A stretch of 64,000 nt of DNA from Timema cristinae (Eukaryota > Arthropoda > Insecta > Phasmatodea > Timematidae). The position numbers and the translations under genes are program-made. Within the stretch, counting starts at the first letter, position 1, and every line of letters starts with the position of its first letter. The stretch covers positions 50,975,801 to 51,039,800 of the forward strand of contig JBCFYV010009882.1 of NCBI GenBank assembly GCA_039000515.1, written 5' to 3'. The notes under the pieces were generated by a model. The model was not told the origin of the DNA. It made no database searches and worked only from the letters and a program-made list of their open reading frames with translations. Positions 1-64,000 of this stretch are shown here, piece by piece.

Positions 1-2569
1 GAACATTTGGAGCACTTTTTTTTTAAAACATGGTTTGCAGTCAAAATGGTTTGTGTTATTTTATAGATATCAATCAAACATCTCTTTATATTTTTACTAT
101 CAATGTTAACTGTTTTTCTAGAAGATGCTTGCTTAAAAGTCCATTGGTAATCAAATTAATTTATAGGTAAATTGAAACTTAATTTGACATTATTGGATCT
201 AATTCTCTCTTCAAGTATTTTGAGAAGAATGGTGTATTTATTCTATCTCTTTAAAGATAGCAGTATTGAGTATTTACTTAATAGAGCCCTAATTTTCACC
301 ATATTTATCTTTTGTCAGGTTTATTTTCAGGTCAATATATTTTGAGCATATACCGACTTTGAAATACTGAACTATCTCGCACACTAGCTGTTGGAAATGA
401 ACCTTGTATATCAGAAGCCTGGTGTTCTTCTGGTAGCAGTGAATCTTGCTGAGAACACTACTGGGTTTTTTCCATTTGGTAGACTTATGAGCAGTCTATT
501 TGGTATGTATCACAGAGTTTTTTTTATGCATCCTGGTAGAAAGATTACAACTGGCCAGTTTCATGGATAAACCGAATCACCCGAGTTTTAGACAATTTCT
601 AAGAAAAACATGTTTCCAAAACATAACGAACAAAAGATAAATGACCAGATGTGTGACTATGAATTTTTTTTTATAATTAGTTATAAATTTATAGTTTTTG
701 TTTCAATAATACTCTAACTTTTAACTCGCTGTTTAAAACATATATATATATTTTAACATGAGAAATCCTATATATATATTATTTTTTTATCACCATGTCT
801 TACTATCTGTACCAGTTATACACATAACTACTTTAATGGGATAGGAATGAGGACGGAAGCATTCCACATTTGCGTGGAAGGAGAGTGAGAAACCGTTTAG
901 GATAAACCAACCTCAGTAGACATGATTAGGATTAGAACCTCAACCTCCCTATCTTCAATAGACCAGTCCAACACAAGAGTGACACTTAGACAATGTGGCC
1001 ATTGAATCAGATGAAATCTTATCTTTACTTGCCACAGGTAACATTGTTAAGGTATGTTTTTAACACCAATATGAACCAAAAAATGTCATTATCTTAGCTT
1101 TGGAAACTTCTGAACCCAAACTGGAGGAGAGCACTGGTTTATAGGATCTCTAACAAAGATGACAGAACCAACATAATGAAGAATTTATCAGCATAAAATA
1201 TGGACTTGAACTTTTCTACACTGTTACATCTATTTCTAGTTTATTCTCAATGTTTTATAGAACATATTTTAGTAGCACACAACCACTAGCTTTATTTACC
1301 CTTCATTTTCTCCTCCTTCATCTTGTTTACTCTGAACCTGAAGAAATGATTGGTCATATCAACTTGGTTATTTCTTCTATGACGTGTAAATAGTTATGTT
1401 ATATATAAAAAAAATCCAGCTTCCTTATCTTCTGTCTCTTTCAATTTGCCACAAAAACAATTTTTACCATAAATATTTCAGGAATTTAATTTTAATATAA
1501 GATGGAGATAAATAAAATGTTAAAGAAAATAAGTTTTATAGAATGTGTTTGATGAAGATGTAAGGAGTTAATTCAAGCACTAAAGAGAGAAAGAGTGATT
1601 CAGCTGTAATAAAGGAGGTAGGTTGCAAATGCATACACTTTTTAAATATGTACGATGTCATAATCTGTGTAAAACAAAGACAGACTTGAGTTTTTGGTCA
1701 AATTGAAGGCATTGTTCCCCTGTACTCCAAGACCAGCATGCCCATTTTAGAAGGTGTTCTTTAGAGTTAGCCCAGCTATCATGGTGAAACGATCGTCAAT
1801 CCACTCTCGCACAATGGATAAATCCATCTGTGTGCATGAACATTGCAATTAGTGCACACTAGTCTTTTAATAATATTAATATATTAAGGCCAATGAAATG
1901 TAAATAGTTTAATATAGTTTCTTGAACGAGTTTCCATGGTAAAAAAAATGTTTTTCATTAATGTTTTCTAAGATCTATTTTTGCTCTGCATTAATGCAAG
2001 AGGTTCAATAACTTAAAATTTAAAAAAGTTAGTTTAGCAATTGTTAGTAACTAGCTTTTGATAATAGAATAAATGAAAACTGCACCTCTTATTTTCCACA
2101 CAACCAGATTTTAATGCTTATACCAACTAGGCAGCCAAGCCAGATTTTGGTCATTTTCTGCTTTTGATTAAGATGCCAAGATCATCCTCTTCTACCCTAT
2201 AAAGGTAGGCATGAACATCAAAAACCAAACTGGAGGTGACTTGGTGATAAAATATATAAACTAGTTAAAACTCTGTTCTAAATACACATACACACACCAT
2301 GCATATCTACATGTATACATACATATTAGTCATTTTATATATGAATAAGAATTATTAAAGAATTATTATAAAAGCTCAATTTTTTAATTGCTACAAGTTT
2401 TAAAATTTGAACTTAATTTTGGATTCATTAATTCTTAAATATAAATAAATTATTTGAAGAAAATATGGATTTCAAAAACTTTTAGATAGAATAACATTTT
2501 GTGATTAGGGTTGCATAACTGTTAATCGCCACAAACAAGATTTTAAAAGTATTTAAAAAATCTACATAC
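1..2569 (-). other. Intron 3 (partial) of STK16-like gene
   Basis: This stretch follows the exon 3 splice donor (GTATGT read on the minus strand from 2569) and runs off the left edge, so intron 3 is at least 2.57 kb. I looked for the next kinase exon (activation segment and APE region) on the minus strand and did not find it. Apart from the SINE at 779-1008 I see only AT-rich sequence with scattered stops. Confidence 0.7.
779..1008 (-). mobile_element. tRNA-derived SINE, family B (minus strand)
   Basis: Read on the minus strand this matches the SINE at 53945-54190. It has a B-box-like GGTTCTAATCC, the body motif CACTCTCCTTCCACGCAAAT, and a 3' tail ending GTAAGACATGGTGATAA. The A-box region is diverged. 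Pol III transcription from the tRNA-like head is expected of the class. No clean target-site duplication was found, so both ends are approximate. Confidence 0.65.
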
Positions 2570-2774
2570 CCAAGTCCATAATAATAGGAGTTCTATCATC
2601 TGCTATCACAATATTGGAAGTCTTCAAATCTCTGTGAGCTAAAGGTTCAGGTGTGGCTTCATGGAATGCCTTGACACCCTCACAAATTTGAAGAAACATG
2701 TTTAATATATTTTGAGGTTCTAAGTGATTTTTTGTTTGACTACGATAATCAAGTTCATTGTATAAAGTTCCTTT
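2570..2774 (-). CDS. STK16: STK16-like kinase, exon 3 (catalytic loop)
   Basis: This 205-nt exon encodes the middle of a NAK-family serine/threonine kinase most like STK16/MPSK1. It opens with KGTLYNEL, continues through ICEGVKAFHE, carries the catalytic loop AHRDLKTSN (Asp about residue 153 of the assembled protein), and ends in IIMDLG. STK16 itself has DLG rather than DFG at the metal-binding motif, which supports the assignment. The minus-strand acceptor is TTTGTTTCAG before 2774 and the donor GTATGT begins at 2569. The exon starts in phase 0 and ends after one base of a Gly codon. STK16 proteins are membrane-anchored Golgi-associated kinases. Downstream exons lie outside the window. Confidence 0.93.
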
Positions 2775-4376
2775 CTGAAACAAAATAAAATTTGATAAAA
2801 CTAGAGCTCATTTAATAAAATGATCATGTTTTAGCAGAGAACAATTAATATGTTCACCATAGGAGGATTATGATAGAAAGAGCAAAACAGTATATTGCAA
2901 GATTGACGCCTTACACCAATAAACTACCAAAGCAGGCTGACTTTGATCTAATCTTGACATTTTATTATTATCATCATTTAGCCAATATCTATATTATCTA
3001 CCAGTAGTGACAGTTGTATATAATGACTTACATTGTCACACCAACATAGTCAGATGTCTTGCACAATCATTAATGGATAAATACCACTATTGTAGAGTTG
3101 TAAAACATTACATTTTATCACTATACAAAACCAGCTTGAGAGTGTTATTGTCCAAACATCTAAGAGACTTGTCGACTTTAGCCTTATTGAATAACCCCTC
3201 CCACCCTCCTATTGGAGTCATTCACCCCATACTCCCAAGACAAGGCAGCAATGCAGTGATGTCAGAAGGGCCAGACCATGTAGCTTATTCCACACCTATG
3301 TTTCCCAAGGAACTGTTATTTTGGGTTTCTATTTAATTGTGTGTATTTTTATGGCAATATACCTAATAAATATGAACGGTTTACATATAATTAAGCATCT
3401 GTTTACTTGAAGATTTAAAATGAAGCCCTTACATTAGATTAAAAAAAATCCTGGACAACAAAATTAGAACTGCACCATATTTTTTAAGTTGGCTGTTAAG
3501 TACCTATGCCATTTTATTAATATGATTGGTGGTGGTAGTAAAATGAACACCAGGGTTATTAACAACTTATTAAATAAATTGGGCTAGGGAGGGTTACTTT
3601 GTGAAAATATACCAGCATTAGTGTGGAAAGAGGATGGGAAAAACAAAGTGATAAATACTGTTTAAAAAAATCTCTCTCAATCCACCTAGTTGAGAATTGT
3701 ACTTTACAGGTCACCAGCAAATCCTGCCTTTTGCAAGCTTTAGACCATGTGACTACCAACATGGGGATATGTATTTATTATTTTAGCATTTTTGTTTATA
3801 AAAATGCTTTAAAATATTTAATTTAGGCACAAGTAAGATTTTAATATGATGGTAAAACAAACTAATTTAGTAGGCCTAGATACAATAGACTATAGCAGAG
3901 TTGTTAAGCCTATTTTAGAGCAGGTGGCAGGTTTGTTGATAATTTTGCAATAAAATTTTTTATGTGCCTATGAGAATTTTAATTAGTGAAATGGAATATC
4001 TTCCTCATCATTATTAATAATTATTATACTATAATTTGTCAGATATTATAGTTATTTTCAAAAAGATAATACATAAGAAGAAAAAATTATTTTTGACAAT
4101 CATGGGTCTTACTAAAGTCCCAATTTTCATAGGAAGAACCTTAACTGACCGCTAAAAAAAAGTTATTAGATATACTTTCATGTATTCATACACCAAGTCA
4201 TATTATCTGCAGATGTGACTTTTGATGGATGTTATCAATACCTATAATTAAGTCTAATAAACAGTAAAATGTTATCACTGTTGACAGCAAAAATATATAT
4301 TTTTATTTTAGAAAAGGATATTCCTATGATATTCAGATTGTACCTGTCTAGGCTATCTGAAATAAATATTTGAAAG

Positions 4377-4402
4377 TAGGGCTGGGCCAATGCCGATCAT
4401 AT
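4377..4402 (+). repeat. Isolated hAT-type terminus
   Basis: TAGGGCTGGGCCAATGCCGA closely resembles the left terminus of the outer hAT element at 34969 (TAGGGCTCGGTCAATGCCGA). No partner right end was found downstream, so this is probably one end of a broken, related non-autonomous element. Confidence 0.45.
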
Positions 4403-5240
4403 AGCACTTCGATCATCAGACCATCAGACTTTATGATGACACAATTAGTAAGCATTTTGCTCAAAGGTCGAAATTATTAAAGCAGATCTTTAAAAGAAAT
4501 GAGTCACTATGAAGCTCACTGTAGCTTGTAAGAAAACATAGTTTATAATTTTTAGTATTATCAACCAAGTAATTCAGACAAAGCTAAAGAGCAAAAATGT
4601 TTTATGAGTTATGTTTAGTAAACAAAGATAGTTGACGAGATAGATTTGATGAGATATGCCTCATTTAATTCTATTTCTAAACAAAATTTGTGTTTTTTTT
4701 ACTATTTATAATCACAAACTTAAACTTTGGTTTTCATAAAAAGGCCTATTAAAACCACATATACATGTGCAGGTGTGTAGGCCTATAAAAAATCGTCACT
4801 CTTTTCTTTAACTTATAAATAAACACTTACCAAATACCTTAACAACTAATAATAATAGTTATAATTACACAATATCTTAAAAGATTTCATAAAAGAATAT
4901 GAAGACAACAAATAGAAGAAGTTGCTAGATTATTAACATTTTTATTCTTACATATGAGTAATAAAATCTAATTATTGTAATATATTTATATTCAATAATT
5001 GCTGTTCATCATTTTGATATAGATACAACAAACCTATACTCGTTAAAATACAACATGCCGTTTTAAAATTGGCGCATAATTAATTCTCAGCTCATTGGTT
5101 GGAAAAGAGCTAAAGTAGAACCCCGACTATTCAGAGTGTGTGTTAAATTCATTTGTGTACAATCCCTTCAAGTGGATTTAGAATGCATAAAACAAAGACA
5201 TAAAAAGCAGATCATTTTGAGTTCATTGTTTCTGAATTCA

Positions 5241-5856
5241 GAGAGAATATTTTTCCCACTGAGAGTGAAATATTTTTGTGTAAAATATATGAAGTGACAA
5301 TGCCAGCAGGTAAAAGGTCTACTGTTAAACATATCAGTCTCTTTAAACAGGTACTTGCTATCCAGAGAATATCAGTAAAAACTATAACTTCTCAACCATT
5401 ACCAAATGCATCTACTGGTAAAATCAAATCCTTAAGATTTTACAAAGATTTGTGTAATGTTCAGGTTTACACAAACTCTCCCCTTTGGAAAATGAGCAAT
5501 GTTAAACTAAAGGATTTCCTTGAATGGCATACGAGTCATCCTATTACAGACAAGCCCACTCTAAGGAAACATTACATACCACAGTGCTACAATGAGGTAA
5601 TTAAAAGAATAAGATATTGAGTCAACGAAAATAAGATTGCCTTTATTGATGAAACCATTGATATAGAGGGTCGTTACATTGCCAATGTAATCGTAGTAGC
5701 ACTGGAAATTGACAAGCTTGGAGAGAAATATTTGCTCACAACTAAAATCTTTGGGGTTCGTGTAACTCTTCAACAGATTTATGGTCCTGTCATGGCCAGA
5801 GGGTGTACGCCATGATGAGGTCCTACTCTTTTTGACTAATGTGATACCATGGCAGT
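5241..5856 (+). pseudogene. Intronless BED-finger hAT transposase relic (CGGBP1-like family)
   Basis: The coding remnant is collinear with the hAT transposase at 38755-40870. It has a decayed BED-type finger (CKIY where a CxxC is expected, then VKH), a helix FYKDLCNVQVYTNSPLWKM, the family motif LKDFLEWHTSHPITDKPTLRK, then FIDETIDIEGRYIANVIV, which matches DETTDRCGRYVANVVV of the other copy. A frameshift follows, and another frame continues with WPEGVRHDEVLLFLT. In-frame stops and the frameshift make it a pseudogene. It lacks the introns seen in the 38755 copy. No clear terminal repeats were found. Confidence 0.75.
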
Positions 5857-6263
5857 AAACCTTATACACATTTGCTAAGAATTATTAAAATTACTTGGGT
5901 ATAAGGTTTACAGCCGGACATTATTAGCATATTTGTAACATTAGCACCATTGTTAAAAATGAAAGGTTTCAAATTTTTGGCAAATTTATTTTTTATCAGT
6001 TTTCTGGCTAATGGCAGGTTATCACATGATGGTCCTTCATGCAGTTCAGTCCTCGGCAATCCTCTTAATCCGTCTAACTGCCTCCCACCTTGATGTTAGC
6101 AATTATCTGGTAACTTCTTGGTCATCTTCCCCTCTTTCCATCCACCATTCCTTTACTCTTTTCTTTTTGTAGTAATAATATACTAAGTTGAAATTATTTT
6201 TACTTAAGATAATTAGCATACAGATATATACTTTTTGTAGCCCCATAAATATTTGTAATACTC

Positions 6264-6301
6264 AATGTGGCCCTTAGGAACAAATGAGTTTGAGAAGCCT
6301 G
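6264..6301 (+). repeat. Right end of a hAT-type MITE
   Basis: The sequence has the form AATGTGGCCC...AATGAGTTTGAGAAGCCTG, the typical right terminus of small hAT elements, and resembles the right end at 52031-52068. I could not find the left end. Confidence 0.4.
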
Positions 6302-6574
6302 ATCTGAGGCATCCCTTTTGCAATAAAATGGATTGCCAATAACGGGCGATAAAAGCTTAATCAGCTGTATTGTGGTTGGTTTCCCATTCCCACTCCACAC
6401 AAATGTGGGTAAATTTCCTATAAATTCTACCTTCTTCACTCCTACCCCATTTTTGCAAATAGTTGAAGGTAATTTAATGCTGTTCCCTCATCTAATCTGG
6501 CGATTGAACAGATGGAATTTGTCATACTTGATCTTTTTTGTGAAAATCACAGTGGTGCTCTTTTCTATGTTAGG

Positions 6575-7372
6575 TTAGTTTGTCAGGTGGTCAGCCATGT
6601 CTTCAAGAGCCATATACTGTGTCTGATGAGGTATTTTCCCAACTGCAGTTCTTTCCAAGAGACTGTTGCAAGGACTGCGTTGTTCAATTAGTGTAAAACT
6701 GATGGTTCTATTTAGAATGTTGCTTACATTCAAATTTAAGATAGCAGAGCGCACAAGAGGCTCCTGAGACACTTCAGTATAGCTGTCTGTCAGACTTGAA
6801 ATGGAATAGTTCTGAAAGATGTGGAAAAAGTCTAGTCAGACAGGTATGATTGGGGTATCTCAACCAGGTAGAAATGAAGTCCAATGGAAGGAGTTTGTAG
6901 GGAAGTTATTTGTGCAAAACATGGCTATAGGATTTTTCAAGTTTAGAAAAACACTGCCAATTAACCTGTTAATGATGATGTTCTTATAGATCTGCTTGAC
7001 AATATGGATAAGTTGATGTGATATCGCATGGCCAACCTGAAAGTTTTACTGCTCGTCCATCAAGATCCTACTCCCTAAAACATGTTGTTGCAGTCTCATC
7101 AGTAGTAGTGTTCAAGATTACCCAAATAGTCAAATGAGCTGATGGGTTGATATGATGCTTTAGCAGTTTCGGGTCCTTACCTGGTTTGTGGAAGCAGTGA
7201 ACATTGGTGTAGGTCCAGAGCTCAGGGAAATGTGTCAGCAGGATGGTGATGAACAACTCCAATAATAAGTATTTCACCTCAATTGGTACATTTCTATGAA
7301 CTAAATATTTTATTACCAGCAAGTGCGGGTGCCTTATTGAGTTTTGGAGTGGTTAGCGTATATGACATCCTT
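6575..7372 (-). pseudogene. Non-LTR retrotransposon reverse transcriptase relic
   Basis: On the minus strand short open segments in different frames read like the start of a LINE reverse transcriptase. They are NKAPALAGNKIF (cf. KAPGxDGI), then HFPELWTYTNVHCFHKPGKDP (cf. FPxxWKxAxVxxIxKPGKDP), HQLIHIVKQIYKNI, and a degraded block GSVFLNLKNPIAMF where VFLDxxKAFDxVxH is expected. There are many stops and frameshifts. The layout resembles jockey/I-type elements but the clade is uncertain. Upstream sequence to about 8160 may belong to the same element but shows no recognisable motif. Confidence 0.6.
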
Positions 7373-8497
7373 TAAATTCTGGTTCATTTAAAGAACTATA
7401 AGATACAGCAATGATAATCTGCTCTACTTGTGCAAATTCACCATATATGATGGATTGTCAGTTGATACAAATTGCACTTTCAAATGTTCTGTATGAAAGA
7501 CAGGAGACAAGATTGGAGTTGGCCTTCTTGTCCTTTAAGTGGTAGGCAGCCATAATGTTCCTTGTTATCTGCCACAAGGACCTTTCTTATACATATAGGT
7601 TCTCAATATTTTCCTCCAGACAATCTTCTTGTATTCTTAATCATCTTGAATACTCCACATTGACTTTATTGTTCCAGCTGTCCCAGTTTACAGAGTCCTT
7701 CAAAATCTGCCATGCCTTCCCAAGACAATTTTTCTCCCTAACATGCCTTAAGGTAGAATTGTGCACGAAAGCCTATGGTTTTATCCTAGAACAATGCCTC
7801 AAAGTCAAAGATTTAAGCGCTTCTTTGAAGATGAAGGCTTTGAGCTCCACATTTTTTTTAAACTTAAGTTACCGATAGAAAGCTCAGAATGGGTCACAAC
7901 ATCTCTTTAAGGTAGGGTTTTTATGTGGTCTCATATTGAGTGCAGTTCCAATAATTGTCTGTCTGATCCATCTGTTGCCGACAAAGTTCAGGGTGTCAGA
8001 GTGTATATTTGATCAGTTATGATAAATAAGTGGGTCTGGGAGGACCATAACTACCAACAATTTTGATATGTCACAGAGCAACACATCATGAGCATCCACA
8101 ATCACTGGGCATGGGTGTGGGGAGATATGGTGGGGGCCCTTTTTGCTCCCCTCACCACTGATAGCTGTAATTAGCACTACCAAATGGCACAAAGATAAGA
8201 GTTCAGTCCAAGTTTAGTGTCTTAAGGGTGCCTTTCTATGTTCTGGTTTCCTAATGTCTCCCCAGAGATTTTTGTACATTTAAAAAAAAACTCATAAATT
8301 AATCTCCAATACCTAAAGGGCATTAATGTAATATAATTAGATACATATGGTTATAGAATCACCTCAAGACATATCAGTAAGACCAGAAAAAAAAGGGGTG
8401 GGGGGGAACAACTTTCTCTTTCATACCTTTGATGCATCCTTTAGTGTATCTTTCTTTAGCTGAACACAGGTAAGATATAATTTAAATAAGCCACTGC

Positions 8498-8722
8498 TGA
8501 GGAAAAAACAGATCATCCTCTAAAATGGTGGAACGAAAAGGGTAATGTATTTTATTTCAAGATATATGCAAGATGGCAGTAGATTATCTGGGAATACCAG
8601 CCACAGTGATATCTAGTGAAAGGGTGTTTTATTTTATTCTACAGGTATTCTATAGTTAGCCTTAGAAGAGAGTCCCTAAGATCCAAGCAAGTAAAACTAG
8701 TGTTCTTAGATAAAAATAATTG
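8498..8722 (+). pseudogene. hAT transposase C-terminal dimerisation domain fragment
   Basis: In two frames the plus strand reads DHPLKWWNEKGN and then MAVDYLGIPATVISSERVF, ending VKLVFLDKNN and a stop at about 8722. This is the hallmark hAT family C-terminal dimerisation region (hPLxWW...YLxIPATSxxSERVFS...LxFLxxN). Only this end is present, and a frameshift separates the two halves. It belongs to a different hAT lineage from the BED-hAT copies elsewhere in the window. Confidence 0.78.
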
Positions 8723-9167
8723 ACTTTGCTTGTATAGTTTGTTTTTGCATTTAATAGCAGCTAAGCACCTTTTATCATTGTAAAATTTATATCTAATGTT
8801 CCATAACAGTGTTATTAATTTACCCGAGTTAAATTTTATTTATTTAAATTAAACGAAAATGCAAATTTTGATTGTTTTATGATCAACTTGCTATAGGCTT
8901 ATAATTATACCATCAAAGTATTTGTTTATTTAATCTACTATTATTTTGACTTAAGTAAATGTGAATGCTAATGTTTTTATATTGTTTTATAGATTTTAAA
9001 AATAGGTTAAGGCCTAAATTAGGAAATCATTTTTGAAATATTTTCAATTCAAGCTGGTATATTCAGAAAATAATTTTATTATTAGCACACAAGTCTTGTT
9101 GTAATACAAATATTTATTTTACATTAATAAAAAAATCCTAGTACCATATAGATACATATTTGCATAC

Positions 9168-9401
9168 CTGATAATATGGTAAGATCACCAACACCTCACT
9201 TGTAAAGTTAAATTGTGGGTCTGGCTGACCAGTCAATGTTGAATCAATACATTCAATTATATTTGGATTTTAAGTAAATTGTAAAACTCCACTTCTTTGA
9301 GAGCAATGTTTTGGTCTTCTTTACCATGGCATATGATTTTCTTAACAGCGTAATATTTGTGTGTGTGCGCATCTTCTACAAGAGAAACAGTGCTGAAGCC
9401 C
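9168..9401 (-). CDS. STK16: STK16-like kinase, exon 2 (ATP-binding lobe), with a -1 frameshift
   Basis: The exon encodes the N-lobe: GFSTVSLVEDAHTHKYYAVK includes the end of the glycine loop and the catalytic Lys (about residue 46). ALKEVEFYNLL then provides the helix-C Glu, and after the break PNIIECIDSTLTGQPDPQ and VLVILPYYQ follow. The acceptor is AAATAG before 9401 and the donor GTATGC starts at 9167. The exon is 234 nt. Its first base completes the Gly split with exon 1 and its end is in phase 0, which requires 235 nt. The missing base lies at about 9267-9268, where AT stands in place of a codon before the Pro. It could be a base-call error, an allele or a real lesion. The flanking exons are intact. 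Confidence 0.9.
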
Positions 9402-9639
9402 CTATTTTTTAAAAAACAGAAATAAAAGGTATTAATTTGAAAATTAATGTCAAACTATAACTATGATGATGTACAATGGTTTTATTAAATGTTTAATTTT
9501 TGGTAGAAAAAATACTATAAGAAAGTGAATATGTTTACTAGGATACTAAGTCATTTGGAAACTAATATTTTACTCAAATTTGCAACAAGTTTGAAAAATG
9601 TAGGTTGGTGAACAATTAGATTAGTGTATACCAACCAAA

Positions 9640-10075
9640 AAGTAGTACTGTGAAAAAACTCATAAAATTCACTGGTTTGATACGAGTGAAATTTAGTGTC
9701 AAGTTGGGATGAAAAGGGACGCGAGAAAAGGCGAGTGTTATTGCCATTTTTTGTCAAAACTTTTTTTTTTGTCAAAATAAATCAAATATTGATCCAGTAC
9801 AACCATATAATTTAATTTTCTTCACATGTTGATATCAACAGTACCTAAGTATCTGTCATGGGCATGGTGGCATTATCTAACAAATTTTTAAATGAAGAGA
9901 AAAAGCTATCATTAAATTCCAGAACACTCTTGGCAGATATTCAAGAAATTTTGAGTTCATCATGTGAATAAAATTAAATTCTATGTTCGTAACAGAGCAA
10001 AATTTTATTCATTTTGTAAAAAAAAAAAGTTTTGCCATAAAAACTGCCAAAACACTGGCTTTTCGTTGAGTCCCC
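9640..10075. repeat. Dispersed repeat, copy 1 (partner near 55990-56290)
   Basis: Blocks TTTAATTTTCTTCACATG, GGTGGCATTAT and a T/A-rich TGCCATTTTTTGTCAAAA segment recur in the same order and spacing at 55990-56290. The region contains no credible gene. It is an unclassified interspersed repeat with approximate ends. Confidence 0.5.
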
Positions 10076-10266
10076 TTCCATCCCACCTTAATATGTAGTT
10101 TTATTATAAAATATTATAGTTATAATAATATAATTGTAATATGTTTAATGAGTTCAAAGGTTTTAAAATATAAATGATTCTACCATATATATATATATGA
10201 AATATATTGTTTGTAAAGAGCCCTGCTCTACACATGGATAATATACAAATAAGTTATAAACAATAT

Positions 10267-11065
10267 CAACTTACTTACTTACTCTAAGGCATTAGGAACT
10301 AAAGAGTTCATTGCCACACTTACAAAAAAAACCACCTACCTCTATCGAGTTAACCTCACTAAACCCTATCACTTTCTCAATTATAATTTTATCCTCCCAT
10401 GTGCGTCTAGGTCTTCCCAATGGTATCTTACCAGTGGGTTTGATAGTCAGTAACCTAAACAAGGTCCTAAACTCTCCTATTCACGCTGTATGTTCTGCCA
10501 ACCGTAATCTATGAGAATTTATTATCCCAACAATGTCTTATGAGTAGTACAGGGGATGTTAACTCATCATTATGTAACCTACTTCACCCTCCAGTAGCCT
10601 CACCCCTTTGTGAACCAAATATCTTCCTTGGCACCTTATTTTCAAACATCCTAATTTGTCTTTGTTACATAAGGTCAAAGAACCACGTTTTACACCCATA
10701 GAAAAATACTGGTAAAATTGTTTCGTATATTCTTAGTTTTACATTCCTGGACAGCAGGCAATGTCAAAAACTTACTGACCGAGTAATAGCATAGATTTTC
10801 CCACTGTATTATTTTCCTAGCTTCTAATCTAATATCGCTATTACTTGTTAAAATTGTTCCTAAATATTTAAACTCATTAAGCCTGTCTAAGGATATGTTG
10901 TTCACAGTAATCTCTAAATTATTGTCTTCAATCTGTGTTCTCTGTGTGATAGTGTACTTAGTCTTTTCAGCATTCAATCCTAATTTTATTTCCTTTCTTG
11001 CCTCAGATAAAATATCTGCATGTCTTGCGAGTGCTGCCTTACTATTGCCCAAAAATTTTAAAAAA
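10267..11065 (-). pseudogene. Non-LTR retrotransposon, 3' part (RT C-terminus)
   Basis: On the minus strand the sequence encodes the C-terminal part of a LINE reverse transcriptase: LGNSKAALARHADIL, LGLNAEKTKYTITQRTQIED, then LNEFKYLGTILTSNSDIRLE, and later, in broken frames, VKLRIYETILPVFFYGCKTW and ENKVPRKIFG. It is 5' truncated and interrupted by frameshifts. The 3' end finishes in a short GTAA repeat (about 10267-10282). A second copy of the same family lies at 44848-45745 on the plus strand. Confidence 0.82.
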
Positions 11066-13979
11066 TTAATAAAAAAATTACTAATTATTTTGTTCTTTAT
11101 GGGTGAGTCATGGGAAATGGGAGCCTTTGGCTTGAAACTGGGCGAGACTGACTCAAGAGCCCACGTAGAAGACAAGCTGTATAAATAGGACCGAATATGT
11201 GGTCAGGGTAAAAGATTTTAGGTGCATTGTGTGGGCTAGTCGACCTATCAGTAGCTAGAACACGAATGTAGTAGGCCACTTGTAGCTTGCTACACTGCCA
11301 TACTTGCCAGTATTGAAACAACTTTCCCAACCTCTCAATATTGTATCCCCTCCTTTATTACATATAAAGAGTAACTTTAATCCTTTCCCTTTATTAAATA
11401 TCATAAAAATGAACCATACCTGTCAATTTTGTAGTAAATTATCACCCCCCTAATCCTTGTCTCCTTGACACTTGTCTCCTTGACACTGAGCTTTATCTGG
11501 ATATTTCTGGCCTTGCTTGATATGCATAGATCACACACAATCCGTGTAAGAACTATGTCAGCAGTATAGTGGAATTATGACATTGGAGTACCAGAAACAA
11601 CCAGACGCTATCAACCAGGATCTTCCAGGTGCAAGAAAATCACTGACTCATGCCACAAGGACAAGGATGGCACAACTATGAAGTAGGATCTGTTCAATAC
11701 ATATAAAGTGTTCAATCTGAGCTCATAGGCTTAAGAATCCCTTTATTTTATGGCCATGCTGAGGAGTATTTTCTAAGAAGATAGAATAATCTGCAACCAT
11801 ATCAGAATGGAATGACATACTGAGTAGCTTGAGTGAAATAATTGGATCTACTTGATACAAATGAGAATGTGGAGGAGTTGGCAGACAGTATATATGAGAT
11901 AAGTGCCAATAAGTATGAATCAGATCAACAAACCTAATGAGCTTGGAGTGTATACTTAAATGGCCTAATAGGAGAGTTTGGACAAATAACGCAACTGGCC
12001 AAGCCGAATAAAGACTATAGGTCAGAAAAGACAGGTGTCCTTGAAGAATGTTTTTGGTTTGGAAGGAAATACATGTTTTAATACTAGGCTGCAAGCCATT
12101 TATCCAGGTTATAAAAATGGACTAAAAGACTGTGTTAGACCACCAGGGTCACAGAAAACCAAAGCATGTTGCTTTAGCCGTGGTTTACAAGGACAATATG
12201 CTAAATGATGCAAATGTAAGCAGAAGAAACCCAGGAAAGGCTCACTGCATCTAAACAAGTAAGGGATCAGGGTGAGCATGAACCTCAATCTCCATTAAGG
12301 TTTGTTTCATCAATGCCTATAAACATTGATAAGGTTATTCAAGAGTCGATGGTTACATTTTACTATAAGTAATGGGAACGTAAGCTTTTGAACATCTGTT
12401 TGCAATGTGCTCTAATGGAAAGAGATGTAGTGGGTATTCAGAGCCGAATTTTACTAAGTCTTGGTGGAAAAATGTAGAATTAAGTATGGGTTGAGAAGTA
12501 TTTCCAATGTGAATTAAGAAAGTGGATAGTGAGAATTTCAAGGTAGTCAGTCATATAGGGACTTAACTTATTGAAGCATCACACTGTGACAATCAGTGTA
12601 GGAAAGTAAAAATTATACTTAGGTGATAATAATTATGAACTAGGTAAAATTAGTGAAAAGGAAACCATAACGATCATTTCATATGTAGGTCTACACATGG
12701 AATTTGCAACTCTATTATACTTTGTGGAATATTTCCAGGTACTGTCATTGTTTTACAGACGTTGGAAAAGTCCTATAAGGGTTCAGAATCATTCTAAACA
12801 TCGAGGTTTGTATACTAAAGAACATAATATGTTTTAAATAAATCTTAGTAGCATCAGAGTTAACAAGTATTTAAATGTCCAGTATTGCTATGTGTCCTTA
12901 GTCCTATCAAATAAATAGAAGAGGGATATTGATTATCCAATCATAGGCCAATCATGGCACAATCAGTTAAAAAGATGATCAGCATTTGGAGGACTAATAT
13001 TCAAGTTGATCTTTTGAAATATGTTAGCATGAAGTTTGGTAGTGGTGACTCACAATTTTTAAGTTAGGTGGCAGTTAACCTTGTCCTTTGTTCTATCACT
13101 TGGCAATAGGAACAAGATTGTCGGGTGGAAAGGATGAAAAGGGGGATGCTTATTGATTAGTAATAAAAACATTTGAAAGGACAGTCTGTGGTGATAATAA
13201 TTGGTGGCTTGCAAGTGAGACAGAAAGTGTGGGGCCGAGATATTGCTATTGGGCAGATTTAAGGGTCAACACTTTGGATCAACAATCTATTCTATGTTTC
13301 CACTAGGAAATTAAGCTAAAACATTGATGATAAATAAACGAATTACCAAGTTTGATTTCAGACATTGCTATTTGAAATGACCTTGGGTTAAACCGAAAAA
13401 GTATAGTTTGATGAATTGTACATCTTAGGAAAGAAAAAATTTGAAAGTAACTTACATATTAGTTTTGTATAATTCATAAGACCTATTGTAAATACTATAA
13501 ATAACCACCACCAAACACTCAAAGAGTTAATTTCCCTCCTCTCCACTCAAGGGTGATAGGAAATTTCATCAAAACCTCTTAACACGCCTGTATGTAGCTT
13601 ATATTTGGTTCAGTTTAATATAACCTGGGTTAATAAATCATGGTCGTGTTTGCTATTTAAAATTGTGAGGATCCAATATCGAGCAATTTTACTTTCCAAT
13701 TAATGTTTTACAGCCTAGTAGGTGAAATAAAACAAAATTACCCAACAAAATTATTTTTAAAGGTATTCAAATATAAAAATGGCTTCAAGTCAACAGACAA
13801 AAACATTAATGTGGGCACACACTAAGTCCCCCCTTCACCCCAATGACATATTTTCCTCCCTCATTTTCTTACCCAAACTTATTTATTACAATAGGGCAGG
13901 CCCACACTAACAGTAATTCTGATTCAAACTTTATTTCTACCTCATTCACCTCTGGTATTTTTTTAAAACACCATGTTTT

Positions 13980-14042
13980 CAGGGGCGGAAGGGGGGGGGG
14001 GGTTGATTCCGTAACACCCCCCCCCCCTTAAATATGGCCCTG
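13980..14042. repeat. Small G-run/C-run hairpin with CAGGGG-type ends
   Basis: CAGGGGCGGAAG followed by a run of G, a short spacer (TTGATTCCGTAACA), a run of C and then AAATATGGCCCTG can fold on itself. The outer CAGGG...CCCTG looks like a collapsed non-autonomous DNA transposon with little left between its ends. I see no certain target duplication. Confidence 0.4.
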
Positions 14043-14562
14043 ATTTTTACTTTAAATAATGTACTATAGCCAAACAATAGTGATAAATAACAAAATTAAT
14101 ATTTTAAAATCATTAGATTTAACTATCAGTTAATATTTATATAATAACTAATTAGATTGAACTAGTGTTTAATTTGTTTTGGTAGTCACTGGCCCTATTC
14201 AGATCTGACTCTTATGATTACATTACTTTCAATAAATCCCCCTACTGATAACGGTCAGAAGTTTGAACTATGCCCTCTTGAAAAGGCAAAACACATATGT
14301 TTGAAATGTATCTAAGAAGTCTGTCTACCAGTTATGAGATATTGGTGTTGTGTTGCAATTGGGGCATACATAAATGGTTTTTGCTAATTTAATTGTAACT
14401 GTTGTTGAACATAAAACTAAGGTTATAAACAACTTATATTAAAATCAATCAAATAAGGTATGGGAAAACAATTTGTTTTAAATGACTTGTGAAAAACATC
14501 TTTAATTCAACTTACTTTGTAACCTACTCATCACAGGTGATTTTTGTGCAGTGTCTATTAAA

Positions 14563-14857
14563 TTATTATTATTATTATTAGCACCGCGTCTTACTACCCA
14601 TTCGGGTTATACGCACTTACGCTAATGTGTAATGGTAGGGTGATTGTGATATGAAATGAAGGACCTACAGTTTAGAGTGGAATCCGAACCACGGTGGAGG
14701 CCTGGCATTCCTCACATTCACAAGTTGTGATTAATACACATCTTGTCAGAGGTGAAGGAAGGGTTTGGTAATCAGATAAATCTGTGCCGGGACCAAGGAT
14801 TGAACCCCGGCAGCCAGCATAGAAGTCCGACACCTTAGCCCTAGACCACCAGGTCAC
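14563..14857 (-). mobile_element. tRNA-derived SINE, family A, with target duplication
   Basis: This is a full-length minus-strand copy. The head carries tRNA-type promoter boxes (compare GGTCTAGGG and GGTTCAATCC), and the 3' end is GGTAGTAAGACGCGGTGCTA followed by a (TAA)n tail. The 14-bp duplication CAGTGTCTATTAAA flanks it at 14549-14562 and 14858-14871, so it was inserted by target-primed reverse transcription. Confidence 0.9.
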
Positions 14858-14901
14858 CAGTGTCTATTAAAATCGGGTCTAATCTAGTAATAGGAGTATT
14901 A

Positions 14902-14907
14902 GCAGTA

Positions 14908-14939
<32 letters not shown>

Positions 14940-15189
14940 CATAATAACAACAACAACACAATTATTGGCATATGACAAATTTCAAATATATTGCCATAAA
15001 TTGTATGAACTTTGTATAACTTGTTAAGTTTCTAATATAAAATCTATCGCAGTAATAATAATAATAATAATAATAATCATAATAACAACAACAACAACAC
15101 AATTATTGGCATATGACAAATTTCAAATATATTGCCATAAATTGTATAAACTTTGTATAACTTGTTAAGTTTCTAATATAAAATCTATC
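14902..15189. repeat. Tandem duplication, two units of about 144 bp
   Basis: The units 14902-15048 and 15049-15189 are nearly identical. Each starts with GCAGTA and a (TAA)n run, passes ATTATTGGCATATGACAAAT and ends AAAATCTATC. They differ mainly in the length of the (TAA)n and (CAA)n runs. No coding content. The duplication lies just beyond a SINE. Confidence 0.92.
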
Positions 15190-15448
15190 TCAAAAAGGTA
15201 AGATCTGGCAAATGCGTACTCCTTAAGACGTATACTGCAATTTAAGAATGGAACGATCAATACTTTTTTAAATTTTGAATGAAAATAGGGAAAATCTAGA
15301 TTCCAGAATAATTTCAGAGTCAATACAGAGCAATGTGGGCTAAAGCGATACAAACAAGTGTGCACCTGGTTGTCACACACCTCTCTGTGTTGCAATGGCT
15401 TAGCTAGTATGTCAATTGTCTGGCCTAGTTCTACCATATTTGTTTCAG

Positions 15449-15513
15449 CTCAGTTGCGGCCATGGATACCTTTAATTATGAAGAAGCTTCCGCTGTTTTA
15501 GTTGCCAGAATGA
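15449..15513 (+). pseudogene. Possible Sec23-like exon fragment
   Basis: After an acceptor-like TATTTGTTTCAG the plus strand reads SVAAMDTFNYEEASAVLVAR and then M. The segment EASAVLVARM resembles the EAAAVLMARM region of COPII coat protein Sec23. Similarity stops right after it, no further Sec23 sequence was found nearby and no donor is evident, so this is at most a fragment and may be chance. Confidence 0.25.
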
Positions 15514-16120
15514 AACAGAAGTGTGCAATGGGGGCTAATAATTTGTTGATAAATCAAGTACTTTGGATGGGTTTAAATGTACTATGAAATAAAATGCTAA
15601 GAATACTAGAAAATGAATCTAAAAAACAACATGAAATTATTTGGTCTAGGCCTATAATAAGTAAATCCGTAATACCACTTATTTTCAAAATTTGATTTTC
15701 TTCTTCAATATTTTTAGACACAAAATCGTCAATGAGTTTAGGATAAGGCTGAATGCAAAGGGTAATGGACATACATAAATAGAATCAAAGTTCAGCAGCC
15801 AGTGTGATGCAAGCTGGAAGGTAGTCCACACTTGACTGGCTCACATCGGCACACATCGCATCACAACAGAAATTATTCTCTTAAGAAAATCTGTGTTCGT
15901 CCAATGCGGGTGTTAGTAAGTCAAACTCGCAAATTGTGAGCTATCCTTTGAGGGTTTTTTTTCAAACCTCTTTAAGTTATTTATTAATAAAGCTAGCTTA
16001 GTTAAACTTTAACCAAATAATTCTTCTTAAAAATCTCAACAATTTAAGACTCAAATAACAAAAGCTATTATTTATGATTTTAGGGAGGATTACTCCAACT
16101 AGATATCATATCCAGAAAAT

Positions 16121-16243
16121 TGAAAAATGACACCTAGACATGATAATTGGGTACGAAACGATTCCTGGATAGCTCAGTGGTTAGAGCATTGGCGTACTAA
16201 GCCAAAGGTTTGGGTTTGATTCCCGTGTCTAAGTGTCATTTTT
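16121..16243 (+). mobile_element. tRNA-like SINE unit flanked by an 18-bp inverted repeat (family D)
   Basis: A tRNA-like block has a D arm GCTC...GAGC, an anticodon stem TTGGC/GCCAA with a 7-nt loop GTACTAA, and a T loop in GGGTTTGATTCCC. A box TAGCTCAGTGG (16170-16180) and B box are intact, but the acceptor stem does not pair. AAAAATGACACCTAGACA (16126-side, left) and its near-perfect inverted copy at 16226-16243 flank the unit. A related minus-strand copy is at 53045-53137. It is therefore treated as a SINE rather than a tRNA gene. Confidence 0.65.
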
Positions 16244-16876
16244 AAATTTTCAAAATATGTCAACAATAAGTCCTCATGTGACTCTTCTACATACTTTATT
16301 TTGGAAGAAAATAGGGGGAAAACTAAAATCGAGAATATTTTCCAAGCCAGTGGGAAGCGATACGAGCAAATAATAAACAGGCTAGTGTGCGCTAACCTTT
16401 TGCTGACTAGGGAGAGAAAACCCAGGAGGACTCAAAATGAAAAACACAATGGACCCCAGGGCAATATGGTGGTGCTAGAAGAATTGACTTAAACTTTCGA
16501 GGCCTCGATGGATAACTGCTTTTAGAAAAGAGTGGCAACCTTTGGAGATACCTGTAGTGTGTCAATAACTTCACAGTTCAGCCATACGTCAGTCTGTCCC
16601 TGAGATTCAACCAAGCAATAATAAATATAGCTCACCTACACCACTTAGCTCTGACTGCATTCTTGCCCTCACAACTGTGGGAGACATGCCACCAGTAAAG
16701 CTGATAATTCAGTAACTTTACTGAAGGAAGGGCAGTAGAAGAGGCCAGCACCAGCAGTATGGGGACATTGCAATGATACTCATGGCACTGACAGCTATGA
16801 TGGCTGTTATGTGAGCTCAACACCAGATTTAAGCTAACTCAAAAGAGGACAAATCCAGGCCCAATAGATAATTAAA

Positions 16877-16878
<2 letters not shown>

Positions 16879-16937
<59 letters not shown>
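16879..16937. repeat. (TA)n microsatellite
   Basis: About 29 uninterrupted TA dinucleotides. The apparent open frame across it (a run of Tyr-Ile) is an artefact of the repeat. Confidence 0.97.
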
Positions 16938-16941
<4 letters not shown>

Positions 16942-17779
16942 GTATTTCTGTTGTGCTTGAAGGAATGACATTAATAAAGTAAGCGAGTTGAAAAATAAGT
17001 TTTCTGTGATGTACTTCCTGTTTTCAAAAAATTTAAAACCCAACAACTCTGCCTTTACAGCTCTGAAAAACAGTATAAAAGTCAGGAATGAAGGGTTCTT
17101 GGGACTTAATCAGAGGCAGGGAGGACCCCTATTGATGGAGACTTAAAATAGCTGTAACCGTAGAATAAACCAAAGTACCACAAGACCAAAGTTAGTTAAA
17201 TTACCAATGACCACTTACTCTTTTGAGGGATTTAATGGTGCTAATATGAAAGCTGTTGAAGATTTAAAAAAAGAGAGAGAGCTAATAACCACCCCTGCTA
17301 AACCTGAGGGAAAGGGTAGAACAGAACATGTGCATCCCACCATGCCAAAAATGGTGTGACACTATGTAGGGTAAGTCATAATAATTGGGACAGTTAGGTG
17401 TCATAAGTAAGTTTAGCTAACAACTATTATAAAGTGCACATACTTTTTATAAATATCACCCCGCAAAAAAGAAAAAAAAGAGACAGGTTGAATACTCTTA
17501 CAACTATGTTAAAATGCCAGCCAATATTATTAGTGAATATAAAATCACAAAATATGAGGAAAACAATGGACAAATAAATCATGAAGCCATTTGTAGTAGG
17601 CCAAGTTGTACAGTACAAATAGAAAGCTAAGAAATTAGCATATCACGTTAAATCTTTTTTGAAATATTGATAATTTACAGCTCAAAAACTAATAAAGGGA
17701 TAATTTTAAATTTTTAACTATGTTTGTAGGAACAACAAACCTGCCAAATTTGATCAGAATCCAAAGTCTACCAGTTTTT

Positions 17780-18190
17780 CATTGACTCACTTGAAATGGA
17801 ATGGCTTCACATTATTCATGATAATTTACATTACCATTACAAATAGTAGTGGTTGTAATAGAACTACTTCGTCTCCCCTTCTCTGTCTTCATATTATCCT
17901 AATAAATACTCTTTACTCCCATTACATTACTTCTTCCCACTATGGTCTCCTACCCCACTTTCCAGAATTTATTTCTATCCACACTATCATTTGCCTTTTT
18001 ACATTCAAAAAACCCAATACTAAGTCCTTCCCAAATTCATACCTTCTTTCCATCAGCTGTCATATAGCAAAGATCAACTCTATTGTAGACCTTTGTTCCT
18101 TAAATATGTGATGATCCTTTCCCCACCATCCATTCATTTTCTTTCCTATTCTCTTTCCCAGTATCTTCTCATATATTTGTGTATAATTTT
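17780..18190 (-). pseudogene. Non-LTR reverse transcriptase fragment (RT core)
   Basis: The minus strand reads RIYEKILGKRIGKKM, then KEQRSTIELIFAI, a stop, and QLMERRYEFGKDLVLGFLNV. This corresponds to the RT segment usually written GFRxGRSTIDxIFALRQLMEKRxEYxKDLVxxFIDIxKAYD. The catalytic block is already degraded and several stops follow. It is probably the same class of element as the LINE at 30743-31566. Confidence 0.7.
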
Positions 18191-18471
18191 TCTTGCATTA
18201 TTATTATTATTATTATTATTTTTTAAATCTTTGATATCATAGTGTTCGGATGTAAAAGAAGGTTAGCTAATATTAGTTATATTCACACCCCTTTGCAAAA
18301 ATTCAATTCACTTCAATCCTTCAGTGATTGCTAGCACTATAAAAGTATGCTAAACTGTCAGTAACTTAACTTAGTAAATTGATTTATTGACCAATTAATA
18401 ATATACATTACATTCTCATGAATGAAAGATGTAGTTGAAATAATTTTTATGAGCTATTTCCCTGTTATTTT

Positions 18472-18520
18472 TCAGCACCGTGTTTTATTACCTGTTCAGG
18501 CTATATGCAAATGTCAGTGT
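18472..18520 (-). repeat. SINE 3' tail fragment
   Basis: On the minus strand, sequence close to AACAGGTAATAAAACACGGTGCTG matches the shared 3' tail of SINE families A and B. The promoter-bearing head was not found. Confidence 0.5.
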
Positions 18521-20324
18521 TGATAACAGCAATTTTTGTAATATAAAACAGATCGATATTGCATACCCCTAACTCTACACATCGGCAGTTTCTCTAGGTG
18601 TGCTCTATTCTCACTCAGTGCTATTCTCTCAAAAAATATGTTTTGGTGTTAAAACAATAAAATCACAGTACTGCCTTCCTGTTATATGAAGATGTTCAGA
18701 CTTTATAAAAATAATTATGGGTTATTTTAAGTTTTAAATCTGGTCCCAAACAAAAATGGGGTTTAAACATTTGAAGCAAGAACATGTTTCATGTTCTCAA
18801 TATTTTTTGATCACTTGACCTCCTGAATCCCCCTAAGTTTTATAATACAAACTGACAATGGTGCTAAGTATTCAGTGTCTAAATTAACAGATAGCTTACA
18901 TTGTAAATCCCGGTTTCCGGTAGATCATTCATAATCAGCTATAGCTAATAATTAACTTGCCATAATCTGTTGCCAATGTGTGGTGTCAAAATCATAAAGA
19001 TGTTTGTTATTACTGTATTAGCACAAGATGTACTAGATTTCATTATACACAAAATACCAAAATATGATGCTGTTAGTCAATTTTTATTTCCTTCTACAAC
19101 TATCCAAAGGGATATTGATTTACCTATCTCTTTTTTATTTTTTAGAAAACATTTTCAAACTTTGCAAGAAAAACTACCTTTTCCTTCTCAATGATGTCCA
19201 ATTTTTGTTGACTCTGTACTAGATAACATATTTTTCTAAGGTTTTTTTTGCTACTTGATGTAGTCTTTTTCTATGTAAGATGACAATGATGATGCTGAGT
19301 GACTTTATTGATTTGGCGAAGTTGAGGTGTTAAACTTTGTTAAACTTATCTACCAATTAACCAGAGATTAAATACAATACACATTACATTTATTGGATAT
19401 ATCATTATATTTTAGTAAAAATAATTGTAGTAATAACATAAAAAATAAGCATTTAAAGAAGTTAAACTAAAACCATCTGCTCATTTATACACCCATTCAA
19501 ATTCAAAATATTTCGGGAACTCACTATAGTTTATTTAACCAGATATAATGGTTGATCCCACTGTTAAAAGAAATGATGGACCTCAGGTGGCGAGTATAGT
19601 TATCCAATTTGTTCCAAACCTGCAATTCTGATATAGTAAAAGAACAAGCATGTGTATATGTGATCGATGCAGGGGAATATACTGGGTGGATATTTACATA
19701 ATGGTATGAGTGGGTTTATTTTTTAGAATTAGGAACCTTGAAAAGAGGTAGTGAGGCTATAATAATGACAATATTTTGTGAAGCAATAGTCATAAATGTA
19801 GCCTCCACCCTTGATTTAACCTCAAGCAACCTCAAGGATATGGATTCAGCATCAATATTCAGTTTCTGAAATAATAGTTTTTATGTCATGCTATGTGATG
19901 ACCATTGGTTTGATTTTAGCCATATGAATTGAATAAGACAACTATGTGAAATTCCAGGGACAGTGATTTGTCCAAATGATATAACTTTATTTAGAGTTTG
20001 AGGTGAATAAATAATCAATCCATGTATGTGAGGTGGCAGTATGATGTGTTGCATCTAAGTGACATTCCATCATATTGTATGAAGAAAACAAAGTCAGTAC
20101 TTGTGAGGTGTGATGGTTGCTACAAAGTAGGTCTACAATAAACTCACTCATGACAACTAGTGTAAATTTTCATAGTTGCGTGTGTTCAGTGAGAGCAATC
20201 TCAAAGGTAGTAAGCTATCCAACTTGAAGTAGCCAATACACTACAGTGAACATCATCATCTGTTGTGAATTAGTTATTTTAACACTAATAATAAGGACAT
20301 TAGGGGGTAGTTTAAACTTTATAT

Positions 20325-20719
20325 CAGAGATGGGTAAAATTTTTTTTCCCCAAATCCAAATGTGAATCCTCGAATCCTTAAAATGGTTTAATTTCAAAGT
20401 GAAAATATTTAAAATTGAATATGAAAAATGGTTTAAGCATTCGTGCCACAAAAAATTGTATTTTGTTTCCAGTGTCTATTACATCATAATCATCAAAGCA
20501 AACACTTTTATAGAAAATTAATTATATTAATGGAAGTTTGTACTTTTTTGTGATTCTGTTATTCTTCAACCTTCACAAGTCTATGTAATTTATTTTACTA
20601 ATTGCTTGATATTGTTATTTGAAGTCAAGGTCTTCAAAATTGAATTCAAGATCATTTTTTGATATTTATACGAATCTTCAATCTCTTGAACACCAATGAA
20701 TTTGAGGGTCCCATCCCTA
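20325..20719. mobile_element. Non-autonomous hAT MITE (395 bp)
   Basis: The element begins CAGAGATGGG and ends CCCATCCCTA, giving short imperfect terminal inverted repeats of the CAGGGATGGG type. It is flanked by an exact 8-bp duplication CTTTATAT at 20317-20324 and 20720-20727, the length typical of hAT insertions. The interior has no coding capacity. Confidence 0.88.
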
Positions 20720-20961
20720 CTTTATATTTAGTATAATCTCTGATGTAGGCCTGTATGCATATTCTTTCCTCCTCCCCTTCACGATTCTGTCATTTCTGAC
20801 AAGATGATGACCAAAGCCAGAATTTTGATGACCTTAAAATTGCCAAAAAATGACCTATACAATTACGCTAAAGACTCTAAACAATGACTTTAAATTTGCA
20901 AAAAAGACCTAAAAAATTTGATTAAAATTCCATAATATGATGTATTTATTACAAGAGTTAG

Positions 20962-21370
20962 GATTTACATTTTACACATAAGCGAAAATATCTCTCCTGG
21001 TCTGTCCATTTCCAGTTTTTCCTTGGTGTGGACATGTCTGGAATAGAATGACCGATATACAATCCCAGGAAATCCTTTAGTTTAACATTGCTAAGTTTCC
21101 ACAGAGGAATGTTCGCAGAAACCAGAACGTCACACAAATCTTTATAAAATGTTGAGGGTTTTTCTAGATTCGTGAATGCATTTTGTGCAAGTAATAATTG
21201 AGAGGTTTTCTTTTTATCGATATTCTGGATACCACGGACATGTTTGTTGCAACTGATATGCTGTTGAATGGTTACATCTTTTGTCCGATTCCAGCCACTT
21301 GCACTTCACATATTTTACAGAAAAGTATTTCACTCTCTAGATAAAATATCCTCTCAGAATTCAGTAATAA
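20962..21370 (-). pseudogene. BED-finger hAT transposase relic (N-terminal part)
   Basis: On the minus strand the frames include ESEILFCKICEVQV, then IQQHISCNKHVRGIQNI. This restores the pattern of a BED zinc finger (CxxC, then HxxxxxH). LEKPSTFYKDLCDVLVSANI and LWKLSNVKLKDFLGLYIGHS follow, then IPDMSTPRK. It is a frame-broken relative of the copies at 5241 and 38755 and is truncated before the catalytic domain. It keeps the finger residues that the 5241 copy has lost. Confidence 0.75.
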
Positions 21371-21685
21371 TTTGCCTCAAATGACTCGCTTTAGATAGTT
21401 TGGTTTAAAGCATTCTAAATACACATAAAATGATTGAAAACGAATAAATATTATGTGCACTTTATAAAAGTTCATTTGATCTCTAAAAATTGCTATAACC
21501 TCCCCGCGCAACCCTTTCCAACTTAGGTGTGGGGAAGGTCTCACCAGGAATGTGGATTTTATAAGCATGCAGGTAAAGGGGCACCAAGTTAATTTGGACT
21601 CGTACATTATCTTCTTCAGTCAATAAGTATGTGGTAAAATACCCTATGTTTGAATATTCATATTTTATCGTAGCACCGATAATTC

Positions 21686-21692
<7 letters not shown>

Positions 21693-21745
<53 letters not shown>
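21693..21745. repeat. (AT)n microsatellite
   Basis: About 26 AT dinucleotides inside the BED-hAT element. Confidence 0.97.
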
Positions 21746-21749
<4 letters not shown>

Positions 21750-23209
21750 CTTTTTAAAGTCATTTTCAAACAATTTTGAATTTTCTTTTCAAAAAATTTC
21801 TTAAAAATGGCTTATTAAAAAAATTTACCTATAAATCTAGAATAGAAAAAAAAATGACCAAAAAAGTCCTATAAAATATACATTTCTACAACCAGGCGAT
21901 CATGGACAGAGTTTATGTACAACTGCGCATTGTCTCTGATGGACCAAAAAAAGATGACATGTCATCAAAATCCGGGCCCTGTGTATAACCATTCAGGTGT
22001 ACTAAACTAGATGGAAGTGATAGCTTTAACCAGGATTTGGAAATGAGAATAGCATGAAAAGCGATAGAAAAAAAATATTGGTAAATTCAGGGAAATGGAT
22101 TAACAACAACTGAGAATTTATTTAGATTTGCCACCTTCAAAGAAAGTGGTTGTCTTTCAAGTTAAATATGAAGTATAATAACTGGTAAGGAGGGAGTGAA
22201 TAGGAAGGTGAGTTGATTGATAAAGGTCACCAGCAGGTAAGGAACACAGCCAATGAAAAAATATTGCAGTTGGACTCATTAGCTCTTGTGAAACATTATT
22301 TGAGAACATAAAATCTGGGGGGTGGGGATTAATTAACCTTACCTGAGATCTTGAAACTTCATTTGAGCTAGTAAACACTAATACACATTCATGCATTTTA
22401 ATACACATAGTAAGTCAATAATAATAATATTACTATTATTACAAATAAAATAATGATAGAAAATTGAATAGTTACACATAAATAAGTTGTGTTCTTAACA
22501 ATTTACTATAGGTAGGTAGTTCTTCCAGGCAGCTGATGAGCAGCTTGTGGGTTTTGGTCTTGAAAACAATGTGTTCATATAGCATTCCCACATTTTTCTT
22601 AATAGTTAATCGTAATACTGACATAATCTCAGCAGTGAGAGAATGTGTGTTCTTTGATGTGTTTTCAGCAATAACAAAAAGTCTTGAAGTTGGTACGTCT
22701 TTGGTATTTCTCCAAGTAATCTTTAGGAAGGACAAATTTATGCTTTAGTTTATTATAGTCATCATCTTGTTAACCCATGTGCTCTCTCAATTTCCTGGTT
22801 TCTTTAATGACAAAGTTGAGTAAGTCCTTCAGTGCTTTACTATTGCAGGTGACACGGCCTCTATTATACTAGCATTAAAGTGTATATGATGTATTTCAAT
22901 TGCATAACTTCCTTGATGAGCTCTTGCCCTGAGTTAATCCATAAGATAAATTATACTTCTCTTTTAAATATATTTAAGAAGTATAACTCCACTCAACACC
23001 TTATGTAAAAATAAATAGCACAAGCAAGTGGATGACAAGTTATTCAATATCCACTGTCTTTGTTCAATGATAATGCCAGCGACCAAAATTTTCAAATTTG
23101 AACCTTGTTTAATATCATGTGTGACAAGATCCACATTTCCAAAGATTTACTTGTTTGTCATAAATAAATTTTTCCACTAAGATTTCAGCCAAATTACTGG
23201 TGTTATTGA

Positions 23210-23900
23210 TTAAAATTTAGTCTGCTTTCAAAATGAATGGATGAAGAACAACTTCAATCTTCCATATTAAATTAGAAATGGCTGGATCATTTGACATGCC
23301 ATGGTCTATTTTACTATACAAGTAGGTGATACAGTTTTCGAGTACATATTGTATAAATATGACAAGGTCCATTACAGAAATCCTTTTTGATGCTTCATCT
23401 GTGATAATCTCTTCAGGCAAGTATTAATTTACTGTGTAGTTAACACATTAAATCTTTCTTATTTGTCTTCCATTGGGGAATAGTTATTTTACTTTTTTTA
23501 AAACACTAGTCTCTCCAACATCAATCATCATATGATATTGTAGACCATGCTTTTCAAAGCTTCTTTGTAAAGCTTCCAGAATAATGTCAGCTTCCATCTC
23601 TGCTGATAGCAAATTCCAATTTTTTAAACAGTTATTGGGAAGTCTGACAGTCCTTGCATATTTGATAATCAAATATAGCATAATATTGACTTCTAACACA
23701 TAGATTTTTTTTTGTTAAGTTACCAACTACACATCTCACTACAGAATTAGCTGTGTAACGATGAGTATGACTGGTGTGTCCAATGGCAATCAATGTTATA
23801 ATGAATGCCTGTTTTGGAGACATCAACATTTGTCTTGGTCAATTCCAATTCTTCTTTACCAGCAAATCATCTATGAGAACAGAATTCCACACCTAAAGAA
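23210..23900 (-). pseudogene. Mutator-like transposase relic
   Basis: On the minus strand one frame reads MSPKQAFIITLIAIGHTSHT. After a frame change it reads CLKNWNLLSAEMEADIILEA and LQRSFEKHGLQYHMMIDVGE. These resemble the Mutator-like transposase domain found in arthropod transposons (CxKNWxGxSxxMEADIIxEGFxxSxExHGxxYxxxIGDGDSSVxxKI). The GDGDSS-type motif has become DVGETSV, so a catalytic Asp is lost. Frameshifts and stops separate the pieces. No terminal repeats were identified. Confidence 0.6.
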
Positions 23901-25976
23901 AGAAATATGACAAATTATTTATTTATAAATAAATTTTAATATATAGGAAAATTCCCTTATAAAAGTTATTTAGTAATATAAGTGCTTGTATATATGAAAA
24001 AATGTAGTAATGCAATATTTAAGTTACATGACCCAGATTGCCACTATTTTATTATCACAAAACTATTTGCGTTGTCAAAGTTTTTCATTAGGAATTCTCA
24101 TTTATCCAGACACTTTGTGGATTTTATAGATTGAATTATAAGAGATAACATTTTGTTTTCCCCAAACTTATTGATAGTGTTATGTCATAATTTGTCATTG
24201 TAGGCATGTTCAATTGTGCAGGATAAGCACATGTTAAGGATTGTTTGAAAAAGAAAAGTTGATGCATCCATGATATCACTATTCCATAAAAATGTTTGTT
24301 CCAGTAACTATATAGCAACTGATACTATTGCTCATGTTAACTAGGCCAAGGTTGTCAACCATTTTGACAAAGGGGAGTAATATTTATTGTTCTAAGCCTA
24401 CATTGTTTTTATGTTTGTAATATTTTTGGGCGATTTCTTGAGCTGCATCCAGACTATCGTGCCCCAAATCAAGCTGAGTCTCAAATCGAGCTCTGTCTCT
24501 ATATGTGAACCATTTTTCCAGCAAAGCAAACCTCAAACTGAGCCTTGGCTCTACACCTGAGCCATTTCCCACGAGCTAAACCATGAACATTTCTACAAGC
24601 TACAAGCTATATTATTCTTCAGAAATATATGTACATTGGTGTATGTCACAAGCAATGAACGGTAAAAATTAAAATCGGCTGTTGCAGCATATATTTATTA
24701 ATATTTTGCAATGAAGAATAAAAATACAGGGCAGATGATGGTGGCAAACTCAATGTCAATAAGGTGAGCAGAATACAGAGAACCTTTGTGACCTTAAATT
24801 TGAATTAATTAGTGGTCAACACAAAAACTTTGCTTGAATGTCACAATTACCATAAGCTCGAGCCCTCTGGCATATCATTGACCATGTTTTAAAATTAAAC
24901 TAACAAAATTTATTTTGGATGTGCATGATTTGAGATCTGGCTCACAGCGTTGTCCAATGAACTATTAGCAGAGCCTTGTAACATTCTTTGATGTTTTGTC
25001 GAAATAACAACATTTAATGGTTCACAGCGAGAATTCCGTCAAATACATGATGGGGTTAAGTTTAACCTATGTTCATGCTCGTAGCATAGTTCGACTCGAG
25101 GTTCATTTAAATAGTCTGAACGCAGATTTACTGGAACTTTTATATGATTGAAGAAAAAATACCATAGAATTTTTTTTCATGCAGAATTTCTTTGAGTTTT
25201 TGTATTTTGTGTACCTGGAAAGGGACACATTTTTTAAAGAGTGACACTTTTTTTTGCCCTGTGAAGGAATGAAAGTTGTGAGCATTGTTAGTTTTCTTTG
25301 GGATTTCACATGTCAGAAAGCTGATAAATATGTCTAATATATTGCATTGCTTTATTTAACATTGTAAGAGTAAAGTGTAAGAGTAAAAGTGTTCATTTTA
25401 TTGTTTATATTTGTATTAGTTTATTTATATTTCTGTTGATTTTTTATGACTTCAAAAGCTTAGCACAATTGGGGCTTTTGATTTTGAAAATGAGGCCATG
25501 CTTTAAAAATTTAACTTATTATTCCATGACTGAAATAATGTACAATTAAATTAAAATACATTTCAGAATATCATCAAAATTTATTATTATACACACCGAC
25601 ATAGAAAACTGTTTCCTGTATGCATTGCTTGCTTTAATTATGAATAATTTGAGATCCCATGACAGTACCACATTAAAATACTTACAAACATAAAATAGAA
25701 TGTTTTTTTTTTCAAATTTTTAAATTTAGAGGTTTTTTTAAATATCAAGAAACAAAGTTTATTTTTGTCATTATGAAATTTACCAAATTCAAAAATTTAG
25801 ATTTTTTATTATTTAAAATGTGAATTAAAAGGTTTAAAATGTTGAAATTTGATCTTTGTATCTTAACTAGGACACCAAATAATAATATTTCAATACTTGT
25901 GATCAATCGAAAATTAAGCTTTTTTCCTCAATTTTAAAGCTATAGAAATCTAGACAGCCTAGAAAACTACAATGTG

Positions 25977-26277
25977 TTGGTAACCTGGCGGTCTAGGGGT
26001 AAGGTGTTAGACTTCTGTGCTGGGGATCTGGGGTTCAATCCTTAGTCCTGACACAGATTTATCTGATTGCCAAACCCTCCTATCACCTCTGACAGGACGT
26101 GTATTAATCACAACTTGTGAATGTGTAGAATGCCAGGCCTCTACCGTGGTTTGGATCCCGCATTAAACTGTAGGCCCTCCATTTCATATCACAATCACCC
26201 TGCCATTACACATAAGTGTAAGTGCGTACAACCCGGACGGGTAGTAATACTCAGTAGTAGTAGTAGTAGTAATAATA
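25977..26277 (+). mobile_element. tRNA-derived SINE, family A
   Basis: The head TTGGTAACCTGGCGGTCTAG carries the A box and GGGGTTCAATCC the B box. The body runs through ATTTATCTGATTGCCAAACC, and the tail GGACGGGTAGTAATACTCAG is followed by (TAG)n and (TAA)n. It is diverged compared with the copies at 36670 and 59633. No clean target duplication was found. Confidence 0.85.
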
Positions 26278-27806
26278 AAATTTGTCAGATGTTCATAAGT
26301 CGTCATGATCAATAATCATTCCAGGTTCCAACAAAATAGAAAAATGCAAGGTTGAGAATTGTAGTTTCATTGGTTTCACATGAAATGACACTTTCACTAT
26401 ATCAATAATAAGAATTTCCAATACAGAATTTAGTACAGATACCTGATATGAAAAAAATAGATTTAATTGGGGTTTATTAAGATTATTGCTAAAAGCTTTA
26501 GGTGGAGATGGCAAAGGAATGCAGTAGATCCTGAATTTAAAAAAAAGAGAAAAAATAGCAAAGGTTTATAAAAATGTTATCCTAGGCTGACAAATTAGAG
26601 AGTCATTAATTAAAAAACATTTGAAAATCCCCTGAAACTCATTACATATAATTTGTGAAATTAATTCAATTTCATGATAACAATCAACTTGCTAAGCCAT
26701 AAGAATGTGAACTATATACACTCTGTTTACTATGAAAGGTAGCATTGATTGGTAACAATTTTACATTGACTGATTACTACACCAAAGTGGATCCAAGCAC
26801 ATTAAGCTTGCTACCTATCAGGGTAAACTGAGGTTACAACTAGGCAGAATGCTGGAATCATAGGTTACGGAGCATAATATGTCACTCCAACAAACACTAC
26901 TTCAATAAAATACAAATGGATTTATTTCCCAAAAATCCTGGCAAAAATATAGTCACCATGAAGTTATACCACAGCAAATGGACATGATGGTTGACTAATG
27001 TTAATTTTTAGTAAGGAGACTTATAATTTCATTTTAATAAAAAATCAATTGCTGCACAATATAGAATGTTGCTTTGCAAAATAGTATACTATACATCCAG
27101 TAGTAAAGTGTAATTACTTAGGGGTTAGTCATATAAAGGTGTTATGACAAAAATTATGTGAGGTATATTATACATGTAATAAAATGAGAATATAAATAAT
27201 GTGCAATATATTATAATATAAATATCATAGTGTAAGCAAATTAAAATATAACATTCATATTGATTATGCTTTAATTTTCTTACATTACATTTGTATAGTA
27301 ATATCCTGTACAGTATTTATATTATCATTTCCTAGCATTTATAATATAGGTGTATATAATATTTGTTGCAACACCTTTTTATCGCTTTTGTCCCTTGATG
27401 TAAAGTATATTATTTTTAAAAGCAACAGACTAATTATACTGTGTCACAATTGATATGTTCTTATACTGATAATAAAACAAAGTCTGTTGGGATATTTAGA
27501 AAGACCCTTCTTTTCCAAAATAAGATCAGGTAGAAAACAGCTCTACATGTTTTTTTTGTTAGTCAGGACAATACCTATTTTCACTTTAGGCTAACATTAA
27601 CTTTTAGTGCAGGCATCTATCAGAAATTTGGGTGGAACAAATGAGTGTATGTCATTTTTAAAATCAGCATGCTCACTTTAATATGAGATGGAATAAAAGA
27701 GCTGAAGAGTGGGAAACTTCAAAAATTAAAAAAATAACACTAAAACATGTAGGTCCTTTTTAATTATAATTTGTTTAAAATAATTGTGTATTTGTTATGA
27801 ATTATC

Positions 27807-27890
27807 AACTAAACCAACCTAACACATTTGGTAGCATTTTTAAAGTTTAATTGCCTCATACATGTAAGGTTAGGTTAGGTTGGTTTAGTT
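27807..27890. repeat. 17-bp perfect inverted repeat with a TTAGG-like core
   Basis: AACTAAACCAACCTAAC (27807-27823) is the exact reverse complement of GTTAGGTTGGTTTAGTT (27874-27890), with a 50-nt loop. Just outside the right arm TTAGGTTAGG repeats, which resembles the arthropod telomeric unit TTAGG. It could be a small palindromic element or an interstitial telomere-like scrap. Confidence 0.75.
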
Positions 27891-28639
27891 TAGAGCTCAG
27901 CACCCCAGGAAATGTTGAAGAATATGAATTGGTGAAGTAGGTGAAGGGAGTTAATATTTTCTAAACAAGGATCTGAATAGTTTTAAAAGTGATATGTCAA
28001 GTGTTTTGTTTTATTTAATATGATTAGTAAACTGTTTGAAAGTGGGATTTTTCTTCAAACGAAAATTTTTGTGCTTTAGACCCTTACGGTTGTCACTATT
28101 TTCTTAATACACAGCTCCTTGTGCTATCCAGAAGAAAACCAGTTTTTTTTTCTCACACTCTCTAAAGGGAAGTATGGAGCAGCACATCTCAAAATGGAGG
28201 TGTGCTCCACAGGTAGTGTTTTGGGTGGGGGTGGGGGTTAGGTGAGGTGCAGAATGTGTATATATTTGAGGAAATTATTCAATTAAACCGATTTGAAGTT
28301 CTGGTCAGTTAAAATAAATTAATTTTTAAAATTGAAGCAATAAAAATATTTACTGGTATGCTGTTTGTATCTTTATATCCATTTGAAAGTGGTTTCTTAG
28401 CAATGATGACAATAAAAATTACAGAAGTCAACTAGCAGTTAAAAATTACATCCCCCCACGTTTCACAAAAATAGAACCTGATCTCAGCCACCTTTGAGAG
28501 AGAAAACCAACACATAGTTCTAAGAGAGGTAAATATTATAATATATTATTTAACTATTCTAAGCTATTTAGTTTCATAGTTTTCATTAGACATCAAATGT
28601 AAAACCATGATTTTATAAAACTATTATTATCTCCACTAC

Positions 28640-29270
28640 AATAATTACCAGTTCCTCTGTCCAGCCCAACAAATATTGATGCCAAGAAAACCTAGGAAGC
28701 CGAAATTTTGCAGGCAGGTAGCCCATAAGGGTCTGGAATACTTGGTGACTGAAAATTCCAATGAGAACCCCAAAATGGGGAGGGAGAGGGGGTTTCCAAA
28801 AACCAAATTAAAAAAAAATCTCGGCCCAGAAGATCTAAAATACTGAAATTTCGCAAGCAGGTAGTCCCTAACCAAAAAGGATGCAAGAATAATTAGCAAA
28901 TGAAAATACCCATGGGTACCTCAATAATGTAGGGGGAAGGAGCGGGGTAACTAAAAATCAGAGTAAAAAATGCTTGAAGCCCAAAAGACCAAGGAATTTT
29001 TAATTTTGCAGACAGGTATGCAATAACACAAAAGAGTGCACAGGACTACTTGGTGACCAAAATTACCACTGGGGTTGCCATAAAACAGAGTCAAAATTAT
29101 CTCGACTCCCATTCAATCTAGGAAGAGTAAATTTTGCAGGTAGATAGCCCCTAGCCCAAAAGGGTATAGAAATACTTCGGAAAATAACTGGGCGAGGGGT
29201 GAGGGTTTAGAAAAAAATAATTGAAAAAATCAAGAGACCCAAAAGGACTATAAAAATTGCATGATTTCCT
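28640..29270 (+). repeat. Diverged tandem array, four units of about 145 bp
   Basis: The landmark AAATTTTGCAGGCAGGTAG recurs in diverged form near 28704, 28848, 29003 and 29132. Each time it is followed by a (CC)CTAACCCAAAAGGG-like stretch and then usually ATACTTGGTGAC. Units are well diverged. There is no coding content. The same landmark in inverted orientation appears in the array at 55690-57910. Confidence 0.8.
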
Positions 29271-29299
29271 TTTTGTTTTTATTTTATCATAGTTTAAGC

Positions 29300-29857
29300 T
29301 GTGTGATCTTATTAACCAGAGATACATTTAATTCAATGTAGTAATAAATTTTCAGAGGACCAGTTTTAGTTACACTGAGACTGAATTTGGATGTGCACAA
29401 TAAAATATTCTGTTCCAAGTCCTACCTTTCAAAGTTGTTGAGTTGTGGAAGAAGCAGATCTGGTAGAGATGATCTTTAAGTGGGCTTTTCTAGCCATACT
29501 AATTATATGACAAAAGGATCTTTCCTATAAAACTGATGTGTTTGAGTAACATTGTCAGAAATAAATATCATATAAACATAATTAAGTTTGAGCTATTTAC
29601 ATCACCCTATTCACTCGGTTTCCCAATGATGTAAAAGAGCTTGATTTGTCCTGTGAAACACAAAAGTGTATAATACCACGAGAGAGGAACTATTTTCCAA
29701 CACTATGGAGCGAGAGTGAAACAACTTTCAAGTGAGGGAGCAGTTAATTCCATAACGATAAGAGTAAAAGGAAAATATGGGGTGAAATAACCAGTTAACA
29801 GTACCAATCAAGAAGCAATGTTTCCATGTGAGACCAGTATTAAGGGAATATTCAACA
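29300..29857 (-). repeat. BEL/Pao 3' LTR
   Basis: 558 bp. It aligns throughout with 33328-34077 (shared blocks include CCAGTTTTAGTTACACT, GTAGAGATGATCTT and GCTTGATTTGTCCTG). It is shorter than the partner because of internal deletions, and the divergence implies an old insertion. Confidence 0.87.
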
Positions 29858-29899
29858 TACTAGCCCCCTTGAACCGGTAGTTGGTTCAATTAAAAGTAG

Positions 29900-32750
29900 A
29901 GATGAAGAGGGAGAGTTAACAATATAAAGAGAGACGAGAAAGAAAAACATTGAGGAGTAAGAGGAAGACCTTAATTTAAGAAGGTTTTCATCAACCAGAG
30001 ATGTGCATTTTGGTGTTGGCCAGTGCTGGTATGATGAAAATAGCCAGAGAGGTCCATACAACCTAAGGGGGTGTTTGCAGAGTTGCGGTAGTGGGATACC
30101 ATGAGAAGCGCATCAATGGGATTGTCAACCTAAGAAATATGAGACCACATGTAAGGTGAGATTCAATCTTGAATTTTATCAATGTGATTCGCAACCTACA
30201 CCTTCAAGCCATATGGAAGGGGTTTGGATCCATGAGAGGACGATTGATAAGTCAATGTTGCAATGGGAAGAGACAAGATGGATGAAATATATCAGAAGTT
30301 TGGCAAGAATATGAGCACCACACAATTCTAGGCAGGGTATTGAGACACGCTTGAGAGATGCAGTCCATGATTTCACCAAAATGGTACTGACCTTGATTTC
30401 TTGGTCTTGAGAAGTACATCTGAGATACACAACAGTGACGTATCTTTGTTCTGAAGCATCGGAGAAGTCATGAATTTGTATGTTGGTGACTTGAGAAAGA
30501 GAGAGTGAGTGTAGAACATTAATTTGTTGTAATAAGGGTGATTGATTAAGAAATGTTTTCAAACGAGTTTACAACTTTTTTCGCAAGAGGCGTGTCCCAT
30601 TGAAGTCCATAAATATTGAAGAATAGATTTTGCCCAAAAGACTACCACACGAATTGTGGATTTGTGCAAAAGCTGAGAAAATGTTGTATTTACTGCATAC
30701 AGTTTCATCAATGTTAATATTATATGAAAATGTATCAGAGGTAAGAAAAGTAGGGGAAGGAAACACGATGACCTGATGGTGTGGGAAAACGAGAAGATAA
30801 GAAATCAGGAACAATTGGATGTATGGAATGAGGTGGGTACAATATGGAATGAAGTTTAATGTAAAGAAGAGCAAATTGGTGATTAAAACATGGAAGGAAA
30901 ATAGGTACATTAGTAACATTAAGAAGAAAGCAACCTAAGAACGTGGAAAGCTTTGAGTAATTTGGAGGTGTGGTAAAGGAAAGAAGGGAGGGGAGAGAGG
31001 GAGGTGAGCGAAAGTGGGGAGAGAGAGAGGCTAGCGAAGACTTTTTACAAAAGCGTCAGAACTATGGTGTTGAGTAGAGATGTGCTGCAGAAGTGTAAAG
31101 GAGTGATGTACAGGGCATACTATGTCGCAATATTGCTGTATGCATCAGAAACCTGGGTGATGAAGTAAATGGATAAGAACAGGATACAGGCATACGAGAT
31201 TAAATTTCTGAGGAGTAGGCTGGGAGTGACAAGGATGGACAAGGTGACGAATGAAAGAGTGAGAGAGAAAATGAAGGAGGAACCCCTGAAGGATGGGATA
31301 GAGAAGGTGAGATTGAGGTGGTATGGACATGTGAAGAGGATGGAAGATGGGAGGATTTCAAAGAGATTGCTCTAAATGGAGGTAGAGGCCAGGAGGCAAA
31401 GAGGAAGACCGAGGTACCGGTGGATAAAGGGAGTGCAGAGGAGTGTGGAAAGGAGAGCAGTGGATTGGGCTGATTTGGAGGAAGAAAGGTGGTGGTAGGA
31501 TAGGAGAAGGCGAGATTTATGTTCAATACAGGCCCTGCACGTTGCAGGAAACTGTGCATGTTGATGATCAGAGGTTGGTATCCATTGAAGACAAAGAATT
31601 CTAAAATAAGGCTGTTCCTGGCCGTGAAAGTAAATAGGTTTTTCCCTGTGTTCTTCTGATACAGATCGTAAATAATAAGATGAGTTACTGGACCATTTTC
31701 TAAGTTCAAAGCCACCTTATGATAGTAGGGACGCGAGTTCAGTTTGCAAAACAGGCATGTCTTCGATTGTGTCAGATCCAGCGATGATATAATCCACAAA
31801 GGTTCGAAGTTGCAGTACAAAGGCTGCGTGAGGGTAAAGATGTCCCTTATCTTGAACTAATTGGTGTAGTGTTCTAAGAGCCAAAAATAATGATCTAAAC
31901 ATACCATACTTTACTGTTGTTAGTTTGTAGATCAAAAGTGTAGTGTGGTGGAATCGACCCACCAATAAATGAGTTGGTATTTTTGATCATACGAGTGAAA
32001 TATGAGTTGACAATATATCTGGCGAATGTCACATGAGAACACAAAAGAACGTTGGCGAAAGTGAAAAATTATGTCACAAATGTTATTTTGGAGCTTTGGT
32101 CCCGACAAGAGCATATCATTAAAAGAAACATTAATCAAGGTACAAGCACTAGAGTCAAACCCTACCCAAAATATTGTGGTGAAACTATTTTGTTTGAAAA
32201 CATCGTGATAAGAGAAGTAGAAGTGATGCATGTCTGGAGAGGGGTGAGTGTCATACAAAGTCATATGGCCAGAGTCAAGATAAACTTGCATGAACTCAGA
32301 GTACATATTTTTAGTTAAGGCTGAGTTTGCAATGTTATTTCGAGAGAGTTAAATCTGTGTTTTGCAGCAATGTCTGATGTTCTGAGAGGGGGTGAGCTTC
32401 TTTCAATGAAAGTCACATGACATATCATCCGTTGCTATCAAGTGAATGAATGGAGATAAAATAGTATTCACACAATCTTTCTTCTTTAATTGGTTCATTT
32501 TCATTGGGTGGTCCTTTGGTTTTCCAAAAACATTGTAAGGATTCATGAAGGGCATGATCCGAGGTTGAGAGGAGTGTTACCAAACCCCCATAATCATTTT
32601 GTTTATTGTTAAGTGAGAATGGCAAAGAGGGAGTGGTGCCCATCATGACACAACAAAAAATTGCTCCAAAGCCCAGAGGCAGGGCCGAGAGTGTGGCGAT
32701 CACCAATGAGAGTATTGGGGCAAATAGGTCAGCTACAATGAGAATCAATC
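29900..32750 (-). pseudogene. BEL/Pao pol remnant (protease-RT spacer, RT, RNase H/A17 region)
   Basis: Read downwards from 32750: ALPLGFGAIF and ESLQCFWKTKGPPNENEPI (spacer before RT), MYSEFMQVYLDSGHM and FSCDIRQIYCQLIFH (RT fingers and palm), then FVDYIIAGSDTIEDM, where YVDDxxxG is expected, so the second catalytic Asp is replaced by Tyr. After the LINE, SDTFSYNINIDETVC resumes, then IHDFSDASEQRYVTVVYLR and SIPCLELCGAHILAKLL, the Pao A17/RNase H hallmark, and finally SIVLSWIQTP. Frames are broken by stops. The integrase region is deleted. These enzymes would copy and integrate the element, but this copy cannot. Confidence 0.87.
30743..31566 (+). mobile_element. 5'-truncated LINE inserted in BEL/Pao, 9-bp target duplication
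   Basis: ATCAGAGGT occurs at 30734-30742 and again at 31567-31575, bounding an insertion on the strand opposite to BEL pol. The insert encodes the end of a non-LTR reverse transcriptase: DDLMVWENEKIRNQEQLDVW near the start, then KFNVKKSKLVIKT, RIQAYEIKFLRSRLGVTRMD, and LRWYGHVKRMEDGRISKRLL ending in GRPRYRW. Stops and frameshifts are present. Removing the insert and one duplication rejoins the BEL frame at the conserved LQWxPTSDTFSY region. No poly-A tail was seen. Confidence 0.92.
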
Positions 32751-33327
32751 AGACTTGGTATATCAAACGTGGGATCAGATTCTAGAAATTTATCAAGAAG
32801 AGCACTGAATTCTACAGTCTTTGATTTGGATTCTTTTTCAATAGACAATAACCTTTGAGTCTGCATGTCATTTAATTGTTGGAGTCCTTCAACAGAGTCA
32901 ATGTAGTTATTGAATATGGTTAACCTATTATTAATTAAGGGTTTAGACTTTCAATTTACTAAACTTCATTGTTGAGAGTATTGGTTTCACTGTGAAAAGA
33001 ATGAGATTTCGGATAATTATAGTGTAAATAAATTTAAAATAACAATAAAACTATAACAAAACAACAGTCTCTGAGCAAGTGTTTGTATGAGCAATTTAAA
33101 AATAAAGTTAATCAAATTTGCATAAATACAACTCTTAAGTGTTGAGAAATCAGTAATATTACACTTGAGAATAGCAAGAGATAAAAAAATGCACAAACAC
33201 ATATTATTTTCTGATGCGACAAAGAGTTTTTTTAAATACTTTTAACGCTGTTTTAGATGGCGAGAAAATATGAATGTTATTACCAAAATATGTGAACAAT
33301 TATATCAAGCCTGGAGGGCCAAAGTTA

Positions 33328-34077
33328 TGTGTGATATTTTTAACCAAAGAGACATTAAATTTAATGTAGTAAGAAATTTCCAGATGACCAGTTTTAGTTA
33401 CACTAAACTAGAGACTTAATTTGGATGTGTGCAATAAAATATCTTGTTCCAAGTTACCTTTCGAAGTTGTTGAGCAGTGGAAGAAGCATTTCTGGTAGAG
33501 ATGATCTTGATATGCACTTTTCTAACTACCGTATACTAGTTATATGACGAGAGGCTCCTACTATAGAAGTTATTGTATGTTTGAGCAATATTGTCAAAAA
33601 TAAATAGCTTATAAACATAAATAAATTTGAACTAATTAACATCATTGCACTATCACATAACACAATTTATCAACGATGTAAAAAAAAAAAAGCTTGATTT
33701 GTCCTGTTGCACACATGAGAGACAAGGATGTATAACACAAGAGGGGTAAGGTTCAAATACGAGATAGAAAAATGGTCACGGATATGTGATCCTTACTGTT
33801 AAGGACTCTATTCCAACAGTGTAGAGTGAGAGAGATAGTGTGGGTTGCAGAGCTTCGACTTACAAGGACAAATTCTCAAAAGAATAATGGTGTTAAAACA
33901 AATGAAACAACTTATGAGTAAGGGAGCAGTAGTTACTTCGATAAAGGGTGGCAATTTTTCAGAATTCTGCATTCATGTAAAGAATAAAGGAAAAATAGGG
34001 AGAAAATAACCAAGTAACGATACCTAAAAATAAGCATAGTTTCTATGTTAGGCCAGCAAATAAAGTAATATTTAACA
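33328..34077 (-). repeat. BEL/Pao 5' LTR
   Basis: 750 bp, the partner of 29300-29857. Extra blocks of about 190 bp in total account for the length difference. Just inside it on the minus strand is TTTGGCCCTCCAGGC, a possible primer-binding site (TGG start), but the matching tRNA cannot be assigned by eye. Confidence 0.85.
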
Positions 34078-34269
34078 TAAACCTTTTTTTAACAAGTACA
34101 CTTAGGGTATTGTAATATTCAAGTGAGTATTGAGTGCAAAATTTTTGAGAACCCCCTGCTATAAAGGAAGGAAATCTCATTTTTCATAAAAATGTATAGT
34201 GTGAAGTAATCCCATCGGTGTTTAAAAAAAATATATCAACTTGATGGGTATTTATTTTACATTCATTAC

Positions 34270-34548
34270 TGTTTCCAGCCTTTGGCCTTGGTCAGTTTTA
34301 TAATCAAGCCATATATTTTCCACTAGCGGTTTGGTAGGCCTGCCGTAGGTTCATTTGCCTCATAATCCTACTTAATACTAGGAGAGGCATAACATCAAGT
34401 CCATGGCCATTAATTCATCAGTGTGAAAGTGTAAACTCACATTTCACCAATGATTAATTTTTCGGCCATAACAGGAATCAAACCTGGGATATTAGCTCAG
34501 TAGACAGATGTGCTACTGAATGAGCTAAGGTGTCGGACCTGATGGGGA
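34270..34548 (-). mobile_element. tRNA-derived SINE, family C (minus strand)
   Basis: On the minus strand a tRNA-like head (ACCTTAGCTCATTCAGTAG, then GGTTTGATTCCTG as B box) is followed by CGAAAAATTAATCATTGGTG and AAATGTGAGTTTAC. The second block recurs in the SINE at 45028-45260. Ends are approximate. Confidence 0.65.
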
Positions 34549-36669
34549 AATGTATTTATATACAACCCAATGTTTAAGCGAGATAAAAACTGGAGGGGTT
34601 AAAAATGTAGTTCTATCAGTGTATTCAGCGAGAGTGGTTTTTTCCCTCTATAAAAAGACCTATTTAAAGCTTATGTCCAAAATTAACAAGTATTTAAGTA
34701 TTCTTTTTTATTAAATTCCCCCTTTTTTCCTGACACAAACAATTCCGTTTTCCCGGCTCTCCCAGTTTTCTAGATGTTTGGGAGCCCTTCCTTAGTACGT
34801 TGTAATCTGAAGATGATATTGATACCGATAATTGAGCTCAAAAAGTAAAAATAAAGTTTTAACACTGCATATATTAGGTTATATTCAAATGTGTTTGTAT
34901 TTCCAAACATATTTATTTAACCTAGAATGTTATCTACATTTTAAATATACTTATTTTTTACAAATAGCTAGGGCTCGGTCAATGCCGATAACCGATCTGA
35001 TTTATCAGCCAAGGATAATGGTTTTTTTTTATCATGCCGATATTTTATGCAGATAATTCAAAATTTATAGATATATTTTAAATTCTCAAGTCATGAAAAT
35101 ATAATTCAGAGTTCAAACAAAAATATTTAAATACAGTCTAATGCATGTAAACACACATTTTTTAATTTGGTGTTAGATATTTTATTTTATAATAGGTAGC
35201 AAAACCAACATTTTAAACCAGCGGTTCTCAAACTGTGGTATGCAGAGCTTATCAAGGTGGTACGCAAACAGACAGAACAATACTAACATTTCCCCCCCAC
35301 TTTGAGGAACTTATTTGTGTATAATAACACTAATGGCTCGTCTACAACCAAAACACCCACTGGTTGAACTCACAACTATGCAATCACAAGCATGCTTGCT
35401 TACGCTTTCCCTTAATACAAAATAGCCTGTATACAATGAAAAGTCATAAGACATAATCTCAACCAATAGGAATTAAGACAAATTAACTAATGAATAAAAT
35501 AATAAATATACCAGACAGTCAATCATAGGTGGCACTGCATTAAAATCATGATTCTAAATAATAAACTAACCTTGCACAATAGCTGTTTTTTGTCATAAAA
35601 ATATATTCTTTAACAATTGATTCAATTAAGATATCGTCGAAATAAGTTGTACAAACAAGCCATGCAATGCCAAAAAGAATTGATTAATCCAAAGCAAAGA
35701 GCATACTAAAAACATGGGTCAGAGATGACTGCAAAAATCAAATTCATATTAAAGTTTTCAATTAATAAGATATAATATATAGATATTAAATAAATACTTT
35801 TATGGTTAAATATATATTATTTTAATTTAGATTAAAAAATGTTATATTTATTATTATCCTCAATCGGGGTAACATTGACCCCTGGGATCAATTCTGCTTA
35901 AAACTTTGTTTTTCTCCTTCACGAGTGGTTGCAACTAAAAACTTTCATTATGTAAATTGTAGCTTGATATTTATACTTTATGAAACACATATGAGATTAT
36001 AAAACAATTCAATCTATGTGTAAAGTTCTTATAACTTAGGGAAGAAAAATCTGAAAAAAAACTTTATGCATTGACCCCCTGAAAAAAAAAAGCGCTTATA
36101 AAAATGTTTTGTTCATTTTTTGATTCTATCTATATATGTAAGTACCTATTTGTGAAGTTAAATTTTAAAATCTGGCATCCCCAAGTCATTATTACTGAAT
36201 CTTTGTTAGAAGTCAAGGGATTACATTCAACAGATACAATGAAAACTACCTTTGTTCCTAAAGAAACTGATGTCTTACTTGCAAATTTTGAATAGGCGTA
36301 ACAAAGCTTCTCACCTCCATATTGGAAGAACATGGTAGAAGTTTTAAATACAAGTTTCCAGGAAAAGTCCAAGTGAAGGAGATGGAGAACTCTTTTTAAA
36401 AAAATGAAATTGAACATTTTGATTATTGTCTTTTGTCACTATATATATAAAAATAGTGATATATATACTAAGACATCAACAGAGGTCAAAATTAGCCCAA
36501 ACACCAGGTAACATTGACCTCCTCTTTTATTTTCCCCCCAGATAGTCTACAAAATTAAAATACAATTTAATAAACTGGAAGGAAAGGTATTATTAATATT
36601 TACTTATAACTACTGGCTGAATGCAAGACAACATAACTACAGTCAATCAGTCGGGGTAAAAAGCAAGTC

Positions 36670-36955
36670 GGTGACCTGGTGGTCTAGTGGTAAGGTGTCA
36701 GACTTCTATGCTGGCGGCCGGGTTCAATCCTCGGTCCCGGCAAAGATTTATCTGATTACCAAACCCTTCCTTCACCTCTGACAAGACATCTTGTGAATGT
36801 GGGGAATGCCAGGCCTCCACCGTGGTTCGGATTCCACGTTAAACTGTAGGTCCTTCATTTCATCTCACAATCACCCTACCATTACACATTAGCGTAAGTG
36901 CGTATAACCCAAACAGGTAGTAAGACGCGGTGCTAATAATAATAATAATAATAAT
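36670..36955 (+). mobile_element. tRNA-derived SINE, family A, with 12-bp target duplication
   Basis: This is the best-preserved family A copy. A box TGGTCTAGTGG is at 36679-36689 and B box GGTTCAATCC at 36721-36730. The tail AACAGGTAGTAAGACGCGGT is followed by GCTA and (AAT)n. AAAAAGCAAGTC flanks it at 36658-36669 and 36956-36967. It sits in the 5' part of the middle hAT and so arrived after that element. Confidence 0.95.
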
Positions 36956-38266
36956 AAAAAGCAAGTCCGCTGTGGTATCGCAAGGATAGGGTTGGCTCCG
37001 GTGTTTTACATATACTCTGATAATCTGATTTTAAAATATTGTGTTACTTTTTCATTTGATCCAAGTTTGTTTAAATTGAAGTGCTTATGTTGCCACAGGT
37101 TTCTTGAGAGGGACTTTTGTTCTTACATAGATACGTATTTGAGTACTTTGCTTGAATTAACTTGGTTTATTTGGCGTAAAATACAAATCAACATGGATAA
37201 GTGGCAAGAGAGCAGACAAAAAAAAATCTGCTGAAAATCTTGTACCATCAAGCTCTACTTCAGAATCAGAATGTAGGGTGAGTCAAGATGAGAAAATTAC
37301 TTCTAAAATACAAAAAGTTGTAAGAAAAGATGATCCTGAGTACATTAATATTGGAGTTAAGGTCACAGATGTAAACAATGAGCCAAGGCCTCAAAGTGTA
37401 ATCTGCTATGAAATTCTTTCAAACCAAAGCATGAAACCATCATTATCGAAACGTCACCTTAGTACGAAACATTCAATGTTAGAATACAAGCCTAAGGATT
37501 ATTTCATTCGAAAATAGACTGAGAGGAAAGGTATAAAGAAAGTTATGTCGTCTTTTACCAGCAGTACTCAAAAAGCAGTCACAGCATCTTTCTTGGTGAT
37601 CTTAAGAATACCAAAGTGTAGAATAGCTCATATATTCAGTTAAGAGCTGTTGTTAGTTGATGAAAAAGATATTAGGACTTGTTTGTTGGGTGAACCATCA
37701 GCTAAACAGCTAGCTACAATATCACTGTAAAATGATACCGTGTGCCGCAGGATTGAAAGTATGGCATCAAACGTTAAAGAAAACTTAATAGCTCACGTCA
37801 AAAATAGTGATTTTTGTGCCAAACAACTCGACGAGCGCACAGATGTAACAAACAATGCTCAACTTATGGTTTAGGTGTGGTATGTATTTCAAACTACAAT
37901 TAAAAAGGATTATTTATTTTGTGAGGCGCCAGCAACATTAACTACCACCGATGAAATATTCACGAAGCTGAATGCCTTCTTTGCAGAAAATGGAATGCAC
38001 TGGAAGCAGTGTGTTGACTTCTGTTCTGATGGCGCTCGAGCTACAACAGGAAAATATGGAAGTGTTGCCATCAAGTAAAATCGGTTGTAGAAAATTGCAC
38101 TTTGTCATTGCAGCATCCACAGAAAAGCTTTAGTAATAAAGCGTACGCCTGAACAATTTAAACTTGTTCTCCAGGAGGCCATCAAGGTGGTCAATTTTAT
38201 TAAATCTTGGGCTCTCTAAGCTCTCGTTTATTTTTGAAACTGTGTTATGAAATGGGCAGTGATCAC

Positions 38267-41051
38267 TAGGGGGTGGATTTTGCCCTAAATGCCTTTTTTA
38301 TTCCTATGCTTTTAAAAGTAGGCTTTTGAGGTATAAGTTTATTTTCGATGATTGCGAAGATAATGTGATAACTTTTATAGTGCCTATAAATACCAATTTC
38401 ACTGTTTAGTGCCTATTTTACAAATTGGAGCCTTAAAGTGCCTTTTTATATCTCTCTCTTCCTCCCATCCTCTTTTTTTCTTTCTAAATACTTGCGGCTG
38501 CCCCCCCCCCCCCCCCTCATCCTTCGCTCCTTAGGTTACTCCATGTGGATACTTGTGATAGGTAGGAAAAACCCATGTGTCCAGTGGTCTGATAGGTTCA
38601 GACTGGTCAGTCAGGCAACAAAGATTTTCTTCTAGCGCACAACAGTGTCAGTTAACTCAGTGGTAGTGTATATTACGCTGTTGTTAGATCTGCATATCTG
38701 TTCATTAATATTTCTTTGTATTGGACTCAGTGTAAATTATTGAACTAGTAGAAAATGCCTAAAGAGAAATTGTGTAAAAGTGTATTATTCAAACAGTGGA
38801 TTGGTGGTGATAGGAATTTCACAACGGATGGCAAAATAATTTTTTGTCAGCCATGTTCCAAGGAGGTAAGTTATCTTTTCAAAAGGGGAAATTAAATTAT
38901 TAATTTTGAAAGTCAAGGTTTTTATTAAATATATTGTCTACTGTTTAAAAGTAAATCACTATTATTTGTTATTGTTCAAAATAGGTTTCATTTCTTATTA
39001 AAGGATTTCAACGACAAAGTGGAAATATTTACCAAAGCGTAACATTACGATCGAAAAAAAAAGAAGCAATCTTAGTTCTCTTGTTAGGTGATGCTTTATT
39101 AATTTGTAGAAACCACATATATTACTGGGTGAAAATTTCCATTTTTAATATTTAGGTAAAATGTGAGAAGTATCACCTAGAACAACACAAAAATACTGAA
39201 ATACATATGAAGAATTCCGGAAAGAAAACAGGATCTCAACAAGTTTTTCCTAATGTTAACGATACCGATAAAACCCAAGAGCAATTTTCTGCTGACTTAT
39301 GCTCTGCGATGGTAGCGGCAAATATTCCTTGGAAGAAACTGGAGAATCCAGATTTCAATGCTTTTCTCAACAAATATACCAACATGAAGATACCAGACGA
39401 ATCAACTCTGAGGAAACACCACTTGCATTCAACCTATTTATCCGTAAGTTTTTACAATAGCAGTTTTTTCTTTCTGACATTAAAAAATATTAACTGAATT
39501 GTATTGATTTAAACTATTTACAGTAAACATTCTTTTTGATTCATTTAAGACAGTTGAGAAAATCCGAGAAGATATTGGAGAATCATACATCTGGGCTACT
39601 GTTGATGAAACCACTGACCGCTGTGGCAGATATGTTGCAAATGTTGTTGTTGGAAAACTAGACTCTACGGGTCCTGGGAAACCTCACACTTGGTTGTTTC
39701 AAAGATGCTTGAGGCAACCAACAGCTCGACAATTGCCATTGTTGTTCGTGATGCTTTGTGTAAGTATATAATGTAATTGCACAAGATATACTGTGTTAAT
39801 TTAATGATTCGCAGTGTTAGTCCTGTAAAAATTATGATTATAAATAAGTTAATTTGTTTATATTAGGTGTCCTGTGGCCATCAGAAAACGACGAAAGGTT
39901 TTTGGTGTTGCAGACAGACAGTGGGGTACACATGTTGAAAGCGTCTGCGAGCTTAAAAGTATTCTACACCAAGTTAATTCACGTGACTTGTTTGGCGCAT
40001 GCTGTTCATAGGGTTGCAGAAGATATTAGATCACGTTTTCCAAATGTTAACGCTATTATTTCCACAGTCAAGAAAGTGTTTTTGAAGCCTCCATCACGAA
40101 TCTTCTCATTTAAGGCCACCCTGCCCAACGCACCTTTGCCACCACAACCAATGTTAACGCGTTGGGGTACATGGCTTAATGCTGCGTTGTACTATGCAGA
40201 TTACCTGGGTGGCATTCACTATCTTTAGGTGCGTTTCCAAATTAAAATTGCAGTGAGCGTTTACCACTAGTTTTATTGATTCCACCTGTCCATCCACATT
40301 ATTGGAAAAAAAAGAAAATTAATGGTTATACTTTTAGAACACAATATATTGAAAGAATGGTGAGTTTTGCTATACCAACCGTTTTACTTGTAGGTAGTCC
40401 AAACATTTGACGAGGAACAAGCTGTCACCATTACAGAAGCAAATACTGCCATCTCCTGCTCAAATGCCAGTGTGGATCTGGCATACGTAAAAAGCAATTT
40501 TGGAAATCTTCCTGGAGCAATCACAGCTTTAGAGGCGAGGGATTTGCCTCTTGTGAAAGCTGTGAAAATAATGCGGGGAATAGAAGAAAACCTGAATTAG
40601 GCTTTTGGCTTAGTTGGTACAGCCATCGTCAACAAATTTAACAGAGTATTGAAGCGAAACCCTGGGTGGAAAGTGATGGCAAGTATTGCGGACATCTTAG
40701 AAGGACAAACTACATCACTCCCAGAAGTCAAGCTTAGCCCAGCTGATATAGCTTGTCTGAAGTTTTGCCCAATGACTTCATATGAAGTCAATAGAGGTTT
40801 CTCACAGTATTAAAACATTTTGTCAGACAACAGAACAAAATTTACACCTGAAATCTTGAGAAGTATTTGATAATTAACTCTAATAGTAATTAATGTGTTT
40901 ATGGAAAGTGTATGCTGGATTTTAAGAGTGAATAATAAAAATGTTGAGTGTTTTGGTGCCTTTTTTTGCATTACTATGCCTATTTTTTTCTTTTTAGTGC
41001 CTATTTGCCTGCCTTTTTTTTAAATTTTAGTGCCTATAAATCCGCCCCCTA
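38267..41051 (+). mobile_element. Inner hAT element, 2785 bp, exact 8-bp target duplication
   Basis: Left end TAGGGGGTGGATTT and right end AAATCCGCCCCCTA are near-perfect inverted repeats (13 of 14). GTGATCAC flanks the element at 38259-38266 and 41052-41059. It carries a multi-exon BED-hAT transposase (38755-40870). Repeats of TAGTGCCTAT cluster inside both ends (roughly 38300-38445 and 40950-41040), as expected for transposase-binding subterminal repeats. The 5' region includes a long C run at about 38501-38517. Confidence 0.94.
38755..40870 (+). pseudogene. BED-finger hAT transposase (CGGBP1-like), five exons, inactivated
   Basis: Exons: 38755-38865, 39156-39443, 39550-39759, 39867-40228 and 40394-40870, with GT-AG borders. 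The BED finger IIFCQPCSKE...HLEQHKNTEIH spans exons 1-2. Exon 2 has FLNKYTNMKIPDESTLRKHH, exon 3 YIWATVDETTDRCGRYVANV (catalytic Asp), exon 4 LVLQTDSGVHMLKA, KLIHVTCLAHAVHRVAEDIR and MLTRWGTWLNAALYY. Damage: exon 3 is 210 nt where phase requires 211 (-1 shift near 39689), a TAG closes exon 4 at 40226, and exon 5 has stops at 40598 and 40811. The splice phases otherwise agree, so the gene model is sound but the copy is dead. Confidence 0.9.
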
Positions 41052-43698
41052 GTGATCACATTTGGTTGCTGCCACACACAGAGGGGAGATGGCTTTCTCG
41101 AGGAAAAATGCTAAGCCGATTATGTGAGCTACATTCTGAGGTGCAGTTGTTCCTGATAGAGACCAATTTTGAATGGCATGATCGAAAATTGAATTTACCA
41201 AATTAGAGTTTAAAGGTGAATATTGGCTAAATACTAAGAATGACTATCTATCGCTGTCCAGAAAAGCATTGTTGTTTCTAATTCCATTTGCATCCACCTA
41301 TATTTGCGAAACTGTATTTTCTGCTATGGTGACAGTAAAAAATAAATTTCATGCTAAACTGAATCTTGACCAAAATTTGCACTTAAAATTAAGTATAACT
41401 GAACCAGACATCTCCTTGCTTGTTTCAAGCATGCAGCACCATCCTTATAACTGAATTTTTAGACTTTAAGAATATTGTAACTTTTTTTAATCAATAAATA
41501 ACAGATACTTTCAAAAACAGTTGTAATTTTTTACTCCTTTATCATTCAAAGACATAGCTCTATCCTAATGACAATTTTAATAGTTCAGTGGTAAGCGAAT
41601 GTTCCGTGATACACCTGAGTGGTAGGTACGCGAAAAAAAAGTTTCAAAAACACTGTTCTAAATGAAATAAAACATTCCATTTTATTTACCTTAAGGCTTA
41701 TTTAAAATTATGAAATACGTGATAAATATATTAGAGATAAAGATTTTCTCAAGCAATAAAGTTAAACACCATAAAAAAAACAATATTAGGTGAGTCAGTA
41801 TGATCTTATTTGTATATTTATAAAAAATTAAAACTACATCATCTTATGGCTATAAATAATGTAGTTCTAATTGAATAAAAGCTGTATACCAACCTAAATG
41901 AAATACTAACTGCATCTTTCAGTACAAGCCGAGGCCCGCACATAGCATTTTGCTTTCTATTTAAATAATTTTCATTTTGGATTTGAGTTATTTATATTTT
42001 GTATACCCCTATTTTTTTAAGTTGACTGAATTAACTTAAGTCTAAGCTATATTTTATTTACGTAACTATAACTTATTTACACAGCAAAAACCAAAAATAT
42101 GTCCAAGATAACCTATCATTATTGTGATATTGCGTACTCTAGGGGCTAGCCACACAGAACCGCGTTCAGTAATCATGTGTGTATTTTAATCTATTTGTGA
42201 TAATGTACTTTCTTGTTTATTATAAAAGTGCATTAAGTCTAACAATATCCAACCAAATTTAATGTTTACAACTAATTTAAAATTTGATTCAACAAACCTA
42301 CTATCATGAAAAGTATAAAAGTGGAAAAATCAGATAATTCTTGTGTTTGAGTATTGTTACTGTACACTTTTGTAACATTGCATTAAAAAACTAAATCAGC
42401 ATTGGTTATCGGCAACAAAACATTGGCTTCGGCAATATCTGCAAAAGGGCTTATCGGCTCAGCCCTCCAAATAACCAAATGTTTATTAGGCTGTACAAAT
42501 TTAAGAATGATACCATAGTGATACAAAGACCAAAATAGATCTACAAATTACACCTCCACACAAAATTCATATTCTTGAATGTTGTTAGTGTGTTTAGGGA
42601 TATTCTCAAATAGAACAAATTTTTAGGAGTAACTAATCAGTGAAGATTCATTACCTTTTTGAGGAAATTTGTAACTCTAAAATTATTTATGCCTGTTCTA
42701 TGCTGTCTGAATTTGAAATCATCTTTTAAGACTCTGGTGCTTGTTTTGGACATTTGTTGCTTTTGGTTTTTTCCCATGAACAAAACATTGTTATAAGAAA
42801 ATGATTTGGAACATTTTAAAACTCAAATGGAAGACATCTATTTTGTCTGTAGTTTTGACCATGACTAAATCTGTCTTTGATTTTTCAAACATGAAGAATT
42901 ACAGTAAAAATGTGGCTTAAGCATCATAAAACTGATTCAAAAGTAAGTAGGCCTACAGTGTTAAGTAATGCACTTGATATGTTTGTAGGAAGAGTTCTAC
43001 ATGATAGTCATTAAAGTTTTCAAGATTTCAACAAAGGATTTTTTTTTCTATGGGTGAGATTATTCTGGTTTTATTAAAGTTTTATCCTTTCCCATTTCCA
43101 GCCATCCAAATAGCATAAATTATTTTAAACAATTCTCCAAGAACTGAACTAGATTAATCAAACTTATTTTGTTCAATCTTTAAACAGGATATATTATAAA
43201 ATAAATGATGTTTTTTAACACCTTTTAATACAATTTTAACCATCATTGGACATACAATATTTATTTTGTATCAAGAATGTAATTTCCCTATTAACAATTT
43301 TACTTTTTAAATAACTAGAATCATAATGAATTTTGTCTTTGAGTGACAACGTTCATTTCAATATTTTATATCTGTTTTATATACATTACCAATGGAATAT
43401 TTATTTGTTTCATTTAAGAGCACATCAAATAAACACTTTTAAAATATTTTCAAAGAGATTTAAGGACTACTTTAGTATTGTTACTTAAACAGAGCTCCTC
43501 AAGCAGAAATACTAAAATTGACATGCATTTGAAATTACATGAATAATATCTAAAATGATTTTTACATGTCTCTTTTATTTGTATCACTTCCTCATAAAGT
43601 CTTTGTAGGCCTATTTATTATATATTTACTATCCATATATGTTTATCTTAGCATGTGTCCTGGGTTTTTTTTCTCCAGTAACCAAAGGTAAGGTCCAA

Positions 43699-44180
43699 TC
43701 AACTTATGATTATCATTGTTTTTTTCTCTTTAATTTTATTAAAAAGGGAATAATTTGGTGTGTTATTTAGCCAGTATGACTTATTGAAATATTCTTCAAG
43801 AGAAGTATTTTTACACATCCCCATTCCATTTTCAAGGGATTGCCTGAATGTCTTCCGCATTACAGAACAAGGATCAAAGTCATGCATTTTGTCAAGAAAC
43901 TGGTTATAGAGTACCTCAGTTTGTTCTGTTGTGCGGATAAGTACTGAGCAAGTAAAATGTTTTGAAAACAAAGAAAATGGTTTGTTAAATTCTTAAATGT
44001 CATCAATTAATTTTGCGTGTGACTGCGGTGAATTTCCCAGGCCCAAATAAATATGGTTTTGAACTCTGTTCCACTAGGTTGATGGTGTTTTAATTTCGTC
44101 TTCTTGCATGTTATCATCCCTTTTCCTACATGGAACATCACTAAAATCACTCTGAATCAGGATCAGGAAATAAAAGTTTT
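43699..44180 (-). pseudogene. Unidentified decayed coding sequence
   Basis: A 90-codon open segment ends at 43699 (contains TTEQTEVLYNQFLDKMHDFD and MRKTFRQSLENGMGM). Upstream on the same strand coding-like sequence continues with stops (LVEQSSKPYLFGPGKFTAVT). The composition is protein-like and the regular Cys/Asp/Phe pattern suggests a transposase or other repeat-borne gene, but I do not recognise the family. There is no splice-site support for it being a kinase exon. Confidence 0.35.
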
Positions 44181-44847
44181 GTTACAGTGTCACTGCCAAG
44201 TTTTGTTTACTAGATGAAGCCCTGTTTACAAGTCACAAACAAATAATATCAAGACTTAAAACCCAAAAAGTTGTTATTAATACCTTAGCTTATTAATGGT
44301 GTCAAATATGTCAGGAATCTACAACAAGGGTGCATAAAGTAATATCTGGTAGAAAAAATATAACTTATAAGAGCGAACACTTCACGATACAGTCAACAGA
44401 TTTAATTAGTTAACTTGACAATTCTCACTAAAATGCAATACTCACAGACATGGGAAGTTTGAACTCGCAATAATGCAAGCTCCACATTACATGACACATA
44501 GCGTGCTGTGCCAAAAGAAAAGAGTTAAAAGGCTTAAAAACTGCATTTTTAATCAAAACCCATACTGAATTTCAGTTTTAATTTCAGCCATTTAGGATGC
44601 ATTTAGACAAAACCTACAATGACATGTTCAAATGTAATCTACTTTAAGAGAAGAAAATTTATTCCTGCTCCAAGTCTTTAAATCTTTTAGTTCTGAAGAT
44701 ATTTAAGTTTTTGTGAACATCAAACTACCTACGTCCAATTTAGCATTGGCCATGTTGTAAAAATGCCATACCGGATAATCAAGTTATAGTTTAAAAAAAA
44801 AACTCTTTTTAATTAGGGCCTACTAGTATATCTAAGATTACTTGGAG

Positions 44848-45745
44848 CAATCTATATCGTTTGAAAGGGTTTATAAGTTTAAATATTTAGGAACAATTTT
44901 AACTAGCAATAAAAATATTAGGTTGGAAATTAGGAAAAGAATAGTTGGAAAATGTATGCTTTTACTCAGTTATTAGGATCTCGCTTGCCTTTAAGGAATG
45001 TAAAACTCAGAATATACAGAACAAAAGTCTGTAGCGAGTCTGTCTACTGCTCTAAGGGTCACGTGTTCGATTCCTAGCTGGCTGAAAAAATTATCATTTA
45101 GTGAAATGTGGGTTTACCCTTTAATAGCGGTGACTTAACAGCCAGGGGCTGGGTGTTGAGTCCGTTCTAAATTTAAGTTAATTTTTAAGCCATGTGTTGA
45201 TGTTATCAGTCGGTTCAGAAAGCGAACATAAAATACCTCAAATAAATTAAATGAAAAATGACCAAAACAATAATTTTACTAGTTGTTCTCTATGGGTATG
45301 AAATGTGGTCTCTTACCTTACATGATAAAACAAATTTAAGGTGTTTAAAAACAAGGTTCTTAGGAAGATATTTGGTCCAAAAAGGGATGAGCCTACTAGG
45401 TAGTGGAGAAGGTTACATGACGATGAGTTACATACCCTGTACATATCACAAGACATTCTTAGGATCGTAAAGTTTCGTGGATTAAAGTGGGCAGGAAAGA
45501 AAGCACAAATGGGAGAATCTAGAACTGTGTTCAGCATGTTGGACTAACCGACCAACTCAATAGAAAGAGAAAATGGGTAAGACCTAAAAGCATATGAGAG
45601 GATAACATTAGAATGGATCTGAAAGAGATAAGGTGAAACGAGGTGGACTGAATATATCTAGCTCAAGATATGGATAGATGGCGTACTTTTGAAAGTGTGA
45701 CAATGAACTTCCTAGTTCTTAATGCTATAGAGTAGGCATAAGTAT
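44848..45745 (+). pseudogene. Non-LTR retrotransposon 3' part, second copy, split by a SINE
   Basis: VYKFKYLGTILTSNKNIRLE before 45027 and LLVVLYGYEMWSLTLHDKT after 45260 are consecutive parts of the same LINE RT C-terminus as at 10267-11065. The remainder, in broken frames, includes GLKWAGKKAQMGESRTVFSM. Multiple stops. The family-C SINE at 45028-45260 separates the halves. Confidence 0.8.
45028..45260 (+). mobile_element. tRNA-derived SINE, family C
   Basis: B box GTTCGATTCC lies in GGTCACGTGTTCGATTCCTA. The body CATTTAGTGAAATGTGGGTT matches the family-C copy at 34270-34548. The insertion point is defined by the LINE sequence it interrupts. The short A-rich flanks (AACAAAA and ACCAAAA) are only a weak target duplication. 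Confidence 0.7.
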
Positions 45746-46709
45746 AATTATTTATGAACGTAGGTCCTATGGGCAAAATATTAACATTTTCAAAAATTGT
45801 GATCCAACCACCTCTGGGTGAATCATATGGAATGAGTGGTTACTAAATTGTCTCCTGATCTTGTCTAAACGTGTCTTGAATATATTATAACGATATTAAA
45901 CACTGTAGATTATCACAAGTACCTATCAATAACAACAAAACTAAAGAAAGTGAAAACCTCTTAGAAATATTAGGTAGCGTATGCCTATAATGATATCATT
46001 GAAATAATTAGTCAACATAGTTTATATAGGGCCTATTCATAATTATAAGCCTATTTTTCTGATTTAACCTTTATTTTAATTTGTTAACACATGAAAGGTT
46101 TAAGAAATTAAAATTTTAGTTATTAAGTTATAGATAAAATAAACCATTTAGTTTGTTTTCAAAAATAATCAGGCCTAATTGTGGATGCTAACAATCATCT
46201 GATGAAATCGAAGCTGGTTTAGTGCACAGAATCAGAGATAAGTAACAAGAGATCGTCAACATTTAATTTTGAAAGTGATTTGGTAGTTGTTGGCGAGTTT
46301 TGTTTGAACATAGTGTTTATTAAATTTTTTTAAATAATGAATCTTGGTGTTGTTCAATTTGACGTATTCCTTTGTGTGCAATAAAGTGAATAAAATATAG
46401 AAATATTCTACCACGATAAAGAAAAAGAGCCTAAAATGGGACTGATAAAACACATCATCTCCAGAATATTTCACTGTCAAAAATTCAAGTTTGAGTGGTT
46501 ATATTTCATTTGAAAAGAGGAGAGAATTAATAGTTGACAGCTACTCTAGGATTGGTTGAAATGTCAAACCAAAAAGGTATTCCACCTTCAAACAAGAGAA
46601 ATGCGAATGAAAGTCCTTTTCAACCTATAGCTTTCCAATAATGGTTCTTATAAATACATGTATAGTAGTAAAATGGTTAACTTAATATAGTACCACAAAT
46701 TCCCCTTAC

Positions 46710-46786
46710 CCTTCTCCTAATTTATCGAGTACATAATACTTCCTGGAATTAACCATTAATGTTTGTCTAGAACAAACACAACCCAT
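46710..46786 (-). CDS. STK16: STK16-like kinase, exon 1 with start codon
   Basis: The minus strand reads from ATG (46786-46784): MGCVCSRQTLMVNSRKYYVL, then DKLGEG, up to a GTAAGG donor at 46709. STK16 orthologues share the CVCSR block and the KLGEGGFS glycine loop. Gly2 and the nearby Cys residues fit the N-myristoylation and palmitoylation that anchor STK16 to membranes. The 77-nt coding exon ends in phase 2 (GG), and exon 2 supplies the single base that completes the Gly codon. The ATG is the only one in place and gives the normal family N-terminus. No TATA box or other promoter element could be defined upstream. Confidence 0.9.
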
Positions 46787-48708
46787 TATTTTTATGTTTT
46801 CTAATCATACTTCCAGAGAGAAATATTACACAGTAGCACATATCACGAAAGATCTGTTAAGTATGGGTTAAAATAGATGTAAGGTGTTTGGTATATAGGT
46901 GCTGCATTCTAGACAAGTTTGTCAACACAATGTCTGTTTAATATAGTGATTTTGATGGCTCAGTAGGTATTTTATTCGTGTAGCATTACTATTACCTTTT
47001 TTTTTTCATTTATTTGGTACTGTTAGTTTGTTTTGCGAATCTATCTCACGTGAACAACTTTAATATTTTCGAACCAAATGTAATAAAATAAAATAATGAC
47101 ATGAAAGAAACATATTTTTTTTAATGTTAACTGTTAATAACAAGATCAACTTTATTATTTACAGTTTGTTGAAAAATAAGTTTTTATAAAATCTGTTCAA
47201 GTGATAATGGTTCGAGTAGGTATTTAATATTTTTCTTAAGCTATTTCTTTAAACTCTAAAATAACCATAACCAAATTAAGTGGATACTTTAAGGTAATAT
47301 AAATAAAAATTAAAAGTATGGATAAGGTTATCTTTATTTAGATTATAAAATGAATCTAAAGACATTTTTTCACAATGTAGAAAATTATATTTTTCAAATA
47401 CAAAGCTACACTTAATGTAAAAAAAACCTATTACTATTGTTTTATAATATTAGCTACCTTAATAATATGGCAGAAGCAGAATTTTAACATGATGAATAAA
47501 CCTTTATGTTCAGTTTATCAAGCGAAATAACAACTGTTAACATTTGTTTAAGATAAAATAGTAATAGTAGAGTGGTTTCCAACCTGATGGTCACATATTT
47601 CTATGACAGGTGGAGCGGGAGGGAGAGGTTTGCAATGTTTATTGAGGCAAATATTTGTTGTTATTTAAAATTCAAATTGAAAGATTAATGGATAAAATGA
47701 TAAAACCTAAATTATTGCTTAGATTTTTTTTTTTTTTTGCCATTCCAGGTTGATAGCTGTGTGCATAGAGAGTTTACTGTAGTAATCTTGTGTTTAGGTG
47801 AGGGGTGCCGCTAGCATAGCGGCAAAAATACCAATACTTTTGTGATATCTTAATTGCATTTATAAAATCATTATATTAGCAATCTATCTTTGGTTTGTCG
47901 GTGATTAGGTCAGGATTCAAACGCTAAACTGGTTGTAATTTTTCTTAAAGGGTGTTGCCTCTACCACCACATAAATAAAGGTATATTTTCCCTAATTTAC
48001 ACCTACTCCACCAGTGTAATTAAATTAGGATAATCCGGGCTGTTAGAAGACACTGCAAAAGGTTTTTGTTTTAAATGAATTTGAATGATTGTAGATTATC
48101 GAGGGGTTGTGATGATCTCGGACAAAAATTAGGGTCAAACTTTGGAATGTTTTGGAATCCATTGGAACAGTATCAACCCTTTAATCTTCAAGCATGGATG
48201 TCAACTTTTTAAGATTATTTTGGCTAATTTTGCTAAAGGAATGAATATGTGAACAAATACTCATGATTAATTCTTGGCGATTATTAATCAAGTAAAGATT
48301 GATAAACTCAAATTCCTGCCCTATAATGAGTCACCTCTGACGCAAACTTTCACAACATACAGGGATAATGTTGACTAACAAATATTCAATCATCAATCCA
48401 TCGGATGTTTTGCTAATTTTCAATACAACGTCTAAACATTTGTAGAGTTGTTTTTTTATTGTATTATATTTATACTCAGAATTTGAAGTATGTTTCTTTC
48501 AACTACTTTGGCATAATTGTCTTGAGTGTAACAAAATACTATTTTGACAATGAAGTTAAAATATGAGTTACAAACATGATTGTGATGCTAATGTTAATGG
48601 AATAAAAAAACCAACAGCAAGTTGAAAATTCTTGTCAGATGGTTCAAATAAAGTCGGGACAGTCTGATATAATTATGATAAATTTTGTGTGACAAATGGC
48701 AGGACAAC
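46787..48708. other. Upstream region of STK16-like gene, no gene seen
   Basis: It must hold the 5' UTR and promoter of the kinase gene, but no motif stands out. It is AT-rich. A possible hAT-like end lies at 47585 and a tRNA-like block (GTTTGAATCCTG on the minus strand) near 47900-47980. Neither is firm. Confidence 0.6.
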
Positions 48709-48888
48709 ATGTAGAACAGGCATGTCAAACTTGTGGCCCGATTCTTGATTGTGTGTGGTCCATCATTTTATAAATGTTGTAGTTACATCATTTGAGATTA
48801 ATACATTTGGAAAAAATCAAGTCAATGAGTTTAAGTAATGAATGTTTACCCTTTAAATAATTAGCAAAAGTTTATTTAAATCAAAATA

Positions 48889-51719
48889 AGGTGGGTGTCC
48901 CTGTTATTGCCATGCTAAGGTTTGAGAATTTTTCCACCCGCCATTTAAAAAAAAAATCATAACCAACTTTATTTTTAATCGTTCTCTGGCGAATGGACTT
49001 TCATAAAAAAAATTGCATTCCCCATAAAAATAGTTTTACTGGTCCAAAAAAATGAAATTCCAAAAGCCAACCTAGTGGCCATATCAGGAACATGTGTACA
49101 TGATATGGCCACCCCTTTTTTTCATGTTCTACAAATCGTGATTTTCTTTCAGTTTCATAGTGCAGTTCTGCTAAAATTAAATAATTTTTATGTAAAATGA
49201 ATAAACATGATACTAAATAATTATTTTTAGTATTCAAAAGTGGATTCAAAATAGCATTTTCCATGAAAAATGAAGTTGTTTAAACAATTGACATTTACGC
49301 TTTATTTAAAAAACAAAAATGTAAAATAATTCAAGAGAAGAATATAAGATAAAAATGAGATTATTTAAACAAATTACTGGTCGCAATTGGGACAAATAAA
49401 AATGTCTTTGTCAGCAGCAGTGAGGCCAACACACTCTTCATGGTAGAAATTCCCACAGACTACGCAGAGTCGCATGTCCTTGACTTCGTCCTCCTCACAA
49501 ACACTGCAATACCAACTTTCAGCGTCTGTGGTTTTCTGAGTCTTTTTCTTTCTGGGTTGCTGCTGTTTGGTCTTTGGCTTGTTGCTCAACGGCTGTTTCG
49601 TGGTTTGTTTCTTTTTAGGTTTAGACGCCTGAGATTCTTTTGGCTGGAAAAGATTTCTTTTCAGCTCAATCCCACGCGAATTCATGGTTGGTCTTATGAC
49701 TCTCGTTGTTTTTCTTTTCCTTTTTGGCGTTGGTAGAAATTCATCTAATCTGGATGATTCAATGCCTGGCGGAGAATCTTCTCCATCCATACATAGAGCT
49801 ACAACGTCAATAGGATAATCTATATCAGACGACGATGACGAATCAAGATCGACAAGTCGAGGACGCTTAGCACCTTTAGTTTGTTGTGGTGAAGTGTGAG
49901 TAACTGATTCCAGAAGAGTATTGGATTGGTCCAATGAGCTTCAAGAAGGAATCGGATCACTGCTAGTGCTCGGCTGATTGTTGTCAGGTAAGCCTGAGCT
50001 TTGTTGGTTGTTCAATTCAGGAAGCGGGAGTTCAGTCACAGTACTAGGGGCAAACGCCTCTTCTGGGATCACATTCGGGTTGAACGGGTACATACCTGTG
50101 CCTCTGAAGCCACTAGTCATATTGGATTGTGTCATTGATCTGCCCCATGCTGGGGTGAACACATCAGGAAAGTTCAAACGAGTGATATCATTCTGGTCCC
50201 GGTGTGAGTCAAAAAATCTCAGAACCTCCTGGTCACAAAACGTTTCAAAGCTCCTGAAGCAACTTTTGTCCAACGGTTTCAATTCATGAGTTGTGTTGGA
50301 TGGCAAGCAATAGAGGGCTATGTCATGCTTTTCAGCCTCTTCACAAATTTTGTAATCGAGGTGTGCCTTGGCTCCGTCAAAAATCAGAAGGCATGGTCCA
50401 TTGGTTTTAAATCTGGCAAAATGTTGCAGAAAATCAACAAAAGGTTGAGTTGTCATGCTCCCTTTAGGAGTAATTTGAGTCCATGATCCAGCAGGCAAAC
50501 CTTTCTCCCAGGCTTTATTTTTTCTCACTCCTGAGTATAAAATCATTGGAGGGATGATTGAACCCACAGCGTTCCCACAAGCCACAACGGTAACACTTTC
50601 CCCGCGTTCTTTGCCCACAATACGAACTCGTGAAGCCCCCTTTTGGGCTAAAACTCTTGGATCCTTATGGAGGTGGAGCCGGCATCCTTTTTCATCCATA
50701 TTGAAAACTCTTTCTGGGAATACAAAGAAATTGTATTTGGTGAAGATTTCTTTTAGTTTCGCAAAGTGATCAGCAACTATGAACTTGTTTAATTTCTGAG
50801 ACCGGGCTGGGTTCATTATTTGAGCTTTCCGTCGTGCAACGTTAGGTTTCCTCTTCAAAAATCTGTCAAACCACTTATGACCAGCAGTCTCTTTAAAACG
50901 GTTTGGGATGTTGTTTTCTTGACAGAAGCGAAAAACGTTGAGTTTAAGGATGTTAGGAGTCAATGGATAACCTACAGAGGACAAACGAAAAATTCTCTGG
51001 CATAGCTGTTTTTCTTGTTCAGGTGTCAAGGTGGGTTTTCCACCCAACTTTGACTTCTTTAAAGGGCCATCTTTCTCCAAATAACGGCGTAAAGTACGTC
51101 TAGGTACACAAAATTTGTTACTTGCCCCTTGAACTGAAAACTTCCCACTATTCACACCACTCACTGCCTTGGACATGTCTTCTTCAGTCCATAATCCCCT
51201 ATTCTTAACGTTATCAGACATTATTTTATATCTGAAACAAAAAACAAAGGTTTTTATTGAGTAATTTTGTCAGCAGAAAAATAAATTTTAAATCAACTTG
51301 ATATGGCCATGGTGCACCTGATATGGTCATCTGGGTGGCCATATCAGGAGCAGGTCAGCGTTCACGAAAATTGTTTGATTATGAAAAACTCGTAAAATAT
51401 ACACCATCAAAGAACACATCAATCGAAAGAGCATTTAAAACTGAATAGAGTACGATGGTTTTCATAAAAAAAGTTTTTGAAACACATGCATAAAACTAAG
51501 GAGACTTACCAAAGAAAAACAAGAAGAGGTCCCACGAAAAACATAAAACAGGCAACTGACGACATATTGCTCAACCTGGCTGGACGGGAAATGATCACGT
51601 GACACACTAGGAGGCTCCCTCACTGGATGCTGATGCCATCTAGCGGAATTTTTGGTTAGCTAATTCACAATAGGGGGATGGCCATATCAGGAACATGGCC
51701 ATAACACGGGCACCCACCT
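48889..51719 (-). mobile_element. Pogo/Tigger-type DNA transposon, near-intact, TA target site
   Basis: Terminal inverted repeats of about 28 bp (24 of 28 matching) begin AGGTGGGTG on both sides, flanked by TA at 48887-48888 and 51720-51721, as in Tc1/mariner-pogo insertions. It is 2831 bp long. Six copies of GGCCATATCAGG or its inverse (49077, 49101, 51299, 51317, 51337, 51680) sit near the ends and are likely transposase sites. It carries one long transposase gene. Confidence 0.95.
49374..51221 (-). CDS. Pogo-type transposase with C-terminal PHD finger, one in-frame TGA
   Basis: The frame is 615 codons long with a single TGA at 49941-49943 after codon 426. Residues 1-55 form a psq-type helix-turn-helix (WTEEDMSKAVSGVNSGKFSV), about 60-135 a CENP-B-type helix-turn-helix (GHKWFDRFLKRKP), and about 165-340 the DDE domain: NMDEKG (D176), LLIFDGAKAH (D282) and LKPLDKS (D318), so all three catalytic acids remain with DD35D spacing. 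Beyond the TGA come a Ser/Asp-rich acidic stretch, Lys-rich nuclear-localisation-like segments, and a C4HC3 PHD finger (CSVC, CVVC, HEEC, CPNC). It would cut and paste the element. The stop may be a recent mutation or a readthrough site. Confidence 0.94.
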
Positions 51720-52076
51720 TATTGGCAATTTTTGGCAGTACTTAAATTAAGTGTGTGTGAATAGCTCATGAAGAGAAACAAAACACCCGAGAAATCATAG
51801 CTTATAGACATGCATTTGTTATTAATTATGAGAGTGACTTCAAAACAAGATTTAAAGCCCAACATTTACTCACTTTTTAAATAAAAGAGTTTTAATTTTT
51901 CAGCAAAAAAATTAAAGTTAGTCTTAAATTCTACATTATAATAATTTCCTTTATAGAGTAATAAGAATTTTAAACTTTAGTGACAATGTTAAATTTTCTG
52001 TGATGGTGGGCCATCTGTATATCATCTTTCAATGTGACCCTTATGATCCAATGAGTTTGACTCGCCTGGTGAAGAA

Positions 52077-53044
52077 CATCTTTTGTTGTGATATAGTAAT
52101 AAATTTGTCCTATAAAAATCCCAATAACATTTCATTTTTAATCTTAGTTATTTTTATTATGGAAAAACAAAATTGTCTAGGTTTCTCTGTGTGAATTTAT
52201 TTGCAGGCCTATGTTTACTAAGGTTTTTTTACTCATTTTAATGAGTAGGTCTATTCCAAAAGCTTATATTTCTTAATCCGCTTTTTTAACCTATTCTAAG
52301 TTTCTTGAGTGTATTTTTATTGAGTCCAGGATGTTTTCAAATTTCATAAATTGTGCTATTTTGATAGATTAGTTATTAAAAATTAATTATAAATATGTGA
52401 ATGGTGCAACCAGGAAGAGGGAAGATGGGGAGGCACTAAGGTATGTGCTCTACCCCTCTTTCCCTGCCACCCATTTATATGAATCAAGGAGTGTAGGCTT
52501 GTGTTTATTAGAGTCTAAAAATAAAAACATAATTGTTTATACAATCACAAATAATGTTTTCTATGCATAGTATGAGGAAAAAAGTGAAGGGGTGGACAAT
52601 ATGTTTGGGAAATTATATTGTAAACATAATAAAATATGTACCTACTAAAAATAAGCAAACAACTATAGAGTAGATATCAGTGAATCATAGAATTTGTCAC
52701 TAAGTGTTACTAAATTCCAGGTTGGAACACACCTAATAACAACATGGAACCCTACAGGCGAATATAACTGCTATTGGCTACCAATTTATTGATAATTTTG
52801 TACAGAGCAAATGGAAACAAAGGTTTTAGTGTGAATAATTGATTTTTAAAAAGGTGTTAGTGATTAAGATTAATAAAAATCTATATATGGTGGATTAAAA
52901 GACTAATTCATTAATCTTTATAAGAAATCTGTTCAAAAGTATGAGTTAAAATTATTAAAAGAGTTAGTGAATGTTTTTAAATAATTGAGGAAAGCTAAGT
53001 TATAGCCTTTGGCTGAATTTATCATAGTTTTCATCTTATTTAAA
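52077..53044. other. AT-rich stretch, nothing identified
   Basis: No coding similarity, repeat structure or RNA gene was recognised. Confidence 0.6.
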
Positions 53045-53137
53045 TTGAAAAATGACACCTGGACACGGGAATAGAGCCTGCGATCTTTGTCTGAACACGC
53101 CATCGCTATAACCAAAGAGCTATCCAAGAGTTGTCCC
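53045..53137 (-). mobile_element. tRNA-like SINE unit, family D (minus strand)
   Basis: On the minus strand it reads CTTGGATAGCTCTTTGGTTA, then CTATTCCCGTGTCCAGGTGT and CATTTTTC. It matches the unit at 16121-16243, including the terminal TGTCATTTTT. The downstream stretch 53140-53944 shows nothing identifiable. Confidence 0.6.
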
Positions 53138-53944
53138 ATGCCTATGCCACAGACAAAGATATAACAGATATCCAGCCTTACGGGAGATTTGTTGCACTCC
53201 TCGAGTCTGTTAAAACTTAAAATATCCAGTGATAACAGCGCTTCCAAGTGGGAATTCTTTAAAACAACTCACTTTCAAAATGTTCCTCTTGAGAAAGACC
53301 AGCTGAGAGCTAAGAGCTACCTTATCTCCGAGTACAATAGTTCGGCAGGTAGCGGTAATCCCTTACCCTGCCTCACCCCCCTTTCAATGAACAAAACTTT
53401 TCTAACAGTAAGCGACACGCTGTCTTGGAAATGCACTTTTAAATGAATTATTAAATATTTTGTGACCATCATCCGCGGTCACAATTCTTTGGAATTACTT
53501 TTTCATTAAACTGAACTACAAATAACTGGGATATCAGTGTTAGAAACCCGATCGGGTGTAATAAGAGTGGTTTTTTCTTAAAATATTTATAATTCTATTT
53601 CAACGCAAATACGGGCACATTTCCCAAAAAAATTTACTTTCCTAATTCCTTTTCCATTGGAGTAAATACGCGGATAGCTGTAATGGGAAGTAAGAGACAG
53701 CGCACAAAATATATCATTAATTAAAGTTAAATACTTAAGTTGAAAAGGTGACATTTATTTTTAAATTTTGTTGTCAAATTAATATAAACAAAATATACAA
53801 GTGATATGCTACTTTATTAACTAAAAAAAGTTAAAAGTATGGAAAATACAATGAAAAGAGTTTCCTAAGTATATATTTGGTATCGGTAATACCCCCTTAT
53901 TTTAAACATTGGAATGATTATATTCAACATTATCTTATACTAAT

Positions 53945-54190
53945 ACCCGACTCGGTGGCATAGTTAGCTATCGCACTAGTTTCGTGTTGAGCTAGACTGC
54001 CGAGGACGGGAAGACCGAGGTTCGAATCTCGCTCGGTTGAACTGGGGTGGCTTTCCCTAAATGGTTTTCCACTCTCCCTCCACTCAAATGTGGGTTCACG
54101 TCCCCTATATCCAACATTCTCAAATCCTAACCCATAAGCGTATTTAGTACTTAAGCGTATAATCCGAAGAGGTAGTAAGACGCGGTACTA
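53945..54190 (+). mobile_element. tRNA-derived SINE, family B
   Basis: The head ACCCGACTCGGTGGCATAGT carries the A box (TGGCATAGTTAGC) and GAGGTTCGAATCTCG the B box. The body has GGTTTTCCACTCTCCCTCCA, and the tail GAGGTAGTAAGACGCGGTAC is shared with family A although the head differs. No clean target duplication was seen. Confidence 0.85.
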
Positions 54191-54402
54191 AGTATACTTA
54201 TTATGTAATATTAATGTGCAAAGGAAGTTAATAAAACCGGTTTTAAATCAGTTTATAGTAAAATCAAGTCTGAAAATGAAGCTAATCTTCTTAAACGCGC
54301 TTTTAGGATTACACAACAAAAAGCTCATAATGTTTTGTCCAATTACACTTGTCCAACACCTTCCCGTGTCTGTATGGAAAATTAAACATCTCTTAATTTT
54401 AA

Positions 54403-54524
54403 TAAATGGGAATAGAAATAAATATAAAAAAAATTACACTGAAAACTCTTTCAGTATAAGATTTAAATGGGAATAAAAATAAATACAAAACAATTACACT
54501 GAAAACTCTTTCAGTATAAGATTA
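54403..54524. repeat. Tandem duplication, two units of 61 bp
   Basis: The units 54403-54463 and 54464-54524 both begin TAAATGGGAATA and contain AATTACACTGAAAACTCTTT; they differ at a few bases. Non-coding. The flanks 54191-54402 and 54525-55564 show nothing else. Confidence 0.93.
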
Positions 54525-55564
54525 TTTTACTATAATATAACAATATTTTCATGCAATTAATAATTGCAGATTTTATTAAAAAATAAATATTTATATCACA
54601 ATAAAAGAGTTTAGTGAAGTGAGTAAAATTGTTGACAATACATAGTATATGAAAAAAATTCTCTTAACTTTACCCAATCACAGCTATAGTTATTAAGTGT
54701 TTGGTATAAAAGTTATCTACTATAGTAAAGAATAAAAATTCTGATTATGAAGTTTGGATGGGTTTGAAACTAAAATTATAATCAATACCATCAAAATATC
54801 AATACAGTAATAATACAGAAATAAGATTTAACAGAAATTTGATTAAAATATGTGTCAAACTAATTTGGAAATTGATATATTTCATAATATTTTGGTCACT
54901 TTGATTTTATAATGTACTAAATCAAGCTTTGACGTTTTTAGCTATAACATCCTTTCTTTATTGGTAAACATCCAACTGTCATAATTTTGAAAGTTCCTTC
55001 GTGTACAATCCTATGCTAACCATGGCAATCACAACTCAGTTATTTCAATAAATAAATAAAAAAATCTTAGAAGGAAAATATTACATAGTCTACAATCTGA
55101 GAGCACAAACGAGCGCAATCGCAGGGCAGCCGTCGCACTCTAATGACAATGCAAATTTTACCTAAGCACTATCATAGAAACATGTTTGAAAAAAGAGCAT
55201 CACATTTCACAAATGAGCATAAATTAAATAATAGACTCTTTTACATAAACATATTAAGTATGAAGCATCATTATTATCCAAAGAGAGTCATAGTAACCAA
55301 GTTATGTCGCCTGAATTGGTTTACTTTAATTGTTATGTCGCTCCTAGATATGCGATAACAGCTATGTATTTGTAAACAAAATTTATTCACTTTAAGATAG
55401 TCTTTAGTTTGTGTGTTGATTTACTTTTAGTATAAACTTTTTCCCTCTGCCTTTACAAATTTAATGTTCAAAATGTCTTACTACAGTCCAATTTCAAAAA
55501 AAGAGCCTTTTAGAATTTTTTTTGTGGTCAACATCAATAACATTTTCTATTTTGTTATTTTTAT

Positions 55565-55640
55565 TAGCACTGTGCCTTAATATTCATTCGAGTTATACGC
55601 TTATGTACTACTAATTACGCTATTGTGTTAGGTATGAGGG
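55565..55640 (-). repeat. SINE 3' tail fragment
   Basis: On the minus strand it contains AAGCGTATAACTCGAATGAA and AAGGCACAGTGCTAATAA, matching the common SINE A/B tail. Its head is missing. Confidence 0.55.
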
Positions 55641-55689
55641 GATTTAAATAGTACAAAGTGCACCCGCATTTGGATTATATTGAGTTTTT

Positions 55690-57910
55690 TATAGCTCAGA
55701 AAATTTTAGAGGCCCCTCCGATTTCCCAGAAGTAAATTTTCGATTTCCAAACTTTCTAACTTATATGGTTGTGTGGGATGGTCTTTTTTTTTTTATCAAA
55801 TTGGCAAATTTAAATATTCTTTCATACATTAAAGTATATATACTTTGGAAAGAAATTTACACTCATTTCCAAACCCTTCTGTCTCCCTCACCCATCTTAG
55901 TTTCCACAATTCTAATTTGAAATTTTAAGACTTATTTGGTTATTTTATATATTTTACGTGGCTACCAAATGTCAACCTAACCACATCGTAAAGAATGTTA
56001 TATTTTGGTTGTATACATTTTAAGCGCTACCATTTCCTGGGCTTCAATTTTGAAATTCCACTTGTTCAAGAATGTAGGAAATGCAAAAAAATGCCAATGT
56101 TTTTGCCATTTCTTTATCAATTTTTTTTGGCAAAAAAAAAATATCGTTCCAGTGGAACTATATAGTTTAATTTTCTTCACTTGGTGATATAAACGGTTGT
56201 TGGAACATATGTCAAGAGCATAGCGGCATTAGATGAGATTTTTTTGAATGAATTAACGTGAACAATGTATCACTGTCTAGCGACTAAAACCTGGTTTATT
56301 ATTAAATTACATGGCAACATTTAAAGCTTATATCTCTACAAAAATTGTATTTATATATCTTTGAAAATATTTTAAGGAGATTTTCACTCACTATTTTCCG
56401 AGCCTTCATTTTGAAATGTAATAATTCAGGCCTTGATAATGTTTGAGTTGGTCTTTAAACCCGCCTGACTTATGTCAATCATCTAACACTTGGAGATGTA
56501 GTTTAGTCTTTTATGTTTTAAAAATTTAAGACCCCTTATATCACCAGCCTCCTTAGAAATAACTAGTATTTAAAATGTGTTTGTGGTTATTTGAATTTAT
56601 CCCTCTACATTCTTGACAAATTTAAATTTTATACCTCCTACATGTACATCCTTAACCCCTCCCCCACCCGCCCCCTCCCTTATACCTGTAGTCTCATTTT
56701 AAATTTAAAATGTTCAGAATTTATAGTTAATTTGGGTGGTCCCTATCTCTGCTTGGCGAATTCCTGTTTTATACCACATATAAAAGTATTTTAACTACCA
56801 GTTTGAAAATTTTAGCTTCCTCCCCCCATTTCTATAACTCCCACTTCTAAATCTCAAATTCAAAACTTATTTTGTTATCTGAAGTTGTACCTCTACCAGC
56901 ATGCAAAATTTAGACTTTCTACCATACTTAATTTTTTTATAAACTCTTCTTTTTTATGGTCTCCTATTATAAACTTTAAAATTTTTGGACTTTTATGGTT
57001 ATTTGGAGTGGTATCTTTGCCTATATGCAGAGTTTTAATTTTATACCAAACTGAGAAGAAGTTGTTTCTAATAGTTTTGTAAGTTTTTAACAACGCAACA
57101 CACTTTTCTAACCCCCTTTGAAAAATATTAAATTATAACATTCATTTTGATAACTGGAGTTTTATTTCTACCTGTCTTTCAAATTTTAATTCCTAACCTC
57201 ATCTCAAAAGTTATTTCTAGCTGTAGCTTCCCCCGCCCCCATTTTCCACAGCTAAAATTTAAATTTCACATTTTTTTTGGTTTATTTAGAGTCGTCCGTA
57301 TACCTAAAAATTCAAGTTTTTTACCACACAGAGAAGTTGTTGAATACATTAGTTTTTGTAAATGTTGAGCCCGCCCTCTTCCCCTACTATTTCTTAAACT
57401 CCCACCGTTATATTTCAAATATTAATATTTATTTGAAAGATCATTCTACGTACTTGCCAAATTTAAATATTCTATACAGCTAAAAGTTGTTTTTATTTTT
57501 ATAATTCCTTACCCCCACCCTAAATTAAAATTGTACAGACTTATATTAATTTTACATGCCCCTTTAATCTATTTATACATTTCAATTTTCTGCCACACTG
57601 GGAATTATTTGTTTCTATTAGTTTTGTAAATATTTCAGTTCATATTTCTATCATTTAGAAATCTCAATTTTTAAGACTTATTTGGTTATTTGGAGTTGTC
57701 TTCCTAAAGGAATGTCAAATTTAAATTTGCTAGCACACATAAAAGGATTTTATTCTGTGTATATCCCCTTCCACATGTTCCAGGGTTACACTTATTAAAC
57801 AAAAATGTTCATACTTTTAGAATTATTTGGAGTGGGTCCATTTGTTGTCTGCAAAATTTCAATATTCGATCAACCTGTAAAGTATTTATTTATATTAGTT
57901 TTGATAGTCT
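55690..57910 (-). repeat. Diverged tandem array, ten or more units of about 140 bp
   Basis: The block GACTTATTTGGTTATTTGGA and diverged versions recur near 55930, 56700, 56862, 56985, 57140, 57275, 57425, 57542, 57675 and 57822. They are followed each time by a stretch like TTTTACCACACTGAGAAG and TATTAGTTTTGTAA. On the minus strand the unit contains AAATTTTGCATGCTGGTAG, close to the landmark of the array at 28640-29270. No coding content. A copy of the dispersed repeat seen at 9640 is embedded at 55990-56290. Confidence 0.8.
55990..56290. repeat. Dispersed repeat, copy 2
   Basis: TTTAATTTTCTTCACTTGG, GCATAGCGGCATTAGATG and TGCCATTTCTTTATCAA occur in the order and spacing seen at 9640-10075. 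Unclassified. Confidence 0.5.
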
Positions 57911-58910
57911 TGAACACACTTTTTACCAAAGCACCACGGGACCCATCGTGTGGATGCCGTACATAAATGAATTTCATATTAGGATTCTGCGACCCGATAA
58001 CCCTCCATATATCTAATTTCAACTTGATTGGCGGACATCAAATTTTATGTCTTTTTATCCCTTTTACACCCTGCTAAAGTATTAGTTGTTCATAGTACCG
58101 AACAATGTTTCATGAAAATGTTCGACTAATGCTTAAAACATGATGTCTATGACCACTCCTTGATAAATCAACAGCATCAAAAACACCTAAAGATTATCCT
58201 AAATATTCAAAGTAAATCACCGGATTACAAAATCTATCTGTGTGTCTATCTGTCACCTTAAAATATTTTTAAAGTCACGTTATATTTCCACATAAAAATA
58301 TTCTCTCTGTCCCTCTTTTTAGATAAATTTTGTTGTAGCCGATGGCTATCATGTATAAAAGTGACCTTCACAGAGTTTGATTTGTTTATTAAAAGACAGA
58401 ATTTGTGCTGTTCAAAGCAATAAGTATTCCATAGTGGCTAAAGTGACAAACTTCTCTGTTTCAGTTGCTCAAAACTATTGTTGAATGACGTGTGGTCTCT
58501 GATTATTTTATTCTACTTTATTAAATTCGTAAGGTAAATTTTTAATTATATATATATTATATGACTTTTACCTGCAAGGACTATCTTTTCTTGTAGATTT
58601 TAATGAGTTTAATTCACTTTTGGAATAGTTCATGATATTGTGGGTTACAGTTTTTTTTGTGACCAAGCATTTTGGTCAATGGTGGGGTTGGTAGATACAC
58701 CAACAAGGTGCGTTTGTAGACTTTTTTCTTCATCATATAAAAAATATATTTTTGATTTGTTACTGTGCACAACAATAAATTACCATTCCTAATGTAGAGA
58801 GCGTGTAACCAAACTTAATTTAATGATGAAAGAATGATTACTAACAACTGAACTTAAGTGTGTACTAATACTAAAAACAATGGTACCAACCAGCAAAAAT
58901 AGGTCTACCC
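57911..58910. other. No gene identified; contains at least part of a copia LTR
   Basis: The right part of this stretch should be the 3' LTR of the copia element that starts at 58916 on the minus strand, but the other LTR is missing so its end cannot be fixed. The left part (57911-58300) has higher complexity but matches nothing I know. Confidence 0.5.
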
Positions 58911-58915
58911 CAAAC

Positions 58916-59901
58916 AGCCCACCCCCCACTTCCAATGAAATTTTTGTAAATGTTGAAAGTAATAAATTTTGTTCCACTAAACATTGGTTTTCACATAAGT
59001 CTCGGCAGATGACAGCACTTTTTAAACTTTGGTTTATTCAACATATTCTTGCACATATCTGCCTGTTGTTCTTCTGTAGATATGTAGTAAACTTTGATCA
59101 CTCCAACAACCTTGTCCTGAACAAATTATATTGTATGTCGACAAATTTGAGCCTATTGTGGTGCTAAGGATTCTTGGCTATCTGTATTGCGGATGGGTTG
59201 TCCTCATAGAGTTTTACAACATAATTTTTGCTAAGAATATCTGCAAGAAAACTTTGAATCTAACAAGCATTACTTACTGCTAAATTTAAAGCATCATACT
59301 CAAGACTACCACCATTGATTGTTTCTTTCAGCACCAAGAAACACAAGACTCAAAAATGTTGTAGGTGTAACTCGTTGTAGACTTGTGATTTTCCAGGTCT
59401 CTTCCCCAGTCTCTATCTACAAAATCTTATAAATTCAGTATCGGTTTGATTTCAGTCATAGATAAGTTTCAAGTTGATAGTTCCTTTAATAAAGTGTAGC
59501 ACTCATTTTAACAATTAGCAATAATTCTTGGCTAGCACAGCCTTGAAAACAACAGAGAATATCTTACTGATGTGCACAAGTCTGGTCTTGACCCAAACAT
59601 TCTGCACATCAGACATCCAATCAATTTGCAACTTGGTGACCTGGCGGTCTAGGGGTAAGGTGCCAGACATCTATGCTGGGGGTCCGGGTTCAATCCTTGG
59701 TCCCGGCACGGATTTATCTGATTGCCAAACTCTTCCTTCACCTCTGTCAAGACTTGTATTAATCACTACTTGTGAATGTGGGGAGTGCCAGGCCTCCACC
59801 GTGGTTTGGATCTCACGTTGGGTCTTCCATTTCATCTCACAATCACCCTAGCACATTAGCATAAGTGCGTACAATCCGAACGGGTAGTAAGACACGGTGC
59901 T

Positions 59902-59952
<51 letters not shown>

Positions 59953-61017
59953 TTGCAACAGCTTGCTTCCAACTTTTGACTCTTGGGAATGTCTTTTTTC
60001 AAGTTGTTAACTTTAACTGCAGTGTCCAAAGGTGTACATAGTACCTGCATTCTTACAAACTGAAAGTTTTCAAGGCCGTTGTAATATATTTTTTCTGGTA
60101 AATTTCAAGAATTCCTGATTTCATATTTGGAGATATATGGATACCAAGATAGTACTCCTGAAATCTCTCGAAATTACTGCAGAAGAGACTCTTTAAGGAT
60201 ACATTTTCTTCAGAGTTTGAACCAACTATCAAAATATCATTGACAAAAATGAGGAAATAGTTTTTTCCTTCATTTATATATAAATTATAATATAATCAAT
60301 ATAATCAATATAATATAATCAATAGTCATTTTGAGATCTTTTAAACCCATTTTTATCACCAATGAATTGAGTACTTAAATGAACACACCTTTCTTTATTT
60401 CAACATAAAGCAATGCACTTCTCACATCCATTTGGTAAATAGGCAACCCAAGATGATTAGCGACTGCAAGCACTACTCTTAGTATTAGCAGTTTGGCTAT
60501 TGGTGTGTATATCTCTGAGAGATCCAATTGGTCACTTTGTTGGAAGCCCTTTACCACCATTCATGCCTTAAATACTTCTGGTTATCTAGTCTCACTACAC
60601 TTTCTAGTAAAGCCCCATCTGTAGTCAATGACCTATGCATGGTTCAGGATGATCCACTTCCATCTAGACATTATTTACCCTCAGAGCTTGTAATTATTGA
60701 TGATCAATTGCAATTTTCCACTGTTCCTGTTCAGAATTTTTCACTACCCTCATCAAAGGTTTGCAGCTTTTCAAGATTAGCTAGGAAACTAATAATAATA
60801 CTAATAATCTTCAACTTTGCAGGTTGTTTCACTTGAGTTAAATTTCTGAGAGAGTACCTATTTCCTCCATCATCTGTTTCATATTCAACCTGTTCTTGAA
60901 GAGGCCATGATTCTGGTGTTGCTGGTTGTTGACATGTGTTGTCTATCATTGCTTCTGGCTGTTGACCTGTGTTGTCTATCAGTGCTGCTGGTTGCTGTTC
61001 CTGTGGTTGTGGGTTTT
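58916..61017 (-). pseudogene. Ty1/copia element A, 3' half, decayed
   Basis: Read downwards from 61017: a low-complexity linker with a repeated ALIDNTGQQPE / AMIDNTCQQPAT unit, NRYSLRNLTQVKQPAKL, then copia RT: VVKGFQQSDQLDLSEIYTPI, VANHLGLPIYQMDVRSALL, FVNDILIVGSNSEENV (YVDD box changed to FVND) and YYLGIHISPN. The SINE at 59633-59949 follows, then IGCLMCRMFGSRPDLCTSVR, DRDWGRDLENHKSTTSY (RNase H) and ISTEEQQADMCKNMLNKPKF. A purine tract lies at 58917-58933 and the LTR starts TGTTTGGGG at 58916. Gag, protease and integrase are missing. Many stops. Confidence 0.88.
59633..59949 (+). mobile_element. tRNA-derived SINE, family A, inserted in copia A
   Basis: Starts TTGGTGACCTGGCGGTCTAG with B box GGGTTCAATCC and ends in GGTAGTAAGACACGGTGCTA plus a long (AAT)n run. 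AATTTGCAAC flanks it at 59623-59632 and 59950-59959. Removing the SINE and one duplication restores the copia RT frame through the CKLIGCLM region, confirming the insertion point. Confidence 0.95.
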
Positions 61018-61972
61018 CTACTGGTTACTGCCTCTAGTGATAATGTTGAAATTAAGGCGAAAAAAGAAAAAGAGCTGGACAAACTTTGGAAAGCCGATCG
61101 CAAGTGTAAGTCACAGATTATACAACGAATCTCGGACAGCCACTTGGATTGTGTGAAGGATAAGAACACCGCCTATGATATATGGCAAGTGCTTTGTAAT
61201 ACTTACGCTTATAAAGGTATTGCTAATCAGCTTTTACTACGCAAAACCTTGTTGATGATGAAATTTGATCCCTCTTTAGAGACCCTTGAATTGCATTTTA
61301 TTAGGTTTGATCATACTATTCGGGGATTGAAATCATCGGGAGCTAACTTCGAAGAATTAGATGTTGTCTGCCATCTTCTCTTGACTATGCCATCTGAATA
61401 TTAAGTAATTGTCACTACCATAGAGACATTAACTGCTGATAATCTCAACCTGGCATTCATAAAAACGCGCCTACTTGATGAGCAGAGCAAACGCCAAGCA
61501 GAAGGTATCGATGGATGCAGCCAATCATTCTCTAGCGTTACTGATTGGAAGGCTGGAAAATTGAAATCTTCGCAGCTGGAATGTTGTCCCAATTGTAAAC
61601 AAAGCATTTCAAAGCAAGTTACTGGTAATAAGTGTTTTTTCTGTCATAAAGCTGTTCATTTTCGTTCGGACTCCAAAATTGAAAGGCAAGAAGAAGCAGA
61701 ATAATTCAATACGTAAACCAAATGTAGCTGAAGCTAGTGATGATTAGTTTAGTTTGACTGTGTTAACGTCAGTGGCTGGTTATGATGGATCTGTGTGGTT
61801 GCTTGACTCTGGCGCCACTGAACATATGATCAGTAGTAAAAATATTAGTTTGGTCTCAAATAAGAGACGCCTATCAAGGTCTATCAAAATAAAATTGCTA
61901 AATCAGGATCGATGTTGTGTGCTGAAGAGATCAGAGATATACATGTGTCTGTGACTCACAAAGGTAATAAAA

Positions 61973-62168
61973 ACGCTGGTGAAGTGCGAGGTCTCGTGCT
62001 CCTACACAGATGTTCAAGTTCCTCACCAAGAGTCTCTTCTTAGACAGAAATTTCCTCTGGTTCTCCTCCTGCAATTCCTCAGTAAAAGCTTCATTTGGAG
62101 TCAAACTGATGACCTCAATAGCTTGAGATGGTGTTGAACCAGCAACACCACAGGTTATGAACAAATGT
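61973..62168 (-). repeat. 196-bp inverted copy of copia B sequence 63268-63463
   Basis: The reverse complement of 61973-62168 equals 63268-63463 with no difference that I can see. It lies in the segment between protease and integrase and breaks that frame. A 32-bp direct repeat (61943-61974 and 62165-62196) brackets it and overlaps the insert by 2 bp (AC) on the left and 4 bp (ATGT) on the right. Confidence 0.97.
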
Positions 62169-63475
62169 GTCTGTGACTCACAAAGGTAATAAAAACTTTA
62201 TCAAAATTTCCAACGTACTTATTGTTCCTGGATTACAATTTAATTTACTCTGTTAGTAAAATGGACGCTAATGGGCTTAAAGTTGTGTTTGAAAAGGGGA
62301 ACGCTACTATTTTGAAAGGCAATATTTTTGTGGCTGCTGCCACTCGATCTGGTAAAGTGTATACAATGTCTCTTTCACCTCGTGAAAAAGCATGTGGTGG
62401 TGTTGCTAGTTCCATTGTAGCATCATCTGATTTGTGGCACAAGAGGCTTGGTCACATTGGCAAAACCGGTTTAGTTCACTTAAGTAAAATTGTAGATGGA
62501 ATCAAGGTTGATCAAGGATTGATCTCCGATTTATGTGACTCTTGCATACAGGCTAAACAAATGCGTCTTCCTCACACAAAGCCATGCATTAGAGTTAAGC
62601 GCCCTTTGGAGATCATACACAGTGATCTTGTAGGGCCCATTAAGCCCGTATCATATGATCAAAAGAATATATGCTTACCCTGATTGATGACTACAGTCAT
62701 TTACACTCCAAAGGCAAAGTCTGAAGTGTTTACATACTCAAACAATTTGAATCTATGGCAACAGCTCACTTTAAGCTAAAGATAAGTCGCTTTAGGTCAG
62801 ATAATAGTGGTGAATTTGTGTTGCAGGAGATGCTAGATTAGTTAAAAAAGAAAGGTATCCAGTCAGAGTTTACGATCAGGCATACCAGTCAGCAGAACGG
62901 TGTCGCAGAAAGAATGGGACGTAGCATTATGGAGAAAACACGTTGTTTACTCCTTCATTCTTCTCTTGATAAGTGACTCTGGACGGAGGCTGTTATGACT
63001 GCAGTCTACCTTATAAACAGATCGCCTACTAAAAGCTCTTGAAAACAAGGTTCCATCAGAACTGTGATATGGTGTAAAGCCTGATATGCTACACAGCCAA
63101 AAACCCTCAGTTTTAACATATCTTCGATTACCCAATCAAGTTCTTAAAAGTAAACTTGACAGCCGCTCAAAAAAGTGCTACTTTGTTGGTTACTGGCCGA
63201 ATGGGTACAGGCTGTGGTGTCCACAGGAACGAAAAATCATGCGTGGACATGATATAATTTTTGATGAACATTTGTTCATAACCTGTGGTGTTGCTGGTTC
63301 AACACCATCTCAAGCTATTGAGGTCATCAGTTTGACTCCAAATGAAGCTTTTACTGAGGAATTGCAGGAGGAGAACCAGAGGAAATTTCTGTCTAAGAAG
63401 AGACTCTTGGTGAGGAACTTGAACATCTGTGTAGGAGCACGAGACCTCGCACTTCACCAGCGTACGTAAATGACT

Positions 63476-64000
63476 GTCACATTGGCTCTTGGTGCTGAGT
63501 CATTTATTGACAACTTGTCAGAAACCTTCGATGACATCCATAGTAGAGATGATGCCCAGCAATGGATGGCTGCAGTTGAGGAAGAGATTTACTCAATGAA
63601 GAAAAATGAGACCTGGACCCTTACTGAGCTGCCATCCGGTAAACGAGCTATCAACTGCAAGTGGGTCTTCAAGATGAAGCAGGATGAAAATGGACAGCTT
63701 GACAGGTACAAGGCAAGGTTGGTGGTGAAGGGCTGTGCACAGAAGAAAGGGTTTGACTACAATGAATTGTACTCACCCGTAGCCCATTTAACCTCTGTCA
63801 GAACCCTGCTTGCAATTATAAACAAAGAAGATTTAATTGCCTTCCAGTTAGACATGAAAAATGCATTCCTACATAAAGACCTTTCTGAAGAGGTGTATAT
63901 GAAGCAGCCACCTGGCTTCGTAACTGACAGCAACCTTGTTTGTAAGTTACACAAGACCCTCTATGAATTGAAGCAGGTACCACGAGAGTGGAATGCTAAA
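63476..64000 (+). CDS. Copia B reverse transcriptase segment (partial)
   Basis: This open segment encodes the first part of a copia RT domain: DDAQQWMAAVEEEIYSMKKN, INCKWVFKMKQDENGQLDRY, YSPVAHLTSVRTLLAIINKE, then FQLDMKNAFLHKDLSEEVYM with the first catalytic Asp in QLDMKNAF, and VCKLHKTLYELKQVPREWN at the edge. The YVDD box lies beyond the window. It is better preserved than copia A, so copia B is younger or under less decay. An upstream stop near 63467 separates it from the preceding linker. Confidence 0.85.

What the first reader, a model, noticed from the sequence alone, without database searches (positions are those of the whole stretch)
61943..62196. Self-derived 196-bp inverted insert with a 32-bp duplication in copia B
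An exact inverted copy of 63268-63463 sits 1.1 kb upstream inside the same element. The 32 bp just before the insert are repeated just after it, and the junctions show 2-bp (AC) and 4-bp (ATGT) microhomology. This is what is expected if reverse transcriptase switched to the opposite strand at the AC, copied 196 nt, and switched back at the ATGT, 32 nt behind its departure point. Such a readable double switch is uncommon and the identity means it is recent.
Basis: partly seen in the sequence, partly recalled or inferred. Interest (0 to 1): 0.75.

Follow-up and report, generated by a model that had tools for sequence, protein, structure and literature searches.

The report
Template-switch scar in decayed copia element
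A broken copia-type jumping gene carries a fresh copying scar, a backwards copy of a nearby piece of itself flanked by a short repeat, most likely left by the host's own DNA repair or replication rather than by the element's reverse transcriptase, and ordinary of its kind.

Summary
The host element is a copia retrotransposon; the insert lies in its Pol_BBD domain, and rejoining the flanks gives one continuous, though weak, domain match. One event with two strand switches is a good reading.

The reverse-transcriptase part is probably wrong. The element is already broken (by my count six in-frame stops and five frame switches in about 3 kb), yet the arms and both 32-bp copies show no difference. 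If the defects arose after integration and the switch happened at the last reverse transcription, zero changes has P 0.0001-0.0017 with that count, 0.012-0.054 with a strict count of five. Host DNA replication or break repair is the likelier author; published '4 before 1' template switches share the geometry.

Unresolved: whether other copies carry the insert (genome search failed in all eleven tries), whether the defects were inherited, and whether reads support the junctions. New member of a known kind; low interest.

The parts
61943..61974 (+). first copy of the 32-bp duplication (recipient, left of insert)
   Evidence: identical to 62165-62196
61973..62168 (-). 196-nt inverted templated insert (includes the AC and ATGT microhomology overlaps)
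   Evidence: exact reverse complement of 63268-63463
62165..62196 (+). second copy of the 32-bp duplication (right of insert)
63268..63463 (+). donor segment at its native place: end of the integrase SH3-like domain and the linker before reverse transcriptase
   Evidence: open frame 63068-63469 runs across the left donor border; SH3_retrovirus match to residue 70 of it; homologue P0124 aligns 63041-63376, across 63268
61748..62253 (+). Pol_BBD (copia beta-barrel) domain interrupted by the insert; it also holds a frame switch left of the insert
   Evidence: profile 1-46 before (frame 1) and 45-71 after (frame 0); joined flanks in frame 0 match profile 32-71; all below Pfam's gathering score
63264..63279 (.). 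7-bp-stem, 2-nt-loop hairpin sequence at the donor's return border
61040..64000 (+). decayed copia element B (gag, BBD, gag-pre-integrase, integrase pieces, SH3, RT), running off the window; 5' end apparently missing (inferred); the start is approximate
   Evidence: domain and homologue matches in changing frames; in-frame stops at 61402, 61745, 62839, 62974, 63065; one more at 63467 read

Best explanation
A host DNA polymerase, copying the already integrated and already decayed copia element, switched to the opposite strand, copied 196 nt from about 1.1 kb away, and returned 32 nt behind where it had left. SHOWN: donor, recipient, identities, overlaps. INFERRED: that this happened in chromosomal DNA long after integration. 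Two routes fit and cannot be told apart here: (a) a template switch at a stalled or broken fork (FoSTeS/MMBIR, '4 before 1' type); read right to left it can be a fold-back onto the strand's own earlier product, read left to right it needs the other strand; (b) a break with ends staggered by 32 nt, both filled in, joined through a filler copied from the nearby donor by microhomology priming (Pol-theta-type or SD-MMEJ end joining).
For: Geometry and identity are exact. Six in-frame stops (five, one more read) and five frame switches between consecutive parts stand against 0 differences in 2x196 plus 2x26 sites. P(0 | same age) is 0.0001-0.0017 with these 11 defects, 0.002-0.017 with 7 and 0.012-0.054 with a strict 5. 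The upper 95% bound on change since the event is 0.7% per site. The perfect match to this broken copy suggests that the donor was this copy, its sister or its homologue (inference). Three of four pre-event breakpoints lie in palindromes or hairpins that cover 12.5% of 61000-64000 (nominal P 0.007, looked for after the fact). Published '4 before 1' events have this form (PMC7954356, section 8 part 2).
Against: The age argument assumes that most defects arose after integration; they could be inherited from a defective parent. The coding pieces were chosen by hand. Four of the six stops, and the places of most frame switches, rest on my reading of the frames: homologues cross only the stops at 62974 and 63065 and one frame switch at 63030-63035. 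With the strictest count P is only 0.012-0.054. No second copy and no empty site in another individual could be examined. The 196-nt copy is longer than the great-ape maximum of 128. [quoted passage not shown]
Confidence: 0.75

Rival explanations
1. One reading: the element's reverse transcriptase made the double switch while copying its RNA, and the rearranged cDNA then integrated here. In minus-strand synthesis (right to left) the donor would already exist as minus-strand DNA, so polarity allows it.
For: Both arms lie inside one element and the junctions have microhomology; abnormal reverse-transcriptase template switching has been proposed to build complex LTR elements (PMC1950507, passages).
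Against: The arms are perfect while the element is broken in many places, so the integrated copy would need a parent already carrying most defects. PMC1950507 concerns fusions of two elements; 'inverted' does not occur in its main text.
Confidence: 0.13
2. Artefact: a chimera from whole-genome amplification, or an assembly or polishing error.
For: Amplification chimeras are mostly inverted (406 of 475; 337 of the 406 within 10 kb) and in 76.8% of cases primed at complementary stretches of 2 bp or more (PMC1855051, passages).
Against: Inference: such chimeras are single joins, while here two joins return the path to within 32 nt of its start, and an assembly consensus would normally outvote one molecule. 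How the window was sequenced is not known to me.
Confidence: 0.08
3. A break in the element was patched by a captured fragment of copia cDNA from another copy.
For: Recalled: cDNA capture at breaks is known in yeast.
Against: A fragment from another copy would be expected to differ somewhere from this decayed copy, but 196 of 196 positions match. How far other copies differ is not known.
Confidence: 0.04

Closest known systems
Short-range template switches, '4 before 1' class (great apes, PMC7954356; passages and section 8 part 2 read)
   Same: Inverted templated insert, return point behind departure point, looks like one large insertion; event order here 4-1-3-2.
   Different: Longer copied stretch (196 nt against a reported median of 12 and maximum of 128), donor about 1.1 kb away, inside a retrotransposon.
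DUP-NML-INV/DUP rearrangements attributed to MMBIR (PMC6902434; passages read)
   Same: Two duplicated segments separated by a normal stretch, one of them inverted; microhomology at some joins.
   Different: Far larger: 3084-7863 kb between duplications in three individuals, two of them of this class; here 32 nt and 196 nt with about 1.1 kb between.
Templated and inverted insertions at breaks, limited by RPA and Rad27 (PMC11724301; abstract and section 19 read)
   Same: Copied inserts; small microhomologies between complex insertions and break ends (median 2 bp, range 0-4).
   Different: Induced breaks in yeast mutants; the common complex class there joins two inverted fragments from one distant locus.
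Break-repair insertions in rice with tandem duplications (Vaughn & Bennetzen 2014, seen only as described in PMC7407515, passages)
   Same: Duplication at the break together with a copied filler, explained by offset nicks.
   Different: Non-tandem fillers there are described as coming from within 200 bp of the break; here about 1.1 kb.
Small inverted triplications (PMC13334657; abstract and passages read)
   Same: Direct copies flanking an inverted piece of similar size (160 bp median).
   Different: There the inverted piece belongs to the duplicated region; here it comes from elsewhere.

Membership tests
Template-switch event, '4 before 1' (four-point model) | a reverse-complement copy (2 to 3) between points 1 and 4 | tested here: met
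   196 of 196
Template-switch event, '4 before 1' (four-point model) | point 4 precedes point 1, giving a flanking duplication | tested here: met
   61943 precedes 61974; 32-bp repeat
Template-switch event, '4 before 1' (four-point model) | ancestral state known from a relative | tested here: inconclusive
   No relative with an empty site was found; only the domain test supports it (joined flanks match Pol_BBD 32-71, E 8.4e-4, 20.1 bits against a gathering score of 27)
Reverse-transcriptase strand-transfer product | event no younger than the copy's last reverse transcription | tested here: inconclusive
   Arms unchanged while the element has 5-11 counted defects, P 0.0001-0.054; fails unless the defects were inherited
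Reverse-transcriptase strand-transfer product | rearranged copy integrated with LTRs and target-site duplication | not testable with these tools
   No LTR recognised at the 5' side; the element runs off the window at 64000
Copia (Ty1) LTR retrotransposon | gag, gag-pre-integrase, integrase before reverse transcriptase | tested here: met
   Retrotran_gag_2, gag_pre-integrs, SH3_retrovirus and RVT_2 in order; of 10 further pieces, two match Pol_BBD and one rve_3, all below gathering scores
Copia (Ty1) LTR retrotransposon | two LTRs, primer binding site, target-site duplication | not testable with these tools
   the 3' end is outside the window, so LTRs could not be found by comparison
Small inverted triplication | the inverted piece is a copy of the flanking duplicated region | tested here: not met
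   insert copies 63268-63463, not the 32-bp flank

The most novel reading that the evidence does not exclude
RNA of a heavily decayed copia element was copied in trans, and reverse transcriptase switched to the opposite strand and back in one pass, leaving a precisely readable double strand switch in an integrated LTR element.
Probability: 0.12. Interest if true: 0.4.

Novelty: new member of a known kind. Interest (0 to 1): 0.2.

Why it matters
It is a clean, base-resolved scar of two strand switches in one event, with donor and recipient still side by side, and it shows how an age test can help to separate reverse-transcriptase errors from host repair in retrotransposons. It changes no view of how either works.

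Tried and rejected
Other copies with the insert: the genome search on the own genome was asked eleven times with the same query, as its message advised, and never answered. The left-junction 22-mer had no exact match in viral contigs or genome contigs; these hold viral and prokaryote sequence, so this says little. The RT piece found no confirmed relative in viral contigs (one pattern match, not confirmed), and 61060-63999 found nothing in plasmids. Within the window the last 4.6 kb has no second copy of element B at the DNA level.

Close relatives: protein searches gave only distant ones. For the RT piece 2729 of 2772 candidates passed and 120 were listed; the first row is 59% identical over 98% of the query, the highest identity listed is 65% over 69%. 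For the gag-pre-integrase piece 1 of 22 candidates passed, for the SH3 piece 3 of 4, one of these from Ignelater luminosus; the RT rows that name an organism name plants. The host was not identified. With no DNA-level sister copy, the age test uses stops and frame switches instead of substitutions.

Similar scars elsewhere in the window: none of the inverted type at 18 nt or more exact that passed the filter. Literature: nine searches; the one for internal inversions in proviruses by template switching gave no paper with all four terms. One search failed for a script error and was redone. One search failed for a bad search term and was replaced by reading section 8.

A simple inversion of the donor was rejected because the donor is still in place. 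Gene conversion keeping the arms alike cannot be excluded.

Full report
WHAT IS THERE. The segment 61973-62168 is the perfect reverse complement of 63268-63463 (196 of 196). The 32 nt that end at 61974 recur at 62165-62196 without a difference. The first two bases of the insert (AC) are also the last two of the left repeat, and its last four (ATGT) are the first four of the right repeat. The locus gained 222 nt. Among exact inverted repeats of 18 nt or more within 6 kb that pass a filter for simple sequence, the window holds only this one and three 18-nt palindromes.

DONOR AND RECIPIENT. The element is a copia retrotransposon on the plus strand: Retrotran_gag_2, gag_pre-integrs, SH3_retrovirus and RVT_2 follow in that order. 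The donor lies at its native place: the frame 63068-63469 is open across the left donor border, the SH3-like domain ends there, and the homologue P0124 aligns from 63041 to 63376, across it. The recipient lies inside the Pol_BBD domain: a frame-1 piece before the insert matches profile positions 1-46 and a frame-0 piece after it 45-71. Joining the flanks in frame 0 as a peptide gives one continuous match, 32-71, E 8.4e-4, better than the right half alone (0.0091), while the left half reading into the insert gives none at E up to 1. The frame-1 match (to 61942) and the frame-0 match (from about 61900) overlap on the left side, so the place of that frame switch is uncertain. The Pol_BBD scores (23.7, 20.1 and 16.7 bits) all lie below the gathering score of 27, so this is support, not proof, for the empty site.

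IS IT REVERSE TRANSCRIPTASE? The test is age. In 2673 nt of coding pieces, chosen by hand, I count five in-frame stops, plus one at 63467 between two pieces, read from the translation. Consecutive parts of the polyprotein lie in changing frames: gag in frame 0, the first part of BBD in 1, its end in 0, gag-pre-integrase in 1, integrase pieces in 0, SH3 and RT in 1: five switches. The 222-nt gain, a multiple of three, causes none. Two stops (62974, 63065) and one frame switch (between 63030 and 63035) are directly crossed by homologous proteins; the rest depend on domain frames or on my reading. The two 196-nt arms, and the 26 nt of each 32-bp copy outside the overlaps, hold no change. If decay and event had the same age, the probability of that is 0.0001-0.0017 with 11 defects, 0.002-0.017 with 7 and 0.012-0.054 with a strict 5, over indel-to-substitution ratios of 0.1-0.25, which are assumed; with stops alone (4-6) it is 0.00004-0.003. 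The 95% bound on change since the event is 0.7% per site. So the switch is probably much younger than the integration.

The escape for the reverse-transcriptase account is that the defects were inherited from a defective parent moved in trans. That is possible but needs a parent with most of these defects. The family's other copies, which would decide, could not be reached: the genome search failed in all eleven tries.

THE ELEMENT'S ENDS. No LTR of element B was recognised. The gag match begins at profile position 21 of 172, and upstream lies the reverse transcriptase of another copia on the opposite strand (60342-60674). That B is truncated at its 5' side is inferred; its 3' side is outside the window.

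MECHANISM. Points in four-point notation, left to right: departure 61974, donor 63463 down to 63268, return 61943; order 4-1-3-2. The great-ape survey describes '4 before 1' events that tend to look like one large insertion and need the new duplex to be opened for the return (PMC7954356, section 8 part 2). By that paper's logic, copying left to right needs the other strand, because the donor lies ahead; copying right to left allows a fold-back on the same strand (my inference). The other host route is a break with 32-nt staggered ends, filled in and bridged by a copied filler; a review describes rice insertions of this sort (PMC7407515, passages), and yeast work shows templated and inverted insertions at breaks (PMC11724301, abstract and section 19). 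[quoted passage not shown] The data here do not separate the two routes.

SEQUENCE AT THE BREAKPOINTS. Microhomology of 2 bp or more is expected at 17% of random inverted junctions and of 4 bp or more at 1.9%. Beyond the overlaps the junction flanks show no clear similarity. Three of the four pre-event breakpoints (at 61942/61943, 63268 and 63463, not 61974) fall in palindromes or hairpins that cover 12.5% of 61000-64000; nominal P 0.007. This was looked for after the fact and is only a hint that secondary structure helped.

VERDICT. Observation confirmed; the double switch is well supported; the agent is more likely host replication or repair than reverse transcriptase. A tidy example of a known kind.

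Noticed in passing
54432-54463 and 54492-54523: Another exact 32-bp direct repeat, 28 nt between copies; the spacer might be a second filler insertion.
   Followed up: no
60342-60674 (minus strand): Reverse-transcriptase remnant of another copia element facing element B; the two meet somewhere between there and about 61048, where B's 5' end seems to be missing.
   Followed up: partly
14557-14859, 25977-26281, 36663-36960, 59628-59928: Four copies of a roughly 300-bp repeat, the other three 80-85% alike to the one at 59.6 kb, with ATT/AAT-rich ends; looks like a tRNA-derived SINE (recalled, not tested).
   Followed up: no
49941-51269 (minus strand): Uninterrupted 442-aa frame with HTH_psq, HTH_Tnp_Tc5 and DDE_1 domains, a pogo-like transposase ('pogo-like' recalled); the neighbouring frame 49374-49940 reads like a PHD finger (recalled).
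   Followed up: partly
9747-10042: Long hairpin, arms of 143 nt 73% complementary with 10 nt between; perhaps a MITE.
   Followed up: no
14912-15192: Tandem duplication, two 140-nt copies 96% alike.
   Followed up: no
16163-16235: tRNA gene, called tRNA-Ser (anticodon ACT) by ARAGORN and matched by Rfam's tRNA family.
   Followed up: no
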